NCBI RefSeq assembly: GCF_013359685.1
Contig: NZ_JABFMV010000004.1
Span: 1 to 64,000 of the forward strand
Direction: 5' to 3'
DNA length: 64,000 nucleotides
Origin: Leifsonia sp. C5G2
GTDB taxonomy: Bacteria; Actinomycetota; Actinomycetes; Actinomycetales; Microbacteriaceae
Positions 1-64,000 of the stretch are shown here, piece after piece. The notes under the pieces were generated by a model. It worked only from the letters and a program-made list of their open reading frames with translations, was not told where the DNA came from and ran no database searches. How positions within the stretch are numbered: the first letter of the stretch is position 1; every line of letters begins with the position of its first letter. The position numbers were made by a program, and so were the translations under genes.

Positions 1-13
1 ACCCCCGACCCCA

Positions 14-81
14 GCCATCAGCTCCGGACTTTTTCGACCAAGACGCCGGCGTGTCGGTCGAAGAACTCAGGAGCTGATGGC
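14..81. repeat. Dispersed palindrome, copy A
   Basis: Long inverted repeat upstream of hutU. The outer arms GCCATCAGCTC and GAGCTGATGGC are perfectly complementary; the inner arms carry about three mismatches. The loop is GC-rich. It belongs to a family of five copies in this window sharing the core CAGCTCCTGAGTTCTTCGA. No T-run follows, so it is not a classical intrinsic terminator, but a role at the 3' end of a gene before this window, or as a REP-like element, is plausible. Confidence 0.75.
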
Positions 82-105
82 GACGAACGAAAGGAAACGC
101 GAACG

Positions 106-1776
106 ATGGATGGAGCACGACCCGTGAGGGCACCGCGCGGCACGGAGCTCAGCGCGAAGAGCTGGCAGACCGAGGCCCCGCTGCGGATGCTGATGAACAA
201 CCTCGACCCCGAGGTGGCCGAGCGGCCCGACGACCTCGTCGTGTACGGGGGGACGGGACGCGCGGCCCGCAGCTGGGAGGCCTTCGACGCGATCGTCGCG
301 ACCCTCCGCGACCTCGAGTCGGACGAGACCCTCCTCGTGCAGTCGGGCAAGCCGGTCGGCGTGTTCCGCACGCACCAGTGGGCGCCCCGCGTGCTCATCG
401 CCAACTCGAACCTCGTGGGCGACTGGGCGACGTGGCCCGAGTTCCGCCGGCTCGAGGCGCTCGGGCTCACCATGTACGGCCAGATGACCGCCGGCTCCTG
501 GATCTACATCGGCTCGCAGGGCATCCTGCAGGGCACGTACGAGACGTTCGGCGCCGTGGCCCGGAAGAGGTTCGGCGGCTCGCTCGCCGGCACGCTCACC
601 CTGACCGGCGGCTGCGGCGGGATGGGCGGAGCGCAGCCGCTCGCCGTGACCCTCAACGGCGGCGCCGTTCTGATCGTGGATGTGGACCGCTCCCGCCTGC
701 AGCGCCGCGTCGACCACGGCTACCTGGACGTGCTGGCCGACGACCTCGACGACGCCGTCGCCCGCGCCTTGGCGGCCAAGGATGCGCGCCAGGCGCTCTC
801 GGTCGGCGTCGTCGGCAATGCGGCGGAGGTCTTCCCCGAGCTGCTGCGCCGCAGCGTCCCCATCGACATCGTCACCGACCAGACCAGCGCGCACGACCCG
901 CTCTCCTACCTGCCGATCGGCTACACCGTCGAGGAGTGGCGGGAGCGCGCTGCCGCAGACCCGGACCAGTTCACCGAGGACGCGCGCCGCTCGATGGCCG
1001 CCCAGGTGGAGGCGATGGTCGGCTTCCAGGACGCCGGTGCCGAGGTCTTCGACTACGGCAACTCGATCCGCACCGAGGCGCAGCTGGGCGGCTACGGTCG
1101 GGCGTTCGACTTCCCCGGCTTCGTGCCCGCCTACATCCGGCCGCTCTTCGCCGAGGGGAAGGGACCGTTCCGCTGGGCGGCCCTCTCCGGCGACCCGGCC
1201 GACATCGCCGCGACCGACCGCGCCGTGCTGGAGCTGTTCCCGGAGGACGAGCACCTGCGCCGCTGGATCACCCAGGCGGGCGAGAAGGTGCACTTCGAGG
1301 GCCTGCCCGCGCGGATCTGCTGGCTGGGCTACAAGGAGCGACACCTGGCGGGGCTGCGCTTCAACGAGATGGTGGCCTCCGGCGAGCTGTCGGCACCCGT
1401 CGTCATCGGCCGGGACCACCTCGACTCCGGCTCGGTCGCGTCGCCGTACCGCGAGACCGAGGCCATGGCGGACGGCTCGGACGCGATCGCCGACTGGCCG
1501 CTGCTCAACGCCCTGCTCAACACGGCATCCGGCGCCACCTGGGTGTCGCTGCACCACGGCGGCGGAGTCGGGATCGGGCGCAGCATCCACGCGGGCCAGG
1601 TCGTGGTCGCCGACGGGACGCCGCTCGCCGCGGAGAAGATCGAGCGCGTGCTGGTCAACGACCCCGGCACGGGCGTGATGCGTCACGTCGACGCCGGCTA
1701 CGACCGAGCGGTGGAGGTCGCAGAGGAGCGCGGGCTGCGCATCCCGATGCGCGAGCGGGGAGCCGACCGGCCGTGA
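106..1776 (+). CDS. hutU: Urocanate hydratase
   Basis: Second step of histidine degradation: converts urocanate to 4-imidazolone-5-propionate with bound NAD+, in the cytoplasm. The 556 residues match the usual length (about 550). The Gly-rich [11 protein letters not shown] at 168-178 and TDQTSAHDP near 265 are family signatures. ATG 106 has an AAGGA ribosome site 10 bases upstream; GTG 127 would be a shorter alternative. The stop overlaps the hutI GTG by four bases (GTGA), so the two are translationally coupled. hutH, the first enzyme, is not in the window and may lie upstream. Confidence 0.97.
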
Positions 1777-2936
1777 GCGCTCTCCTCGTCACCGGGATCG
1801 GCGAGCTGGTCACCTTCGATCCGGCGCATGCTGGCCCGGACGGCGTGCTGCACGACGCAGCGCTGCTCGCCGTCGACGGTCGCGTGGCGTGGACGGGACC
1901 GACTGCCGCCGCGCCGCACCAGGACGCGGACGAGGTGCTCGACGTCGACGGCGCCGCGGTGATCCCCGGGTTCGTGGACGCGCACACGCACCTCGTCTTC
2001 GCCGGCGACCGTGCTGCGGAGTTCGAGGCCCGCATGGAGGGCCGGCCGTATACGGCAGGCGGCATACGGTCGACGGTGGCGGCGACCAGGGCCGCGACCG
2101 ACGAGGAACTGCGCCGACGGCTCGGCCGGTTCGTGGCCGAGCTGCACGCGCAGGGGACGACGACGTTCGAGGTGAAGAGCGGCTACGGGCTCACCGTCGA
2201 GGACGAGGAGCGGCTGCTGCGGCTGGCGGGCGAGGTGACCGCCGAGACCACATTCCTCGGCGCGCATGTGGTGCCGCCGGAGTTCGCGGACGAGCCCGAG
2301 GCGTACGTCGACCTGGTCGTGGGGCCGATGCTGGATGCGTGCGCACCGCACGCGCGCTGGATCGACGTGTTCTGCGAGAGGGGAGCGTTCAGCGTCGAGC
2401 AGTCGCGTCGCATCCTGACCGCGGGAGCCGCTCGGGGACTGGGTGTCCGCGTCCACGCCTCGCAGCTGGGCCCGGGCGAGGGAGTGGCCCTGGCGGTCGA
2501 GTTGGATGCGGCGAGCGTCGACCACTGCACCTACCTCACCGACGACGACGTCGAACGGCTGGCGGCCTCGAACACGGTGGCCGGCCTCCTCCCGGGCGTC
2601 GAGTTCTCCACCCGGCACCCGTACCCGTCCGGTCGGCGGCTGCTGGACGCGGGCGCGACGATCGCGCTCGCCAGCGACTGCAACCCGGGATCGTCGTTCA
2701 CGTCGTCGATGCCGTTCTGCGTCGCCCTCGCCGTGCGCGAGATGGGGCTGACGCCGATGGAGGCGCTGCGCGCCGCGACGCTTGGGGGCGCGGCGGCGCT
2801 CCGGCGCGACGACGTCGGCCACCTGCGTCCGGGCGCGCGGGCCGACCTGGTCGTGCTCGACGCGCCCAGCCACATCCACCTCGCCTACCGCCCCGGCGTC
2901 CCGCTCGTCGCGCGCACCCTCCGCTCTGCCGCCTGA
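1773..2936 (+). CDS. hutI: Imidazolonepropionase
   Basis: Third step of histidine degradation: hydrolyses imidazolone-5-propionate to N-formimino-L-glutamate. A 387-residue amidohydrolase-superfamily TIM barrel. Metal ligands are visible as HTH at 71-73, the His in [11 protein letters not shown] near 229 and the Asp in ASDCNPGSS near 305. I chose GTG 1773 because it overlaps the hutU stop (GTGA) and gives the normal N-terminus. The reading frame is open far upstream inside hutU, but that part is a shadow. It faces hutG across a strong hairpin. Confidence 0.96.
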
Positions 2937-2943
2937 TCCCCTC

Positions 2944-3007
2944 CGTCGAGTCCGCGAAGACTGCACGCCGCGACGGCGTGTCGCGTGCAGTCTTCGTGGA
3001 CTCGACG
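2944..3007. terminator. Hairpin between convergent hutI and hutG
   Basis: Arms of 25 bases (2944-2968 and 2983-3007) pair with one mismatch around a 14-base loop. The hairpin sits between two convergent stops, so it could end transcription from both sides. There is no clear T-run. Its sequence is unrelated to the five-copy palindrome family. Confidence 0.7.
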
Positions 3008-3021
3008 GTGGGGGGGTCGGG

Positions 3022-3918
3022 TCAGCGCTGGGCGAGGCCGCCGGCGGATTCGAGGATGAGGAGGGCGGCCAGGCGGACCGTGCGCTGGTCGGGGGTGTCG
3101 GCCGTGGCGTCCACCTCGGCGATGTCGATCGAGCGCACCCGCGGGGAGGCGGCGGCGAGGCGCGCGAAGCGGCGCAGCTCCCAGGCGGCCAGGCCGCCGG
3201 GCACCGACGCCGGGCAGCCGGGCGCAACAGAACGGTCGCACACGTCGACGTCGAGGTCGACGTGCACCGGGCCGCCACCGGCCCCGGCGATCTCCAGCGC
3301 CTCCGCCATCACGTCGTCGATCGGGCGGGCGTGGAGCTCGTCGCGCGTCACGACCGTGATCCCGTGGTCGGCCGCCCGCCGCGCGTAGGCGGCCGAGTTG
3401 GCGAAGTCGGCGATCCCGATCTGCACCACCCGGCGACCGTCGAGCCCCGCCTCAAGCAGCTCCCGCACCGGGGAGCCGTTCGACCTGCCGTCCCGCAGGT
3501 CGTGGTGCGCGTCGAGGGTGATCAGCCCGGCCTGCGGCAGCGCGTCGCCCGCGGCCCCGAGCGCGGCGGGCACGGTGAGGCTGTTGTCGCCGCCGACCGC
3601 AACGGTCAGGCGCGAGCCCGCCACCGCCGCAGCGACGGCCGCCCGCGCCCGATCCCGCCCCTCCGGACCGTCGGGCGAGCCGACGTCGCCGGCGTCGGCG
3701 AAGCGCAGCGCCTCCACGTCCAGCCCCGGCAGGAAAAGGGAGTAGCGCCGCAGCGCCGCACGCACCGCGGCCGGTGTGGCCTGCGCGCCGGTCGGCGACA
3801 GCGACGTCTCGTGCGTCGGGATGCCGAGGATCGTGAGGTCGGAGCCGTCGGGTCCGAGGGGCGGCCAGTCACCCGCTCGAGGCCACAGCGGATCGACGGA
3901 CAGGCCCTGGTCGCTCAT
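3022..3918 (-). CDS. hutG: Arginase-family formimidoylglutamase (HutG-type)
   Basis: Probably the last hut step, cleaving formiminoglutamate to glutamate and formamide with a dinuclear Mn centre. The 298 residues contain DAHHD (136-140) and DLDVDVCD (221-228), both Mn ligand motifs of the ureohydrolase fold. The first motif reads GGDNS (109-113), where most family members have His in place of Asn112. Position opposite hutUI supports the substrate. Other arginase-family substrates, such as agmatine, cannot be excluded from sequence. ATG 3918 gives the standard N-terminus. Confidence 0.85.
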   Translation of the reverse strand: MSDQGLSVDPLWPRAGDWPPLGPDGSDLTILGIPTHETSLSPTGAQATPAAVRAALRRYSLFLPGLDVEALRFADAGDVGSPDGPEGRDRARAAVAAAVAGSRLTVAVGGDNSLTVPAALGAAGDALPQAGLITLDAHHDLRDGRSNGSPVRELLEAGLDGRRVVQIGIADFANSAAYARRAADHGITVVTRDELHARPIDDVMAEALEIAGAGGGPVHVDLDVDVCDRSVAPGCPASVPGGLAAWELRRFARLAAASPRVRSIDIAEVDATADTPDQRTVRLAALLILESAGGLAQR

Positions 3919-3991
3919 ACCCGCGACCCTAGCCGGGCAGCCTCCGACGGCGGACCGGTATCGGCCGGTCCGCCGTCTGGGATCCCGGACG

Positions 3992-6900
3992 TCAGAGCTG
4001 CGAGCCGCCCGCCGGCCGCGGGAAGAGCGGCGGCTCGGGCGTGCGACCCACGGTGCCCGCGGTGCCGACGGGCTCCGGCTCGGCGGCCTTCCCCGGAGCC
4101 GGCGTGCCGTCCTGCGGCCCGTCGCCGCCGCCACCCGGCCCCGGCCGACCGCCGGATCCGTCGCCCTCGCCGCCGGCCCGCGCCGCCTTCTTCGCGGCCT
4201 TCCGCTCCCGGCGTCCGATCACGAGGTTGTACAGCGTCGGCAGCACGACCAGCGTCAGCACTGTCGAGGAGATCAGACCGCCGATCACGACGATCGCGAG
4301 CGGCTGCGAGATGAAACCACCATGGCCGGTCAGCCCGATCGCCATCGGTGTCAGCGCGGCGATCGTCGCCAGCGCCGTCATCAGGATCGGCCGCAGACGG
4401 CGGGAGGCTCCGTGCGCCACGGCCTCCGACACCGTCAGCCCACGCCGCCGGTACTGGTTGACCAGGTCGATGAGCACGATGGCGTTCGTGACCACGATGC
4501 CGACGAGCATCAGCAGACCGATCATCGAGGCGACGCCGAGCGGGATGCCGGAGGCGATCTGCAGCAGGATCGCGCCGGTCGCCGCGAACGGCACCGACAC
4601 CAGCAGCAGGATCGGCTGCAGCAGCGACCGGAACGTCGCCACCATCACGATGTAGACGATCAGGATGGCCGCGAGCAGCGCGAGCAGCAGCTGGCTGAAC
4701 GCGTCCGACTGGCTCGCCGTGACGCCGCCGACCTTGGCGGTCGCCCCGCTGGGCAGCTCGGCAGCCTTGAGGCCGGCCGCGACGTCCGCGTTCGCCGTCG
4801 ACAGGTTGTCGGTCGCCGGGGTCGCGGTCACGCTCGCTGTGCGCAGCCCACGCTCGGTCGTCACCGTCGCCGGGCCCTTGACCTCCTGCACCGACGCGAG
4901 GGTGTCCAGCGGCACCACTCCACCGACGGTCGGGATGCCGAGCTGCGACAGCCCCGCGACGGTCGTCGGCGGGTTCTCCGACTGGAGGTAGATCTTCAGC
5001 GTCGTGTTGTCGATCGCCACGGACCCGGCCTGCGTCGGCTGCATCGCCTGCGAGACGAGCGTGCCGACCGCGACCTCGCTCAGCCCCGCCGCCGCCGCCT
5101 TCTCGCGGTCGACCTCCACCGCGACGTACGGCAGCGAGGCGCTGAGGTTGTCGGTGACCTGCTTGAGGGACGACTTCTTCCGCAGCTGGGCGACGACCGC
5201 GTCGGTCGCCTTCTGGAGGTCCGCGTCGTTGCTGGCGCTCACATCCACCTGGATGTCGGTCGAGCCGCCGAATCCGGACGACGCCGAGAGCGTGATCTCG
5301 CCCTGGTCCTTGATGCCGGCCAGCTCGTCCTGGATGGTGTTCTGCAGCTTCTCCTGGTCGGCGTTCGGGTCCGTCGTGATGGAGAACGTGGTGCCTCCGC
5401 CGCCGCCGGTGAACGCGTCTCGCAGCGACGAGCCGCTGGAGCCGATGGAGACCTGCACGGTCTTCACGCCGTCCGTGGCGAGCAGCTTCTTCTCGACGAC
5501 CTTGGCCGCGTCGTCCTTCGACTGCAGGCTCGCGCCGGGGTCCAGTGTCTGCGTCACGGTGAGGGAGTTCTGGCCGCTGGAGCCGAGGAAGTTGGTCTTC
5601 ACGAACGGCAGCGCGGCGAACGTGAGCACGAGCACGAAGACCGCGGCGAGGATGGTCACCCAGGAGTGCCGGAGCGTCCACCGGATGATGGGCAGGTACC
5701 CCTTCTGCAGTCGCGACGGGTGCTCCAGTTCGTCGATGCCCGATGCCGCCGCCTCGTCGACCGAGAGCGCCGACGCGTCGACCTGCTCGACGTCCTCGTG
5801 CTTGTGCGCCTTCGGCGCGCGAAGGAACCAGTACGCCAGCACCGGCACGATCGTCAGCGCGACGAGCAGCGACGACAGCAGGGCGATGGTCACCGTCAGC
5901 GCGAACGGCCGGAACAGCTCGCCGGTCACGTCGCCGACGAAGGCCAGCGGGAGGAACACGGCGACCGTCGTGATGGTGGAGGCGGTGATCGCGCCCGCCA
6001 CCTCGCGCACGGCGCGCACGATGGTGACCGCCCGGTCGGCTCCGGGCACCAGCTGCCGTTTGATGTTCTCGATGACGACGATCGAGTCGTCGACGACGCG
6101 TCCGATCGCGATGGTCAGCGCGCCCAGGGTGATGATGTTGAGCGTGTAGCCGGTCGCCCACATCACGATGAACGTGATGAGCACGCTGGTCGGGATGGAG
6201 ATGGCCGTCACGAGGGTGGAACGCACGGAGAGCAGGAACACCAGGATGACGATGACCGCCATCACGAGTCCGAGCAGCCCCTCCTCGGCGAGGGAGTTGA
6301 TGGACTGGGTGATGAACGGAGCCTGGTCGAACACGACGGTGATCTTGGCGTCCGAGCCGAGCTTCTTCTCCAGCTCCGGGATGAGGGCGTTCACGGCGTG
6401 CGAGACGGCGACGGTGTTCGCCGAGGGCAGCTTGGTGACGGCGATCGTGAGCGCCGGTTTGCCGTCGACGCGGGAGAGCGAGGTGATCGGGTCGTCGGTC
6501 TCGGCCACGGTCGCAACGGCGCCGATCGTGGTGGGGGTCGCGGGCGCGGCGACGACGGTGCCGCCCCGCGTGCCGGTTGCGCCGGCCGCGGCACCGCCGG
6601 CTGCGCCGCTCGATGCGACCAGTGGCAGCGACGCGATGTCCTCCACCGACCCGAGCTGCTTGCCCGACTGGATGGACAGGGTCGAGCCGTTCTCCGTGAT
6701 GTCGCCGCCCGGGATGAGCACGCCGTTCTGCTGCAGCGCGTCCTTGATCGCGGACGACGAGAGGCCCGCCGCCGCCAGCTTGGCCGGATCCGGGGTGATC
6801 GTGATGCGGCGGCCCACCTCGCCGACGAGCTGCGCGTCGTTGACGCCGGTGACGTCCTTGATGTCCGGCAGCGCCAGCTTCGTGATGTCGTCGCCGAGGG

Positions 6901-7351
6901 TGCGCTGGTCCGTGCCGCCGGTGACGGCGAGCTGGATCACGGGCAGGTCGTCGATGCTGCCGGAGAGCACCTGCGGCTCGACCCCGGACGGAAGGGTCGA
7001 CTTGATGCGGTTGACCGCTTGGTCGATCTTCTGCTCCGCGGTGGCCAGATCCGTCCCGTAGGTGAACTTCGCGGTGATGATCGACTGGTTCGTGCTGCTC
7101 ACCGCGGACGTGCTGTCGAGGTCCGGGACGCCCTGGATCGCCGCTTCGACCGGCGTGCTCACGTCGTGGTTGACGACCTCCGGCGACGCGCCGGGGTAGC
7201 TGGAGAGCACGACCAGCTGCGGGAAGGAGATCGACGGGGCGAGCTCCTGCTTGAGGTTGGTGAGCGCGAGGCCGCCGAAGAACGCGGCGACGATCGTGAT
7301 GAGCGCGATCAGGGCGCGGTTCTTCATGCTCAGGACGGCGAGGTTGTGCAC
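3992..7351 (-). CDS. RND-family efflux permease (HAE1/AcrB type)
   Basis: A 1119-residue proton-driven exporter with two repeats of one plus five membrane helices and two large extracytoplasmic loops. The helix-4 signature VVDDSIVVIE at about 419-428 carries the paired Asp of the proton relay. GTG 7351 is preceded by AGGGG and gives the family N-terminus VHNLAVLSMKNRA; an upstream ATG (7402) has no ribosome site. The C-terminal tail is rich in Gly, Pro and Lys and looks cytoplasmic. No membrane-fusion protein gene is adjacent, as is usual in Gram-positives. The substrate is unknown. The next gene upstream is on the same strand but 130 bases away. Confidence 0.9.
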   Translation of the reverse strand: MHNLAVLSMKNRALIALITIVAAFFGGLALTNLKQELAPSISFPQLVVLSSYPGASPEVVNHDVSTPVEAAIQGVPDLDSTSAVSSTNQSIITAKFTYGTDLATAEQKIDQAVNRIKSTLPSGVEPQVLSGSIDDLPVIQLAVTGGTDQRTLGDDITKLALPDIKDVTGVNDAQLVGEVGRRITITPDPAKLAAAGLSSSAIKDALQQNGVLIPGGDITENGSTLSIQSGKQLGSVEDIASLPLVASSGAAGGAAAGATGTRGGTVVAAPATPTTIGAVATVAETDDPITSLSRVDGKPALTIAVTKLPSANTVAVSHAVNALIPELEKKLGSDAKITVVFDQAPFITQSINSLAEEGLLGLVMAVIVILVFLLSVRSTLVTAISIPTSVLITFIVMWATGYTLNIITLGALTIAIGRVVDDSIVVIENIKRQLVPGADRAVTIVRAVREVAGAITASTITTVAVFLPLAFVGDVTGELFRPFALTVTIALLSSLLVALTIVPVLAYWFLRAPKAHKHEDVEQVDASALSVDEAAASGIDELEHPSRLQKGYLPIIRWTLRHSWVTILAAVFVLVLTFAALPFVKTNFLGSSGQNSLTVTQTLDPGASLQSKDDAAKVVEKKLLATDGVKTVQVSIGSSGSSLRDAFTGGGGGTTFSITTDPNADQEKLQNTIQDELAGIKDQGEITLSASSGFGGSTDIQVDVSASNDADLQKATDAVVAQLRKKSSLKQVTDNLSASLPYVAVEVDREKAAAAGLSEVAVGTLVSQAMQPTQAGSVAIDNTTLKIYLQSENPPTTVAGLSQLGIPTVGGVVPLDTLASVQEVKGPATVTTERGLRTASVTATPATDNLSTANADVAAGLKAAELPSGATAKVGGVTASQSDAFSQLLLALLAAILIVYIVMVATFRSLLQPILLLVSVPFAATGAILLQIASGIPLGVASMIGLLMLVGIVVTNAIVLIDLVNQYRRRGLTVSEAVAHGASRRLRPILMTALATIAALTPMAIGLTGHGGFISQPLAIVVIGGLISSTVLTLVVLPTLYNLVIGRRERKAAKKAARAGGEGDGSGGRPGPGGGGDGPQDGTPAPGKAAEPEPVGTAGTVGRTPEPPLFPRPAGGSQL

Positions 7352-7483
7352 AGGAGTTCCCCTCGAGGGCGGATTGCAGGGCGCGCGGCGACGGTGGCGC
7401 ATCGAAAGTATGTCAGGGCATCATGGGCGGATTCTTCATGCCGTGGTACGACTTCCCGGTACTCCCCGGGGAGTGCCGGGGCG

Positions 7484-8965
7484 TCAGACGACGCTCGGGA
7501 GCGCGCCGGCTTCGAAGTACGGCGCCGGCTCGTTCGCCGCCACTGCCCACGCGCGTTCGAGGGCCGAGAACGCGCGCTCGTACTCCTCCGGCGTGTAGGT
7601 GATCGGGATGCGGAGGAACCGCTCGAAGGCGCCGTCGAGCCCGAACCGCGGACCCGCCGCGATGAGCAGGCCCTGGCTCCGGGCGGCGAGGGCGAGCGCC
7701 GAACTGACGGGCGCACCGAGTCCGACCCACGCGGTGAGCCCGCCGTGCTGACGCGGGACGGACCACTCGGGGAAGGTCTCGGCGACCAGCGTCCGCACCG
7801 TCTCGCGGCCGAGGCGCAGCTGCTCCCGGCGCTCCTCGACGATGGTCTCCAGCTGCGGCATGAGCTTCGCGACCACCAGCTGCTCGAGGATCGGCGTTCC
7901 GAGGTCGGTCGAGGGCTTCGCCCCGATCAGGCGCTGGATGTGCGGCCGTTCCGCGCGGATCCAGCCGATGCGCAGCCCGCCCCAGAGCGTCTTGCTGGCG
8001 GACCCGATCATGACGATCGGCGCACCGGCCGCATCCGCGTCGGCGTAGCAGGGCAGAGGCAGGTACTCGCCCGGTCGGTCGATGTCGAGTTCCGCGCAGG
8101 TCTCGTCGGCGACGAGGATGGTGCCGTGCGCCGCGGCTGCCGCGAGCACCCGGCGCCGGGTGGCCGGCGACATCGTGGCGCCGGTGGGGTTGTGGAAGTC
8201 GGGGAGGATGTACGCCAGCGCCGGGTTGGCGCGGCGGAAGGTCTGCTCGATCGCGTCCGCGTCCCAGCCGTCCGGCGCGTCGTCGCCGAGCGGGTGCGGG
8301 CGCTCCTCCTGCGCCGTGACCGTCATCGGGACGAGCCGCGCCCCGGCGAGGCGCATGGCCTCGATCGCGTGCGGGTAGGTGGGCACCTCGATCGCGACCC
8401 GGTCGCCGCGGCCGAGGAACGTGCGGGCGATGAGCGCGATGGCCTGTTGCGCACCCACGGTGACGAGGATCTGGTCGGCGGTCGTCGGAAGACCGCGCCG
8501 GGTGTACCGGGCGGCGATCTCCTCCCGCAGGTGCGGCAGGCCGACCGGGTCGTAGCCGGGGTCGGGGAGGAAGCGCGGCAGCTCCTCCGCGGCGGCGCGG
8601 GCGGCGGCGGGCAGGGTCGAGGCCGCGGGCAGCGACGCCTTGGTGAAGTCGAGCATCCCCTCGCCGCCGACGGCCGGGAGCGGCAGGGTGCGGCCGGGCA
8701 GCCTGGTCACACTGCCGGAGCCGCGGACGCTGTCGATGAAGCCGCCCTCGCGCAGCTGGCGGTAGGCGGCAGCGACCGTGGTGCGGCTGAGCTCCAGCCG
8801 AGCGGCGAGGTCGCGTTCGGCAGGGAGCCGCGTTCCGATCGGGACGCGGCCGTCGAGCACGAGGAGCCGGATGCGGTCGGCGAGGGCCTGGTAGCCGGCC
8901 GCCGACGTGCGCCAGGAGCCGAGGAGCTGTTCGAGCGAGCGCGCGGTGAGCTGGGCATCCGACAT
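7484..8965 (-). CDS. MocR-family (GntR/aminotransferase) regulator, YczR-like
   Basis: A 493-residue fusion of a GntR winged helix (about 26-88) and an aminotransferase class I domain. The PLP lysine is K325 in SASKTLWGG, and NPTG lies at 259-262. MocR proteins use PLP or an amino compound as effector rather than catalysing transamination. It is divergent from a YczE-like membrane gene, with a palindrome in the 64-base gap. This pairing is known for the YczR subgroup, which supports regulation of yczE and possibly itself. Confidence 0.92.
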   Translation of the reverse strand: MSDAQLTARSLEQLLGSWRTSAAGYQALADRIRLLVLDGRVPIGTRLPAERDLAARLELSRTTVAAAYRQLREGGFIDSVRGSGSVTRLPGRTLPLPAVGGEGMLDFTKASLPAASTLPAAARAAAEELPRFLPDPGYDPVGLPHLREEIAARYTRRGLPTTADQILVTVGAQQAIALIARTFLGRGDRVAIEVPTYPHAIEAMRLAGARLVPMTVTAQEERPHPLGDDAPDGWDADAIEQTFRRANPALAYILPDFHNPTGATMSPATRRRVLAAAAAHGTILVADETCAELDIDRPGEYLPLPCYADADAAGAPIVMIGSASKTLWGGLRIGWIRAERPHIQRLIGAKPSTDLGTPILEQLVVAKLMPQLETIVEERREQLRLGRETVRTLVAETFPEWSVPRQHGGLTAWVGLGAPVSSALALAARSQGLLIAAGPRFGLDGAFERFLRIPITYTPEEYERAFSALERAWAVAANEPAPYFEAGALPSVV

Positions 8966-9002
8966 GCAGGCCACTTTAGGCGAATTGGCATCTTGCCGCC
9001 AG

Positions 9003-9021
9003 TCCAATCGCTGCGATTGGA
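9003..9021. promoter_or_regulatory. Operator candidate between MocR gene and yczE-like gene
   Basis: Perfect dyad TCCAATCG-CTG-CGATTGGA, 19 bases, ending nine bases before the yczE-like ATG. Another half-site-like GAATTGG lies about 20 bases away toward the regulator. The likely ligand is the divergent MocR protein. Confidence 0.6.
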
Positions 9022-9029
9022 TTGCAGCC

Positions 9030-9941
9030 ATGACCACCCGCCTCCTCCTCACCCGCCGCATCGTGCAGCTGCTGATCGGGCTGTTCCTCTACGGGATCGC
9101 CATCTCGCTCATGGTCCGTGCGGGCATCGGGCTGTCGCCGTGGGATGTGCTGGCGCAGGGGGTCTCGCTCAAGACCGGCATCCCGTTCGGGCTCGTCACC
9201 AATCTGATCGGCCTGGTGGTGCTGGCGTTCTGGATCCCGCTGCGGCAGAAGCCGGGGCTGGGCACCATCCTGAACGTGCTGCTGGTCGGGCCGAGCGCCC
9301 AGCTGGGACTCGACCTGCTGCCGCAGCAGACGGAGCTGTGGGCGCAGGTGCTGTTCTTCGTCGCGGGGCTGGTCCTGCTCGCCGTGGCGACCGGCCTGTA
9401 CATCGGGCCGCGCCTCGGCCCGGGCCCGCGCGACGGCCTGATGACGGGGCTGCACGCCCGCACCGGCCGGCCGATCTGGATGGTGCGCACCGCCATCGAG
9501 GTGACCGTGCTCATCGTCGGGTGGGCCCTCGGCGGCAACGTCGGCATCGGGACGCTGGCGTTCGCGCTGCTCGTCGGCCCGTTGTGCAGCCTCACCCTCC
9601 CCTTCTTCGCGATCCGCCTGCCGCAGGACGCTGCAACGGCTGCGGCGGCACTGGAGAGCGAGCTCGAGGGAACGGCCGAGCAGTCGGCCGGCCTCGAGGG
9701 CGAGCAGGATGCCGTCCGTTTCGACGTGCGCGACGGCGTCCTGCTCGAGTCCGACCGCGCGGCGCACGACCGCTTCGCCCGGCAGGACTCCCCGTTCGTC
9801 CGGGCTCCCCAGCCGGACCGCGAGCCCCCGTCGCCGCGCGACCCGTCCGGATCCCGTGCATCGCGCCCGTCCCGCCCGTCCCGCGTGATCGCCGCCCACT
9901 GGCTGGACGACCGCATCACCCGCCGCCCCCGCCACCCCTGA
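9030..9941 (+). CDS. YczE/YitT-family integral membrane protein
   Basis: 303 residues with about five hydrophobic helices in the first 200, starting at RIVQLLIGLFLYGIAISLMV, as in YczE/YyaS proteins of unknown function. The last 100 residues are hydrophilic, Arg/Ser/Pro-rich, and not typical of the family. ATG 9030 follows the operator directly, leaving almost no leader. Partner of the divergent MocR regulator. It ends just before palindrome copy B. Confidence 0.85.
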   Translation: MTTRLLLTRRIVQLLIGLFLYGIAISLMVRAGIGLSPWDVLAQGVSLKTGIPFGLVTNLIGLVVLAFWIPLRQKPGLGTILNVLLVGPSAQLGLDLLPQQTELWAQVLFFVAGLVLLAVATGLYIGPRLGPGPRDGLMTGLHARTGRPIWMVRTAIEVTVLIVGWALGGNVGIGTLAFALLVGPLCSLTLPFFAIRLPQDAATAAAALESELEGTAEQSAGLEGEQDAVRFDVRDGVLLESDRAAHDRFARQDSPFVRAPQPDREPPSPRDPSGSRASRPSRPSRVIAAHWLDDRITRRPRHP

Positions 9942-9946
9942 CCCCA

Positions 9947-10011
9947 ACCGTCAGCTCCTGAGTTCTTCGAGCGAATCGCCGCGAAACACTCGAAGAACTC
10001 AGGAGCTGTTG
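9947..10011. repeat. Dispersed palindrome, copy B
   Basis: CAGCTCCTGAGTTCTTCGA and its complement TCGAAGAACTCAGGAGCTG flank a short loop. It lies between the convergent stops of the yczE-like gene (9941) and the TipA-like gene (10025), a position suited to two-way termination. No T-run. Confidence 0.85.
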
Positions 10012-10024
10012 GCTTGGGAGCGGG

Positions 10025-10786
10025 TTAGGCGAGGTGGGCGGCGGCGTAGGTGCGGAGGGCGTCGCGCACGAACGCGGCGCCGGAGGCGCCGCCGTAGTTG
10101 GCGGCGAAGCGCTCGTCGGCGACGTACATGTCGCCGAGGCCGGTCAGGTACGCCGCGAGCGGCGCGCCGGTGCCGTAGCCCGGGGTGCCCGGGATGTCGG
10201 CCAGCCAGTCGGCGTGGCGCTTCGCCAGCGCCTGCGCCTCGGCGGAGTCGGGTGCGACGCCCGAGGCGGCGGCCGCCTGCCAGTCCGCGGCGAGCCGCTC
10301 CTGACGCGCCTGCCATTCGGCCCGCTCCTCCGGGGTCTTGCTGCGCCACCAGCGGTCGGATGCCGCGTAGGCGTCCTTCCCCCAGCGCTGCTCGACCTCC
10401 TCCTTGTACTGCGTGTGATCGAACCCGTCGAACATCTGCTCAGCCACGAGTTCCTCTCCTTCCTCCACGGCGTGGATCGTCGACTCGACCGACGCGATCT
10501 GCCGCGCCAGCCGTTGCCGCTCCGCGCGCAGCCACTGGAGATGGTCGCGCAGCGCGGGCACCGCATCCGTGCGGTCGTCGAGCACGCGGCCGACGGCGTC
10601 GAGGCCGAGGCCGAGCTCGCGGAGCAGCAGGATGCGCTGCAGCCGCACAAGGGAGTCGCGGTCGTAGTACCGGTAGCCGTTGCCGCCGACGCGGCTCGGC
10701 TTCAGCAGCCCGATGGCGTCGTAGTGGCGCAGCGTGCGGCTGGTGGTGCCGGCGATCCGCGCGATGTCCTGGATGGACCAGTCCAT
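10025..10786 (-). CDS. MerR-family regulator, TipAL type
   Basis: 253 residues. An N-terminal MerR winged helix (about 4-72, with SRTLRHYDAIGLLKPSR) is followed by a coiled coil (75-110) and a C-terminal TipAS-like domain (about 125-250) that in TipAL binds thiopeptide antibiotics. Its own promoter has the 19-base spacer with dyad expected for MerR-type activation. It is divergent from an MBL-fold hydrolase, which may be a co-regulated target. The inducer is unknown. Confidence 0.92.
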   Translation of the reverse strand: MDWSIQDIARIAGTTSRTLRHYDAIGLLKPSRVGGNGYRYYDRDSLVRLQRILLLRELGLGLDAVGRVLDDRTDAVPALRDHLQWLRAERQRLARQIASVESTIHAVEEGEELVAEQMFDGFDHTQYKEEVEQRWGKDAYAASDRWWRSKTPEERAEWQARQERLAADWQAAAASGVAPDSAEAQALAKRHADWLADIPGTPGYGTGAPLAAYLTGLGDMYVADERFAANYGGASGAAFVRDALRTYAAAHLA

Positions 10787-10816
10787 GTTCTCCTCCTGTC
10801 GTGCGATGCGTCATCC

Positions 10817-10847
10817 ACGCTAGGAGTTGACGTTACGTCAAGGTCAA
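10817..10847 (-). promoter_or_regulatory. MerR-type autoregulated promoter
   Basis: On the minus strand TTGACC (10842-10847) and TAGCGT (10817-10822) are separated by exactly 19 bases. The spacer holds the perfect dyad TTGACGTAACGTCAA (10827-10841). Overlong 19-base spacers with an internal dyad are the hallmark of promoters twisted into shape by MerR proteins. Confidence 0.75.
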
Positions 10848-10856
10848 GCGCCCGGA

Positions 10857-10862
10857 TACAGT
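10857..10862 (+). promoter_or_regulatory. -10 box for leaderless MBL-fold gene
   Basis: TACAGT followed by six bases and then the GTG start at 10869. No ribosome site precedes the GTG, so the transcript is probably leaderless. A -35 element at a normal distance is not obvious. Confidence 0.5.
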
Positions 10863-10868
10863 GACCTG

Positions 10869-11603
10869 GTGACCAGCATCCGCTCGACCACCCGCGTCGC
10901 CCCCGGCGTCCTCTTCGTCGAGGGCCCGCTCTCGAACTGGACCGTCTTCCACGGAGACGGCGCCGTCGAGCTGGTCGACTGCGGCTACCCCGCCGACCGG
11001 CCGCTGGTCGAGGAGTCGATCCGGATCGCCGGAGCCGACCCCGCCGAGCTGCGGCGCATCCTGATCACCCACGGCCACTCCGACCACCTCGGCGCGAGCG
11101 CGTGGTTCGCCGCCGAACGCGGCGTCGTCGTGTCCGCCGCCCTGGAGGAGCTGCCGAACGTGCGCCGCGACGTCACCGAGCAGGTGACCGTGCGCGAACT
11201 GCTGCCGTCGATCTTCGCCCGCGGCACCGTGCGCTGGGCGATCGCAGCGCTCCGCGCCGGCGGCAAGGCCGAGGTCGGCGTGCGGGATGCGGTGGCCCTC
11301 GACGGCGAGGAGGTGCGGCTGAGCACCGGCCACACCCTCCGGATCGTGCCCGCCCCGGGCCACACCAGCGGGAGTGTGTGCTTCCTGGAGCCGGAGTCGC
11401 GCGCCCTGATCACCGGGGACGCGATCGTCAGCGGTCACCCGCTGCTGCGCGAGACCGGCGAGCTGCAGCAGCTGCCCGCGTTCTTCCAGTCGGATGCGGA
11501 CGAGGCCGCCCGGAGCGCCCGCCGCCTCGTGCTGTGCGACGCCGACCTGATCCTGCCCGGGCATGGCCCGCTGGTCGCCTTCCCCGCGAGCGCTCGGCCC
11601 TGA
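10869..11603 (+). CDS. Metallo-beta-lactamase-fold hydrolase
   Basis: 244 residues with the metal-binding set of the MBL superfamily: THGHSDHLG near 62-70, APGHTSGSV near 165, GDA near 188 and LPGHG near 230. The closest type is glyoxalase II-like or a general MBL-fold hydrolase; the substrate cannot be read from sequence. I chose GTG 10869, six bases after TACAGT, over the upstream ATG 10827, which falls inside the MerR operator. Divergent from the TipA-like regulator. Confidence 0.88.
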   Translation: MTSIRSTTRVAPGVLFVEGPLSNWTVFHGDGAVELVDCGYPADRPLVEESIRIAGADPAELRRILITHGHSDHLGASAWFAAERGVVVSAALEELPNVRRDVTEQVTVRELLPSIFARGTVRWAIAALRAGGKAEVGVRDAVALDGEEVRLSTGHTLRIVPAPGHTSGSVCFLEPESRALITGDAIVSGHPLLRETGELQQLPAFFQSDADEAARSARRLVLCDADLILPGHGPLVAFPASARP

Positions 11604-11631
11604 CGGCCGCCGGCTCTGACGGAGGCGCGGC

Positions 11632-13821
11632 CTAGCGCTTGGCGCGCGCCGGTACCCGCTTCTGCTGCGCGCCGGACCCGGCGCCGGCTGCCTCCTGAGG
11701 CTCGCGCTCCGGCTCCGGGATCGTCGCGGCGATGTCCTCCGCGGTCTGCTGCGGCTGATCCATCGTGATCGGCACCTCGTGGATGTGGATGCGCGCGTGC
11801 GGCCGCGAGGCCGGCACCAGCGGTCGGCGCGCGACGGGGCGCACGGGCTCGCCGCGGCGGTCCTGGCCGGGCAGCGGACGGGACCGGCGGCCGTAGATCA
11901 GCGACGAGGAGTCGAGCAGCCACGGCACGAGCGCGACGGTGACGCCGTGGCACAGCATGAGCTGCTTGCTGATGCGGCGGGCGCGGTGGTTGTGCAGCAG
12001 CGACTCCCACCAGTGGCCGACGATGTACTGCGGCAGGTACACGGTCACGACCTCGGAGCCGTGCTGCTCGCGGCGGTGCTTGAGGTACTTCACCAGCGGG
12101 ATTCCGAAGTCGCGGTACGGCGACTCGATGATCGTCAGCGGCACGTGGATGTTCTGCTCCACCCACTGACGCTGCAGCTTCTGCGTCGCCTCCTCCTCGA
12201 TGGAGACGTGGACGGCCTCGATCGAGTCGTGCCGCGCCGCGATGGCGTAGTCGAGCGCCTTGAGGGCCGGCTTCTGCATCTTGCCGACGAGCACGACCGC
12301 GTGGTCGCCGACGGCGCCGAAGGTGGTGACCGGGTCGACCTCGATCTCGCGTTCCACGTCCCGGTAGTACCGGTTCACGCCGAGCATGAGGAACCAGAGG
12401 ATCGGCATGAAGATGAAGACGAGGTACGCGCCGTGCGTGAACTTCGTGATCGTGACGACGATGAGCACGATGGCCGTCAGGCAGGCGCCGAACGCGTTGA
12501 TGCACAGCGACCGGACGATGCCGGTGCGCTCCCGGCCGGTCTGCCCGCCGGAGCGCAGCAGCGTGATCCAGTGCTTCACCATCCCGGACTGACCGAGCGT
12601 GAACGAGACGAAGACGCCGATGATGTACAGCTGGATGAGCTGGGTCAGGTTGGCCTGGTAGACGACCAGCAGCACCGTGGCCGCGAGGGCCAGGATGATC
12701 ATGCCGTTCGAGTACACCAGGCGGTCGCCTCGCGTGTTGAGGGCCTTCGGCGCGTAGGAGTCGCGGGCGAGCACCGAGCCGAGCAGCGGGAAGCCGTTGA
12801 ACGCGGTGTTGGCGGCGAGGAGCAGCACGACGGCCGTCGCGGCCTGCACGAGGAAGAAGAAGAAGGTGTTGTTGCCGAACGTGGCCGCGGCGATCTGGGC
12901 GATGAGGCTCCGCTGCGGCGAGGTGGCGCACTGCGCCCAGCCCTGCAGGTCGCAGGGATTCTCGGCGTAGTGCACGCCGCTGATGAGCGCGGTCGCGGTC
13001 AGGCCGGCGAACAGCGTGATCGCGATGCCGCCCATGAGGCCGAGGGTGACGCGGGCGTTGCGGATCTTGGGGGTGCGGAAGGCGGGGACGCCGTTGGCGA
13101 CCGCCTCCACGCCGGTGAGGGCGGAGCAGCCGCTGGAGAACGCGCGCAGCAGCAGGAGGACGACCGCCGCCTGCGTGAGCGAGTCGGCGTGCACCTGGTA
13201 CCCGGCGGACTCGGCGACGGGAGCGTTGCCGAACGCCGTCCGCACCAGGGCGGTGACGATCATCAGGCCGATGCTGCCGATGAAGATGTAGGTGGGGAGG
13301 GCGAACGCCTTCGACGACTCCCGGACGCCGCGCAGGTTGACCGCCGCGATGAGGATGACGCAGAGGATGGCGAGCTCGACCCGCCAGGGTGCGAGGAACG
13401 GGAGCGCCGAGATCACGTTGTCGACGCCGGACGCGACCGACACCGCGACGGTGAGCACATAGTCCACCAGAAGCGCGGAGGCGACGATCAGGCCGGCCTT
13501 CTCGCCGAGGTTCTTGTGGGCGACCTCGTAGTCGCCGCCGCCCGACGGGTACGCCTTGACCAGCTGGCGGTAGCTGAGCACCACGGTGACGAGCAGCACC
13601 ACGACGGCTGCGGCGACCCACGGCGCGAAGGTGAGGAACGCCAGTCCGCCGAGCAGCAGGATCATCAGGAGTTCCTGGGGAGCGTAGGCGACGCTCGAGA
13701 GTGCATCCGAGGCGAAGATGGGTAGGGCGAGGTGCTTCGGGAGCAGCTGTCCTTCGAGCTTTTCGCTCGGAAGCGGGTCGCCGATCAACCAGCGCTTCGG
13801 GGATCTCCCCTCATTTGTCAC
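11632..13821 (-). CDS. kimA: APC-family transporter, KimA-type K+ importer
   Basis: 729 residues: a short cytoplasmic N-terminus, about twelve membrane helices (60-480), then a cytoplasmic USP-like domain and a disordered tail. It carries KimA-like landmarks ASDALSSVAYAPQE, SYRQLVKAYPSGGGDYEV and AFSSGCSALTGVEA. KimA is a high-affinity K+:H+ symporter inhibited by c-di-AMP. GTG 13821 lies about eight bases after a consensus -10 box, giving a leaderless start; ATG 13896 would be upstream of the promoter. Orthology to KimA is inferred from remembered motifs, not an alignment. Confidence 0.85.
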   Translation of the reverse strand: MTNEGRSPKRWLIGDPLPSEKLEGQLLPKHLALPIFASDALSSVAYAPQELLMILLLGGLAFLTFAPWVAAAVVVLLVTVVLSYRQLVKAYPSGGGDYEVAHKNLGEKAGLIVASALLVDYVLTVAVSVASGVDNVISALPFLAPWRVELAILCVILIAAVNLRGVRESSKAFALPTYIFIGSIGLMIVTALVRTAFGNAPVAESAGYQVHADSLTQAAVVLLLLRAFSSGCSALTGVEAVANGVPAFRTPKIRNARVTLGLMGGIAITLFAGLTATALISGVHYAENPCDLQGWAQCATSPQRSLIAQIAAATFGNNTFFFFLVQAATAVVLLLAANTAFNGFPLLGSVLARDSYAPKALNTRGDRLVYSNGMIILALAATVLLVVYQANLTQLIQLYIIGVFVSFTLGQSGMVKHWITLLRSGGQTGRERTGIVRSLCINAFGACLTAIVLIVVTITKFTHGAYLVFIFMPILWFLMLGVNRYYRDVEREIEVDPVTTFGAVGDHAVVLVGKMQKPALKALDYAIAARHDSIEAVHVSIEEEATQKLQRQWVEQNIHVPLTIIESPYRDFGIPLVKYLKHRREQHGSEVVTVYLPQYIVGHWWESLLHNHRARRISKQLMLCHGVTVALVPWLLDSSSLIYGRRSRPLPGQDRRGEPVRPVARRPLVPASRPHARIHIHEVPITMDQPQQTAEDIAATIPEPEREPQEAAGAGSGAQQKRVPARAKR

Positions 13822-13857
13822 GAGGTGCGAGCATACTCGCTGGCAATGCACTGTCAA
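13821..13857 (-). promoter_or_regulatory. Consensus promoter of the KimA-type gene
   Basis: Minus strand TTGACA (13852-13857), 16 bases, TATGCT (13830-13835), then eight bases to the GTG start. This is the best housekeeping-sigma promoter in the window and predicts a leaderless mRNA, leaving no space for a 5' riboswitch. Confidence 0.75.
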
Positions 13858-14021
13858 GTCGGCGCGTCGCACCGCCCGATTCCCGGGGATCTGCAAACAC
13901 TGGGGACTGTTCCGGCGAGGTCGTCTCCGCCGCGGATTGACGCGGAGGCGACACCAGGAGCGGCCTCACTGGGAGCGAGATGAGCATTCGCCGACTCTTC
14001 TCCGATGCAGCGACGGCGCCG

Positions 14022-14651
14022 TCAGCGGCGGCCGATGGCCTCGACGACGGCGCGCCGCACGCGGTCGAGCTCCGACTTCAGGAGCGGCACGACGGACTCG
14101 GGGAGCGTCCCGCGCGCGGCTTCCGAGCGCAGGTCGGTCCGCAGCTGCTGACGGAACTCGTTGAGCGCCGCCTCCGCCTCCCGCACCGCCGCAGCCCCGG
14201 CCGCGCGCACGTCCCGGCCCGCCTCCCGCGCCTGTTGGCGCGGATCGACCTTCGAGGCGTTGCGCTTGGCCTGCCGCGCCGCGGACGCGAGCTCGGCGCG
14301 GAGCGTGCGCATGGCGTCGTCGACGCCGGCCCGCACCTCGTCCGCGAGGCGGCGCACCGAGTCGGTGACCTCCTCCTCGATCGCGTCGAGCTCGGGGCGG
14401 CGCGCCTCGAGCTCGGCCCGGCCGGCGTCCGTGATGGCGTACACGGTCTTGCGGCCCTCCGCGGTCTTGGTGACCAGGCCCTCCTCCTCCAGCTTCGCCA
14501 GCCGGGGGTAGATGGTGCCGGCGCTCGGGCTGTACGTGCCGCCGAAGCGATCGGTGAGCGCCTGGATCAGCTCGTAGCCGTGCCGGGGCGACTCCTCCAG
14601 CAGGCTCAGCAGGTAGAGGCGGAGGCTGCCGTGCGAGAACACGGGACTCAC
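14022..14651 (-). CDS. PadR-family transcriptional regulator
   Basis: 209 residues. The PadR winged helix covers about 8-85 (LRLYLLSLLEESPRHGYEL, GTIYPRLAKLEEEG). A long charged helical region follows (95-205). The start overlaps the stop of the DUF4097 gene by four bases, so they form one operon with DUF4097 first. PadR proteins usually repress their own operon; tandem dyads upstream of the DUF4097 gene are the likely sites. Confidence 0.92.
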   Translation of the reverse strand: MSPVFSHGSLRLYLLSLLEESPRHGYELIQALTDRFGGTYSPSAGTIYPRLAKLEEEGLVTKTAEGRKTVYAITDAGRAELEARRPELDAIEEEVTDSVRRLADEVRAGVDDAMRTLRAELASAARQAKRNASKVDPRQQAREAGRDVRAAGAAAVREAEAALNEFRQQLRTDLRSEAARGTLPESVVPLLKSELDRVRRAVVEAIGRR

Positions 14652-15484
14652 GCGGACGCCTCCTGCGAGCCTGCGCTCGTCGCGGCGCTTCGCAGCACGG
14701 CGGCGTCGCCGGAGACGGAGTTGACGTTGATCTCGACCCAGGTGCCGTCGAGGGTTCCCGAGGTGCCGGTGTACCCCTTCCCCATGCCGCCGACCACAGT
14801 CATGTTGTCGAGCTGCACCTTGCCGGAGACGGTGTTCACGCGGTACCGGGCCCCGATGGCCTCCGGGATGCGGATGGTCGTGTCGCCGGACACGGTGTTG
14901 ATCGCGATGTCGTCCGGGGTGCCGGTCACATCCAGCATCACGTCGGCGGAGACGCCGTCGGCCGAGAAGCGGCGGATGGCGCCGGTCGCGGTGACATCGC
15001 CCGAGACGGTGTGGGCCGAGATGCGGCCGGTGTGGTCGCGCACCGAGAGCTCGCCGCTGACGGAGTTGAGCTCGATGTCGCCGGTGAGGCCGTCGACGAC
15101 GATGTCGCCGGAGACCGTGCTGAGGCGCGCATCCGTGTTCAGGCCCGAGACCAGGGCCGTCGCGGAGACGACGCCGAACTTCAGCTCCACGTCGCGCGGG
15201 ACGAGCACGCTGACGTCGGCGCGGGCGCTCGACCGCATCGACTTGAAGACCTCGATGAAGTTGTCCCAGCGCAGCTGCGGGTGGTCGATCTCCAGCCGGT
15301 CGCCGTCGATCACGATCTTGAGGTCGCGCCCGCTGACCGAGTGCACCTCGATGCGGGCGCTCGGCTCGTCATGCCCGACGATGTCGATCTGCCCCCCGAT
15401 GAAGCCGACCTTGAGCGCGCGGACGACCTCGACGTCGATCGTGCGGCTCTCGCCGGGCTGGATCAGCCACTTCTCCTGTGCCAT
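14648..15484 (-). CDS. DUF4097-family repeat protein
   Basis: 278 residues built from repeated beta-strand units of about 20 residues carrying VSGD or TVSGD (for example LSTVSGDIVVDG, LNSVSGELSV, HTVSGDVTATG), typical of the DUF4097 right-handed beta-solenoid. No signal peptide or membrane helix is visible, so it is probably cytoplasmic. DUF4097 genes often sit beside PadR regulators and envelope-stress genes; the exact role is unknown. ATG 15484 is preceded by GGAG. Confidence 0.88.
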   Translation of the reverse strand: MAQEKWLIQPGESRTIDVEVVRALKVGFIGGQIDIVGHDEPSARIEVHSVSGRDLKIVIDGDRLEIDHPQLRWDNFIEVFKSMRSSARADVSVLVPRDVELKFGVVSATALVSGLNTDARLSTVSGDIVVDGLTGDIELNSVSGELSVRDHTGRISAHTVSGDVTATGAIRRFSADGVSADVMLDVTGTPDDIAINTVSGDTTIRIPEAIGARYRVNTVSGKVQLDNMTVVGGMGKGYTGTSGTLDGTWVEINVNSVSGDAAVLRSAATSAGSQEASA

Positions 15485-15529
15485 GTTCGTGCTCCTTGCT
15501 CTCCGGTCCGTGCCGGGACCGTCGGTGAC

Positions 15530-15545
15530 TCGCGTTATATCGCGA
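15530..15545. promoter_or_regulatory. PadR operator candidate 1
   Basis: Dyad TCGCGTTATATCGCGA, 16 bases, arms TCGCG/CGCGA. On the minus strand it contains TATAAC, a probable -10 box for the DUF4097-PadR operon, so binding here would block RNA polymerase. Confidence 0.65.
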
Positions 15546-15558
15546 CTGTTGACGGAAA

Positions 15559-15574
15559 TCACGATATATCGCGA
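15559..15574. promoter_or_regulatory. PadR operator candidate 2
   Basis: Dyad TCACGATATATCGCGA, 16 bases, one mismatch, with the same TCGCGATATA half as site 1. The two sites start 29 bases apart, close to three helical turns, so both could be bound on one DNA face. Confidence 0.65.
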
Positions 15575-15646
15575 GTTGGTACGGCGCAAGCCGTTTTGGC
15601 GAAGAACCCCCGGATTCAGGGTGCGCTCAGGGTGAACCCCGAGCGG

Positions 15647-16228
15647 TCAGCGGCGCAGCCAGGGCTGCAGCAGGCGGGTGACGAACGGCAGCAGCACGTA
15701 GGTCATGATCGGGGTGAGGCAGAGGGTCGTGAGGAGCACGGTCGCGAGCGGCCAGAGCGTGTGCCACCCGGGCACGAAGGTCGACGTCAGGTACGCGAAG
15801 GCCAGCGACAGCGGGAAGAACCCGAGCCAGATCGTGACCGCCTGCTTCCAGCGCGGCGGCGCGGCGGGAACGCCGGGCTGCGGCTCGTCGAACCAGCCCT
15901 CGATGCCGGTGCGGCGCTCCACCCGGGACACCTCCACCAGCTCGCGCCCCTCGTACAGCCAGTCGGCGCGGTCCTCCGACACCTCCCAGGCCTCCAGAGT
16001 GTCCGTGTCGGCGAAGCGGTACAGCATGTGCCACTCGTCGGAGTCGGCGTGCGCGCGCACCCAGCCCGAGCCGAGGAAGCCCTCGTGCGTATTGGCGAGG
16101 TTGACGCCGGATTGCACCCAGCGGGTCACCTCCGCCAGGCGGTTGCCGTCGACTCGACGGGTGATGGACACGGTGACCGGGAGGCGACGCGCTCGTGACG
16201 CGTCCAGCAGAGGCTCTTGTGGAGACAT
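15647..16228 (-). CDS. Antibiotic-biosynthesis-monooxygenase-like domain with membrane anchor
   Basis: 193 residues. Residues 15-110 resemble the ABM ferredoxin-like fold (VTVSITRRV, HEGFLGSGW, EWHMLYRFADTDTLEAW). Two membrane helices follow at about 130-185. Proteins with this order are annotated as ABM-domain or NIPSNAP-like membrane proteins; no reaction is known. The closest downstream gene on this strand is the DUF4097 operon, whose own promoter lies between them. Confidence 0.75.
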   Translation of the reverse strand: MSPQEPLLDASRARRLPVTVSITRRVDGNRLAEVTRWVQSGVNLANTHEGFLGSGWVRAHADSDEWHMLYRFADTDTLEAWEVSEDRADWLYEGRELVEVSRVERRTGIEGWFDEPQPGVPAAPPRWKQAVTIWLGFFPLSLAFAYLTSTFVPGWHTLWPLATVLLTTLCLTPIMTYVLLPFVTRLLQPWLRR

Positions 16229-16280
16229 GCCTCCATTGTCTCCGCGTCGCGTTACATGCGGATTTCGCGACGTCGGCCGG

Positions 16281-17327
16281 TCAGCGGGAGCCGATGAGCG
16301 GCGGCCACTCCCGCACGACGAGGTGCGGCGCGACCAGCCGGTGGCGCGTGTCCGGCACCTCGCCCGGCGGCCGCACCCGGCCGCCCTGCTCGCCGGTCAG
16401 CAGCTCCAGCACGCCGGCCGCGACCTCGTCGAGCGACTGGGCGACGCTCGAGAAGCCGAGGGAGGCGGCGATCGGGGTGTCGTCGTAGCCGACCACCGGC
16501 AGTCGGCCGCCGGTCGCGGTCAGCGCGCCGAGGGCGAGCGAGTCGGAGGTGCAGACCAGTCCGTCGAGCGGACCGGCCGCCGCCTGCAGCCGCCGCACCG
16601 CGTCGGCGCCGAGGGTCACCGTGTCCTCGGACGCGACCTCCAGGGTAGAGAGCTCGTCGTCGGAGAGCCCGCTGCCCTCGCGCATGGCCTCCAGCCATCC
16701 CGTCCGGCGGTCGTCGCCCGTGCCCGACCCGCTGGGCCAGCCGAGGAAGCCGATGCGGCTGCCCGCCGTCGACAGCAGGTGCCGGGTCGCGTCGCGCAGG
16801 CCGGAGCGGCCGTCCACATCCACCCAGAGGTGCTCCGGATCGGTCATGTCGTCGATGCCCCAGGGCCGGCCGAAGGTGACGAACGACCGGCCGTTCTCGA
16901 TCAGCCACTCCGTGCGCGGGTCGCCGTGGAACGTCGAGGTGAGCACGAACGCGTCGACGTCGGCCCCGTCGGAGAGGCGGCGGAACTGCTCGATCTCGTC
17001 CTCCGGGCCCGTGGCCGTGAACAGCAGGACGCGCAGGCCCCGCTGGTCGGCCTGCTCGGTGAGGGCGTGGAGGAAGCGGTCGAGGATGCTGCCGGAGATG
17101 CCGTCCTGGGTGATCGGGTCGAGGCGGATCCCGATCGTCGAGCTCCGCTGCGTCCGCAGGCGGCGGGCAGAGGCGTGCGGTCGGTACCCGAGCGAGTGGA
17201 TGGCGGCCTGGACGCGTTCCCGCGTCTCCGGGCGCACCAGCTCGGGGGCGTTGAGGACGTTGGAGACCGTCTGGCGCGAGACGCCGGCGACGTCGGCGAC
17301 GTCGCTCACCGTGGGCTGGGCTCCCAT
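16281..17327 (-). CDS. LacI-family transcriptional regulator
   Basis: 348 residues: N-terminal LacI helix-turn-helix (TVSDVADVAGVSRQTVSNVL, about 6-25), hinge helix, then a periplasmic-binding-protein-like sensor domain (62-345). It is divergent from a sugar ABC operon, with two matching LacI-type operators in between, and is therefore the probable local repressor. ATG 17327 is preceded by AGGAAGGAG-like sequence. The frame is open further upstream through the operators, which I treat as noncoding. Confidence 0.93.
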   Translation of the reverse strand: MGAQPTVSDVADVAGVSRQTVSNVLNAPELVRPETRERVQAAIHSLGYRPHASARRLRTQRSSTIGIRLDPITQDGISGSILDRFLHALTEQADQRGLRVLLFTATGPEDEIEQFRRLSDGADVDAFVLTSTFHGDPRTEWLIENGRSFVTFGRPWGIDDMTDPEHLWVDVDGRSGLRDATRHLLSTAGSRIGFLGWPSGSGTGDDRRTGWLEAMREGSGLSDDELSTLEVASEDTVTLGADAVRRLQAAAGPLDGLVCTSDSLALGALTATGGRLPVVGYDDTPIAASLGFSSVAQSLDEVAAGVLELLTGEQGGRVRPPGEVPDTRHRLVAPHLVVREWPPLIGSR

Positions 17328-17371
17328 CTCGGCTCCTTCCTCGTTCGCCGGATTCGACCCTACTGGTCTGC

Positions 17372-17401
17372 TTGACACCTTCGGAAGCGCATGGCTAGGG
17401 T
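17372..17401 (+). promoter_or_regulatory. Promoter of the sugar ABC operon
   Basis: TTGACA (17372-17377), 18 bases, TAGGGT (17396-17401). The first LacI operator begins 14 bases downstream, so a bound repressor would cover the start of transcription. The predicted leader to the first gene is about 250 bases. Confidence 0.65.
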
Positions 17402-17415
17402 GGCAGGCATCCCGA

Positions 17416-17429
17416 TTTGATCGTTCAAA
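17416..17429. promoter_or_regulatory. LacI operator 1
   Basis: Dyad TTTGATCGTTCAAA with the central CG typical of LacI-family sites. An identical 14-mer occurs 34 bases downstream. Confidence 0.75.
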
Positions 17430-17449
17430 GTCACCGTAGCAGGTGTGAA

Positions 17450-17463
17450 TTTGATCGTTCAAA
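17450..17463. promoter_or_regulatory. LacI operator 2
   Basis: Identical TTTGATCGTTCAAA. On the minus strand the TTGAAC of this site and a TACGGT 18 bases on could form the divergent promoter of the LacI gene itself, so both directions may be repressed together. Confidence 0.7.
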
Positions 17464-17656
17464 CCTTCGGGAGGAGCCACGAGAAGGCCGGACCAGAGGA
17501 GGTCGGATGCGCGCATCGCTGCAGAGCACCCCCGCCTCGACCCCGTGTGCCGCTCAGGTGCTCACAGCCGCACCGCCGGACGAGTTCTCCACACTCTCGC
17601 CGGCCCTTCACGCGTGCGCCCCACACTGCGGGCACACTCACACCAAGGAGACACGA
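17464..17656 (+). other. Leader of the sugar operon, no clear gene
   Basis: About 190 bases between operator 2 and the binding-protein gene. The frame of the binding protein is open here and has an ATG at 17508, but codon content is irregular and a normal signal peptide starts only at 17657, so I read it as untranslated leader. Nothing else was recognised. Confidence 0.4.
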
Positions 17657-18910
17657 ATGCGCAAGATCACACATCGCTGGCTCGCGGGCGGCGCCGTCGC
17701 CGCCGCGGCGGCCCTCACCCTGACCGCCTGCGGTTCCGGCTTCGGCGGCGGCAGCAGCGGCGGCGACACCGGCAAGCTGACCTCGTCAGACAAGGCCCTG
17801 ACGGTCATGATCGGCTCCTCGGGCGACGCCGAGACGGCGGCGGTCAAGTCCGCGGTCTCCGACTGGTCCAAGAGCTCCGGCACCAAGGCCTCGGTCATCG
17901 CGGCGAGCAAGCTCAACGAGCAGCTCGCCCAGGGCTTCGCCGCCAAGAAGCCGGCCGACGTCTTCTACCTCTCCACCGACGCCCTCGCCGGCTACGCCTC
18001 CAACGGCTCGCTGCTCGCCTACGGCGACCAGCTGAGCAACAAGAGCGACTTCTACCCGAGCCTGGTCAAGTCGTTCACCTACGACGGCAAGTTCTACTGC
18101 GCGCCGAAGGACTTCTCCACGCTGCAGCTCGTCATCAACACCGACGCCTGGAAGGCGGCGGGGCTGACCGACGCCGACATCCCGAAGACGTGGGACCAGC
18201 TCGAGGCCGTCTCCAAGAAGCTCACCACCGGCAGCCAGGTCGGCCTCGGCATCTCGGGCGAGTACGCCCGCATCGGCTCCTTCATGGTCCAGGCCGGCGG
18301 CAACCTGATGAACGACGACAGCACCAAGGCCACCGCCAACAGCGACGCCAACGTGCAGGCGCTCGACTTCGTCAAGAAGATGCTGAACGGCGGCGAGCTG
18401 AAGTACGCGAAGGACCTCGGCGCCGGCTGGGGCGGCGAGGCGTTCGGCAAGGGCCTCGCGGCGATGACCATCGAGGGCAACTGGATCACGGGCGCCCTCA
18501 AGTCCGACTTCCCGAACATCAAGTACACGATCGCCGAGCTGCCCAAGGGCCCGGCCGGCCAGGGCACCCTCCAGTTCACCAACTGCTGGGGCATCGCGGC
18601 CGACAGCCCCAACCAGGCCGCCGCGCTCAAGCTCGTCGAGAAGCTGACGAGCAAGAGCGACCAGCTCGCCTTCTCCAAGGCCTTCGGCCCGATGCCGTCG
18701 ATCAAGTCGGCCGCAGACGAGTGGAAGTCCGACAACCCCGACCTGGTGCCGTTCCTGAACGCCGCCGACTACGCCAAGGGCGTCCCGACCGCCAAGGGTT
18801 CCGCCGACGTGGTGACCGACCTCAACAGCAAGCTCGAGTCGCTCGCGACGGGCGATCCGAAGAGCATCCTCGACACCACGCAGAAGAACCTCGAAGCGCT
18901 CCTCAAGTAA
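17657..18910 (+). CDS. Sugar ABC transporter substrate-binding lipoprotein
   Basis: 417 residues. Signal peptide with lipobox LTAC and lipidated C25, a Gly/Ser linker, then a MalE-type extracellular solute-binding fold (family 1). It captures a sugar outside the membrane for the two permeases downstream. ATG 17657 is preceded by AAGGAG. LacI control and the linked debranching-type enzyme suggest an oligosaccharide substrate, but the identity is unknown. Confidence 0.93.
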   Translation: MRKITHRWLAGGAVAAAAALTLTACGSGFGGGSSGGDTGKLTSSDKALTVMIGSSGDAETAAVKSAVSDWSKSSGTKASVIAASKLNEQLAQGFAAKKPADVFYLSTDALAGYASNGSLLAYGDQLSNKSDFYPSLVKSFTYDGKFYCAPKDFSTLQLVINTDAWKAAGLTDADIPKTWDQLEAVSKKLTTGSQVGLGISGEYARIGSFMVQAGGNLMNDDSTKATANSDANVQALDFVKKMLNGGELKYAKDLGAGWGGEAFGKGLAAMTIEGNWITGALKSDFPNIKYTIAELPKGPAGQGTLQFTNCWGIAADSPNQAAALKLVEKLTSKSDQLAFSKAFGPMPSIKSAADEWKSDNPDLVPFLNAADYAKGVPTAKGSADVVTDLNSKLESLATGDPKSILDTTQKNLEALLK

Positions 18911-18939
18911 GCGGCGCAGCGGAAGAGTAAGGACCAGCC

Positions 18940-20097
18940 ATGTCTGCAACCACGAGTCGGTCTCGTCGCACCGGAATCCGGCGCGGCGAGACCGCCTCGG
19001 GGTGGTTGTTCACCGCCCCGGTCATCCTGCTGCTCGGGGTGTTCCTCGTGATCCCGGTGCTGATGGCGCTGTGGGTGAGCTTCTCCGACTGGGGCGGCCG
19101 GGGCAGCCCCTTCTCCTCCGGCGTCCACTTCGTCGGCTTCGACAACTACACGACGCTGCTCGCGGGCGGCGGACTCGCGGAGCAGGACTTCGGCATGTCG
19201 CTGAAGAACAACGCCTGGTACGTGGTGCTCGTCGTCCCCATCCAGACGGCCGTGTCGCTCGGCCTCGCGGTGCTCGTGAACCGCGCGGTGCTGCGCGGCC
19301 GCGGTTTCTTCCGCACCGCGTTCTACTTCCCGTCGGTGACGAGCTCGGTCGCCATCACCGTGCTCTGGCTGTTCCTGTTCAGCACCAGCGGCGCCGTCAA
19401 CAAGGTGCTCTCGTGGGTGGGCATCAACGGGCCGAACTGGTTCAACGACCCGAGCGGCGTCGTCCACAATCTGCTCGCCGCCTTCGGCGTGACGCAGGGG
19501 CCCGCCGCGCTCACGCAGAACACCGCGCTCGGCGTCTCGTGGTGGGACTGGCTGGGCGGCCCGTCTGTCGCCATGTCGGCATACATCATCATGGCCGTCT
19601 TCACGACGAGCGGAACCTTCATGCTGCTGTTCCTCGCCGCCCTGCAGAACCTCGGCGGCGACGTGACCGAGGCGGCGATGATGGACGGCGCGAACGGCTG
19701 GCAGCGCTTCTGGCGGATCACCCTCCCCCAGCTGCGCCCGACCCTCTTCACCGTGCTGACGCTCGGCCTGATCGGCTGCTGGCAGGTGTTCGACCAGATC
19801 TACACCGGAACGCAGGGAGCACCGGGCAAGACGACCCTGACCCCCGCGTTCCTCAGCTACCAGACCTCGTTCATGAACCAGGAGTGGGGTCAGGGCGCGG
19901 CGATCGCGTTCATCCTCTTCGTCATCATCGTCGTGTTCACGCTGTTCCAGCGCTGGGTGCTCCGCGAGCGGCCGGTGTCCAAGCGGCGCATGCGGCTGTA
20001 CCAGCCGGCGCTCGCGGCCGGCACCGCCGCGGGCGGCGCGCCGAGCAGCGTACCGGCCCAGAAGGAAGACTCTGACAGCAAGGGAGCGCTCCGATGA
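18940..20097 (+). CDS. Sugar ABC permease, MalF type
   Basis: 385 residues, six or more membrane helices. The EAA loop that docks the ATPase is visible as EAAMMDGANGWQRFWRITLP. An insert around 160-205 extends a periplasmic loop. Its stop overlaps the next start (ATGA). The operon has no ATP-binding subunit, so it presumably shares a MsiK-like ATPase encoded elsewhere. Confidence 0.94.
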   Translation: MSATTSRSRRTGIRRGETASGWLFTAPVILLLGVFLVIPVLMALWVSFSDWGGRGSPFSSGVHFVGFDNYTTLLAGGGLAEQDFGMSLKNNAWYVVLVVPIQTAVSLGLAVLVNRAVLRGRGFFRTAFYFPSVTSSVAITVLWLFLFSTSGAVNKVLSWVGINGPNWFNDPSGVVHNLLAAFGVTQGPAALTQNTALGVSWWDWLGGPSVAMSAYIIMAVFTTSGTFMLLFLAALQNLGGDVTEAAMMDGANGWQRFWRITLPQLRPTLFTVLTLGLIGCWQVFDQIYTGTQGAPGKTTLTPAFLSYQTSFMNQEWGQGAAIAFILFVIIVVFTLFQRWVLRERPVSKRRMRLYQPALAAGTAAGGAPSSVPAQKEDSDSKGALR

Positions 20098-21011
20098 GCT
20101 CGACCACCGTGCAGACCGAGCAGGCCGTCTCCGCGTCCCCCCGCACCGCCCCGGCCCGGCCGGCCAGGCGGCGCCACCGCTCGCGCGGCGCGATCGCCGC
20201 GACCTCCGTCACGTACGCGATCCTCGTGGTGCTGGCGGTCGTCTACATCATGCCGTTCCTCATCCAGATCGCCACGTCGTTCAAGACCGACGCCGAGGCA
20301 ACCGCCAACCCGGTCGCCCTCATCCCGCAGACGTTCACGACGGCCGCGTACGAACGGCTCTTCCTCAACTCCGACTTCCCGGTGTGGTTCGCCAACTCGG
20401 CCGTCGTGACGATCGTCGTCACCCTCGGCCGGGTGTTCTTCGACTCGCTCGCGGGCTACGCACTGGCGCGGCTCCGCTTCCGCGGCCGAGGCGTGGTGTT
20501 CGCCGCTCTGGTCGCCGTCATGTCGGTGCCGCTGGTCGTGCTGCTCATCCCGAAGTTCCTCGTCATCAACCAGCTGGGCATCTACGACTCGTACACGGGC
20601 ATGATCGTGCCCTTGCTGACCGATGCGGCCGGCGTCTTCATCATGAAGGGATTCTTCGAGTCGATCCCCGCCAGCGTGGAGGAGCAGGCCCGCATCGACG
20701 GCGCAGGCACCTTCCGCGTGTTCTGGTCGATCGTGCTGCCGATGGCGCGGCCCGCCCTGATCACGATCATCATCCTGTCGTTCCAGGGGTCGTGGAACGA
20801 GCTCGCCCACTTCATCGTGTCGACGCAGAACCCGGCACTGACCACGCTGACGAAGGGGGTCGCCGGGCTGGCGAGCGGGCAGCTGAGCCAGGGCAGCCAG
20901 TACCCGCTGAAGCTGGCGGCCGCGGCCATCATGACCATCCCGGTGGCCGTCCTCTTCTTCGTCTTCCAGCGACGGATCATGAACTCCAGCGACGGGGCGG
21001 TGAAGGAGTGA
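20094..21011 (+). CDS. Sugar ABC permease, MalG type
   Basis: 305 residues with an Ala/Arg-rich cytoplasmic N-terminus and six membrane helices. The EAA loop reads EEQARIDGAGTFRVFWSIVLP. It pairs with the MalF-type subunit to form the channel. The stop overlaps the next GTG (GTGA), coupling the S51 peptidase gene. Confidence 0.94.
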   Translation: MSSTTVQTEQAVSASPRTAPARPARRRHRSRGAIAATSVTYAILVVLAVVYIMPFLIQIATSFKTDAEATANPVALIPQTFTTAAYERLFLNSDFPVWFANSAVVTIVVTLGRVFFDSLAGYALARLRFRGRGVVFAALVAVMSVPLVVLLIPKFLVINQLGIYDSYTGMIVPLLTDAAGVFIMKGFFESIPASVEEQARIDGAGTFRVFWSIVLPMARPALITIIILSFQGSWNELAHFIVSTQNPALTTLTKGVAGLASGQLSQGSQYPLKLAAAAIMTIPVAVLFFVFQRRIMNSSDGAVKE

Positions 21012-21754
21012 CCGCCGCAGAGCCCACCATCCTCGCGACCTGCGGCGGCCTGAACGCGGGAACGTGGACCGACTCGGTCTACGGGCCCCTCCTCCACCAC
21101 GCGATCGCACTCGCGCGGGTGGAGGGGCGCGCACCCCGCGTCACCCATATCAACACCGCGGGCGGCGACCAGCGCCACGTGGAGGGTGCGGAACTCGAGG
21201 CGGCCCGCGCGGCCGGGGTCGAGGCGACGCACCTCCGGTTCTTCCCGCGCCGCAACATCGAGGACGTGCGCGAGCACCTGCTCCGTCAAGACGTCATCTG
21301 GGTGAGCGGCGGCAGCGTCGTCAACCTGCTCGCCGTCTGGCGCGCCCACGGGCTCGACGCGCTGCTGGCGGACGCCTGGCGCGCGGGCGTGGTGCTCGCA
21401 GGAGGCTCCGCGGGCGCCCTGTGCTGGCACGAGGGCGGCACCACGGCCTCCTTCGGCCCCGGCATCTCCGCCGTCGCCGACGGCCTCGGCTTCGTAAGGG
21501 GGTCGCTCGCCGTCCACTACGACTCCGACCCGGCCAGGCGCCCGGCGCACCAGCGCGCGGTCGCCGAAGGCGTCCTGCCCGAGGGCTACGCGCTCGACGA
21601 GGGCGTCGGCCTGGTCTACCGCGGCACACGGCTCGACGACATCGTCGCCGAGCGGCCCGGCGTCTCCGCGTGGCGGGTCGCTTGCGGCGACGGGGGCGTC
21701 AGCGAGACGCGCCTCGAACCGCGCCTCCTCGACAGGGGCGGGGAGGCGGCATGA
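21008..21754 (+). CDS. Peptidase S51 (dipeptidase E-like) family protein
   Basis: 248 residues. The nucleophile elbow GGSAGALCW (near 134-142) and the preceding VSGGSVVNLL match S51 peptidases, which in PepE cleave Asp-Xaa dipeptides and in cyanophycinase cleave beta-Asp-Arg. GTG 21008 overlaps the permease stop. Finding it inside a sugar-uptake operon is unusual, and the role there is unknown. Cytoplasmic: no signal peptide. Confidence 0.85.
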   Translation: MTAAEPTILATCGGLNAGTWTDSVYGPLLHHAIALARVEGRAPRVTHINTAGGDQRHVEGAELEAARAAGVEATHLRFFPRRNIEDVREHLLRQDVIWVSGGSVVNLLAVWRAHGLDALLADAWRAGVVLAGGSAGALCWHEGGTTASFGPGISAVADGLGFVRGSLAVHYDSDPARRPAHQRAVAEGVLPEGYALDEGVGLVYRGTRLDDIVAERPGVSAWRVACGDGGVSETRLEPRLLDRGGEAA

Positions 21755-23892
21755 GCAGAACGGAGACCTCACCCCCCTCGTCCGGGTCGCCTGGGCCGCC
21801 CAACGGCGACCCCGGCATCCGCACCACCGATCCACACCTCCCCGGCGACGCTCCCGCGACGCCGGACCGACACGAAGGCACGACCTCCACGATGACCCAG
21901 CCCCTCCAGCCGCTCCTCCACGACAGCGTCGTCGTGCTGACCGCCCCCTCCCAGGCCTGGTCCGCGCCCGACGGGAGGATCGACGGGCACGGCATCCACG
22001 GCTTCTACCACTCCGACCTGCGCGTGCTCGACCGCGTGCTGCTGACGGTCGGCGGAGAGACGCCGGAGCACATCGCCACGGCGGGACCGGATGCGGCCAC
22101 GAGCGTCTTCACGGGCCTCGCGCGAGGGCTGGACGACACGACGGCGGACCCCCGCGTCCGCATCGATCGCACGCGGAGCGTGCGGGCCGGCTCGCTGTCC
22201 GAGCGGATCGTGCTGCGCAACGCGCTCCGCACGACCGTGGTCACCACCGTCGAGATGGTGCTCGGCGCCGACTTCAGCCCGATGCAGAGCATCAAGGCCG
22301 GGCTGTCCGGGAGCGAGCATCCCGTGACGGTTGAGACCGGTGCGGACGGAGCGGCCGCCGTGCTGCGCAGCGGTCGGGTCGCGGCCCCCATCGTCGCGGA
22401 GGGCGCGACCGCGGCCGTCGACGGCGAACGGGTGTCGCTGCGCTGGAGCGTCGAGATCCCCGCGAACGGATCGGCGGAGCTGACCTGGCGCATCGACGTC
22501 GACGACCCCACCGCCGTCGTCTCGGGCGCCGAGCCATCCACCGAATGGAGCGCCTTCCGGGCGACCACCGGCGACTCCCGGCTGCAGTCCTGGCTCGGCC
22601 GCGCCATCGCCGACCTCCAGGCGCTGCGCATGTCGACCGTCGAGCGCCCGGACGACACGTTCCTCGCGGCGGGCGCCCCCTGGTTCTTCACCCTGTTCGG
22701 CCGCGACTCGCTGTGGGCGGCGCGGATGCTGCTTCCGCTCGGCCACGAGATCGCCGCCTCCACCCTGCGGGTGCTCGCGCACTACCAAGGCACGCGGACC
22801 GTCGCAGAGACCGCGGAGCAGCCCGGCAAGATCATGCACGAGCTGCGGCCGGCGGCGCTGACGATCCCGGGCGAGGGCGTCGAGCTCCCTCCGCTCTACT
22901 ACGGCACGGTCGACGCGACCGCGCTGTGGGTCTGCCTGCTGCACGACGCCTGGAAGTGGGGCATGCCGCGCGACGAGGTCGAGCAGCTGCTCCCCCACCT
23001 GGAGGCGGCGCTGGCCTGGATGCGCGACGTCGGCGACAGCGACGGCGACGGCTTCCTGGAGTACATCGACACCACCGGGCACGGCCTCGCCAACCAGGGC
23101 TGGAAGGACTCCGGCGACTCCATCCAGTGGCGCGACGGCACCCTCGCCGACGGCCCGATCGCGCTGTGCGAGGTGCAGGGCTACGCCTACCAGGCCGCCG
23201 TCGGCGGCGCCGAACTGCTGGAGGCGTTCGGGCGCGCGGGCGCTGACGCGTGGCGCACCTGGGCCGCCGACCTCAAGGCGCGCTTCGCCGCGGCCTTCTG
23301 GATCGACGAACCGGCGGGCGCGTACCCCGCGGTCGCGCTCGACGCCGCGAAGCGGAAGGTCGACACGGTGACGAGCAACATCGGCCACCTCCTCGGCACC
23401 GGCATCCTCGACCCGGAGGAGTCCGCCCTCGTCGCCCGGCGCCTGGTCTCGCCGGAACTGTCGTCGGGCTACGGGCTCCGCACGATGTCCACCGACTCCG
23501 CCGGCTACTGGCCGCTCAGCTACCACGGCGGCAGCGTCTGGGCGCACGACACCGCCATCGCGATCTCGGGCCTTGCGGCCGAGGGGTTCCGAGAGGAGGC
23601 CGGGCAGCTCGCCGACGGCCTGCTGGCCGCCGCGCAGGGGTTCGCCTACCGGATGCCCGAGCTTCACTCCGGCGACAGCGCCGAGCAGAGCAGCTCGCCC
23701 ATCCCCTACCCGGCGGCGTGCCGCCCGCAGGCCTGGTCGGCCGCCGCCGCGGTCGCCGTGCTCTCGGCCCGTCTCGGTCTCCGCGCCGACGCCCCCGCCG
23801 GGCGACTGGAGGTCGACCCCGACCCGGGTGCCGGCAGCATCCGAGTCGAGGGCCTGCGCTTCGCCGGGTCGCCGCGCGACCTCACCGCGTGA
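21751..23892 (+). CDS. Glycogen-debranching-like glycosidase (GDE_N_bis + GDE_C)
   Basis: 713 residues from ATG 21751, which overlaps the previous stop (ATGA). Residues 1-47 are Pro/Gly/Ser-rich and unlike the family; an internal ATG at 21892 (MTQPLQPLLHDSVVV) gives 666 residues and the usual N-terminus. An N-terminal beta domain (about 55-260) is followed by an (alpha/alpha)6 catalytic barrel with FFTLFGRDSLWAARM and GQGWKDSGDS-like motifs of the amylo-alpha-1,6-glucosidase/GH63-like clan. It likely splits glycosidic bonds in sugar imported by the linked transporter. Confidence 0.87.
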   Translation: MSRTETSPPSSGSPGPPNGDPGIRTTDPHLPGDAPATPDRHEGTTSTMTQPLQPLLHDSVVVLTAPSQAWSAPDGRIDGHGIHGFYHSDLRVLDRVLLTVGGETPEHIATAGPDAATSVFTGLARGLDDTTADPRVRIDRTRSVRAGSLSERIVLRNALRTTVVTTVEMVLGADFSPMQSIKAGLSGSEHPVTVETGADGAAAVLRSGRVAAPIVAEGATAAVDGERVSLRWSVEIPANGSAELTWRIDVDDPTAVVSGAEPSTEWSAFRATTGDSRLQSWLGRAIADLQALRMSTVERPDDTFLAAGAPWFFTLFGRDSLWAARMLLPLGHEIAASTLRVLAHYQGTRTVAETAEQPGKIMHELRPAALTIPGEGVELPPLYYGTVDATALWVCLLHDAWKWGMPRDEVEQLLPHLEAALAWMRDVGDSDGDGFLEYIDTTGHGLANQGWKDSGDSIQWRDGTLADGPIALCEVQGYAYQAAVGGAELLEAFGRAGADAWRTWAADLKARFAAAFWIDEPAGAYPAVALDAAKRKVDTVTSNIGHLLGTGILDPEESALVARRLVSPELSSGYGLRTMSTDSAGYWPLSYHGGSVWAHDTAIAISGLAAEGFREEAGQLADGLLAAAQGFAYRMPELHSGDSAEQSSSPIPYPAACRPQAWSAAAAVAVLSARLGLRADAPAGRLEVDPDPGAGSIRVEGLRFAGSPRDLTA

Positions 23893-23934
23893 GCGACGGT
23901 GCTCGGGGCGAACGCCGCCCCGAGCACCGTCGCT
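23892..23934. terminator. Perfect 19-bp hairpin between convergent genes
   Basis: AGCGACGGTGCTCGGGGCG (23892-23910) and its exact complement (23916-23934) surround a 5-base loop. It separates the debranching-like gene from the convergent monooxygenase gene, overlapping the last base of the former. No T-run; two-way termination is likely from stem strength and position. Confidence 0.8.
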
Positions 23935-25006
23935 ACAGCTGCGCCATGATCTGCCGGGCGATGATACGCCCGGCACGGTTGGCGCCGATCGTCGACGCCT
24001 GGGGGCCATACCCCGCGAGGAATATGCGGGAGTCCTGCCAGGACGCCCCCGAGCCGACGGTCAGGCCGCCGGCCTTCTCCCGCAGCTTCAGCGGCGCCAG
24101 GTGACGGAGCTCCGGCCGGAACCCCGTCGCCCAGATGATCGCGTCGGCGTGGGTGAACGACCCGTCGGGCCAGCGCACGCCGCGCTCCTCGACCCGCCTG
24201 AACATCGGCCGCTCGACCAGCAGCCCCCGCTCGATACCCGCCGCGATGCGGCGCGTGCGGGGCACCCCCGTGCCGCTGACGATCGACGGGAGCGCCTCTC
24301 CGGCCCGTGCCGCGGCATCCTGCATCGCGACCGCCGCAACGCCGCCTTCGATCGTCAGCTCCGACTCGTCGCGGAAGTCCACCGGTCGCCTGGTCGCCCA
24401 GGTGAGCGACGCCGCGATATCCTCCAGCTCCAGGAGGAAGCCGATCGCGCTCGTCCCGCCGCCCACCACGACGACCGACTGCCCCTCGAATTCCTGAGCC
24501 GAGACGTAGGTCGAGGTGTGCACATGCCGCCCGGCGAATGTGTTGACGCCCGGGTAGTACGGGATGAAGGGCGAGCCCCAGGTTCCGGACGCGTTCACCA
24601 CCACCCGGGTGGCGGTCTCGCCCTCGCTGTGCTGCACGATGAGGTCCGCCCCACGGTCGAAGACGTGCTCGACCGTCACGGGACGCTGCACCTGCAGCCC
24701 GAAATGCTCCTCGTAGCGGCGGTAGTAGCCGGCGACGATGTCCCGCGCGGGGAGCGACCGGTCGGCCCTGTCGAAGCTGAGACCGAGCTCCGACATTCCC
24801 GGCAGATCGTTCACGTGGTGGGCGCTGCCCAGCTTCAGGGCATCCCAGCGGTGCTGCCACGCCCCGCCGGTGATCGGACCGCGGTCGTAGACGATGAAAT
24901 CGACGCCGGGAGTGAGCTCGAACCGGCGGAGGTAATAGGCGACGGCGAGGCCCGCCTGGCCCGCACCGATCACCACCACCTGGGTCTCGGTCCTCGTCGT
25001 GGTCAC
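23933..25006 (-). CDS. Flavin-containing monooxygenase / NAD(P)-binding oxidoreductase
   Basis: 357 residues. An FAD-binding GAGQAGLA lies near 14-21, an NADP-binding GGGTSA near 190, and the late ATGFRPE motif near 290, the pattern of single-domain flavoprotein monooxygenases (FMO/YUC-like). Substrate unknown. It is divergent from the DUF3073 gene across about 140 bases. Confidence 0.88.
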   Translation of the reverse strand: MTTTRTETQVVVIGAGQAGLAVAYYLRRFELTPGVDFIVYDRGPITGGAWQHRWDALKLGSAHHVNDLPGMSELGLSFDRADRSLPARDIVAGYYRRYEEHFGLQVQRPVTVEHVFDRGADLIVQHSEGETATRVVVNASGTWGSPFIPYYPGVNTFAGRHVHTSTYVSAQEFEGQSVVVVGGGTSAIGFLLELEDIAASLTWATRRPVDFRDESELTIEGGVAAVAMQDAAARAGEALPSIVSGTGVPRTRRIAAGIERGLLVERPMFRRVEERGVRWPDGSFTHADAIIWATGFRPELRHLAPLKLREKAGGLTVGSGASWQDSRIFLAGYGPQASTIGANRAGRIIARQIMAQL

Positions 25007-25149
25007 GCGCTCATCCCATCACTCCTCGCTGTGCGCGAACTCGGGGGCGGTGGAAGTCAGCATGCTAAACTCCATGCTAGTTTTCACTGTTTCTATTCGA
25101 TCCCCGGGAAGCCTTTCCTACCCGGGCTGGGACCAAAAGGGGGTCACGC
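25007..25149. promoter_or_regulatory. Divergent intergenic region upstream of DUF3073
   Basis: It holds CATGCTA twice in tandem (25061-25067 and 25073-25079, 12-base period). Read on plus, TAAACT (25066-25071) could be a -10 box; on minus each copy gives TAGCAT. A CCCGGG...CCCGGG stem lies before an AAAGGGGG ribosome site close to the DUF3073 ATG. Assignments are tentative. Confidence 0.4.
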
Positions 25150-25383
25150 ATGGGGCGCGGCCGTCAAAAGGCAAAGCACACCAAGATCGCTCGTCAGTTG
25201 AAGTCGTTCAGTCCGAACGTGAACTACGACGCGCTCGAGCGTGAGCTGACCTCTCACTCCCACGATGAAGACGACCAGTACGCGAAGTGGGCCGACTACG
25301 AGCCCGAGGACGCGAGCGAGTCCGACGACGCGTACGACTACGAGGACGAGGACGAGGAGACGGGCACGCCGAAGCGCGCCTAG
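25150..25383 (+). CDS. DUF3073 family protein
   Basis: 77 residues. A basic N-terminus (MGRGRQKAKHTKIAR) is followed by FSPNVNYDALERELT and a very acidic tail (Asp/Glu from about 40 onward). This layout is diagnostic of DUF3073, a small cytoplasmic protein conserved in actinobacteria with no known function. A strong ribosome site (AAAGGGGG) suggests good expression. Confidence 0.92.
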   Translation: MGRGRQKAKHTKIARQLKSFSPNVNYDALERELTSHSHDEDDQYAKWADYEPEDASESDDAYDYEDEDEETGTPKRA

Positions 25384-25394
25384 CGATCCGCTGC

Positions 25395-26009
25395 TCAGAG
25401 CCAGCCCTGCCGCGTCGCGATGGCGACGGCGTCCGAACGGTTGCGAGCGCCCGTCTTCCCGATCGCGCTCGACAGGTGGTTGCGCACCGTCCCCTCGCTG
25501 AGGTGGACCCGGCGCGCGATGTCGCCGATCGTCCCCCCTTCGCCCGCCACCGCGAGCACCTCCGCCTCGCGTGCGGTCAGCGGCGACGCGCCGGAGGCGA
25601 GCGACTCCGCGGCCAGTGCGGGGTCGACGACCCGCAGTCCGGAGGCCACCCGGCGGACCGCGTCCGCCAACTGGCCGGACGGAGTGTCCTTGACCACGAA
25701 GCCGGACGCCCCCGCCTCCATCGCGCGCCGCAGGTAGCCCGGCCGGCCGAACGTCGTCACGATGAGCGACCGGCAGGCGGGCAGCGCCGAACGCAGCTGG
25801 GCGGCCGCCTGGATACCGTCCGCTCCCGGCATCTCCACGTCGAGCAGCGCGACGTCGGCCCGGGAGGAGCGGGCCGCCTCCACGACCTCGTCGCCGCGGC
25901 CCACCTGCGCGACCACGTCGAGGTCCGGCTCCAGGTCGAGCAGCGCAGCCAGGGCGCCGCGGACCAGCGCCTGGTCGTCGGCGAGCAGCAGGCGTATCGG
26001 TTCGGTCAC
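25395..26009 (-). CDS. NarL/FixJ-family response regulator (DesR-like)
   Basis: 204 residues. Receiver domain 1-118 with acidic ADD near 10 and the phospho-acceptor Asp in ALLDVEMPG near 54; Lys in VVKDTPS. The C-terminal LuxR-type helix-turn-helix (140-200) reads LTAREAEVLAVA and GTVRNHLSSAIGKTGARNR. GTG 26009 overlaps the histidine kinase stop (GTGA). It likely controls the adjacent ABC exporter genes. Confidence 0.94.
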   Translation of the reverse strand: MTEPIRLLLADDQALVRGALAALLDLEPDLDVVAQVGRGDEVVEAARSSRADVALLDVEMPGADGIQAAAQLRSALPACRSLIVTTFGRPGYLRRAMEAGASGFVVKDTPSGQLADAVRRVASGLRVVDPALAAESLASGASPLTAREAEVLAVAGEGGTIGDIARRVHLSEGTVRNHLSSAIGKTGARNRSDAVAIATRQGWL

Positions 26010-27178
26010 TCGTTCCTCCGAACGGTCAGCAGCGTCCCGCCGCGCGTGCCCTGCCCGACCGCGATGCTCGCGCCCGCCTGAGCGGCCCTGGCCCGCAGCC
26101 CGGCGAGGCCGGAGCCGGGCGTCCGCGCGGGCGCGACCGACGACCCGACCGGCGCGGGCGTGCCCGCGAACCCCGTCCCCCGCCCGTCGTCCTCGATGTC
26201 GAGCCGGTCCGGGCCGACGGTCACCCAGCAGTTCCGCGAGCCGGAATGGCGGATGACGTTGGTCACCCCCTCGCGCAGCACCCAGCCGAACAGCTCGCGC
26301 AGGTCGGGATCGACCTCCTCGCCGTTGCGCGGGAGGTGCGCCTCGATGTCGGCGGCGGCCAGGCTCGCCTGCGCGGACGCGAGCTCGGTCGACAGGCTCA
26401 TCTCGCGGTAGCCGGCCACGGCCGCGCGCAGGTCCGCGAGGGCGGACCGGCTGAGCCGCTCGATGTCGGCGATCTCCTCGGTCGCGCGGGCCGGATCCAC
26501 GGGGACGAGCCGGCGCGCCAGCTCCGACTTCACCGTGACCACCGTGAGCGAGTGGCCGAGCACGTCGTGCATGTCGCGCGAGAACCGTGCCCGCTCCTCG
26601 ATCACGGCGAGCCGCGCGATCTCGCCCTGCGCGTTCCGCAGCCGCCGCAGGGCGTCGATCTGACGGGCGAACGCGCTCATCATCACCCCGATGGAGACGG
26701 TGACCAGCGCGACGAACCAGTAGTCCTCGACCGTGCCGCCGATCGTGAAGATCACGAGTTGGAGCGCACCGAGCGCCCCGATGATCCCGAACGCCACGGC
26801 CGTCCGCGCCACGACCATCCCGGCGACGCACGCGACGTAGACCCAGGTCCAGCACGCGACCGTTCCGAGCAGCGGGAACAGCGCCAGGGTGAGCGCGAAG
26901 TAGAGCGCGAGGCCGATCAGCCGGGTCCGCTCCCGCTCCCACCACAGCAGCGGCGGGAGGATCAGGAAGCCGACGTAGACCACGGCGAGCAGTCCGGTGG
27001 CGAGCAGCTTCTGCGCGAGCGGGAGGTCGGAGGTCCACAGCCCGACCAGCACCGACACCTGGTACAGCAGGCCGATCGCCGCGCCGGGATACCAGCGGTA
27101 CGCCGAGGGGTGGACGAGGCGGGCGAGCGGTCCGGCCGGCCGGACCTCCTGCACCTCGCTCGAGAACACGTTGCCCAC
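26006..27178 (-). CDS. Sensor histidine kinase (DesK-like, HisKA_3)
   Basis: 390 residues, GTG start. Five or so membrane helices (30-170) are followed by a HisKA_3 dimerisation domain with the phospho-accepting His in RDMHDVLGHSLT, and an ATPase domain with N box EGVTNVIRHSG and G boxes DDGRGTG and GSGLAGL. It has no large extracellular sensor domain, so it probably senses a membrane state, as DesK does. In an operon with the ABC genes upstream and the regulator downstream. Confidence 0.94.
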   Translation of the reverse strand: MGNVFSSEVQEVRPAGPLARLVHPSAYRWYPGAAIGLLYQVSVLVGLWTSDLPLAQKLLATGLLAVVYVGFLILPPLLWWERERTRLIGLALYFALTLALFPLLGTVACWTWVYVACVAGMVVARTAVAFGIIGALGALQLVIFTIGGTVEDYWFVALVTVSIGVMMSAFARQIDALRRLRNAQGEIARLAVIEERARFSRDMHDVLGHSLTVVTVKSELARRLVPVDPARATEEIADIERLSRSALADLRAAVAGYREMSLSTELASAQASLAAADIEAHLPRNGEEVDPDLRELFGWVLREGVTNVIRHSGSRNCWVTVGPDRLDIEDDGRGTGFAGTPAPVGSSVAPARTPGSGLAGLRARAAQAGASIAVGQGTRGGTLLTVRRNE

Positions 27179-27202
27179 CTTAGATCAGCCGGGCCCGGCG
27201 GA

Positions 27203-27946
27203 TCAGCCGCGGGCCGCGTCGCGCCGGTAGCGCCACACGATGAGGCCGCCGAGGGCGAGCGTCCACGCCGCCAGCACGATCGCCGGAGTGATCGCGTCCC
27301 CGCTCTGCAGCGCACCCAACTGGCCGACCCGGTTGAGCCAGTACGACGGCACCGCCTTCGCGACATCCGCCACCCAGGCGGGGAAGAGCTGCAGCGGGAC
27401 CCACAGTCCGCCCAGCACCGCCATGCCCATGAACACCGCCATGAACAGCGGCTGCGCGAACTCCGGCTTGGCCAGCTGGCCGACCAGGATGCCGAGCAGC
27501 GCGAACGGGATGACGCCGCACCAGATCCCGAGCCCGGCGAGCACCCAGCTGCCCATCGGAAGGTCCGGATGGTACAGCGCGATCGAGACGGCGACGATGA
27601 CCAGGATGCTGAACAGCGCGAGCGCGAGGGCCGCGACGAGCTTCGACACCAGGTAGCCGGTGCCGCTCAGCGGGGTGATCCGCAACTGGCGGTTCCAGCC
27701 GATCGAGCGCTCCGTGACGATCTGGAACGCCTGCGACAGCGCGGCCATCATGCCGCCGTACGCGGCGACCTGGATGGTGGTGACGACGATCCACGGCAGG
27801 CGCGTGGCCGCATCCACCTGTCCCGCCCCTCCGAACGTGCCGCCGAACGCGAGCAGCATGACGAGCGGCACGGCGAGGGTGAAGATCATGGACCGCATGT
27901 TCTTCAGCTGGCGGAGGGACTCCCGCCCCAGGTAGGCGATGCTCAT
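27203..27946 (-). CDS. ABC-2 type exporter permease
   Basis: 247 residues with six membrane helices. It forms an exporter with the ATPase encoded just upstream, whose stop overlaps this start (ATGA). Proximity to a DesKR-type system is common for exporters of lipids, peptides or antibiotics; the cargo is unknown. Confidence 0.9.
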   Translation of the reverse strand: MSIAYLGRESLRQLKNMRSMIFTLAVPLVMLLAFGGTFGGAGQVDAATRLPWIVVTTIQVAAYGGMMAALSQAFQIVTERSIGWNRQLRITPLSGTGYLVSKLVAALALALFSILVIVAVSIALYHPDLPMGSWVLAGLGIWCGVIPFALLGILVGQLAKPEFAQPLFMAVFMGMAVLGGLWVPLQLFPAWVADVAKAVPSYWLNRVGQLGALQSGDAITPAIVLAAWTLALGGLIVWRYRRDAARG

Positions 27947-28866
27947 GAGAGGGCTCCTTCGGTGTCGCGCGCCTCGGTGAGGGCGAGGAAGGCCTCGTCC
28001 ATGGTGTGCGCGGTCACTTCGATGTCGTGCAGGTCGGGATGGGCGGTCAGCAGGGCGCGCAGGGTCGCGTCGGAGTCGTCGCTGACCAGGGTGATCCGGT
28101 CGCCGTGCCGCTCCGCGCTGCGCACGCCGGGGAGCGCGAGCAGCTCCGCGCGGGCCGACGGCGTCGCCGGCGAGTCGGAGGTCGCCCGGATGCGTCGCCC
28201 GGAGACGACCGCCTTCACCTCGGCCGGGGTGCCGTCGGCGACGATGCGCCCGCGGGCCATCATGACGATCCGGTCGGCGTACTCGTCGGCCTCGTCGAGG
28301 TAGTGGGTGGCGAAGACGACGGTGCGGCCGGCGTCGGTGAACTCGCGCATCGACTGCCAGAACGTGCGCCGCGCCTCCACGTCCATGGCGGCGGTCGGCT
28401 CGTCCAGGAAGAGCAGGTCGGGGTCGGAGACGACCGCGACGGCGAAGCGGGCGCGCTGGAGTTGGCCGCCGGAGAGCTTCGCGACCCGCTGGCGGGCGAT
28501 CTCGGTGCAGCGGGCGCGCTCCAGCGCCTCGGCGACGGTCAGCGGATGCCGGTGCGCCGACGCGACAAGGGCGACAGACTCGGCCACGGTGAGGGTCGGC
28601 AGCAGCGCGCCGCCCTGCAGCATCGCGCCGACGCGTCCCTCGCGGACCGCGGCGATCGGCGGCGCCCCGAAGAGCTCCGCGTCGCCCGAGGTGGGCCGGG
28701 CGAGGCCCAGCGCGAGGTCGATGGTGGTGGACTTGCCGGCGCCGTTGGGTCCGAGCAGGGCGACGACCTCGCCCCGGTGGATGGTCAGGTCGACGCCGTC
28801 GACGGCCGTGAGCGCGCCGAAGGTCTTGCGCAGGCCGGTGAGGCGGATGGCGGGTGTCGTGTTCAC
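27943..28866 (-). CDS. ABC exporter ATP-binding protein
   Basis: 307 residues. Walker A GPNGAGKST (near 39-47), signature LSGGQLQR, Walker B LLFLDEPTAAMD and the switch His in VFATHYLDEAD. A C-terminal regulatory extension (220-300) is as in drug-exporter ATPases. First gene of a four-gene operon: ATPase, permease, kinase, regulator. Confidence 0.95.
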   Translation of the reverse strand: MNTTPAIRLTGLRKTFGALTAVDGVDLTIHRGEVVALLGPNGAGKSTTIDLALGLARPTSGDAELFGAPPIAAVREGRVGAMLQGGALLPTLTVAESVALVASAHRHPLTVAEALERARCTEIARQRVAKLSGGQLQRARFAVAVVSDPDLLFLDEPTAAMDVEARRTFWQSMREFTDAGRTVVFATHYLDEADEYADRIVMMARGRIVADGTPAEVKAVVSGRRIRATSDSPATPSARAELLALPGVRSAERHGDRITLVSDDSDATLRALLTAHPDLHDIEVTAHTMDEAFLALTEARDTEGALS

Positions 28867-28924
28867 CCTCTCAGCGTGGCGGCGGCACGCACCGGGTGAG
28901 CAGACCGGGTGTCAGGATCCGGGG

Positions 28925-28938
28925 GTGACGTTTGTCAC
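28925..28938. promoter_or_regulatory. Dyad upstream of the ABC/two-component operon
   Basis: GTGACGTTTGTCAC, arms GTGAC/GTCAC, about 60 bases before the ATPase start. It is a candidate binding site for the operon's own response regulator, but it also lies directly after the stop of the secreted-protein gene on the same strand. Confidence 0.4.
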
Positions 28939-28947
28939 GGGCGCGGA

Positions 28948-30246
28948 TCAGGGGCGCGCGCCGCGCATCCCCGCTGCCCGGACCAGGCCGAGGATGCCCG
29001 CGATGCCGCCGCCGGTGACGAGCACGCCGCCCAGGAGGAACGCGAGGTCCTGTCCTACGTTCGTGAGCGTGCCGGTGGCGGTGGCCGTCGGATCGTCCGC
29101 CGGGAGCGCGGAGGACGCGCTCGTCCCGCTCGCGCCGCCTCCGACGCGAGGAGTCCCGGCGGGGGCCGCCGCAGGCGTGGTCGCGGGCACCGCGGGCAGC
29201 ACGACCGTCGCGGATGCGGTCGCGACGGCGGCGGACGCGCGCTGCAGCAGCACGAAGAAGGTCGCTGCGGGCGAGCCGGCCGGTCGCACGGCCAGCGGCA
29301 CGCGCACCGTGGCGGAGGTCTGCCCGTCGGCCAGGATCACGGTGATGGCGACGGCGGTGTAGTCCGTGCCGGCGCGGGCCGATCCGTCGGCCGTCATCAC
29401 GTCGACCGTCACCGAGCCCTCGGCCGTGGCCCGGGAGACGGTGATCAGGACGCTGCTGCTGCCCGTGACGACCGAGTCGGCGGCGACCGTGAGCGGTGCG
29501 CTCGATGCCGCGGCCGTGAACGTCGCGGTGGCGGACGAGGCGAGCAGGGCGGAGCCCTGGGTCGGCTGGTAGGTCGCGGTGACCGTGTGCGTGCCCGAGC
29601 CGCCGACCGGAAGCTCCGCGCGTGCGACGCCGGCCGCCGAGACCGGCGAGGTCACGGGAGCGGCGCCGTCCAGCCAGAACGCGACCGTTCCGGTGTCCGG
29701 AGCGGCGAGCATCATCCGGGAGACCGTTGCGGAGACGACGGCCGTGCCGCCGGAGGCGACCGTGTCGGGAACGCTCAGCGTGACGGAGGTGGCCGCGGTG
29801 CAGGCGGGCGCGCCCGCGAAGTCGGCGACGCCGTCGCCGAGGCGCCAGGCGAGGTCGGGCTCGGCCGCGCCGTCCACGGTCAGCAACCAGACACCGTGGT
29901 GCTCCCCCGGCGCGAACGAGGTCGGCTGGCCGCGATCCGCGGCACCGGCGGTGAGGTCGTTGCTGCCCGACGCGGCCGGGATGTCGACGGGAGCGGATGC
30001 GGTGGACCGGTACCCGAGCACGACGGTGCGGGAGGTGACGGCGCCGAGCGGCGCATCCTGGACGCAGTCGACCAGCGGCACCAGGGCGCTGGCCACCGCG
30101 GTTGCGGGCGCTGCGGCCGCGGGTGTCGCGGTCGCGGGTGTCGCGGTCGCGGGTGTTGCGGCCGCGGGGGCGACGCCGAGCAGCGTCGCGATTCCCGCGA
30201 GGGTGAGCGAGCACGCCAGGCGGAGGCGGGCGTGCGGTCGGCTCAC
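28948..30246 (-). CDS. Secreted Calx-beta/Ig-like domain protein with C-terminal anchor
   Basis: 432 residues. Signal peptide (about 1-30), then an Ala/Thr/Pro repeat stretch (31-50), an Ig-like region (about 150-245, VTLSVPDTVASGGTAVVSATV), a Calx-beta-like region (about 250-330, DGSARAGTDYTAVAITVILA), a low-complexity Pro/Ala/Gly linker and one C-terminal membrane helix with a short basic tail. Likely displayed on the cell surface. An LPXTG sortase motif is not visible (LPADD occurs instead). Function unknown. Confidence 0.75.
   Translation of the reverse strand: MSRPHARLRLACSLTLAGIATLLGVAPAAATPATATPATATPAAAAPATAVASALVPLVDCVQDAPLGAVTSRTVVLGYRSTASAPVDIPAASGSNDLTAGAADRGQPTSFAPGEHHGVWLLTVDGAAEPDLAWRLGDGVADFAGAPACTAATSVTLSVPDTVASGGTAVVSATVSRMMLAAPDTGTVAFWLDGAAPVTSPVSAAGVARAELPVGGSGTHTVTATYQPTQGSALLASSATATFTAAASSAPLTVAADSVVTGSSSVLITVSRATAEGSVTVDVMTADGSARAGTDYTAVAITVILADGQTSATVRVPLAVRPAGSPAATFFVLLQRASAAVATASATVVLPAVPATTPAAAPAGTPRVGGGASGTSASSALPADDPTATATGTLTNVGQDLAFLLGGVLVTGGGIAGILGLVRAAGMRGARP
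30113..30172. repeat. 15-bp tandem repeat in the secreted-protein gene
   Basis: Units close to GCGGGTGTCGCGGTC repeat about three to four times and encode the ATPAT stretch after the signal peptide. Such in-frame repeats can vary in number between strains. Confidence 0.6.
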
Positions 30247-30311
30247 AGCGTCACTCTAGCGACGACGGGCCCGCGCCGCCCCGCCCAGAAAGGGTGACGC
30301 GCCGGATCCGT

Positions 30312-30360
30312 GGGACGCGACACGCCGCGAGCCGCCGCGCCGGACGGCGTGTTGCGACCC
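30312..30360. terminator. Imperfect hairpin after purM
   Basis: Arms 30312-30327 and 30345-30360 pair at 14 of 16 positions (GGGACGCGACACGCCG and its near complement). It lies just past the purM stop on the minus strand, so it may end the purFM transcript. No T-run. Confidence 0.5.
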
Positions 30361-30368
30361 TTCGAGCG

Positions 30369-31490
30369 TCAGGCGGCGTACGCGCCAACCAGGCGGACCG
30401 CCCCGCCGTCGACGCCCTTCGCCCCCTGCTCGAAACCGGTCAGGTCGCGTGCGGCGGTCGAGACCGTTCCCGCACGCCAGGTCGGGATGCCGTCGGCCGT
30501 GATCGCGGCAGCCACCGCGTCCGCGGCCTCCGGGGCGACGACCGCGAACATCCCGATGCCGAGGTTCCAGGTGCCCTCGCTCGACTCCAGGCTCGTGCCG
30601 GCGAGGCCGCTCAGGATGCGGAACACCGGGGTGGGCGACCACGTCGAGCGGTCCACCTCGACCCACGAGCCGACCGGGAGGACGCGAGCGAGGTTCGCCG
30701 CGATGCCGCCGCCGGTGACGTGGCTGAGCGAGTGGACGGCGCCCGCGAGCGACGGGTCCTGCAGCACGCGCAGCAGCGGCGCGGTGTAGAGGCGGGTCGG
30801 CTCCAGCAGCGCCTCGCCGACGGTGCCGCCGAAGTCGTCGGAGTGGTCGGTGAAGCCGATGCCGCGGGCGGCGAGGATGTGGCGCACCAGCGAGAAGCCG
30901 TTCGAGTGGAGGCCGGACGACGCGAGCGCGAGCACGACGTCCCCGTCCGTCACGCGGTCGGCGCCGAGCACCGCATCCGCCTCGACGGCGCCCACCGCGG
31001 CTCCCGCGACGTCGTAGTCGTCCGGGCCCAGAAGGCCGGGGTGCTCCGCCGTCTCGCCGCCGACCAGGGCGGTGCCGGTCTGCTCGCACGCCCGCGCGAT
31101 GCCCTCGACGATCGCCGCGATCCGCTCCGGCACGACCTTGCCGCAGGCGATGTAGTCGGTCATGAACAGCGGCCGGGCGCCCACGACGACGATGTCGTCG
31201 ACGACCATCCCCACCAGGTCCTGGCCGATGGTGTCGTGCTTGTCGAGCGCCTGCGCGATGGCGACCTTGGTGCCGACGCCGTCGGTGGACGTGGCCAGCA
31301 GCGGGCGCCGGAAGTCGCGCAGAAAGGACACGTCGAACAGCCCCGCGAACCCGCCGACGCCGCCCAGCACCTCCGGGCCGTGCGTGCGGCCGACCGCGGC
31401 CTTCATCAGCTCGACGGCGCGGTCACCGGCCGCGGTGTCGACGCCGGCTGCGGCGTAGGAGGCGGAGGAGGAAGCGGTGGAGTCGGTCAC
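30369..31490 (-). CDS. purM: Phosphoribosylformylglycinamidine cyclo-ligase
   Basis: AIR synthetase, the fifth step of purine synthesis, closes the imidazole ring using ATP. 373 residues; the STDGVGTK motif (near 68-75), TDYIACGK and HVTGGGIAANLARVLP are family signatures. It follows purF on the same strand with a 22-base gap, forming a purF-purM unit. Confidence 0.97.
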   Translation of the reverse strand: MTDSTASSSASYAAAGVDTAAGDRAVELMKAAVGRTHGPEVLGGVGGFAGLFDVSFLRDFRRPLLATSTDGVGTKVAIAQALDKHDTIGQDLVGMVVDDIVVVGARPLFMTDYIACGKVVPERIAAIVEGIARACEQTGTALVGGETAEHPGLLGPDDYDVAGAAVGAVEADAVLGADRVTDGDVVLALASSGLHSNGFSLVRHILAARGIGFTDHSDDFGGTVGEALLEPTRLYTAPLLRVLQDPSLAGAVHSLSHVTGGGIAANLARVLPVGSWVEVDRSTWSPTPVFRILSGLAGTSLESSEGTWNLGIGMFAVVAPEAADAVAAAITADGIPTWRAGTVSTAARDLTGFEQGAKGVDGGAVRLVGAYAA

Positions 31491-31512
31491 CGCTCCATCG
31501 TATCGGGGGAGG

Positions 31513-33084
31513 CTACTCCTGGCGGCCGGGGTCGCCGAAGGAGAGCAGCGGCTCGAGCTCGGCGTCCGGGCCGGGCTCGCACCCGTCGGACGTGGCGTCG
31601 GAGCCGTCGTCGGTGGGGGCCACGACCGGGCGCTCGAGCAGGTTCTTGCCGAGGTGGTGCGCGTCGGGAAGCTCGATCGGGTACTTGCCCGTGAAGCACG
31701 CGGTGCACAGGCGTTCGCGCGGCTGCTCGGTCGCGTCGATCATCCCGTCTTCGGAGAGGTAGCCGAGGCTGTCGGCGCCGATCGACTGGCGCACCTCCTC
31801 GACGCCCAGACCGGTTGCGATCAGCTCGGCGCGGGAGGCGAAGTCGATGCCGTAGAAGCACGGCCAGGTGATGGGCGGGCTGGAGATGCGCACGTGCACC
31901 TCGGCGGCGCCGGCCTCCCGCAGCATGGAGACCAGGGCGCGCTGCGTGTTGCCGCGGACGATGGAGTCGTCGACGACCACGAGCCGCTTGCCCTTGATGA
32001 CCTCCTTCAGCGGGTTCAACTTCAGCTTGATGCCGCGCTGGCGGATGGTCTGCGACGGCTGGATGAAGGTGCGGCCGACGTAGGAGTTCTTGACCAGGCC
32101 CTGCCCGAACGGGATGCCGGACGCCTGGGCGTACCCGATCGCCGCCGGGGTGCCGGACTCGGGGGTCGGGATGACGAGGTCGGCCTCGACGGCGTGCTCG
32201 CGCGCCAGCTGGCGGCCCATCTCGACCCGGGCCTCGTACACGCCACGGCCCGCGATGGTGGTGTCGGGACGGGCGAGGTAGACGTACTCGAAGACGCATC
32301 CGGCGCGCTTCTCGGTGGCGAAGCGCTGCGAGCGCAGGCCGTTCTCGTCGATGGCGATCAGTTCGCCCGGCTCGACCTCGCGCACGAAGCTCGCGCCGAC
32401 GATGTCGAGCGCCGCCGTCTCGGACGCGACGACCCAGCCGCGCTCCAGGCGGCCGAGCACCAGCGGGCGGACGCCCTGCGGGTCGCGCGCGGCGTACAGG
32501 GTGTGCTCGTCCATGAAGACGAGGCAGAAGGCGCCGCGCAGCTTGGGCAGCACCTCCAGAGCGGTCGACTCGAGCGTGTGGTCGAGGTCGCCGGTGAGCA
32601 GCGCCGTCACGACCGCGGTGTCGGTCGTGTTGCCGCGGGAGAGCTCGCCGTCGTGCTGCGGGTAGCGCTCGTGGACCAGCTGCATGAGCTCGGCGGTGTT
32701 GGTCAGGTTGCCGTTGTGGCCGAGGGCGACGGTACCGCTGGCCGTCGAGCCGAGCGTCGGCTGCGCGTTCTGCCAGCTGGAGGCGCCGGTCGTCGAGTAG
32801 CGCGCGTGGCCGACGGCGATGTGGCCGGGCAGCGAATTCAGCGCGTTCTCGTTGAAGACCTGCGAGACCAGCCCCATGTCTTTATAGATGAGGATCTTGT
32901 CGCCGTCGCTCGTCGCGATGCCGGCCGACTCCTGCCCGCGGTGCTGCAGAGCGTAGAGGCCGAAGTAGCTGAGCTTCGCGACCTCCTCGCCCGGAGCCCA
33001 GACGCCGAAGACGCCGCAGGCGTCCTGCGGCCCCTTCTCGCCGGGAAGAAGATCGTGACTGAGAAGACCGTCGCCTCCGGCCAC
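31513..33084 (-). CDS. purF: Amidophosphoribosyltransferase
   Basis: First committed step of purine synthesis: makes phosphoribosylamine from PRPP and glutamine. 523 residues. A 22-residue propeptide precedes the catalytic C23 (QDACGVFGVW). The PRPP loop is VVVDDSIVRGNT. All four cysteines expected for the [4Fe-4S] type (GCVFE, PCFYG, CTAC) are present, as in the Bacillus enzyme. GTG start with AAAGGGG upstream. Confidence 0.98.
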   Translation of the reverse strand: MAGGDGLLSHDLLPGEKGPQDACGVFGVWAPGEEVAKLSYFGLYALQHRGQESAGIATSDGDKILIYKDMGLVSQVFNENALNSLPGHIAVGHARYSTTGASSWQNAQPTLGSTASGTVALGHNGNLTNTAELMQLVHERYPQHDGELSRGNTTDTAVVTALLTGDLDHTLESTALEVLPKLRGAFCLVFMDEHTLYAARDPQGVRPLVLGRLERGWVVASETAALDIVGASFVREVEPGELIAIDENGLRSQRFATEKRAGCVFEYVYLARPDTTIAGRGVYEARVEMGRQLAREHAVEADLVIPTPESGTPAAIGYAQASGIPFGQGLVKNSYVGRTFIQPSQTIRQRGIKLKLNPLKEVIKGKRLVVVDDSIVRGNTQRALVSMLREAGAAEVHVRISSPPITWPCFYGIDFASRAELIATGLGVEEVRQSIGADSLGYLSEDGMIDATEQPRERLCTACFTGKYPIELPDAHHLGKNLLERPVVAPTDDGSDATSDGCEPGPDAELEPLLSFGDPGRQE

Positions 33085-33112
33085 AGCGGACCCCTTTCAG
33101 GAATCGGGATGT

Positions 33113-33529
33113 TCAGCTCTGCGTGTCGCTCGGGGTGGTGCTGGTGCCGGGCTCCGGCTGCGAGCCGTCCTGCCGCGCGGGCGGCTCGGCGGTCTCGGGG
33201 ATGCGCACGTCGATTCTATCCGCCTGCACGGTGCGCGCCCGACGGCCGGTGGCCCGGTCGACCAGCAGCGCGACGACGGAGCCGACGGCGACGCCCACGG
33301 CCACGCCGATGGCCAGCAGGAACCCGAAGACCGAACCGCGGTCGTACGTCGGGTTCTCCGGGAACGCGAACGTCAGGATGAGCGCGACGATCGCGAAGAG
33401 CACGGCCCCGGTGATCATGAAGCGGAAGTACCGCGGCGAGCGCCGCACCCGCACCTCGGCCGGGGTGACCGTCTCCTCCAGCCCGTCGGGCTGCGGCGTC
33501 TGCTCCGGGTCGGCCGGGCTGTCATTCAT
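33113..33529 (-). CDS. Small two-helix membrane protein of unknown function
   Basis: 138 residues. Two membrane helices at about 36-57 and 68-92, a charged N-terminus and a hydrophilic tail rich in Pro, Glu and Ser. It sits directly upstream of purF on the same strand (28-base gap) and may be co-transcribed. I do not recognise the family. ATG 33529 is preferred over ATG 33613, which would run into the promoter region of the divergent cassette. Confidence 0.75.
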   Translation of the reverse strand: MNDSPADPEQTPQPDGLEETVTPAEVRVRRSPRYFRFMITGAVLFAIVALILTFAFPENPTYDRGSVFGFLLAIGVAVGVAVGSVVALLVDRATGRRARTVQADRIDVRIPETAEPPARQDGSQPEPGTSTTPSDTQS

Positions 33530-33636
33530 GGGCCCATTTTCCCAGATCGAAACTGAACGCTCGTCGGGCGTCATGGAAGCGGGGGTGCTGCGTCTGTAGG
33601 GATAAAGGGGCAATTGGAGGGGACCGGGGTGGCGAT

Positions 33637-34026
33637 GTGTCGGCGGGTTGTCGTGGTGCGCTCGTCGTGGCGCTTGCCGCGGGGGTTACGAGCAGTCTGA
33701 GTGGCTGTTGGGTTTTTCGAGGCGTAGTGAACCAGCAGCTGACCACGAAGGAGAACTTAGTGAATCAGCGGAAGGTGGCCGAGCAGATCATCCCGGACTA
33801 CCCCAATCCGGCGCTCGAATCCATCCGGTTCACGAATGCGGGCCACATCAATGGCAGCGGCGGGTGGTCCGCAAACGCGGTCGTGACGATCGATGGAAAG
33901 GAATACCAAGAGATTCTTGGAACGCTCGTTTCCGGAGGCGACGTCTTCCCGACGATTCCGCCGGGGTCGAAACCCGATCCGGTCACGGTCATCTACAGCG
34001 ACGGCACATCGGAGGTATTGAAGTGA
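33637..34026 (+). CDS. Small lipoprotein, candidate lipase-immunity protein 1
   Basis: 129 residues from GTG 33637. Signal peptide with lipobox LSGC and lipidated C24. The mature part has one helix (VNQRKVAEQIIPDYP) followed by beta strands (ALESIRFTNAG, ANAVVTIDGKEYQEI, VTVIYSDGTSEV), like a cystatin-type fold. It is a tandem paralogue of the next gene: 75 of 106 mature residues match without gaps. Placed before a lipase gene, it resembles lipoprotein immunity proteins of secreted lipase toxins; that role is inferred. Local GC is about 57% on hand-counted lines, well below neighbours. Confidence 0.8.
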   Translation: MSAGCRGALVVALAAGVTSSLSGCWVFRGVVNQQLTTKENLVNQRKVAEQIIPDYPNPALESIRFTNAGHINGSGGWSANAVVTIDGKEYQEILGTLVSGGDVFPTIPPGSKPDPVTVIYSDGTSEVLK

Positions 34027-34430
34027 CGCACCGCTATCTGTACGGGCGATTAGTCGCGGCAGTGCTTGCCGTAACCATCGCCGCAGGAGCCACGAGCGGC
34101 CTGAGCGGCTGTTCGGTCTTTGGAGGAATCGTGAACCAACAGCTATCCACGGAGGGCAACCTCGCGAACCAGCGGAAGGTGGCCGAGCAGACCATCCGCG
34201 ACTACCCGAGTCCCGAGTTGGAATCCATCCGATTCACAAGTGAGGGGCACGTCAACGGTGCTGGCGACTGGAACGCCAACGCTATCGTCACGATCGAGGG
34301 GAAGGAGTATCGAGAACTTCTCGGAATCCACCTGTCCGGGGGCGACATCTTTCCGACACTTCCCCCGGGCTCAATGGCCGGACCGGTCACCGTCACGTAT
34401 AGCGATGGCACGTCGGAGGTGATGAAATGA
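34023..34430 (+). CDS. Small lipoprotein, candidate lipase-immunity protein 2
   Basis: 135 residues from GTG 34023, which overlaps the previous stop (GTGA). Lipobox LSGC with C30. Mature sequence is about 71% identical to lipoprotein 1, with changes spread over exposed-looking positions. The stop overlaps the lipase start (ATGA). Tandem copies of an immunity-like lipoprotein beside one toxin-like gene are a known pattern of polymorphic toxin loci. The function is inferred, not shown. Confidence 0.8.
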   Translation: MTHRYLYGRLVAAVLAVTIAAGATSGLSGCSVFGGIVNQQLSTEGNLANQRKVAEQTIRDYPSPELESIRFTSEGHVNGAGDWNANAIVTIEGKEYRELLGIHLSGGDIFPTLPPGSMAGPVTVTYSDGTSEVMK

Positions 34431-35641
34431 CCACCGACAAAGACTTCGGCGATATAGCCAATGGTGCTTACAACGCAGACCCTCTTTGGACGAACCCTCC
34501 CTGGGAGAAAGGGCAGGGCATTCCTCCGTCCAATCCACGATTTCAGATCGTGGAGGAGCCGGTGAGTGATCCGGTGACGGGTTTTCAGGCGATCACCGTG
34601 GCGCCCCTGCTGCCGGATGGGAGGCCTGACCTCTCGCAGATCTACGTCTCCTTCGCCGGGACGAATCCTGCCCATCATGCCGACCTCAACAGCGACGCGC
34701 AGACGGTCATCGCGGGCAAGCTGTCGGCGACGCAGGTGGAGCAGGCGTTGAAGTACGCCGAGGCGATACGCGCCCAGTATCCCGGAGCGGACTTCACGGC
34801 GGTGGGTCACTCCCTGGGTGGCTTCCTGGCGATGCTGGTCGCCGCGGAGAAGCGATGGTCGTGCACCAGCTTCAACGGCCCCGACCCGTGGGATCAGCTG
34901 TCCCCTGAGGCGAGGAAGTGGTTGAAGGAGTTGATCGCCGCGAATCCGGACGCGTTCCGCAACTTCGTGAACGAGTGGGATGCGATCGGCAACTCCCACG
35001 GCAACGGCACCGGCGCTGCCATCTATGTCACAGGCAAGCCCTTCCAGGGTCTGTTCGATAACCACAATCTCTCCTCCGGATTCGACTTCGACGAGACCGG
35101 CCGGATCGAGGGAGCCGGCGTGGCCGCCCGGAACGGGTACGAGATCATGGAGAACCTCCTCCACGGGGTCCCGCAGAGGCTTCGGGAACCACTCGCCGCC
35201 CTCGGCGCCGGGGCCATGGCCGCCCTCCAGATCCCGGTGATCGGGGAAGGCGTCGGCCGGTCCGTGTCCACGGTCATGGTCATGATCGACACCATGGCGG
35301 CGACGTCCTTGGCCTCCACCATCGTCAGCGCCGCCGACATCCTGACCAGCATCAAGTCCGTGAACGAGGGACTGGCCGCACGGCTGCAGCTGAACCTGCT
35401 GGAGGCCAAGAGCAACGCCTACACGATCCCGTATCTCACCGAGGCCGACATCGAGAACTGCGTCGCCGTCGAACGGCTCCGCGTGGAGGACAACCTCGAC
35501 CACCAGGCCGTCGACGCGGTCAACCGCCGCCTCGACGACCACGTGGACACCATCCACAAGCTCTACGACGGCATCACCAAAGCGCTCCTCCACGCCGGCG
35601 AACAAGACGCACGCTGGGCAAACGCATTCGGCGGACGATAG
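34427..35641 (+). CDS. Lipase-domain protein with helical C-terminal half (TslA-like toxin candidate)
   Basis: 404 residues. The alpha/beta-hydrolase lipase domain (about 1-225) has nucleophile elbow GHSLGG with S129, probable D185 (NEWDAIG) and H213 (DNHNLSSGF). The C-terminal half (about 235-404) is helical, with a hydrophobic stretch (275-315) and a charged coiled end. No signal peptide is present. This order, lipase first and helical region last, is that of the type VII-secreted lipase TslA. Neighbours fit: two lipoproteins before, two small helical proteins after. The alternative is a cytoplasmic lipase of unknown role. Confidence 0.8.
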   Translation: MTTDKDFGDIANGAYNADPLWTNPPWEKGQGIPPSNPRFQIVEEPVSDPVTGFQAITVAPLLPDGRPDLSQIYVSFAGTNPAHHADLNSDAQTVIAGKLSATQVEQALKYAEAIRAQYPGADFTAVGHSLGGFLAMLVAAEKRWSCTSFNGPDPWDQLSPEARKWLKELIAANPDAFRNFVNEWDAIGNSHGNGTGAAIYVTGKPFQGLFDNHNLSSGFDFDETGRIEGAGVAARNGYEIMENLLHGVPQRLREPLAALGAGAMAALQIPVIGEGVGRSVSTVMVMIDTMAATSLASTIVSAADILTSIKSVNEGLAARLQLNLLEAKSNAYTIPYLTEADIENCVAVERLRVEDNLDHQAVDAVNRRLDDHVDTIHKLYDGITKALLHAGEQDARWANAFGGR

Positions 35642-35659
35642 GAAGACGAGGAACCGACG

Positions 35660-36028
35660 ATGTCCGACTTCACAGACCAGGGCGAACTCGCGCGCCAGAA
35701 CCTGGAAGACCTGATCGCCGGAATCGGCGAGGGCCTGGAAGGAGCCGCAGAGGCCGTGAGGGCGGGGATCGACGGCCTGATCCATTCCGCCGCGGTAGGA
35801 ATGCTGCACGCGATGCTGCCGCCGATGGTCCACTTCAAGAACGCCACGACAAGGGCCACCGCGTGGACGGCAGTGCAGGCGCTCACGGCGGAGGCCGCTC
35901 TCACCGTGACCGGCGCGCGCGTGCACAACGCCATCCTCGCCGGGCAGGTCGCCCAGAAGGTGGAGCAGGGCGTGGAGCACATCACCGCGAACCTTGACTA
36001 CGCCGGTGGGGTGAACAGCATCACATGA
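35660..36028 (+). CDS. Small helical protein, candidate secretion partner 1
   Basis: 122 residues, predicted almost all helical, with acidic amphipathic N-terminal helices (ELARQNLEDLIAGIGEGLEGA) and a more hydrophobic second half. No signal peptide, no WXG motif, no recognised domain. It follows the lipase by 18 bases and overlaps the next start (ATGA). By context it could be a Lap/TlaA-like targeting partner of the lipase. Confidence 0.65.
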   Translation: MSDFTDQGELARQNLEDLIAGIGEGLEGAAEAVRAGIDGLIHSAAVGMLHAMLPPMVHFKNATTRATAWTAVQALTAEAALTVTGARVHNAILAGQVAQKVEQGVEHITANLDYAGGVNSIT

Positions 36029-36372
36029 CCGAGCACACCACTTTCCGCGAGCTCGAAGACGCTCACGACCGCGAGGCTTCGGCAGCGCGCGACCGGATCG
36101 AGCAGGCGGAGGAGCACATCCACTACTACCGCTCGCAGATGATCCGCATGCAGGAGCACTTCTACGACATCGCACGCTCCGCGGGCGTCCAGGACGACCC
36201 CCGGTTCCAGCACGAACTGCGGCGTGTAACCACTCAGATCGATGACAACGTGTCGGAGGCGACCCGGGTGGTCATCCGCTTCGACGATGAACGCACGGAG
36301 ATGACCACTCGGCACCGGCGAGAACGGGAGGAGCTCCGGGAACGCCTGCGACAGACCGGCGCGGCTCAGTAG
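36025..36372 (+). CDS. Small helical-hairpin protein, candidate secretion partner 2
   Basis: 115 residues forming two long charged helices (about 5-50 and 58-112) joined by a turn at GVQDDPRF. The size and hairpin form resemble WXG100-like Lap proteins (DUF3958-type) that escort LXG-class toxins, but no WXG is present. Last gene of the five-gene cassette. It runs 7 bases into the convergent SCP2-like gene. Confidence 0.65.
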   Translation: MTEHTTFRELEDAHDREASAARDRIEQAEEHIHYYRSQMIRMQEHFYDIARSAGVQDDPRFQHELRRVTTQIDDNVSEATRVVIRFDDERTEMTTRHRREREELRERLRQTGAAQ

Positions 36373-36722
36373 CGCAGCGGCACCAGGCCCTCGAGGGAGG
36401 CGCGCTGACCCGACGCGTGGATGCTGCCGGTGGCGACCCCCTCGTCCCACGTCAGCGCGCCCGACGCCAGCGCGAGGAATGTCGCGGCGTCGGTCTCGAT
36501 GACGTTGGGCGGCGTCCCGCGCGTGTGCCGGGGACCGGGGATGCACTGCACGGCGCCGAACGGCGGCACGCGCACCTCGACGGTGTTGCCGGGGGCGCGT
36601 TCCGCCAGCAGCTGCAGGAGGTAGCGCACGGCGGTCGCCGTGGTGTTCCGGTCGGCTCCGCCCGCGACGGCGGCGCGCACGGCGGGGCCGCCGACCTCGT
36701 CCGCGATCTTCGCTCTGGCCAT
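36366..36722 (-). CDS. Sterol-carrier-family (SCP2-like) protein
   Basis: 118 residues, resembling the short SCP2-like proteins found beside purine genes in actinobacteria. Visible features are an Ala-rich N-terminal helix, VEVRVPPFGAVQCI and a C-terminal ATGSIHASGQRASL segment. No function is established. It is divergent from purD across a 42-base gap. ATG 36722 is the start; longer versions overlap the purD promoter. Confidence 0.75.
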   Translation of the reverse strand: MARAKIADEVGGPAVRAAVAGGADRNTTATAVRYLLQLLAERAPGNTVEVRVPPFGAVQCIPGPRHTRGTPPNVIETDAATFLALASGALTWDEGVATGSIHASGQRASLEGLVPLRY

Positions 36723-36751
36723 GTGGACCATCCTTCCACGCGCGAGTTCTC

Positions 36752-36757
36752 TACCAT
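36752..36757 (+). promoter_or_regulatory. -10 box of leaderless purD
   Basis: TACCAT followed by seven bases to GTG 36765. No clear -35. The same arrangement occurs before several other genes in the window. Confidence 0.45.
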
Positions 36758-36764
36758 GGGGGGC

Positions 36765-38018
36765 GTGAAGATCCTCATCCTCGGTTCCGGTGCCCGTGAG
36801 CACGCCATCATCACCGCGCTGCTGGCCGAGGAGGAGCAGCACGACATCGTCGCGGCGCCCGGCAACGCCGGCATCGCGCAGGACGTGCGCGTGGAGCCGG
36901 CGCTCGACCCGCTCGACGGCCAGGCGGTGACCGAGTACGCGATCGAGAACGGCATCGAGCTGGTCGTGATCGGCCCGGAGGCCCCACTGGTCACCGGCGT
37001 CGCCGACCCGCTGCGCACGCGCGGCATCCCGGTGTTCGGTCCGGGCAAGGCGGCGGCGCAGCTGGAGGGGTCGAAAGCGTTCGCGAAGCGGATCATGGAC
37101 GCCGCCGGCGTCCCCACGGGCCGTGCGGTGCGCGCGGAGACGCTCGCCGAGGCGGAGCGCGCGCTCGACGAGTTCGGCGCCCCGTACGTGGTTAAGGCCG
37201 ACGGGCTGGCCGCCGGGAAGGGAGTGCTGGTCACGGAGGAGCGCTCAGCCGCGGTGGAGCACGCGACGCACTGGCTGCGGCACGGCGGCGTGCTGGTGGA
37301 GGAGTTCCTCGACGGCCAGGAGGTGTCGCTCTTCCTGGTCAGCGACGGGCACGACGTCCTCCCGCTGTCCCCGGCGCAGGACTACAAGCGGCTGCTCGAC
37401 GGCGACGCCGGACCCAACACCGGCGGGATGGGCGCCTACTCGCCGCTTCCCTGGCTGCCCGACACCTTCGTCGACGAGGTGATCGAGACCATCGCGCTGC
37501 CGACCGTCCGCACCCTGGCGAAGGAGCAGACGCCGTTCATCGGGCTGCTCTACTGCGGCCTCATCGTCACCGACCGCGGCATCCGGGTGATCGAGTTCAA
37601 CGCGCGCTTCGGGGACCCGGAGACGCAGGTCGTCCTCCCGCGCCTGGTCACCCCGCTGTCGTCGCTGCTGTACGCGGCGGCGACCGGCGGCCTCGGCGGG
37701 ATGCCGCGTCCCGAGTTCGCACTCGACACCGCGGTCACCGTGGTGCTGGCCAGCGAGGGCTACCCGGAGGCGCCGATCACCGGGCGGCCGATCACGGGCC
37801 TCGCCGAGGCGGCAGGCGTTCCCGAAGTGACGATCGCGCACGCCGCGACCGCGCGCGACGAGAACGGCGCACTCATCGCGACCGGCGGCCGCGTGCTGTC
37901 GGTCGTCGCCCGCGGCACCGGCTTCGCCGAGGCCCGAGCGCGCGCCTACGAGGCGCTGCACCACATCCACCTCGAGGGCGCCCACTACCGCACCGACATC
38001 GCCGCCCGCGTCTCGTGA
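36765..38018 (+). CDS. purD: Phosphoribosylamine-glycine ligase
   Basis: Second step of purine synthesis: joins glycine to phosphoribosylamine with ATP. 417 residues; N-terminal VKILILGSGAREHA, ATP-grasp loop KADGLAAGKGV, GPNTGGMGAYSP and EFNARFGDPETQ are diagnostic. GTG 36765 gives the standard N-terminus; ATG 36756 in the same frame would add three residues and overlaps the -10 box. It ends at palindrome copy C. Confidence 0.97.
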   Translation: MKILILGSGAREHAIITALLAEEEQHDIVAAPGNAGIAQDVRVEPALDPLDGQAVTEYAIENGIELVVIGPEAPLVTGVADPLRTRGIPVFGPGKAAAQLEGSKAFAKRIMDAAGVPTGRAVRAETLAEAERALDEFGAPYVVKADGLAAGKGVLVTEERSAAVEHATHWLRHGGVLVEEFLDGQEVSLFLVSDGHDVLPLSPAQDYKRLLDGDAGPNTGGMGAYSPLPWLPDTFVDEVIETIALPTVRTLAKEQTPFIGLLYCGLIVTDRGIRVIEFNARFGDPETQVVLPRLVTPLSSLLYAAATGGLGGMPRPEFALDTAVTVVLASEGYPEAPITGRPITGLAEAAGVPEVTIAHAATARDENGALIATGGRVLSVVARGTGFAEARARAYEALHHIHLEGAHYRTDIAARVS

Positions 38019-38031
38019 GCCCTCCCCCGCC

Positions 38032-38098
38032 GCCGACAGCTCCTGAGTTCTTCGAGCGAAACGCCGCGTGCGGCTCGAAGAACTCAGGAGCTGTTGGC
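38032..38098. repeat. Dispersed palindrome, copy C
   Basis: ACAGCTCCTGAGTTCTTCGA and its complement, around a short GC-rich loop with CGCCGCG. It sits between convergent purD (ends 38018) and the FAD oxidase gene (ends 38106). Confidence 0.85.
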
Positions 38099-38105
38099 TT
38101 GGGGA

Positions 38106-39350
38106 TCAGGCGAGGAGGCGGGTGAGGTACGGGTTGCGGAAGCGGGCGGCGGGGTCGAAGCGCTCGGTGAGGGCGCGGAAGTCGGCCAGGCGCGGGTAGA
38201 GGGTCGGGACGACGCGGTCGCGGTCGACGAAGAGCTTTCCCCAGTGCGGCCGCGCGCCGAGCGGGAGGAGCTCCGCCTCGAGCTGCGGGAGCACCGCCTC
38301 GACGCCCTGCTGGTCGCGCACCCAGGTGAAGTGGAGGCCGACCACGTCGGTCTCGTAGGCGCTCGACAGCCACAGCTCGTCCGCGGCGACGGTGCGGATC
38401 TCGGAGATCTGCAGCAGCGGGGCCACCACGGGCGCGAGCCGGCGCACCGCCTCGATCGCCTCCACCGCCCGCGCCCGCGGCACCAGGTACTCGGACTGGA
38501 TCTCCTCGCCGTTCGACGGGGTGAACGCGAAGCGGAAGTGCGCCAGCCGCTCGCTCCACGGGCCCACGATGCCGAGCTGATCCGTGGTGTTGCGCACGTC
38601 CATCGTCGGGATCATGTGGCGCGGCTCGGTCAGGGCGGGAGCGCCGAAGAAGTCGTCGCCGACGAGCGGCTCGACGCCGTCGAGCTCCTTCAGCCAGGCG
38701 AGCGAGACGGCGGGCTCGTCCCACGTCGTGAACAGGCTCACGCTGTACGCGGCCGACGTGACCTCGTCGAAGCGGCCGAGCACGGCATCCCACGGGACAC
38801 CGCCGAACAGCCGCTGCCGCGCGTCGTAGGTGGGCCGGATGTCCAGGGTCACCTCGGTCACGACGCCGAGCGCGCCGAGACCGACCACCGCGCCGTCGAA
38901 GCCCTCGTCGCCGCGTCGCAGGTCGACCAGTTCGCCCGTGCCGTCCAGGATGCGGAGGCCGGAGACCGCGGTCGCCAAGTTGCCGTTGCGGTCGCCCGAC
39001 CCGTGCGTCGCCGTGGCGATCGCGCCGGCGACCGAGATGTGCGGGAGCGAGGCGAGGTTGTGCAGGGCCCAGCCGGCTTCCTGCAGCCCGTGGGCGAGGT
39101 CGCCGTAGCGCACGCCGCCGCCGACGGTCACCGTGCGCGCGGTCTCGTCGATGCGGATCCCGCCGGGCAGGTCGGCCGTGCTGACCAGCAGCCCCGGCGT
39201 GTCCGCGAGGTCGTTGAACGAGTGCCGGCTGCCGAGCGCCCGCACCTCCGGGGCGCCGAGGACGAGGTCGCGCAGCTCTTCCACCGACCGCGGCCTCGCG
39301 AGTGACGCCGCCCGGTACTCGTAGTTGCCCGCCCAGTTCATCGTAGCCAT
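38106..39350 (-). CDS. FAD-binding sugar-alcohol/lactone oxidase (AldO/ALO type)
   Basis: 414 residues. A PCMH-type FAD domain (about 12-180) with RALGSRHSFNDLA, where the His is the expected covalent FAD site, and ATHGSGDRNG; a C-terminal ALO domain ends NPYLTRLLA. This is the layout of alditol oxidase and D-arabinono-1,4-lactone oxidase, which oxidise polyols or lactones and make H2O2. ATG 39350 chosen; the frame stays open far upstream, antisense to other genes. Confidence 0.9.
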   Translation of the reverse strand: MATMNWAGNYEYRAASLARPRSVEELRDLVLGAPEVRALGSRHSFNDLADTPGLLVSTADLPGGIRIDETARTVTVGGGVRYGDLAHGLQEAGWALHNLASLPHISVAGAIATATHGSGDRNGNLATAVSGLRILDGTGELVDLRRGDEGFDGAVVGLGALGVVTEVTLDIRPTYDARQRLFGGVPWDAVLGRFDEVTSAAYSVSLFTTWDEPAVSLAWLKELDGVEPLVGDDFFGAPALTEPRHMIPTMDVRNTTDQLGIVGPWSERLAHFRFAFTPSNGEEIQSEYLVPRARAVEAIEAVRRLAPVVAPLLQISEIRTVAADELWLSSAYETDVVGLHFTWVRDQQGVEAVLPQLEAELLPLGARPHWGKLFVDRDRVVPTLYPRLADFRALTERFDPAARFRNPYLTRLLA

Positions 39351-39531
39351 CGGTCCTCCTCGATCCGCCCGGGAAGCGGCGGTCCGCCTCCTGTCGACTC
39401 GTCCCAGTCTAGGGAGGCGGCGGGCGCGGCACGGGCCGTCCGGCGCCTGCGAAAGAGTGCGTAGCCAGGCCCGCCGGGCCCGCAGTATGGTGCCCGTGAA
39501 CAGCGGGGTGGACCGCGGGAAAGGGGCAGAG

Positions 39532-39993
39532 ATGGCCGAATTCGAGTACGGTCCGGCGGAGTTCATGGTCGCGCAGTTCGACACGGACAGACCGTCGGCG
39601 GGGGTCGTGGATGCGATCCTCGAACTGGTCGACAGCGGCACGGTCCGCCTGCTCGACCTGGTCTTCATCGAGCGGCACGCCGACGGCGGTGTCGACATCA
39701 TCGAGCTGGATGAGATGGACGGCGACATCGGGCTGAGCGACATCACCCTCGACGCGAGCGGCATCGCGGGCGACGAGGACGTGCAGGAGATCGCCCAACT
39801 GCTCCAGCCGGGTTCGACGGGCGCGATCCTCGTGATCGAGCACCGGTGGGCGAAGGAGCTGGCGAGCCGCTTCTTCGAGTCGGGCGGCGTCGTCCTGCAC
39901 AGCGAGCGCATCCCCGCGCCCGTGCTGAACGCGGTCGCCGCGGAGGCGTACGACGAGCTCGAGAGCGACGAGCTCGAGACCACGGAGAGCTGA
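39532..39993 (+). CDS. DUF6325/DUF1269-type acidic cytoplasmic protein
   Basis: 153 residues, acidic, no signal or membrane helix. FEYGPAEFMVAQF at the start and HRWAKELASRFFESGG near 105 fit the DUF6325 family, often encoded next to a SHOCT-domain protein, as here (10-base gap). Function unknown. ATG 39532 has AAAGGGG upstream; the frame is open earlier but antisense to the oxidase start. Confidence 0.82.
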   Translation: MAEFEYGPAEFMVAQFDTDRPSAGVVDAILELVDSGTVRLLDLVFIERHADGGVDIIELDEMDGDIGLSDITLDASGIAGDEDVQEIAQLLQPGSTGAILVIEHRWAKELASRFFESGGVVLHSERIPAPVLNAVAAEAYDELESDELETTES

Positions 39994-40003
39994 GGAGGAG
40001 ACC

Positions 40004-40408
40004 ATGCCGTTGAGACGGATCGGACGCCCGGGATTGATCGGGATGGCGGCGCGCACGGCGGTCGTCGCGGGAACGGCCTCGGCTGTGGCCGGCGGTGTGC
40101 AGCACCATCAGCAGCAGAAGTACCAGGCACAGGCCGACCAGCAGGCGGCGGAACAGCAGCAGGCGTACGAGCAGCAGCAGGCCGCGGCCCAGCAGCAGCA
40201 GTACGAGCAGCAACAGCAGCAGGCGAAGATGCAGCAGATGGCCCAGGAGGCCGCGGCCCAGCAGCTCGCCGCACAGCAGCAGGCCGCGCCTGCGGCCGGC
40301 GGCGGCGACGACATGATGGCCCAGCTGCAGCAGCTCGCCACCCTGCACACGCAGGGCGTGCTCACCGACGACGAGTTCGCCGCCGCCAAGGCGAAGCTGC
40401 TCGGCTGA
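40004..40408 (+). CDS. Gln-rich SHOCT-domain protein
   Basis: 134 residues. A basic N-terminus with a short hydrophobic stretch (LIGMAARTAVVAGTASAVAGG), then a Gln/Ala-rich segment (about 35-95), and a C-terminal SHOCT motif (QLQQLATLHTQGVLTDDEF). SHOCT is a short oligomerisation module. It follows the DUF6325 gene and is probably co-transcribed. Function unknown. Confidence 0.85.
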   Translation: MPLRRIGRPGLIGMAARTAVVAGTASAVAGGVQHHQQQKYQAQADQQAAEQQQAYEQQQAAAQQQQYEQQQQQAKMQQMAQEAAAQQLAAQQQAAPAAGGGDDMMAQLQQLATLHTQGVLTDDEFAAAKAKLLG

Positions 40409-40496
40409 CGGCTGCGGCGCCCGCGCGCCCGACGGGCCCCTGCCCGGCGGGCGCCGCTCTGCGCCCGGCCGCACACGGCCGCACACGGCCGCACCG

Positions 40497-40502
40497 TACG
40501 AT
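40497..40502 (+). promoter_or_regulatory. -10 box of leaderless purC
   Basis: TACGAT, six bases, then GTG 40509. No ribosome site precedes the start. Confidence 0.5.
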
Positions 40503-40508
40503 GGTCGG

Positions 40509-41411
40509 GTGAGCGAACTTCCGGGATGGGTCCACGTCTACTCGGGCAAGGTGCGCGACCTGTACGTGCCCGAGGGCGCGACGGGCTTGGCCGACACCGA
40601 CAGCGTCCTCGTCGTCGCCAGCGACCGGGTGAGCGCGTTCGACCACGTGCTCGAGCCGGGCATCCCGGGCAAGGGCGAGCTGCTCACCACGCTGAGCCTG
40701 TGGTGGTTCGACCAGCTCGACGACGTCCCGAACCACCTCGTCCCCGACCACGTGCTGGACGGCGAGCAGGTCGTGGAGCGCATCCCGGCCGAGGTCTCGG
40801 GACGCTCGATGCTGGTGAAGCCGCTCGACATGTTCCCGATCGAGTGCGTCGTGCGCGGGTACCTGACCGGCAGCGGCTGGGCGGAGTACCGGGCGTCGCA
40901 GAGCGTGTGCGGCATCCCGCTGCCGTCCGGCCTGCAGAACGGAGACCGCCTCCCCGAGCCGATCTACACGCCGGCGTGGAAGGCCCCGCTCGGCGAGCAC
41001 GACGAGAACATCAGCTTCGAACGCACCGTCGAGCTGGTCGGGCCCGACATCGCCGACGAGCTGCGCCGTCTCTCGCTGCACGTGTACGAGCGCGGCGCCG
41101 CCATCGCCGAGCGGCGCGGCGTCATCATCGCAGACACGAAGTTCGAGTTCGGGGCCGACCGTGCCACCGGTGAGATCACCCTCGCCGACGAGGTGCTGAC
41201 CAGCGACTCCAGCCGGTACTGGGATGCGGCCGCGTACGCCGCCGGGGCGACGCCCGAGGAGCGCATGGCGAGCTTCGACAAGCAGATCGTGCGCGACTGG
41301 CTGGCGGCGAACTGGGACAAGACCGGCACCCCGCCGCAGCTGCCCACCGAGGTCGTGGAGCGCACCGCGGCACGTTACCGCGAGCTCCTGGAGCGCCTGA
41401 CCGGGGACTGA
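40509..41411 (+). CDS. purC: Phosphoribosylaminoimidazole-succinocarboxamide synthase
   Basis: SAICAR synthetase of the purine pathway: joins aspartate to CAIR with ATP. 300 residues; HVYSGKVRDLYVP near the start, VVRGYLTGSGW, and IADTKFEFG are signatures. The GTG start follows TACGAT by six bases and has no Shine-Dalgarno sequence, so it is probably leaderless. Confidence 0.97.
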   Translation: MSELPGWVHVYSGKVRDLYVPEGATGLADTDSVLVVASDRVSAFDHVLEPGIPGKGELLTTLSLWWFDQLDDVPNHLVPDHVLDGEQVVERIPAEVSGRSMLVKPLDMFPIECVVRGYLTGSGWAEYRASQSVCGIPLPSGLQNGDRLPEPIYTPAWKAPLGEHDENISFERTVELVGPDIADELRRLSLHVYERGAAIAERRGVIIADTKFEFGADRATGEITLADEVLTSDSSRYWDAAAYAAGATPEERMASFDKQIVRDWLAANWDKTGTPPQLPTEVVERTAARYRELLERLTGD

Positions 41412-41456
41412 CCCGGGCGCACCCGCCGCATGCCGAGTTGCGCATACCGGGCGGTA

Positions 41457-41462
41457 TAGCGT
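41457..41462 (+). promoter_or_regulatory. -10 box of leaderless RraA-like gene
   Basis: TAGCGT, six bases, then ATG 41469. An overlapping TATAGC (41455-41460) would be eight bases away. Confidence 0.45.
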
Positions 41463-41468
41463 CGCGTC

Positions 41469-42173
41469 ATGGCCGCCGAATCCACCACCGAACCCTCCGC
41501 AGTGCCCGCCACCGCTGCGATCGCCGACGCCGCCGTGCGTCTCGGGATCGCCGTGCACACGGCTCCCGTGAGCCTGGTCGCGCTGCTCCCGGGCCGCCCG
41601 TTCGCCGGGCCGGCCGCCCCGGTCACGCACCTCGGCAGCGTGGATGTGCTGCTGGAGACGATCGACGACGCCCCGCCCGGCGCGGTGCTGGTGGTCGACA
41701 ACGGCGGCCGCGACGACGAAGCCTGCGTCGGCGACCTCATGCTGCTGGAGGCGCGCGAGGCCGGGATGGCCGGCGCCGTCATCTGGGGCCGTCACCGCGA
41801 CAGTGCGCAGCTGCGCGAGATCGGGCTGCCCGTGTTCAGCCGAGGGTCGCACCCGTTCGGACCGCGGCGGGTACCGCCCGCCGGCACCGCGATGCGGTCC
41901 GCGTTCCTCGACGGGGTGACCGTGACCGCCGACCATTGGGTGGTCGGGGACGACGACGGAGTGCTCGTGCTGGCCGCGGGCGACCGCGAGCAGCTGTTCG
42001 CGGAAGCCCTTCGCATCCAGACGGTCGAAGGCGCGCAGGCCGAGCGCATGCGCACGGGATCGTCGTTGCGCGACCAGCTCGACTTCGCCCGCTACCGCCA
42101 CCGCCAGGCCGAGGACCCGACGCTCACCCTCCGCCGCTACCTCGCCGAGACCGGCGGCGCGATCGAGACATGA
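41469..42173 (+). CDS. RraA-family protein
   Basis: 234 residues. The RraA fold is recognisable from GAVLVVDNGGRDDEACVGDLM (the Gly/Asp loop, near 77-97) and AVIWGRHRD (near 104-112) carrying the Arg/Asp pair of class II HMG/CHA-type aldolases. Such proteins act as aldolase/decarboxylases; others bind RNase E. With no RNase E context an aldolase role is more likely, substrate unknown. Confidence 0.82.
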   Translation: MAAESTTEPSAVPATAAIADAAVRLGIAVHTAPVSLVALLPGRPFAGPAAPVTHLGSVDVLLETIDDAPPGAVLVVDNGGRDDEACVGDLMLLEAREAGMAGAVIWGRHRDSAQLREIGLPVFSRGSHPFGPRRVPPAGTAMRSAFLDGVTVTADHWVVGDDDGVLVLAAGDREQLFAEALRIQTVEGAQAERMRTGSSLRDQLDFARYRHRQAEDPTLTLRRYLAETGGAIET

Positions 42174-42206
42174 AATAGTCCCGGTCGGGCGGGTGTTCTG
42201 CTCTAC

Positions 42207-43085
42207 ATGTCCGATCTCCTGCCCGCCGACTCCGCCATGGGCGCCGTCACCCTCCGCGTCGCCGACCTCGACGCCATGACCCGCTACTACCGCGACGCCG
42301 TCACGCTGAGCGTGCTCGCCGCCGAGGGCGACCGGGTCATCCTGGGCCGCGGCGCGACGCCCGCGGTGATCCTGGTGCACGCGCCGGAGCTGCGGCACGC
42401 GTCGCCCGGCCAGGCGGGACTCTTCCACACCGCGATCCTGTTCGACACGCAGGAGGCCCTGGCGGCCGCGGTGTACTCGGTGGCCCGGCGCGCGCCCGGC
42501 ACCTTCACCGGCAGCGCCGACCACCTGGTGAGCACGGCGTTCTACTTCACCGACCCGGAGGGGAACGGCGTCGAGCTGTACTGGGACCGCGACCGCAGCC
42601 AATGGAGCTGGACGCACGGCCAGGTCGAGATGGCGACGCTCTACCTCGACCCCAACGGCTTCCTCGAGGAGCACCTCACCGAGCGCGCGCTCGCCCTCGC
42701 CCAGGAGGACGGCGCCACCCCGTTCGGCGACGCGGGCGTCGGCCACGTGCACCTCTCCGTGGGCGACGTCGAGTCGGCCCGCACGTTCTACGTCGACCGG
42801 CTCGGCTTCGAGACGACGGCCGCGCTCGGCGGGAGCGCCCTGTTCGTGAGCGCGGGCGGCTACCACCACCACATGGCGATGAACACGTGGAACAGCCGCG
42901 GCGCGGGGCGCCGGCAGCTGGCGCTCGGGCTCGGCGAGGTGGAGATCCGGGTGCCGTCCTCGGACGACGTCGGCGAGCTGAGCGAGCGGATGAAGCACTA
43001 CGGCATCGCGTCGCGCGACGACGGGAGGTCGGTCACGTTCGACGATCCGTGGGCGAACGCGGTAAGGGTGGTCTCGGCGGCCTGA
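42207..43085 (+). CDS. VOC-family extradiol-dioxygenase-like protein (CatE type)
   Basis: 292 residues made of two vicinal-oxygen-chelate domains (about 10-130 and 170-290). Candidate metal ligands are the His in FHTAILF, the Glu in GVELYWDRD, and the His of HVHLSVGD and YHHHMAMN. CatE of Bacillus is a catechol-2,3-dioxygenase with this layout. Whether it has dioxygenase or glyoxalase-like activity cannot be told. Ends at a good terminator. Confidence 0.86.
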   Translation: MSDLLPADSAMGAVTLRVADLDAMTRYYRDAVTLSVLAAEGDRVILGRGATPAVILVHAPELRHASPGQAGLFHTAILFDTQEALAAAVYSVARRAPGTFTGSADHLVSTAFYFTDPEGNGVELYWDRDRSQWSWTHGQVEMATLYLDPNGFLEEHLTERALALAQEDGATPFGDAGVGHVHLSVGDVESARTFYVDRLGFETTAALGGSALFVSAGGYHHHMAMNTWNSRGAGRRQLALGLGEVEIRVPSSDDVGELSERMKHYGIASRDDGRSVTFDDPWANAVRVVSAA

Positions 43086-43093
43086 GACGCGGA

Positions 43094-43128
43094 GGAGGTC
43101 GCAGCCGGTTCGGCTGCGACCTCCTTTT
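43094..43128 (+). terminator. Intrinsic terminator after the CatE-like gene
   Basis: Perfect 14-bp stem GGAGGTCGCAGCCG (43094-43107) with its complement (43111-43124), a 3-base loop, then TTTT. It is the only stem in the window with a T-run. The convergent exporter gene ends at 43139. Confidence 0.85.
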
Positions 43129-43138
43129 CGTGTGCGGG

Positions 43139-44806
43139 TCAGTCCGCGACGGGTGCGGCGTGCACGCCGTGCGGCGGCTCCTCCCCCGGGGCGGCGTCGG
43201 TCGCGGGCGCGATGTCCGCGGCGTGCGATCCGTGCGCGACGGCGTCCACCGGCACCGGGGCGGCGTGCGCGCCGTGCGTCGGCTCGGCGGCCCCGGCAGC
43301 GGCGGCTGCCTCCGCCGGAGCACCGGCGGCGGCGGGCTTGGCCCACGCCGGCGGCTTCGGCCGCTCCCACCACACCACGACGAGCGCACCCAGGAACGCG
43401 ACGGCCGCGGGCAGCAGCAGCGCCTCCGACATCGCCTGCGTGAAGCCGGCGTGCAGGAACTGCGGCAGCTCCGTACCCGCCGCGGCCTCGCTGGCGTTGG
43501 CCGCGCCGCCCGGCGCCTTGGGCAGGTCGACGGCGAGGCGGCCCGAGATGAGGGCGGCGATGGATGCGCTTCCCAGCACCGCGCCGATCTGGCGCGTGGT
43601 GTTGAAGACCCCCGAACCGGCTCCGGCCTGGTTCATCGGCAGGTTGCGGGTCGCGGTGGTGGAGATCGGTCCCCAGACGCCCGACATCGCGATGCCCATG
43701 AGGGCGCTCGGGATGAGCAGCAGGAAGATGTTCACATCCGGCGACAGCATCCTGGAGTAGAGGAACAGCGCGAACGCGAACAGCACCAGTGCAGGGGTGG
43801 CGATGTTGCGCGGGTTCACGCGGTCGATCAGGCGGCCGACGAACGGCGCGAGCACGCCGGAGAAGATCGCCGTGGGGGCGAGCATCAGCGCGGACTCGGT
43901 CGGGGTCAGGCCTCGCACGGTCTGGAAGTAGAACACCAGCGGGAGCGCCATACAGGTGACGGCGAAGCCGACCGTGGTGATCGCACCGTTCGAGAGCGAG
44001 AAGTTGCGGTCGCGGAACAGCGGCAGCGGGAGCAGCGGCTCCTTCTTGTTGAACGCCTGCCAGACGACGAACGCGGCGAGCACCACGATGCCGGCGATGA
44101 TGAGCCCCCACACCGAGATCGGGCCCCAGATGACGCCCCAGTCGTAGGTGCTGCCCTCCTGGATGCCGAACACCAGCAGGAACATGCCGACGGCCGAGAG
44201 GACGACGCCGAGGATGTCGAAGCTGTGGGTGTGCGTCGGCAGCTTCGGCACCAGGCGCATCGCCAGGATGAACGCCACGATGCCGACGGGCACGTTGATG
44301 AAGAAGATCCACTCCCATCCCAGGCTGTCGACGAGAACGCCGCCGAGCAGCGGGCCGACCAGGGTGGCGACACCGGCCACGGCGCCCCACAGGCCCATGG
44401 CCGCACCGCGGCGCTCGGGCGGGAAGATGCGGGTGATGACGGCCATCGTCTGCGGCGTCATCAGCGCCGCGCCGAGGCCCTGCACGACGCGGGCCGCGAT
44501 CAGGATGCCGATGTGGCCGGCGAAACCGCACCAGGCGGAGGCCGCGGTGAAGATGACGAGGCCGATCAGGTAGAGGTTCTTCGGGCCGAACCGGTCGCCG
44601 AGCCGCCCGGTGATGAGCAGCGGGACGGCGTAGGCGAGCAGGTAGGCGCTCGTCACCCAGATGACGGAGTTGTAGTCGGTGCCGAGGTTCAGGCCCTTCA
44701 TGATCGACGGGTTCGCGACGGACACGATGGTCGTGTCGATCAGGATCATGAAGAACCCGATGACGAGGGCCCAGAGGGCCGGCCAGGGCTTCAGTTGACG
44801 TTCCAT
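43139..44806 (-). CDS. MFS exporter, DHA2 (EmrB/QacA) family
   Basis: 555 residues with 14 membrane helices (about 12-500). The DHA2 signature regions ITGRLGDRFGPKNLYLIG and helix-5 GPLLGGVLVDSLGWEWIFFIN are clear. The cytoplasmic C-terminus is Ala/Pro-rich and repeats HGAHAAP, HGSHAAD and HGVHAAP. It is encoded 10 bases after a PadR regulator and is probably the drug or metabolite pump that regulator controls. Confidence 0.93.
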   Translation of the reverse strand: MERQLKPWPALWALVIGFFMILIDTTIVSVANPSIMKGLNLGTDYNSVIWVTSAYLLAYAVPLLITGRLGDRFGPKNLYLIGLVIFTAASAWCGFAGHIGILIAARVVQGLGAALMTPQTMAVITRIFPPERRGAAMGLWGAVAGVATLVGPLLGGVLVDSLGWEWIFFINVPVGIVAFILAMRLVPKLPTHTHSFDILGVVLSAVGMFLLVFGIQEGSTYDWGVIWGPISVWGLIIAGIVVLAAFVVWQAFNKKEPLLPLPLFRDRNFSLSNGAITTVGFAVTCMALPLVFYFQTVRGLTPTESALMLAPTAIFSGVLAPFVGRLIDRVNPRNIATPALVLFAFALFLYSRMLSPDVNIFLLLIPSALMGIAMSGVWGPISTTATRNLPMNQAGAGSGVFNTTRQIGAVLGSASIAALISGRLAVDLPKAPGGAANASEAAAGTELPQFLHAGFTQAMSEALLLPAAVAFLGALVVVWWERPKPPAWAKPAAAGAPAEAAAAAGAAEPTHGAHAAPVPVDAVAHGSHAADIAPATDAAPGEEPPHGVHAAPVAD

Positions 44807-44816
44807 GGTTCTTCTC

Positions 44817-45395
44817 TCAGTGCTCGTCCTCGGACCAGGACACTACGCCCGATTCGAGGTCTGCGATCAGGGATTCCAGCAGATCGGCGTCCGCCGCCGC
44901 CAGCGCGCGCTGGTAGCGGACGTCGACCCAGTACTTGGCGGGGACACCGCGCTGGGTGAGGTGCTCGACGGCGTCCTCCAGGACCGCCGTGTCGGCCCGG
45001 ATGAGCGAGACCCGCTTGCGCAGGAGCGCGACGACGGTCTCGAGCGGGAGGTTGTGCGCCTCGCCCAGACCGAGCGGGAACTCGGGGTACTCGTTGACGG
45101 GCGTGCCGATGATCTCGGTGATCCGCTCGCCGAGGGAACGCGTGCCCTCGTCCGTGATCTCGTAGGTGGTGCGCTCGGGCCGGTTGCCCTCGCGTTCGGT
45201 GCCGGTCGCGCGGACGAGGCCGTGGGCCTCCAGCCGGTCGACCGTGTGGTACAGCGAGCCGGGGCGCACTTTGACCAGGCGGTCCTCCGAGCGCTGCATG
45301 AGCGTCTGGTACATCTCGTACGGATGCGACGGACGCTCGGCCAGCAGCGCGAGCGCGGCGACGGCGAGGGGGGTGAGGGTGTGTGGTTCGGCCAT
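44817..45395 (-). CDS. PadR-family transcriptional regulator
   Basis: 192 residues: PadR winged helix (about 5-90; SHPYEMYQTLMQRSEDRL, GSLYHTVDRLEAHGLV) and a C-terminal helical dimerisation part. First gene of a two-gene operon with the DHA2 exporter. ATG 45395 has a GGAAG site upstream; an upstream ATG (45455) falls in the -35 box. A dyad over its -10 box indicates autorepression. Confidence 0.93.
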   Translation of the reverse strand: MAEPHTLTPLAVAALALLAERPSHPYEMYQTLMQRSEDRLVKVRPGSLYHTVDRLEAHGLVRATGTEREGNRPERTTYEITDEGTRSLGERITEIIGTPVNEYPEFPLGLGEAHNLPLETVVALLRKRVSLIRADTAVLEDAVEHLTQRGVPAKYWVDVRYQRALAAADADLLESLIADLESGVVSWSEDEH

Positions 45396-45413
45396 CTCGA
45401 CTTCCAGTTCGAT

Positions 45414-45429
45414 TATTCCAAGAGGAATA
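45414..45429. promoter_or_regulatory. PadR operator candidate for the exporter operon
   Basis: Perfect dyad TATTCC-AAGA-GGAATA. It overlaps the -10 box of the minus-strand promoter. Confidence 0.7.
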
Positions 45430-45455
45430 TACGGTACGGAACAGTGAACGGTCAA
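45426..45455 (-). promoter_or_regulatory. Promoter of the PadR-DHA2 operon
   Basis: Minus strand TTGACC (45450-45455), 18 bases, TATATT (45426-45431). This AT-rich patch stands out from the GC-rich surroundings. Confidence 0.7.
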
Positions 45456-45497
45456 GGGCGGTAGCGTGACATCCGTCCGACAGGAAAGGAATCGCCG

Positions 45498-46019
45498 ATG
45501 CTTCTCTCACTCCCCGGAGACCGCGCGCCGCGCGTCGCGGACGACGCCTGGGTTGCACCGAACGCGACCGTCGTCGGCGACGTCACGCTGGCACCGGGCT
45601 CGAGCGTCTGGTACGGCGCGGTGGTGCGGGCCGACAACGCGCCCATCGTCATCGGGCGCGACTCCAACCTCCAGGACAACGTGTCGGCGCACGTCGATCC
45701 CGCGTTCCCGCTGACGGTCGGGGAGCGGGTGTCGGTCGGTCACAACGCGGTGCTGCACGGCTGCACGATCGAGGACGACGTGCTGATCGGGATGAGCGCG
45801 ACCGTCCTCAACGGAGCCTGCATCGGTACCGGGTCGCTGGTGGCCGCCGGCGCCGTCGTGACGCAGGGAGCCGACATCCCGCCGCGCTCACTGGTCGCCG
45901 GGGTGCCGGCCAAGGTGCGCCGCGAGCTCACCGACGAGGAGCTGCGCGGCATCGCCCAGAACGCCGCCGTCTACCTGGACAAGGTGGCCCAGCACCGCCA
46001 GGCCACCCCCCTCGGCTGA
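45498..46019 (+). CDS. Gamma-carbonic-anhydrase-like hexapeptide protein
   Basis: 173 residues. A left-handed beta-helix of hexapeptide repeats (SVWYGAVVRAD, ATVLNGACIGTG) and the three His zinc ligands of the gamma class (NVSAH, then GHNAVLHG) are present. Active anhydrase or an acyltransferase-like relative are both possible. The ribosome site AGGAAAGGAA precedes ATG 45498, and a TAGCGT -10 box lies at about 45462. Confidence 0.9.
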   Translation: MLLSLPGDRAPRVADDAWVAPNATVVGDVTLAPGSSVWYGAVVRADNAPIVIGRDSNLQDNVSAHVDPAFPLTVGERVSVGHNAVLHGCTIEDDVLIGMSATVLNGACIGTGSLVAAGAVVTQGADIPPRSLVAGVPAKVRRELTDEELRGIAQNAAVYLDKVAQHRQATPLG

Positions 46020-46029
46020 GCGGCCGCCC

Positions 46030-46060
46030 GCCGAGTTGCGACATCTTGTCCCCACTCGGC
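46030..46060. terminator. Weak hairpin between convergent genes
   Basis: GCCGAGT (46030-46036) pairs with ACTCGGC (46054-46060) around a 17-base loop, between the carbonic-anhydrase-like gene and the convergent UDG-like gene. Stem is short; assignment is tentative. Confidence 0.35.
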
Positions 46061-46104
46061 GAAGATTGCCGCGATTACTCACGTGTCGGCGTCGGGGGCG
46101 GGGG

Positions 46105-46710
46105 TCAGGAATCGCGCATGGCCCGGTTCAGGGCGAGGAGCTGATCGGTGAACATCCGCGCTCCGCCCTGGGCGGGGTGGCGGATCGCCGGCGCCTCGAT
46201 GCCGGCCTCGGCGAGCGCGCCCTGCGCCTTCCGGCCGACGGCGACCACGGTCTCGATGCCGAGCGACTCGATGAGCTCCAGGGCGACAGGGCCGCCCGCG
46301 CGCACCTCGGAGGAGCGCGGCGTTCGGTTCGTCTGCGGCTTCCCCGCCACGAACGGGTGGTGCGGGTAGACCGGCCACGACAGCGGGAGGGGGCCCCGCC
46401 ACTGCGCCATGGTCTGCCAGAAGACGCGGCTCGACGCCTCCCACGGTGCCTGCGGCTCCGGCGGCAGCTCCAGCCCCGGCAGCACCCCGGCCTCCACCTC
46501 GCGGACGGAGGTGAACGGCACGCCGGTGACGGTCATCCCGCGCCAGCCGGGCGCCTCCCCGAGCAGCAGGACGGGCGCGTGCGGCCCCTCCAGGTAGCGC
46601 CGGAGGTTGCGCTCCCGCAGCCGCCCGAGCTCGTCGTCGCCGTACAGCAGCTCGGCGTCCGCGGGCTCCGGCACGGCCCGGATGAGATCGAAGAAGCGGT
46701 CGAACACCAC
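46105..46710 (-). CDS. Uracil-DNA-glycosylase-superfamily protein
   Basis: 201 residues. The substrate loop GEAPGWRGMTVTG (near 51-63) and a late HPAQGG (near 183) fit the UDG fold. It lacks the Fe-S cysteines of family 4/5 enzymes and belongs to a short actinobacterial group of unproved activity. Probable role is base-excision repair. It sits 6 bases after the alcohol dehydrogenase gene, perhaps by read-through only. Confidence 0.8.
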   Translation of the reverse strand: MVFDRFFDLIRAVPEPADAELLYGDDELGRLRERNLRRYLEGPHAPVLLLGEAPGWRGMTVTGVPFTSVREVEAGVLPGLELPPEPQAPWEASSRVFWQTMAQWRGPLPLSWPVYPHHPFVAGKPQTNRTPRSSEVRAGGPVALELIESLGIETVVAVGRKAQGALAEAGIEAPAIRHPAQGGARMFTDQLLALNRAMRDS

Positions 46711-46716
46711 CCCAGG

Positions 46717-47880
46717 CTACGGCCGCACCGCGACCCGCGGGTGCGTCGTCGCGGCGAGCGCCCGATCCACCTCGGCCAGCGGGAAGGTCTCCCCGACCTG
46801 CTCGGCGAACGGGTAGCGCTGCCACGTCTCGGCGAGGAAGCGGACCGCCTGCTCCAGGTGGCGCGGCGCATAGTTGTGGACGCCGCGGATCGTGAGCAGG
46901 CGCCGCACGAGCTGCTCCGGCACGATCCCGAGCTCCGGCCCGGGGCAGACCGACCCCACGAGCACGAGCACCCCGCCGACGTCGACCGCGGCGAGCAGGG
47001 AGCGGACGGCGGAGGGGTTGCCGGAGAGCTCCAGCGCGATCGTCGGCGCCGGCGCCCGGCCGCCCGCCTTCGCCAGCACGGAGGCGAGACCGGAGGGGGA
47101 GCCGGCGGCGGCGCGCGGGTCGGCCACGCCGATGGCGCCGAAGGCGAGCGCCGCCTCCCTGCGCTCGGGCAGCGGCTCGCTCACGACGACGCGGGCGCCG
47201 GCCTCCGTCGCCATCGCGGTCGCGGTGAGGCCGAGCATCCCGGCGCCGGCGACGAGCACGAGCGCGCCCTCAAGCGGGACGATGACGGACGCGGCCTCCA
47301 GGGCTGCGGCCACGGTCGCCGTCGAGCAGGAGGCCGGGGCGAGCACCTCCGCCGGGATGTCGTCCGGGACCCGCACGAGCGGGGTCCCGTCGAGGATGTG
47401 GGTGTGCGTGGCGAAGCCGCCGGACAGCTCCCAGCCGCGGCGCATCCGCTCGTGGCCGTACTTCTGGAGGCCTGCGCACTTCTGCGGAAGGCCGCGTCGG
47501 CAGCGGGCGCAGCGCCCGCACGGCACCGCGACCGACCAGACGACGCGCTCGCCCAGCGAGACGCGGTGTCCGTCGGTCGTCTTCGCGCCGCCGCGGCCGA
47601 GCGCGACGACGCGGCCGACCTGCTCGTGGCCGAGCACCAGCGGCGCCTGCGCCTGCCGGTGGCCGAGCACAGTGTGCACGTCGGAGCCGCAGACGGTCGC
47701 GAGCTCCACCTCCACGAGCACGTCCCCCGGCGCCAGGCGCACGCCGGGCACGGCGACCGCCTCGTGGGCGTGCCCCTCCCCCGGCCACACCATGGCGGTG
47801 GCGGACGGATACACGCTGACCCCCATCCCCAGGCGCGCCGGCGGCTCCACGACGCGCGGGGTCACCGCCTTGACCGTCAC
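46717..47880 (-). CDS. Zinc-dependent dehydrogenase, phosphonate-catabolism type
   Basis: 387 residues, GTG start overlapping the HAD gene stop. Medium-chain dehydrogenase: catalytic zinc site CGSDVHT near 61-67, structural zinc cluster CGRCARCRRGLPQKC, and nucleotide loop VAGAGMLGLTA. Its place after a phosphonatase-like and a FAD oxidoreductase gene matches the TIGR03366 group described as phosphonate-catabolism-associated alcohol dehydrogenase. Substrate unproved. Confidence 0.85.
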   Translation of the reverse strand: MTVKAVTPRVVEPPARLGMGVSVYPSATAMVWPGEGHAHEAVAVPGVRLAPGDVLVEVELATVCGSDVHTVLGHRQAQAPLVLGHEQVGRVVALGRGGAKTTDGHRVSLGERVVWSVAVPCGRCARCRRGLPQKCAGLQKYGHERMRRGWELSGGFATHTHILDGTPLVRVPDDIPAEVLAPASCSTATVAAALEAASVIVPLEGALVLVAGAGMLGLTATAMATEAGARVVVSEPLPERREAALAFGAIGVADPRAAAGSPSGLASVLAKAGGRAPAPTIALELSGNPSAVRSLLAAVDVGGVLVLVGSVCPGPELGIVPEQLVRRLLTIRGVHNYAPRHLEQAVRFLAETWQRYPFAEQVGETFPLAEVDRALAATTHPRVAVRP

Positions 47881-48749
47881 CGGGCGCCGAGCCCGGCGAG
47901 GTCGTGGTAGCCGAGGAGCTCGGGGAGGTCGGCAACACTGGGCAGCACGGCGTCGGCCCCGGCATCCAGCAGGGTGCGTTCGTCGTGCGCACCGGTCAGC
48001 ACGCCGACGACGAGCCCGGCACCGGCGGCGATGCCCGACGCGATGTCGGCCGGGGTGTCGCCGACGACGACCATCCCCTCGACGCTGGAGGTGCCGGTGC
48101 GCAGCAGGGCCGTCAGAGGGAGATCGGGGAATGGCCGGGCGCGGCCCGCGTCGTCCGCGCTCAGCGCCACGTCGGCGACGTCACGCCAGCCGACGGCGGC
48201 GAGCACCGCGTCCTGGGCGGTCTGCGACAGGCCGGTCACGAGGGCGACCTTGACGCCGGTGGCGCGGAGGAGCCGGATGACGTCCTCGGCGCCCGGGACG
48301 GCTCCGAGGCCGCCGACGGCGGCGATGTCTGCATATGCGGACGAGAACACGGCGGCGGCGTGCTGCGCCTGGTCGTCGTCGCCCGTCAGGGTGCGGAACA
48401 CCGCGAGAGGCGACCGGACGACGGCCTGGCGCGCGAAGTCCAGGGCGTCCTGACGGGCGGCCGGGGCCGGAGCGATCCCTGCAGCGTCGGCCGCGCGCTC
48501 GAAGGCGCGCTCCACCAGCCCGTCGTCGAGCAGGGTCGTGCCCGCGAGGGAGAGCACGACGAGCTCCAGGTCGGCGAGGTCGTCGTCCCGGCCGTCGTCG
48601 CCGCGGTCCTCCGCCCGCACGGCCGCGTCGTCGTCGAGGCCGTCGTCGAAGGCGTCCCAGTCCTCGTCGTCGGTGGATTCCGTCCCGAAGCCCGTCGCCT
48701 CCACGGTCACGTCGTCGAACTCGCTGGTGATGCGGCCGTCAGGGGTCAT
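47877..48749 (-). CDS. Phosphonatase-like HAD protein with altered nucleophile
   Basis: 290 residues. Residues 1-60 are a very acidic, disordered-looking extension. The HAD core then shows VALVTGLS (motif II), GRARPFPD (motif III region) and VVVGDTPAD (motif IV), as in the TIGR03351 phosphonatase-like group. Motif I reads LVVLSLAGTT, with Ser67 where the nucleophile Asp is expected. Either catalysis is lost or altered, or the protein is regulatory. Middle gene of a three-gene operon. Confidence 0.8.
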   Translation of the reverse strand: MTPDGRITSEFDDVTVEATGFGTESTDDEDWDAFDDGLDDDAAVRAEDRGDDGRDDDLADLELVVLSLAGTTLLDDGLVERAFERAADAAGIAPAPAARQDALDFARQAVVRSPLAVFRTLTGDDDQAQHAAAVFSSAYADIAAVGGLGAVPGAEDVIRLLRATGVKVALVTGLSQTAQDAVLAAVGWRDVADVALSADDAGRARPFPDLPLTALLRTGTSSVEGMVVVGDTPADIASGIAAGAGLVVGVLTGAHDERTLLDAGADAVLPSVADLPELLGYHDLAGLGAR

Positions 48750-48773
48750 GGTGGTGCCTTTCGTGCGGTGCGG

Positions 48774-49934
48774 CTAGCGGGCGCGGGCTGCGGAGCCCGC
48801 GGAGGTGAGGGACCCGAGGGCGCCGGCGAACAGCTCGTCGACGACCCGGTCGGCGAGGCCGAGACCGGTGGTCATGCCGATGCCCGCCGTCACCGAGACG
48901 ACACGGACGGCCGGAGCGGGTGAGGCGACGAGGAACTCGTCGGGCGCCGACGCGTACACGCCCTGCCAGCGCTCCCGGACGCGCAAGTCCGCCGTCCCGA
49001 ATAGCTCCCGTGCCTGCTCCAGCAGCAGGTCGAACGCGCCTTCGAGCTGGAACGGCGACACGTCCTCGCTCCGGTGCTGCGTTCCGCCGATCAGGAGCGC
49101 GCCGTCGGCGCGCTGCGTGTACAGCTGGTTCGCGTCGAGCGCGGCGAGCGCCGGGTGCTCGGCCGCGAGCCGGTCGTGCAGGGCGGAGGCGCTCGGCGTG
49201 CGCGCGAAGCCGGCGTAGCGCAGGAGCGACCAGCCGGTGAGCAGCGGCGAGGTGAGCGGACGGTCGAGCTCCGCCTCCAGCAGCATCATGTCGACCGCGC
49301 AGCGCCGGATCCCGTGATCGTCGGCGAGGCCGGGGAACAGCTGATCGAGGTCGTGATCGACCGCGACGACCACGGCGTCCCCGGCGAGCCGGCCGCGGGT
49401 GGTGTGGACGCGTCCCGTCTCGACGCCGACCACAGCCGTCTGCCAGAAGAAGTCGACACCGTGCGCGTCGAGCCACCGGCCGATCGCGGTGGGCGCTTCC
49501 CGCGGGTCGACCTGGAGGTCGGCGGGCAGGAACGCACCGCCGACTGCGACGCCGTCGGCGACCGGCACCCGGTCACGCACCTCGGCAGGAGTCAGGATGC
49601 GGGCGTCCTGGCCGCCGCGGCGCTCTCGGAACTCCTCCAGCACCGCCAGCTCGTCCTCCGCCCGGGCCACGACCATGGTGCCGGTCTCGCCCAGCCAGAA
49701 TCCCGCCTCCGGCGCGAGCGTCAGCCACAGCTCGCGCGCCAGCTCCGCGTACGCGCGGGCCTCGCCCTCCTGGCCCGTGACGCAGAGGTGGCCGGAGTTG
49801 CGGACGGAGGCTCCGGTGATCCCGGACGCGCGGTCCACCACGGCGACGGTGAGCCCACGGCGGAGTGCGGCGACGGCGTGCCCGAGACCGACGATGCCCG
49901 CGCCGACCACGACGAGGTCGTAATGCCTGCCCAT
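48774..49934 (-). CDS. FAD-dependent amine oxidoreductase (DAO family, TIGR03364 type)
   Basis: 386 residues. The N-terminal Rossmann motif [18 protein letters not shown] and a late [12 protein letters not shown] are those of DAO-type flavoproteins. Together with the two genes that follow it forms the set of families linked to phosphonate use; relatives oxidise N-substituted aminoethylphosphonates. No phosphonate transporter or C-P lyase gene is in the window. First gene of the operon, divergent from kynA. ATG 49934 chosen for the standard N-terminus. Confidence 0.85.
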
Positions 49935-50083
49935 CCCGAGCCCCTCTCTCCGCTCCCTGCGACGCCGCAGCACCGCCCGACCGGGGTCGACGGGCTCCGA
50001 CGTGCACGCTACGCACCGCGCCCAACCCCCCGGTTACGCGCGGGTGAACGTTCGTCCCGCGCCCGGCCCGTTTCGTGGTGCCG

Positions 50084-50141
50084 CGAGGTGCTCGCAAGTG
50101 CGGGCGACACGCCGGGAGGGACAGCAACGGCGAGCACCTCG
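50084..50141. promoter_or_regulatory. Spaced inverted repeat upstream of kynA
   Basis: CGAGGTGCTCG (50084-50094) and its exact complement CGAGCACCTCG (50131-50141) are 36 bases apart in the 252-base gap between kynA and the divergent FAD gene. It could be a site for the PaaX-type regulator at the end of the kyn operon, with looping, or an mRNA-independent DNA hairpin. The rest of the gap shows nothing else clear. Confidence 0.45.
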
Positions 50142-50151
50142 GCGAAGGGTG

Positions 50152-50180
50152 TTGCACTTTTCGGGCGGTCGGCGGAAGAT
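50152..50180 (+). promoter_or_regulatory. Candidate kynA promoter
   Basis: TTGCAC (50152-50157), 17 bases, GAAGAT (50175-50180), then six bases to ATG 50187. The -10 is a poor match, but spacing agrees with the leaderless pattern seen elsewhere. Confidence 0.4.
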
Positions 50181-50186
50181 TGCAGC

Positions 50187-51047
50187 ATGGTGGATGGCGA
50201 CAACACCCGCGAGTTCGACCCCGACATCGTCACCGACTTCCGCGAGCGGATGTCGTACGGCTCCTACCTGGACCTCGGGACGCTGCTCAGCGCGCAGCGA
50301 CCGGTGAGCCGTCCGCCGCACCACGACGAGCTGCTGTTCATCATCCAGCACCAGACCACCGAGCTCTGGCTGAAGCTGGTACTTCACGAGCTGGAGTCGG
50401 CCCGCGACCTGCTGCGCGCGGACGACCTCTCGCCCGCCCTCAAGCGCATCGCCCGCGTGAAGCACATCCAGCGCACCCTGACCGAGCAGTGGTCGGTGCT
50501 GGCGACTCTGACGCCGACCGAATACGCGGAGTTCCGCGGGTTCCTCGGCAACTCGTCGGGCTTCCAGTCGTACCAGTACCGCGCGGTCGAGTTCGTGCTC
50601 GGCAACAAGAACCGCCGCATGCTGAGCGTCTTCGAGAGCGACCCGGACGCGCACGCCCTGCTGGCCGCGCTGCTGGAGGCTCCCAGCATCTACGACGAGT
50701 TCCTGCGGTACCTCGCCCGGGCCGGCTTCGCCGTGCCGCGCGCTCTGCTGGAGCGGGACGTCACCCAGGCCCACGTCTTCACACCGGAGCTCGTGCCGGT
50801 GTTCCGCGAGATCTACGAGCACGCCGCGGACCACTGGCGCGAGTACGAGGCCTGCGAGGAGTTCGTCGATCTGGAGGACAACTTCCAGCTCTGGCGCTTC
50901 CGCCACTTGAAGACCGTTCAGCGCACGATCGGGATGAAGACGGGAACCGGCGGATCCTCCGGAGCCGGCTTCCTCCAGAAGGCACTCGAGCTGACCTTCT
51001 TCCCCGAGCTGTACGCCGTCCGCACCGAGATCGGGACACCCGCATGA
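50187..51047 (+). CDS. kynA: Tryptophan 2,3-dioxygenase
   Basis: Haem enzyme opening the indole ring of tryptophan to N-formylkynurenine. 286 residues; active-site [14 protein letters not shown] with the distal His, YQYRAVEF, and the proximal-His region [20 protein letters not shown]. First gene of a kynA-amidohydrolase-kynU-paaX operon. No ribosome site before ATG 50187. Confidence 0.97.
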
Positions 51048-52180
51048 GCACGCCGGAGCCCACTCCCGCCACACCGCCCGGCGCGACCACACCGTCCGGC
51101 GCGACCACACCGCCCGGCGCCGACACCTACCTCACAGTCGACGCCGTCTGGACCGGCCACCGCTTCCTCGGCGAGACCACCTTCCGCTGCGACGGCGAGC
51201 GCTTGCATCCACTCGACGACGACCGCGTCCCCGCACGGGCGGCCGCGGACGGCCGCCACCTGCGCATCGACGGCACGCTCTTCCCGCGCCTGACCGACCA
51301 CCACGTCCACCTCGGCCTGACCGACCAGCACGCGGTCTTCGCCGGCGGCGTGACGCACGCGATCGACCTCGGCTGGGTGCCGGCGGTGGCCGCCGGCTGG
51401 CTGACGGACGACCTCACCCGCCCGTCCGTCGCGATCGTCGGCTCGCTCCTCACCTGCCGGGGCGGTTACCCGGTCAATGCCGGGTGGGGACCGCCGGGCT
51501 CCTCGACGGAGGTCGGCGGCGAGCGGGAGGCGCGGCTGGCGGTGCGGGCGAATGTCATGCTGGGAGCCTCCCGCATCAAGGTCACCCTCAACACCGAGGC
51601 CGGCGAAACTGTGGATGACCGCGTCCTTCTCGGAATTGTGAGGGAGTCGCACGCCCAGGGCGTCCCCGTGACGGTGCACGTCCAGGGCGAGGGCCAGACC
51701 GCGCGGGCGGTCGCCGCCGGCGCCGACCAGCTCGCCCACACCCCGTTCACCGAGCGGGTCGGCGACGACCTGATCGCCGAGTGCGTCCGCCGCGGCGTCA
51801 CCTGGGTCAGCACGCTCGACATCCACGGCTGGGGCGAGCCGACCGAGCAGCACGCCATCGCCTCCGACAACCTCGGCCGGTTCGCCCGCGCCGGCGGACA
51901 CGTGCTCTACGGCACCGACCTCGGCAACGGCCCACTCCCCGTCGGCGTGAACGCCCGGGAGCTGCGCGGGATGCTCGACGCCGCCGTCCCGGCGCACGCG
52001 CTGCTGCGGTCGATCGCCGGCCTCCGGCGTCCCGACGACGGCACCCCGCCGACCATCGGAGCGCGCCTGGCGCTCGTCCCCTCCGCCCCGCCGTCCGACC
52101 CGGACGCGCTGCCCGACTGGCTGGCGACCGCCCGCGGCCTGACGGTCGCGCGCCTCGCCGCCGGCGCCGCTCGCCCATGA
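51044..52180 (+). CDS. Amidohydrolase-superfamily protein, candidate formylkynurenine formamidase
   Basis: 378 residues; ATG overlaps the kynA stop (ATGA). After a Pro/Thr-rich N-terminus (1-28, with two copies of GATTP), the full metal set of amidohydrolases appears: H87-V-H89 (DHHVHLGL), a Lys in SRIKVTLNT, His in VHVQGEG and LAHTPF, and Asp in YGTDLGN. No kynB-type formamidase is in the operon, and this gene occupies its step between kynA and kynU. I infer it hydrolyses N-formylkynurenine; other amide or ring substrates are possible. Confidence 0.8.
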
Positions 52181-52208
52181 CCCGTCCGACCACCACCGGA
52201 GCACGCGC

Positions 52209-53486
52209 ATGACCGACTTCGACCCCGCCCCGCCCGCCTCGCTCTCCCCCGACCCGCTCACCGCCGCGCGGGCGCGGGACGCGGCCGACCCGCTCGCCGC
52301 CTACCGACGCCGCTTCGCCGGGATCGACGACGGCAGCAGCTCCGTCGTCGCCTACTTCGACGGCAACTCGCTGGGGCGCCCGACCCGTGCGAGCATCGAG
52401 CGCATCCACGAGTTCCTGGTGAACGGCTGGGGCGGCCGCCTCATCCGCGGCTGGGACGAGGAATGGATGGAGCTGCCCTTCGCGATCGGCGACGAGCTCG
52501 GCCGTGTGGCGCTCGGTGCCGCCCCCGGGCAGACGTTCATCGGGGACTCGACGACCGTCCTGCTCTACAAGCTGGCGCGCGCGGCGGTCGACAGCCTCCC
52601 GGAGCGCAGCGAGATCGTGCTGGACACCGACAACTTCCCGACCGACCGCTACCTGCTCGACGGCATCGCGCGCGAGCGCGGACTGCGCCTGGTCTGGATC
52701 GAGGCCGACACCGAAGCCGGGGTCACCCCCGAGCAGGTCGCCGCCGCGGTCGGCCCGCACACCGCCCTGGTGGTGCTGAGCCACGTCGCGTACCGGTCCG
52801 GATTCCTCGCCGACCTCGCCACGATCACCCGCATCGTCCACGACGCCGGCGCGCTCGTGCTGTGGGACCTCTGCCACTCCGCGGGCTCGGTCCCGGTCGA
52901 GCTGGACGCGGCGGACGTCGACCTCGCCGTCGGCTGCACCTACAAGTACCTCAACGGCGGCCCCGGCTCCCCGGCGCTCGGCTACGTGAACGCGCGGCTC
53001 ATCCCGGAACTCACCCAGCCGATCCAGGGCTGGATGGGCGTGCGCGACGTCTTCCTGATGGGACCCGAGTACGTCCCCGCCGACGGTGTCCGGCGCTTCC
53101 TCAGCGGCACGCCGCCGGTGGTCGGGATGCTCGCCATGCGCGACACCGTCGACATGATCGGCGAGGCGGGCATCGACGCGGTGCGGGCGAAGTCGGTCGC
53201 ACTGACGGAGTTCGCCATCGCGCTCGCCGACGAGTGGCTGACGCCGCTCGGGGTGACCCTCGCCAGCCCGCGCGACCCGGAGCGGCGCGGCGGCCACATC
53301 ACCCTCAGCCACCCGGCCATGCGCCGGGTGACGGAGCTGCTCTGGCAGCGCGACGTCATCCCGGACTACCGCGACCCCGACGGCCTGCGCGTCGGCTTGT
53401 CGCCGCTGAGCACGAGCTTCGAGGAGGTCTGCGCCGGGATGGCCGCCGTGCGCGATGTCCTGGGCGAGCTCCTCACGCATGACTGA
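52209..53486 (+). CDS. kynU: Kynureninase
   Basis: PLP enzyme cleaving kynurenine to anthranilate and alanine. 425 residues; PLP Lys in GCTYKYLNGGPGSPA (near 240), FDGNSLGRP near 50 and DLCHSAGSVPV near 218 are signatures. It follows the amidohydrolase by 28 bases and overlaps the PaaX gene by 8 bases. No 3-hydroxykynurenine pathway genes are present, so the route likely stops at anthranilate here. Confidence 0.97.
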   Translation: MTDFDPAPPASLSPDPLTAARARDAADPLAAYRRRFAGIDDGSSSVVAYFDGNSLGRPTRASIERIHEFLVNGWGGRLIRGWDEEWMELPFAIGDELGRVALGAAPGQTFIGDSTTVLLYKLARAAVDSLPERSEIVLDTDNFPTDRYLLDGIARERGLRLVWIEADTEAGVTPEQVAAAVGPHTALVVLSHVAYRSGFLADLATITRIVHDAGALVLWDLCHSAGSVPVELDAADVDLAVGCTYKYLNGGPGSPALGYVNARLIPELTQPIQGWMGVRDVFLMGPEYVPADGVRRFLSGTPPVVGMLAMRDTVDMIGEAGIDAVRAKSVALTEFAIALADEWLTPLGVTLASPRDPERRGGHITLSHPAMRRVTELLWQRDVIPDYRDPDGLRVGLSPLSTSFEEVCAGMAAVRDVLGELLTHD

Positions 53487-54345
53487 CGGGCCGGCCCGCG
53501 ACGACCTGGAGGCGAGCAGCGGCAGCGCCGCGGCGCTCCTGCGGACCGTCGTCGGCAGCGTTCTGCGGCCCATCGGCGGGTGGATGAGCGCGGCCGGGGC
53601 GGTCCGGCTGATGGATGCGCTCGGCGTTCCCGCGGCGACCGCACGCTCCGGCCTCGCCCGGTTGTGCTCGCGCGGGGTGCTCCGGCGCGAGCCGCGCGAT
53701 GGCGTCGCCGGGTACGCGATAGACCCCGCCGCCCACGCGATGCTGGAGCGCGGGGACGCGCGCATCTTCGGCGAGCGCGTGGAGGCGCCCACGTGGTGCC
53801 TGCTGTCGCTGTCGTTCCCGGAGCACGGGCGCGGTGCTCGCGACCGGCTGCGCCGCCGGCTCGCCTCGCTGGGCTGCGGCGCCGTCGCCGACGGGCTCTG
53901 GATCGCACCGTCCGCACTGGAGGACGAGCTCGCGTCGGTGGTAGCCGGCCTCGGGGGCGCCATCCAGGGCGCGGGGGCACCGGCCGTCGCGCTCTTCTCG
54001 GGCGCGCTCCCGCACGGCGATCTCGCCGCGGGGCTGGCGCGCTGGTACGACCTCCCCGCGATCCGGGCGGCGCACGACGGCTTCCTCGCCCGGTTCGGCG
54101 CGGCGGCCGAGACACCTCCCGCCGACGACGCCGCCGCGTTCGCCCTGTGGATCCGCGTGCTCGACGAGTGGCGCATCATCCCGTACCGCGACCCGGGCCT
54201 GCCCTCTGCAGCCCTCCCCGCCGACTGGCCCGGCGCCGCCTCCTCCGCCCTGTTCCGGAGGCTGCGGGCGGCGCTCGAGGACCGCGCCGTCGCGCACGCC
54301 GCCGCGGTCGCCGCACCGGAACCGGCCACCGTCTCCGCACGGTAG
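53479..54345 (+). CDS. PaaX-family transcriptional regulator
   Basis: 288 residues. N-terminal winged helix (about 18-90; GAVRLMDALGVPAATARSGLARL), a central PaaX region (WCLLSLSFPEHGRGARDRLRRRL) and a PaaX C-terminal helical domain. PaaX represses phenylacetate genes and is controlled by phenylacetyl-CoA; this relative, co-encoded with kyn genes, probably controls tryptophan breakdown, with a kynurenine-type or anthraniloyl-CoA-type effector possible. Confidence 0.88.
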   Translation: MTDGPARDDLEASSGSAAALLRTVVGSVLRPIGGWMSAAGAVRLMDALGVPAATARSGLARLCSRGVLRREPRDGVAGYAIDPAAHAMLERGDARIFGERVEAPTWCLLSLSFPEHGRGARDRLRRRLASLGCGAVADGLWIAPSALEDELASVVAGLGGAIQGAGAPAVALFSGALPHGDLAAGLARWYDLPAIRAAHDGFLARFGAAAETPPADDAAAFALWIRVLDEWRIIPYRDPGLPSAALPADWPGAASSALFRRLRAALEDRAVAHAAAVAAPEPATVSAR

Positions 54346-54348
54346 AAT
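54343..54348 (+). promoter_or_regulatory. -10 box for purSQ
   Basis: TAGAAT overlapping the stop of the PaaX-type gene. Predicted start of transcription is about 40 bases before the purS GTG, giving a short leader with a GGAG site. Confidence 0.5.
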
Positions 54349-54394
54349 CGTCGGGAAACCCCACCCTTGTCGCCCGAGTGAGCGGAGTGTCCCC

Positions 54395-54655
54395 GTGCCG
54401 ACCATCGTTGTTGAAGTGATGCCGAAGGCCGAGCTGCTCGACCCTCAGGGCAAGGCCGTCGCGGGCGCGCTCGCCCGGACCGGCCGCGGCCGGGTCACCG
54501 GCGTCCGCGTCGGCAAGCGCTTCGAGCTGACCGTCGACGGGCCGATCGACGACGAGGTGCGCGCGACGGTCGAGGAGATCGCGGGCGAGATCCTCTCCAA
54601 CTCCGTGATCGAGGACGTGGTGGGCATCCACTACCCCGCCGAGGTCGACGCCTGA
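54395..54655 (+). CDS. purS: FGAM synthase subunit PurS
   Basis: 86 residues, GTG start. Small subunit that bridges PurL and PurQ in formylglycinamidine ribonucleotide synthesis. Family features: [27 protein letters not shown]. Its stop shares a base with the purQ start (TGATG). Confidence 0.96.
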
Positions 54656-55353
54656 TGCGCATCGGCGTCATCACCTTCCCCGGTTCGCTCGACGACCGCG
54701 ACGCGCTCCGCGCCGTCCGGCTCGCCGGCGCCGAGCCGGTCGCGCTGTGGCACGGCGAGCACGACCTGAAGGGCGTCGACGCCCTGGTGCTCCCCGGGGG
54801 CTTCTCCTACGGCGACTACCTGCGCTGCGGCGCCATCGCCTCCCTCTCGCCGATCATGACCGAGGTCGTGGACGCGGCGGGCAAGGGCATGCCGGTGCTC
54901 GGCATCTGCAACGGCTTCCAGATGCTCGCCGAGGCGCACCTCGTCGCCGGCGGCCTGATCCGCAACGACCACGGCAACTTCATCCGCCGCGACCAGCACC
55001 TGACCGTCGAGAACGCCGCCACCCCGTGGACGACCGGGTTCGAGCAGGGCCAGGAGATCGTCATCCCGCTGAAGAACGGCGAGGGCGGCTTCATCGCGTC
55101 GGCCGAAGAGCTCGACCGGCTCGAGGGCGAGGGGATGGTCGTCTTCCGCTACAAGGACGTCAACCCGAACGGCTCCCTGAACGACATCGCGGGCGTCCGC
55201 AACGAGCGGGGCAACGTGGTCGGCCTCATGCCGCACCCCGAGCACGCGGTGGAGCCGGGTTTCGGCCCCGACACCCACGACGCGATGCGCTCCGGCACCG
55301 ACGGCCTCACCTTCTTCACCTCGGTCATCCGCTCCGCTCTCGTCGAGGCCTGA
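54655..55353 (+). CDS. purQ: FGAM synthase glutaminase subunit PurQ
   Basis: 232 residues. Class I glutamine amidotransferase feeding ammonia to PurL: nucleophile Cys in GICNGFQML (near 86) and His/Glu in MPHPEHA. Coupled to purS. Unusually, purL is not next but about 1.6 kb downstream, after an ECF sigma factor pair. Confidence 0.97.
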
Positions 55354-55364
55354 CCCGGCCCCCA

Positions 55365-55431
55365 GCCAACAGCTCCTGAGTTCTTCGAGTCACGCCCGGC
55401 GTGTCGGTCGAAGAACTCAGGAGCTGTTGGC
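55365..55431. repeat. Dispersed palindrome, copy D
   Basis: The most perfect copy: GCCAACAGCTCCTGAG at the left end is fully complementary to the right end, with core CAGCTCCTGAGTTCTTCGA. It lies 12 bases after the purQ stop and upstream of the ECF sigma gene on the same strand. Confidence 0.88.
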
Positions 55432-55500
55432 GTCGGGGGCGGGGACGCACGACTTCGTAGAGTTTGGGAACCGGTCGCCCGGCCCGGGACACTACAGAGT

Positions 55501-56082
55501 GTGAGGGGAATCCAAATCGATGAGCCGGCGGTGCTCGAACGCGTTCGCGACGGTGACGCGGACGCGTTCGGCGCCCTGTTCGACCTGCACCACGACCGCG
55601 TGTTCCGGCAGGCGATGCGGCTGACCGCGTCGCTGCACGACGCCGAGGACATCGTCGCCGTCGTCTTCCTGGAGGCCTGGCGGCGCCGGGACGCGATGCG
55701 CGTCGTCGACGACTCGGTCGTCGCCTGGCTGCTGGTCACGACGAACTTCGTGTTCCGCAACTTCGTGCGTGCCTCCCGGCGCTACCGGGAGGGGCTGCAG
55801 CAGCTGCCGCCCCCGGAGAATGCGCCGGACCACGCGGACGTCGTGGACGACCGCATCGACCGCGACGCGCGCCGCACCGCGCTGCGCGCCGCGCTCGCGC
55901 GACTGCCGAAACGCGACCAGGACATCGTCACCCTCTGCGTGCTGGAGGAGCTCAGCACCACCGAGGCCGCCGCTGCGCTCGGCGTCGCCCCCGGGACCGT
56001 GAAATCGCGCCTGTCCCGCGCCAAGGCGCGCCTGACCGAACTCATGAACGCCGACCCGATCAACGAAGGAGGAGAGCGATGA
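55501..56082 (+). CDS. ECF-type sigma factor
   Basis: 193 residues. Region 2 at about 10-80 (ALFDLHHDRVFRQAMRLT, HDAEDIVAVVFLEAWRR) and region 4 at about 125-180 (ALARLPKRDQDIVTLCVLEE, GTVKSRLSRAKARL). GTG 55501. Upstream, GGAACC (55467-55472) resembles an ECF -35 element and could indicate autoregulation, but a matching -10 is uncertain. Overlaps the next gene (ATGA), whose product is a likely partner. Confidence 0.92.
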   Translation: MRGIQIDEPAVLERVRDGDADAFGALFDLHHDRVFRQAMRLTASLHDAEDIVAVVFLEAWRRRDAMRVVDDSVVAWLLVTTNFVFRNFVRASRRYREGLQQLPPPENAPDHADVVDDRIDRDARRTALRAALARLPKRDQDIVTLCVLEELSTTEAAAALGVAPGTVKSRLSRAKARLTELMNADPINEGGER

Positions 56083-56852
56083 CCGAGCCCACCTTCGACC
56101 CGCGCCGGAAGGCCGCCATCCGAGACCTGATGGTCGCCAACGCCGAGGCGCACCCCGGCCGGGCCACCGGACGCAAGCGGACCGCACTCATCGCCACGCT
56201 CGTCGTGCTGGCTGTGTCGATCTCCGGCGGCAGCGTCGCCTACGCTCTGGGCACCGGCCTGCTCGACCCGCAGCCGGCCGCCGCCCCGACCTCCACGCCG
56301 ACGCCCACGGTGACGGAGACGCCGACACCCACCCCGACGGCTACGCCCACCGAGACGGCGCCGGCGAAGGACCCGGACGACCCGGCCAACTGGCTGATCG
56401 GGTTCGACGGCGTCGGACCGCTCGCCCTCGGTGCGAGCATCGTGGACGTGCCCGCGCAGGTGCCCACCTGGTCCGATGAGACCGACGCGCAGTGCCGTCC
56501 GCGGAACCTCTCCCTGGTCACGCCCGATGGCCTGCGCGTCAAGCTCTTCGCCCAGGACACCGGAACGCTGGCCGTAAGCGAGGTCCTGCTGGGCTACAAG
56601 TTCTCCGTCGACGGCGACCGCGACGTCGCGACCCCGCACACAGCGCAGGGGATCGGCGTCGGCTCCTCGAAGAACGACCTGCTCGCGGCCTACCCCGGCA
56701 TCGCCATGACCCGGGACTACGGGACCTTCGCGCAGTACGGCGTCCAGGATCCCCAGGGCACGTGGATGGTCTTCATGGTCATCGAGGGGCGCGTCGAGTG
56801 GATCCAGGTCGGGCCGTCCTCCTCCATCCCGCTCGACTCCTGCCCGGCCTGA
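56079..56852 (+). CDS. Membrane-anchored protein co-encoded with the ECF sigma factor
   Basis: 257 residues. A cytoplasmic N-terminus of about 33 residues, one membrane helix (about 34-57), a Pro/Thr repeat spacer (65-95) and an extracytoplasmic domain (100-257). The overlap with the sigma gene suggests an anti-sigma or sensor role. It has no zinc-binding anti-sigma HxxxCxxC motif, and its cytoplasmic part is short, so the partner role is inferred from position only. Confidence 0.7.
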
Positions 56853-56870
56853 CCCCGGCGATGCGCCCGG

Positions 56871-56876
56871 TAGACT
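56871..56876 (+). promoter_or_regulatory. -10 box for purL
   Basis: TAGACT about 44 bases before the purL GTG start, allowing a short leader containing CCAGGAG. Confidence 0.5.
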
Positions 56877-56919
56877 GGAGCCCATCCCCCGCCTGCCCCG
56901 CCCAGCCAGGAGTGCCCGC

Positions 56920-59238
56920 GTGACCGACACCACCACCACGCACGTCGTCGACACCGTCGCGAACGCGATCGAGACCCCGGAGCGGGAGCAGCCGTTCGCG
57001 GCGCTCGGGCTCAAGGAGGACGAGTACGCGCGCATCCGCGAGATCCTCGGCCGCCGCCCCACCAGCGGCGAGCTGGCGATGTACTCGGTGATGTGGTCGG
57101 AGCACTGCTCCTACAAGTCGTCCAAGATCTACCTGCGCCAGTTCGGCCAGAAGGTCAGCCCGGCGATGAAGAAGAACCTCATGGTCGGCATGGGTGAGAA
57201 CGCGGGCGTGGTCGACGTCGGCGAGGGCTGGGCGGTCACCTTCAAGGTGGAGTCGCACAACCACCCCTCGTACATCGAGCCGTTCCAGGGCGCCGCGACC
57301 GGCGTCGGCGGAATCGTGCGCGACATCATCTCGATGGGCGCCCGTCCGGTCGCGGTGATGGACCAGCTGCGCTTCGGCGCCATCGACAACCCGGACACCG
57401 CACGCGTCGTGCACGGCGTCGTCTCCGGCATCTCGTTCTACGGCAACTGCCTCGGCCTGCCGAACATCGGCGGCGAGACCTACTTCGACCCGGTGTACCA
57501 GGGCAACCCACTGGTCAACGCGCTCTCGGTCGGCGTGCTCCGCCACGAGGACCTGCACCTGGCCAACGCGTCCGGCGCGGGAAACAAGGTCGTGCTGTTC
57601 GGCGCCCGCACCGGCGGCGACGGGATCGGCGGGGCCAGCATCCTGGCCTCCGACACGTTCTCCGCGGGCGGCCCGACCAAGCGTCCGGCCGTGCAGGTCG
57701 GCGACCCGTTCGCCGAGAAGGTGCTCATCGAGTGCTGCCTCGAACTGTTCCGCGACAAGCTGGTCGAGGGCATTCAGGACCTGGGCGCCGCCGGCATCTC
57801 GTGCGCGACCAGCGAGCTCGCGTCCAACGGCGACGGCGGGATGTTCATCGAGCTCGACAAGGTGCTGCTGCGTGACCCGAGCCTCACGGCGGAGGAGATC
57901 CTCATGTCGGAGAGCCAGGAGCGCATGATGGCGGTGGTCAGGCCCGAGCTGCTCGACGCCTTCCTCGCCGTGACCGCCAAGTGGGACGTCGAGACCAGCG
58001 TGCTGGGCGAGGTCACCGAGACCGGGCGTCTCGTCATCAACTGGAAGGGCGAGGAGATCGTCAACGTCGACCCGCGCACGGTCGCGGTCGACGGTCCGGT
58101 GTACGAGCGACCCGTCGCCTACCCGACGTGGATCGACGCCCTCCAGGACGACTCGGCCTCCGTGCTCGGCCGGCCCACGACCGGCGACGCCCTGCGCGAG
58201 CAGACGCTCGCCCTGCTGGGCAGCGCCAACCTGGCCGACAAGGGATGGGTCACCGACCAGTACGACTACTTCGTCGGCGGCAACACCGCGCTCGCGTTCC
58301 CGGACGACGCGGGCATGATCCGGGTCGACGAGGAGTCGGGCCTCGGCTTCGCCATCGCGACCGACGCCAACGGCCGCTACTGCCAGCTCGACCCGAAGCA
58401 GGGCGCGCAGCTCGCCCTCGCCGAGGCGTACCGCAACGTCGCCGCCTCCGGCGCCGTCCCGGTCGCCGTCACCGACTGCCTCAACTTCGGCAGCCCGGAG
58501 AACCCCGAGGTCATGTGGCAGTTCTCGCAGGCGGTCGAGGGCCTCTCCGACGCCTGCCTCGAGCTCGAGATCCCGGTCACCGGCGGCAACGTGTCGTTCT
58601 ACAACCAGACCGGCGACACCCCCATCTTCCCGACTCCCGTCGTCGGCGTGCTCGGCGTGATCGACGACGTCGCGCGCCGCATCCCGAGCGGCTGGCAGGA
58701 CGAGGGCGAGAACATCTACCTCCTCGGCATCACCCGCGAGGAGCTGGACGGCTCGGCGTGGGCGGGCACCATCCACGGTCACCTGGGCGGTCACCCGCCG
58801 GCGGTCGACCTCGCCGCCGAGCGCTCGCTCGCGGAGGCGCTGCACGCGGCCGCGCAGGAGGGGCTCATCTCGTCGGCGCACGACCTCGCCGACGGCGGCC
58901 TCGCGCAGGCCCTCGCCGAGAGCGTCATGCGCTTCGGCGTCGGCGCGCGCGTCTGGCTGACCGAGATCGAGGAGCGGGACGGCGTGGACGCGGCGACCGC
59001 GCTCTTCTCGGAGTCGACCGCCCGCGTGATCGTGAGCGTGCCGCGCGAGGACGACGTGAAGTTCCGCGGCCTGTGCGAGGGACGCGGCATCCCGGTCCTC
59101 CGCATCGGCGTCACCGACGCCGAGGTCGGCGCCCAGCCGGTGCTCGAGGTGCAGGACCTCTTCACCATCGGCGTCGAGGAGCTGCGCGGCGTGCACCGCT
59201 CCACCCTCCCCGAGCACTTCGGCCCGACGGTCGCCTGA
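56920..59238 (+). CDS. purL: FGAM synthase large subunit PurL
   Basis: 772 residues, the small-PurL type that works with PurS and PurQ. Signatures: [11 protein letters not shown] near 50, [32 protein letters not shown] and [17 protein letters not shown] 56920 has CCAGGAG upstream. Cytoplasmic, ATP-dependent amidation of FGAR. Ends at palindrome copy E. Confidence 0.98.
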
Positions 59239-59254
59239 CCCGCCCACGCCCCAA

Positions 59255-59322
59255 GCCGTCAGCTCCTGAGTTCTTCGGGCCGACACGCCGCTCCGAGGTC
59301 GAAAAACTCAGGAGCTGACGGC
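59255..59322. repeat. Dispersed palindrome, copy E
   Basis: GCCGTCAGCTCCTGAG at left pairs with CTCAGGAGCTGACGGC at right; the inner arm has a few mismatches. It lies between purL and the lipase/esterase gene and ends five bases before that gene's -10 box. Confidence 0.85.
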
Positions 59323-59326
59323 GCGA

Positions 59327-59332
59327 TACGGT
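59327..59332 (+). promoter_or_regulatory. -10 box of leaderless esterase gene
   Basis: TACGGT, six bases, then ATG 59339. The palindrome occupies the -35 region. Confidence 0.5.
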
Positions 59333-59338
59333 GTGGGG

Positions 59339-60340
59339 ATGACACGGGCGCGCCGGGCGGCGGGGATCATCGGAGGCGCGCTCGCCGCCGCGGGCGTCGC
59401 GGCCGGACTCGCACGCTCCACGCCGTGGCCGTCTGCGCTGGTGATCCGTCGCGTCTTCGAGAAGGGCGCCGCCGAGACGGTCGCCGAGATGGAGCCGTTC
59501 GTCCCGACCGGCGGCGTGACCGCGCGGACCGGGCTGCGGTATGCGCCCGGCACGCCCGACACGACGTTCGACCTGTTCCGGTCGGAGTGCGAGGGCGGCC
59601 CGCTGCCGGCCGTCGTGTGGATCCACGGCGGCGCGTGGATCTCGGGCGCCAGCAAGGACGTCGAGCCGTACCTGCGCATCCTGGCTTCACACGGGTACGC
59701 GACGGTCGGGCTCAACTACACGCTCGGGCCGGAGGCGTCGTACCCGACCGCGGTGGAGCAGCTGAACACGGCCCTCGCCCACCTCGACGCCCACGCCGAC
59801 GAGCTCGGGATCGACCGCGAGCGGATCGTCCTCGCCGGCGACTCGGCCGGGTCGCAGCTCGCCAGCCAGCTGGCCGTGCTCACCACGAGCCCGGAGTACG
59901 CGCACCTTCTCGGCATCCGACCGTCGCTGCGGCGCGAGCAGCTGGCCGCCGTGGTGCTCACCTGCGGCGTGTACGACCTGGGGGCGCTGTCGACGCTGGA
60001 CGGCATCCTGGCCTGGGGCTTCAAGACGGCGCTCTGGTCGTACGGCGGCGACAAGAACTGGTCGCAGACGTACGTCGGCTCGACGATGTCCACCATCCGG
60101 CACGTCACCGGCGACTTCCCGCCCACCTACATCTCCGGCGGCAACGGCGACGGCCTCACCTGGTCGCAGTCGGTGCCGATGGCGACGACACTGCGCGGCA
60201 AGGGAGTGGACGTGACGGAGCTGTTCTGGCCGGCCAACCACGAACCGCCACTGCCGCACGAGTTCCAGTTCCACCTGAGGTTCGACGAGGCGCACCAGGC
60301 GCTGGATGCGACGCTCGCGTTCCTGAAGCGGCACACCTAG
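59339..60340 (+). CDS. Alpha/beta-hydrolase (HSL-like esterase/lipase)
   Basis: 333 residues. Oxyanion-hole motif WIHGGAWISG near 93-102, nucleophile elbow GDSAGSQLA near 163-171 and a late His in ANHEPPLPHEF. A hydrophobic N-terminal helix (about 5-26) may be a membrane anchor or signal. Substrate unknown. It overlaps the stop of the convergent EamA gene by four bases. Confidence 0.9.
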   Translation: MTRARRAAGIIGGALAAAGVAAGLARSTPWPSALVIRRVFEKGAAETVAEMEPFVPTGGVTARTGLRYAPGTPDTTFDLFRSECEGGPLPAVVWIHGGAWISGASKDVEPYLRILASHGYATVGLNYTLGPEASYPTAVEQLNTALAHLDAHADELGIDRERIVLAGDSAGSQLASQLAVLTTSPEYAHLLGIRPSLRREQLAAVVLTCGVYDLGALSTLDGILAWGFKTALWSYGGDKNWSQTYVGSTMSTIRHVTGDFPPTYISGGNGDGLTWSQSVPMATTLRGKGVDVTELFWPANHEPPLPHEFQFHLRFDEAHQALDATLAFLKRHT

Positions 60341-61257
60341 CGCGCGGCGGCCTCCTGCGCGGCGATCTCGGCCTGCCGGCGCGTGAACAGGCGCACCCGC
60401 TGTTGCGTCAGCAGGATGCCCGCCAGCACGATCGCCGCTCCGACGGGCTCGTTCCAGGTCAGGTGCTCGCCGAGGACGAGGATGCCCAGCGCCACGCCCA
60501 CCACGGGGGTGACGTAGGTGACGCCCGACGTGGCGGTCGGGCCCCACGCGCGCAGCACGTTCATGTTCCAGATGTACACGACGCCCGTACCGAGCGCGCC
60601 GAGCGCGAGCAGGGACAGCAGCACCGGCCAGCTGAACGAGATGGGATGCCACGCGACGACCGGCGTGAGCAGCAGCATGATGACCGCCGCGAGCCCGATG
60701 TTCAGGAACGCGCTCGCGGTCGCGGACACCTCGCGCGGGCTGATGAACCGGCGGATGTAGCCGAAACTGAACCCGTAGCAGGTGACCGCGCCGAGGCACG
60801 CGAGCTGGCCCCACAGGCTGCCGGCCAGCGCATCCACCGCCCACGGGCCGACGACCACGACGACGCCGACGACCCCGACCAGCACCCCGAGCACCTGGTC
60901 GCGGTTCAGCTTCTCGACCCGGAACGCGGCGGTGGCCAGGATCGCGGTGGTGATCGGCGTCACGGCGTTGTAGATGCTCGCGAGGCTGGACGAGACGTAC
61001 TGCTCGGCCCAGGCGAACAGCAGGTACGGGATGACGCAGTAGGTGATGGCGACGACGGTGAAGTGCAGCCAGACGATCGGCTCCCGCGGAAACCGCACAC
61101 GCGTCACGAGCGCGATCACGCCGAGCGTCGCCGCCCCGAAGACCAGCCGCGCCCACGCCACCTGGCCGAACGCGACGCCCTCGAGCGCCACCTTCATGAA
61201 CAGGAAGCTGGCGCCCCAGATGAGCCCCATGGCGGAGAACTGCACGGCGATCTTCAC
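60337..61257 (-). CDS. EamA/DMT-family transporter
   Basis: 306 residues with ten membrane helices in two EamA repeats (about 5-140 and 150-290), typical of metabolite exporters such as RhtA. Cargo unknown. GTG 61257 follows TAGCGT by six bases on the minus strand, so it is probably leaderless. Confidence 0.92.
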   Translation of the reverse strand: MKIAVQFSAMGLIWGASFLFMKVALEGVAFGQVAWARLVFGAATLGVIALVTRVRFPREPIVWLHFTVVAITYCVIPYLLFAWAEQYVSSSLASIYNAVTPITTAILATAAFRVEKLNRDQVLGVLVGVVGVVVVVGPWAVDALAGSLWGQLACLGAVTCYGFSFGYIRRFISPREVSATASAFLNIGLAAVIMLLLTPVVAWHPISFSWPVLLSLLALGALGTGVVYIWNMNVLRAWGPTATSGVTYVTPVVGVALGILVLGEHLTWNEPVGAAIVLAGILLTQQRVRLFTRRQAEIAAQEAAAR

Positions 61258-61263
61258 GATTCG

Positions 61264-61269
61264 ACGCTA
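61264..61269 (-). promoter_or_regulatory. -10 box of leaderless EamA gene
   Basis: TAGCGT on the minus strand, six bases, then GTG at 61257. Confidence 0.5.
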
Positions 61270-61362
61270 GCGGCAGCCACCGACCCCCCGCGCGCGGGAA
61301 TCGGACACGAATGGCTGAGATCCGGCCACCGCGGATTTGGTAGCGTTCCCGGAGGGGGGAAC

Positions 61363-62244
61363 ATGGTTCGAACGATCAGGCGAGCCCGCAGCGCGGCCGC
61401 CGCAGGGATGCTCGTCGCGCTCGCCGTCGCGCTGTCGGGGTGCGCGCTCTTCGACGGAGGGGCGCAGGCGAAGCCGGTCGCTCGGCACACGACCGCCAAG
61501 CCGAAGCCGACGCACTCCGCACCGGTGACGCCGACGCCCACCGCGACGCCGACGCCGACGACTCCGCCGGGTCCGCCGCCGACGCTGACCCCCGTCCCGT
61601 CGGGCACCGCGGTCGCCGAGGCGAGCGTGGCGTCGCCGAAGGGCAGCATCCACTTCCACTACCGGATCGTGTCGAACGGCGACAACACGTACTCGATCCA
61701 GTACTCCGGCTTCACGTCGACCGTCCCGATCCCCGTCTCGGTCACGCTCATCGACGTCCCTCCGCAGGTCGGCGACGGTCTCACCTGGCACGGCGTCGCC
61801 GACCACACGCTCGGCGGTCCGACGACCGGCACGGCCGCCGCCTCGACCGCCCCGCTCGGCTACGTCGGCAACCCGTCGTATCTCGGCACCCTCGTGACCT
61901 ACTCCTCCGCCGCGTCGGCCGACGGCGTCCCGGTGGAGCTCGGCCCGGGCAAGGTGCTCGCCGTGAACACGGTCCGCTGGTCGATCCCCGAGCGTGCGAC
62001 CAACGTCCATCCGGTCGACGGCGGCGAGCGAGCGGGCGCGGCCGGGCGCGTGCCGGAGACGACACCGTCGGGTGCTCCAGCCCGGTATGTCGTGGCGACC
62101 GGGGACACGTTCGACGGCGTCGCGCAGCGGTTCGGTATCACCTCGCAGGACCTGCTCTGGCTGAACCCCAGCGGTCGTGCGTACGACGGCGCCCTCAACC
62201 TGCTGCAAGACCAGTCGCTGAACCTCGACCCGCAGGCGCTCTGA
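61363..62244 (+). CDS. LysM-domain lipoprotein
   Basis: 293 residues. Lipobox LSGC with C27, a Pro/Thr-rich spacer (45-80), a unique beta-rich domain (about 85-215) and a C-terminal LysM module (YVVATGDTFDGVAQRFGI...QDLLWLNP, about 245-290) that binds peptidoglycan. Likely links membrane and cell wall. ATG 61363 is preceded by GGAGGGGG, with TAGCGT at 61341-61346 as a -10 box. Confidence 0.88.
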   Translation: MVRTIRRARSAAAAGMLVALAVALSGCALFDGGAQAKPVARHTTAKPKPTHSAPVTPTPTATPTPTTPPGPPPTLTPVPSGTAVAEASVASPKGSIHFHYRIVSNGDNTYSIQYSGFTSTVPIPVSVTLIDVPPQVGDGLTWHGVADHTLGGPTTGTAAASTAPLGYVGNPSYLGTLVTYSSAASADGVPVELGPGKVLAVNTVRWSIPERATNVHPVDGGERAGAAGRVPETTPSGAPARYVVATGDTFDGVAQRFGITSQDLLWLNPSGRAYDGALNLLQDQSLNLDPQAL

Positions 62245-62259
62245 CCTGCTCATTCGTCT

Positions 62260-62329
62260 GCGACTGCGGTCGTTCGGAACAACTGCGGGCTGTCGCGCAG
62301 CCGCAATCGTTCCGAACGACCGCAGTCGC
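62260..62329. repeat. Long inverted repeat after the LysM gene
   Basis: 29-base arms (62260-62288 and 62301-62329) match except for three adjacent positions, around a 12-base loop. It contains GTCGTTCGGAAC / GTTCCGAACGAC. The sequence differs from the five-copy family. Probable end of the LysM transcript or a second type of dispersed palindrome. Confidence 0.75.
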
Positions 62330-62395
62330 GCGGCCGCCCTACCCGTTACGGGCAGCTGGGACGAGGATGGGAATACTTCGGCCCGCCTCGCGTTA

Positions 62396-62409
62396 TATGC
62401 GTTTGCATA
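62396..62409. promoter_or_regulatory. Operator candidate upstream of the flavin monooxygenase
   Basis: Dyad TATGC-GTTT-GCATA in an AT-rich patch; TTATAT at its left edge could be the -10 box. Located 32 bases before the gene. The binding protein is unknown. Confidence 0.5.
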
Positions 62410-62440
62410 GAAACGGCGAGAACAATCAGAGGAGCCAGAC

Positions 62441-63628
62441 ATGCAGTACGGAATCTTCTCCGTCAGCGACATCACCCGGGACCCGGTCTCCGGTGAGACG
62501 CCGAGCGAGGCGGAGCGCATCGACGCGATCGTGAAGATCGCGAAGCACGCGGAGGAGGTCGGACTCGACGTCTTCGCGATCGGCGAGCACCACAACCCGC
62601 CCTTCTTCTCGTCGTCCCCCACGACCCTGCTCTCGCACATCGCGGCGCTCACCGAGAAGCTCACGGTGACCACCTCGACCACGCTGATCACCACGAACGA
62701 CCCGGTGCGCATCGCCGAGGAGTACGCGATGCTGCAGCACCTGTCGAAGGGCCGCATGGACCTCATGATCGGCCGCGGCAACACCGGCCCGGTCTACCCG
62801 TGGTTCGGCCAGGACATCCGCCAGAGCCTGCCGCTCGCCCTCGAGAACTACAACCTGCTGCACCGGCTGTGGCACGAGGACGTCGTGGACTGGGAGGGAC
62901 GCTTCCGCACCCCGCTGCAGGGCTTCACCTCCACCCCGCGCCCGCTCGACGACGTCCCCCCGTTCGTCTGGCACGGCAGCATCCGCACCCCGGAGATCGC
63001 CGAGCAGGCCGCGTTCTACGGCAACGGCTTCTTCGCCAACAACATCTTCTGGCCGAAGGAGCACTACCAGCGGCTGATCGCCTTCTACCGTGAGCGCTTC
63101 GAGCACTACGGCCACGGCACCGCTAAGCAGGCGATCGTCGGCCTGGGCGGCCAGGCGTTCATCGCGAAGAACTCGCAGGACGCGAAGGACCAGTTCCGCC
63201 CGTACTTCAACGAGGCCCCCGTCTACGGCAACGGCCCGACGATGGAGGAGTTCACGGACGCGACCCCGCTGACCGTCGGCAGCCCGCAGGAGGTCATCGA
63301 CAAGACGCTGACCTTCCGCGAGTGGGCGGGCGACTACCAGCGCCAGCTGTTCCTGATGGACCACGCCGGCCTCCCGCTGAAGACGGTGCTCGAGCAGCTC
63401 GACCTGCTCGGCGAGCACGTAATCCCCGTGCTGCGCAAGGAGACCGAGGCCCGCAAGGACCCGGAGACCCCGGACGCGCCCACCCACGAGTCGCTCGTGA
63501 AGGCCAAGTACGGCGACAGCGCGCCGCGCCAGCCGCGCCCGAACGCCAACCGCGGCGACAACGTCACCGGCGCGTCCCCCTACCAGGACACCGAGGAGCA
63601 GTTCCAGGCCAGCTACCCGTCGCTCTGA
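62441..63628 (+). CDS. LLM-class flavin-dependent monooxygenase, CE1758 family
   Basis: 395 residues. Luciferase-like TIM barrel: MQYGIFSVSDIT at the start, FAIGEHHNPPF near 45, GRMDLMIGRGNTGPVYPWFG near 105. The last 50 residues are hydrophilic. Pairing with a downstream NAD(P)H:FMN reductase is typical of the CE1758/CE1759 families, which form a two-component monooxygenase. Substrate unknown. The ribosome site GAGGAG precedes the ATG. Confidence 0.93.
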   Translation: MQYGIFSVSDITRDPVSGETPSEAERIDAIVKIAKHAEEVGLDVFAIGEHHNPPFFSSSPTTLLSHIAALTEKLTVTTSTTLITTNDPVRIAEEYAMLQHLSKGRMDLMIGRGNTGPVYPWFGQDIRQSLPLALENYNLLHRLWHEDVVDWEGRFRTPLQGFTSTPRPLDDVPPFVWHGSIRTPEIAEQAAFYGNGFFANNIFWPKEHYQRLIAFYRERFEHYGHGTAKQAIVGLGGQAFIAKNSQDAKDQFRPYFNEAPVYGNGPTMEEFTDATPLTVGSPQEVIDKTLTFREWAGDYQRQLFLMDHAGLPLKTVLEQLDLLGEHVIPVLRKETEARKDPETPDAPTHESLVKAKYGDSAPRQPRPNANRGDNVTGASPYQDTEEQFQASYPSL

Positions 63629-63681
63629 CGCCGGAAGCCTGGGATTCGACAGCAGTCCGAGACTCGAGAGAAGGACAGACC

Positions 63682-64000
63682 ATGACCACATCCGACCCGC
63701 GGCCGTTCCGCGTCGTCGTCGTCAACGCGGGCGTCAGCGACCCGTCGTCGACGAAGATGCTCGCCGACCGCCTCGCCCTGCGCGTGGAGGCCGCGGCTCA
63801 GCGCGACGGACACACGGTACAGACGCTCAACCTGGACCTGCGGGAGCTGCTGCCGGAGCTCGGCGCGGCCCTCGCGTCCGGGCACCTCGGCCCGAAGTTC
63901 ACCAAGGCGATCGAGGCGCTGAAGGAGGCCGACGGCATCATCGCGACGGCCCCGGTCTACAAGGCCGGCCCGAGCGGGCTGTTCACCTCGTTCTTCCAGG
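63682..64000 (+). CDS. NAD(P)H-dependent FMN reductase, CE1759 family (cut by window end)
   Basis: First 106 residues of a flavodoxin-like FMN reductase: FRVVVVNAGVSDPSSTKMLADRL and DGIIATAPVYKAGPSGLFTS (the flavin-binding loop). It supplies reduced FMN to the monooxygenase encoded 53 bases upstream. AGAAGGA precedes ATG 63682. The stop lies outside the window. Confidence 0.9.
   Translation, partial: MTTSDPRPFRVVVVNAGVSDPSSTKMLADRLALRVEAAAQRDGHTVQTLNLDLRELLPELGAALASGHLGPKFTKAIEALKEADGIIATAPVYKAGPSGLFTSFFQ

Follow-up and report, generated by a model that had tools for sequence, protein, structure and literature searches.

Known kynurenine formamidases and related hydrolases

For the second step in the breakdown of tryptophan, unrelated enzymes are already known. 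Two formamidase classes, KynB and the alpha/beta-hydrolase KFase, are established (PMC4243253). In the same text, the KynB ligand set comprises His50, His54, Asp56, His60, His161 and Glu173, with His50 and His54 binding zinc in KynB structures, and a survey of 336 sequences found His54 strictly conserved and His50 in 99.7% (PMC4243253). AFMID/KFase is described there as a serine hydrolase by fold, equipped with a catalytic triad, and ACMSD, the lower kynurenine pathway decarboxylase, as binding one zinc (PMC4243253). In mycemycin biosynthesis, the 'amidohydrolase' MymD (513 aa; counterpart MyeD) was proposed to act between tryptophan dioxygenase and kynureninase, and mycemycins A and B were lost when myeD was deleted (PMC5867642).

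The window analysed here, a whole stretch of 64,000 nucleotides from Leifsonia sp. C5G2 (Microbacteriaceae), carries between kynA and kynU a gene named amdH here. Its product is very probably the kynurenine formamidase of this organism, metal-dependent and unrelated to KynB and AFMID, as judged from sequence-based analysis. KynB (PF04199, TIGR03035) would resemble AmdH in the proposed reaction, in the expected metal dependence and, in some distant relatives, in the position of its gene next to kynU, whereas fold and motif are unrelated. AFMID/KFase likewise shares the proposed reaction, and relatives devoid of AmdH carry AFMID-like genes at their kyn locus; nevertheless, AmdH is a TIM-barrel-type metallohydrolase rather than a serine hydrolase. 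MymD/MyeD is proposed for the very same deformylation of N-formylkynurenine, but MymD is longer (513 versus 378 aa) and belongs to a natural-product cluster. ACMSD belongs to the same superfamily and the same broad pathway, but acts further downstream with one zinc, whereas AmdH has bridging-lysine ligands. An ACMSD identity for AmdH was therefore discarded on pathway step and ligand set. In the published literature, covered mostly by titles and the beginnings of abstracts, no report of the AmdH family as a formamidase was recognised, the mycemycin proposal aside.

The kynA-amdH-kynU operon

The features of the operon are given in Table 1. The start codon of amdH overlaps the kynA stop as ATGA, 28 bases separate the amdH stop from the kynU ATG, and amdH is the sole gene in the kynA-kynU interval. 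The initial annotation had described an operon with KynA and KynU and an amidohydrolase gene between them, and this description holds: kynA scores over the TIGR03036 cut-off, kynU passes KYNU_C while staying under TIGR01814, and the amidohydrolase reading frame has exactly the limits described. Since the reactions of KynA and KynU are one chemical step apart, and no gene other than amdH separates kynA from kynU, the locus itself points to a formamidase.

Table 1. Features of the kynA-amdH-kynU locus, with expected metal-ligand codons of amdH
Feature	Position	Strand	Evidence
HpnZ-type dehydrogenase	within 46717-49973	-	TIGR03366 437 bits, over cut-off
PhnX-like HAD hydrolase	within 46717-49973	-	TIGR03351 206.9, just under cut-off
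HpnW-type FAD oxidoreductase	within 46717-49973	-	TIGR03364 382, over cut-off
kynA, tryptophan 2,3-dioxygenase, 286 aa	50187..51047	+	TIGR03036 401.4 bits (cut-off 390.7); PF03301 205.8 bits
amdH, amidohydrolase-superfamily protein, proposed N-formylkynurenine formamidase, 378 aa	51044..52180	+	complete ORF; superfamily-fold model
H87-V88-H89 codons, HxH metal ligands after first barrel strand	51302..51310	+	H87 and H89 invariant, 28/28
K179 codon, expected carboxylated bridging lysine	51578..51580	+	invariant in 28 rows; K in 64/64 operonic rows
H212 codon, expected metal ligand	51677..51679	+	invariant in 28-row alignment
H232 codon, expected metal ligand	51737..51739	+	invariant in 28-row alignment
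D292 codon, expected metal ligand and general base/acid	51917..51919	+	invariant in 28-row alignment
kynU, kynureninase, 425 aa	52209..53486	+	KYNU_C 92 bits (cut-off 27); TIGR01814 222.5 bits (below cut-off 246.4)
PaaX-like regulator, overlaps kynU end	53479..54345	+	PaaX_C 65.4, PaaX_M 53.3, PaaX 28.8 bits, all over cut-off

The PaaX-like protein, which scores 94.8 bits against TIGR02277 (cut-off 264.55), is probably the regulator of the operon. PaaX proteins are known for responding to phenylacetyl-CoA, so the effector at the kyn locus may be a derivative of anthranilate or of kynurenine. A PaaX-like gene follows kynU here and in several relatives. On the opposite strand, three genes at 46717-49973 resemble a proposed phosphonate-catabolism set.

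Sequence and structural features of AmdH

Across 28 aligned copies of AmdH, H87, H89, K179, H212, H232 and D292 show no variation. Among 64 operonic rows, the only departures at the computed metal ligands are gaps and one Q at H87. These residues read as a full ligand set of the amidohydrolase type that has a bridging lysine in a binuclear metal site, in agreement with the complete active site that had been noticed from the sequence at the outset. In the amidohydrolase superfamily, a lysine of the K179 type bridges the metals in carboxylated form.

Profile libraries give the protein no functional name, since its score against PF01979 is 21.1 bits, under the cut-off of 25 (a score threshold and not a superfamily-defining trait), and its only NCBIfam match is XaaProDiPepCaul at 35.5 bits against a cut-off of 500, with no equivalog model near its cut-off. 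The Pfam scan gave neither a PF04199 nor an alpha/beta-hydrolase match. The superfamily assignment is made on fold and ligands rather than on the PF01979 score. The predicted model (mean pLDDT 93) shows a barrel with a composite sandwich, a TIM-barrel-type metallohydrolase, and superposes best on 3be7 (Z 32.7, rmsd 2.7, 325 residues), with Z of about 30 for several more structures. Among the Foldseek best matches listed, the closest solved folds are arginine carboxypeptidases, prolidases including Xaa-Pro dipeptidase, ochratoxinase and related amide hydrolases. Such binuclear bridging-lysine enzymes (Cc2672 3mtw, 3be7, prolidase 3feq/3n2c, ADH3 8ihq, ochratoxinase 4c5y) share with AmdH a fold at Z of about 30 and the HxH/K/H/H/D positions, and profile alignment to ADH3 and LlADH places HxH, K179, H212, H232 and D292 on matching residues. 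Nevertheless, identity is only about 20%, Y142 of AmdH corresponds to H in ADH3 and LlADH, and the substrates of these enzymes, by name or title, are peptides and ochratoxin A.

Taken by sequence and fold alone, AmdH would thus be placed among dipeptidase, carboxypeptidase and ochratoxin-hydrolase relatives and not be called a formamidase. The fold matches to Xaa-Pro dipeptidase and arginine carboxypeptidases, and the sole, far sub-cut-off XaaProDiPepCaul match, would suit an enzyme that supplies KynA with tryptophan or a different aromatic amino acid by cleaving peptides or N-acyl-amino acids, with deformylation left to an unrecognised hydrolase or occurring spontaneously. This possibility is weighed below against the neighbourhoods of amdH. 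The formamidase reading also draws on the structural comparison, because the nearest folds among the matches listed are metal-dependent amide or peptide hydrolases.

Beyond the metal ligands, Y142, W148, H261, Y289 and N295 are kept, gaps aside, in all 64 operonic rows (63 genomes). The three weak paralogues found in the home family keep the metal ligands but lack all five of these residues. In distant copies near KynU-like genes (n = 16), Y142, W148, Y289 and N295 are present in 16/16 and H261 in 7/16. For distant copies with no KynU-like neighbour (n = 24), Y142, Y289 and N295 are kept in 22/24 and W148 in 19/24, and H261 is absent from the common letters. This pattern indicates that H261 marks the home family and not the whole AmdH group. 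In three loci (L026, L029, L030), the chosen amdH frames begin just before the HxH strand, so that the N-terminal sandwich part is missing.

Other formamidase candidates in the genome

The initial annotation had stated that neither a KynB-type nor an alpha/beta-hydrolase formamidase is encoded alongside KynA and KynU, and it had suggested a genome search for kynB. The computed absence of a KynB with intact ligands extends to the whole genome. The sole PF04199 protein, on contig C11 (L001:1477-2157), scores 58 bits on the KynB model TIGR03035 (cut-off 223) and carries NxGTYxDxPxH where KynB has its zinc motif; aligned to an over-cut-off KynB, it has N at His50 and Y at His54. On account of these two replaced zinc ligands, this cyclase was rejected as KynB. 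At 1e-5, an AFMID-like query taken from the kyn locus of a relative matched nothing in this genome or in four congeners. The statement on alpha/beta hydrolases needs qualification, however, for a BD-FAE-type enzyme of this fold (PF20434) lies within the window at 59333-60340, about 5 kb past the operon, and is formally a formamidase candidate.

It could accordingly be argued that the true formamidase is one of these two proteins, both being present in the genome, and that AmdH handles a side product. The hydrolase in the window shares HGGAW with the AFMID-like genes of four f5 loci and PF20434 with the AFMID-like genes scanned. On the other hand, it has GDSAG where the AFMID-like genes have GHSAG, it was not matched at 1e-5 by the one AFMID-like query, it stands outside the operon, and its N-terminus appears by eye to start with a membrane or export helix; the PF04199 cyclase lacks two zinc ligands. 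Such a division of labour is therefore extremely unlikely, and AmdH is retained as the candidate formamidase.

Neighbourhood of amdH in Microbacteriaceae

A neighbourhood survey, another check that had been proposed, was carried out on a Microbacteriaceae sample of 249 genomes and showed AmdH to be tightly linked to kynA and kynU, with AFMID-like hydrolases where AmdH is missing. AmdH matches at 1e-10 were found in 76 of the 249 genomes, representing 28 of 85 genera. By computed linkage, 55 have kynA-amdH-kynU (a count that includes G230, pieced together from two contigs), six have only kynA beside amdH, eight have only kynU and seven have neither. With both neighbours present in 55/76 matches, far beyond what chance would give, accidental proximity was rejected.

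The incomplete neighbourhoods were followed by a separate KynU search in 17 chosen genomes. Where only kynA adjoins amdH, KynU was found elsewhere in 5/5 genomes tested, and the remaining one (G170) is cut off by a contig edge. Among the seven genomes with neither neighbour, four (genus g35) have KynU elsewhere and three carry the weak paralogues. Altogether, KynU was found in 72 of 73 genomes whose AmdH is not a weak paralogue. Twelve of these 72 have no KynA at 1e-20, eight of them with linked KynU and four (genus g35) with unlinked KynU. The loci with amdH-kynU and no kynA at 1e-20 are L050, L051, L052, L166, L171, L173, L181 and L035.

These twelve genomes bear directly on the idea that AmdH supplies an amino acid to KynA, since a feeder makes no sense where KynU is kept and KynA at 1e-20 is not. 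In addition, an AFMID-like hydrolase is the neighbour in six of nine ordinary-KynA loci without AmdH. The retention of AmdH with KynU in KynA-less genomes led to rejection of a feeder peptidase, a reading that now appears quite improbable, and leaves formamidase activity as the preferred function.

KynA itself was found in 86 of 249 family genomes, 16 of which have a divergent form (small genomes) and 70 an ordinary one; AmdH is present in 61/70 of the ordinary group and in 0/16 of the divergent group. The 16 small genomes gave neither an AmdH nor an AFMID-like match. In five of them that were fetched (L045-L049), kynU lies near kynA. No formamidase candidate was recognised by motif among the neighbours in L045-L048, nor in those of G084 (L039) and G256 (L218).

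KynB is rare in the family. The cut-off of TIGR03035 is passed in only 1 of 249 genomes (G019), in which KynA was not found at 1e-20 and one of the three weak AmdH paralogues is present. Of the 61 family genomes that have both KynA and AmdH, 17 also encode KynB-like proteins below the threshold. Zinc motifs of sub-threshold KynB-like proteins were read in G000, G146 and a few phylum genomes. In G146, the KynB-like protein (L165:609-1262) is encoded 3.7 kb from amdH and has Q at His50, with His54, Asp56 and His60 intact.

Displacement by AFMID-like hydrolases

AFMID/KFase enzymes carry an HGGxW motif together with GxSxG. An AFMID-like search covered 37 chosen genomes, 'AFMID-like' being a label from motif and place, as Pfam and NCBIfam name the three scanned proteins BD-FAE or lipase-like. 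The best Pfam match of the scanned genes was PF20434. Among the nine ordinary-KynA genomes without AmdH, eight have an AFMID-like alpha/beta hydrolase, which lies at the kyn locus beside kynA in six and elsewhere in two (G009, G138). The motifs HGG[YF] and GHSAG were read in all eight. The ninth genome (G084) has KynA and KynU with no AmdH and no AFMID-like match, and holds a sub-threshold KynB-like protein only. The 12 AmdH genomes included in the search gave three weak matches (best E 5e-8), two having HGGG with GGSAG and one being without the motif.

The computed displacement was traced on a KynA tree built from 69 of the 70 ordinary family rows (G170 left out), one of them unlabelled. The labels AmdH and AFMID-like need three changes (a group of six, G066 and G138), compared with a mean of 7.7 after shuffling, on a quick tree in which many branches are weak and the two outgroup rows do not group with each other; its starred branches force two label changes. 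On the same quick tree, the KynA of G256 (L218), from another family of the same order, nests among home-family KynA, and a transfer is possible. The kynA of G256 adjoins kynU without a recognised formamidase.

Similar arrangements occur outside the home family. In f5, which has large genomes, 6 of the 11 genomes with KynA were read widely, and in 6/6 of these loci a gene for a GHSAG hydrolase, 35-43% identical to those of the home family, follows kynU at a distance of 63 to about 1060 bases. Of five KynB genes that exceed the cut-off, three have a KynU as neighbour. Taken together, the AmdH, AFMID-like and KynB neighbourhoods suggest that, at kynurenine loci, KynU is accompanied by one of three hydrolases unrelated to each other.

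Proposed function and mechanism

Linkage and displacement are the grounds on which formamidase function is assigned to AmdH, and they lend support to the early suggestion of a non-homologous formamidase, for which the case is now strong, though slightly tempered by an AFMID label derived from motif and position and by the KynB-like protein near amdH in G146, most of whose zinc ligands are intact. We infer substrate, metals, lysine carboxylation and mechanism as follows. KynA would make N-formyl-L-kynurenine, AmdH would hydrolyse it to formate and L-kynurenine, and KynU would then cleave L-kynurenine to anthranilate and alanine. H87, H89, carboxylated K179, H212, H232 and D292 are predicted to hold two metals, whose bridging hydroxide would attack the formyl carbon, and D292 would hand a proton to the leaving aniline nitrogen. 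The pocket may be shaped with the help of Y142, W148, Y289 and N295, and in the home family also of H261.

A reversed order of steps would give the same net product, with KynU first converting N-formylkynurenine to N-formylanthranilate and AmdH then deformylating the latter. The same gene content and linkage would be expected, and AmdH is indeed tied to KynU at least as tightly as to KynA. However, the usual gene order puts AmdH between kynA and kynU, relatives that do without AmdH have AFMID-like genes at the kyn locus, and KynB, a family defined on N-formylkynurenine, lies beside KynU in three loci elsewhere. The reversed order is accordingly very unlikely, and hydrolysis of N-formylkynurenine ahead of KynU is the favoured route.

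If this is true, AmdH represents a third solution on another fold, which fills a pathway gap in many actinobacterial genomes and provides a sequence signature for annotation. The exchange between AmdH and AFMID-like enzymes would then be a clear-cut example of genes displacing one another repeatedly at a single step.

Distribution of AmdH across the phylum

In a phylum sample of 396 genomes, AmdH was found at 1e-25 in 54 and KynA in 84. Without the home family, 29 genomes have both AmdH and KynA, 50 KynA only, 20 AmdH only and 291 neither, a co-occurrence with a Fisher p of 9e-11 when genomes are taken as independent, so that kinship makes this p overstate the evidence. Among the 54 AmdH genomes, six match TIGR03035 at 1e-40, and none is over the cut-off.

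AmdH is likely, on the combined evidence, to constitute a third class of N-formylkynurenine formamidase with an independent evolutionary origin, usual in one family of Actinomycetota, recurrent in other lineages of the phylum and swapped with AFMID-like serine hydrolases several times. Where tryptophan dioxygenase is absent, it would form with KynU a two-gene module that uses N-formylkynurenine from outside.

Distant loci with wide flanking sequence, in part truncated by contig ends, were retrieved for 40 of the 49 genomes that have AmdH and lie outside the family. A KynU-like gene lies nearby in 16 and none in 24, and KynA was nearby in 0 of the 40. In most of these 16, the KynU-like neighbour reaches just 28-34% identity. 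Three such genes were tested, of which one passes TIGR01814 and two fall below it with TIGR01814 still their best match. The order kynA-amdH-kynU also occurs in Embleya sp. NBC_00888, a member of the Streptomycetaceae in another order.
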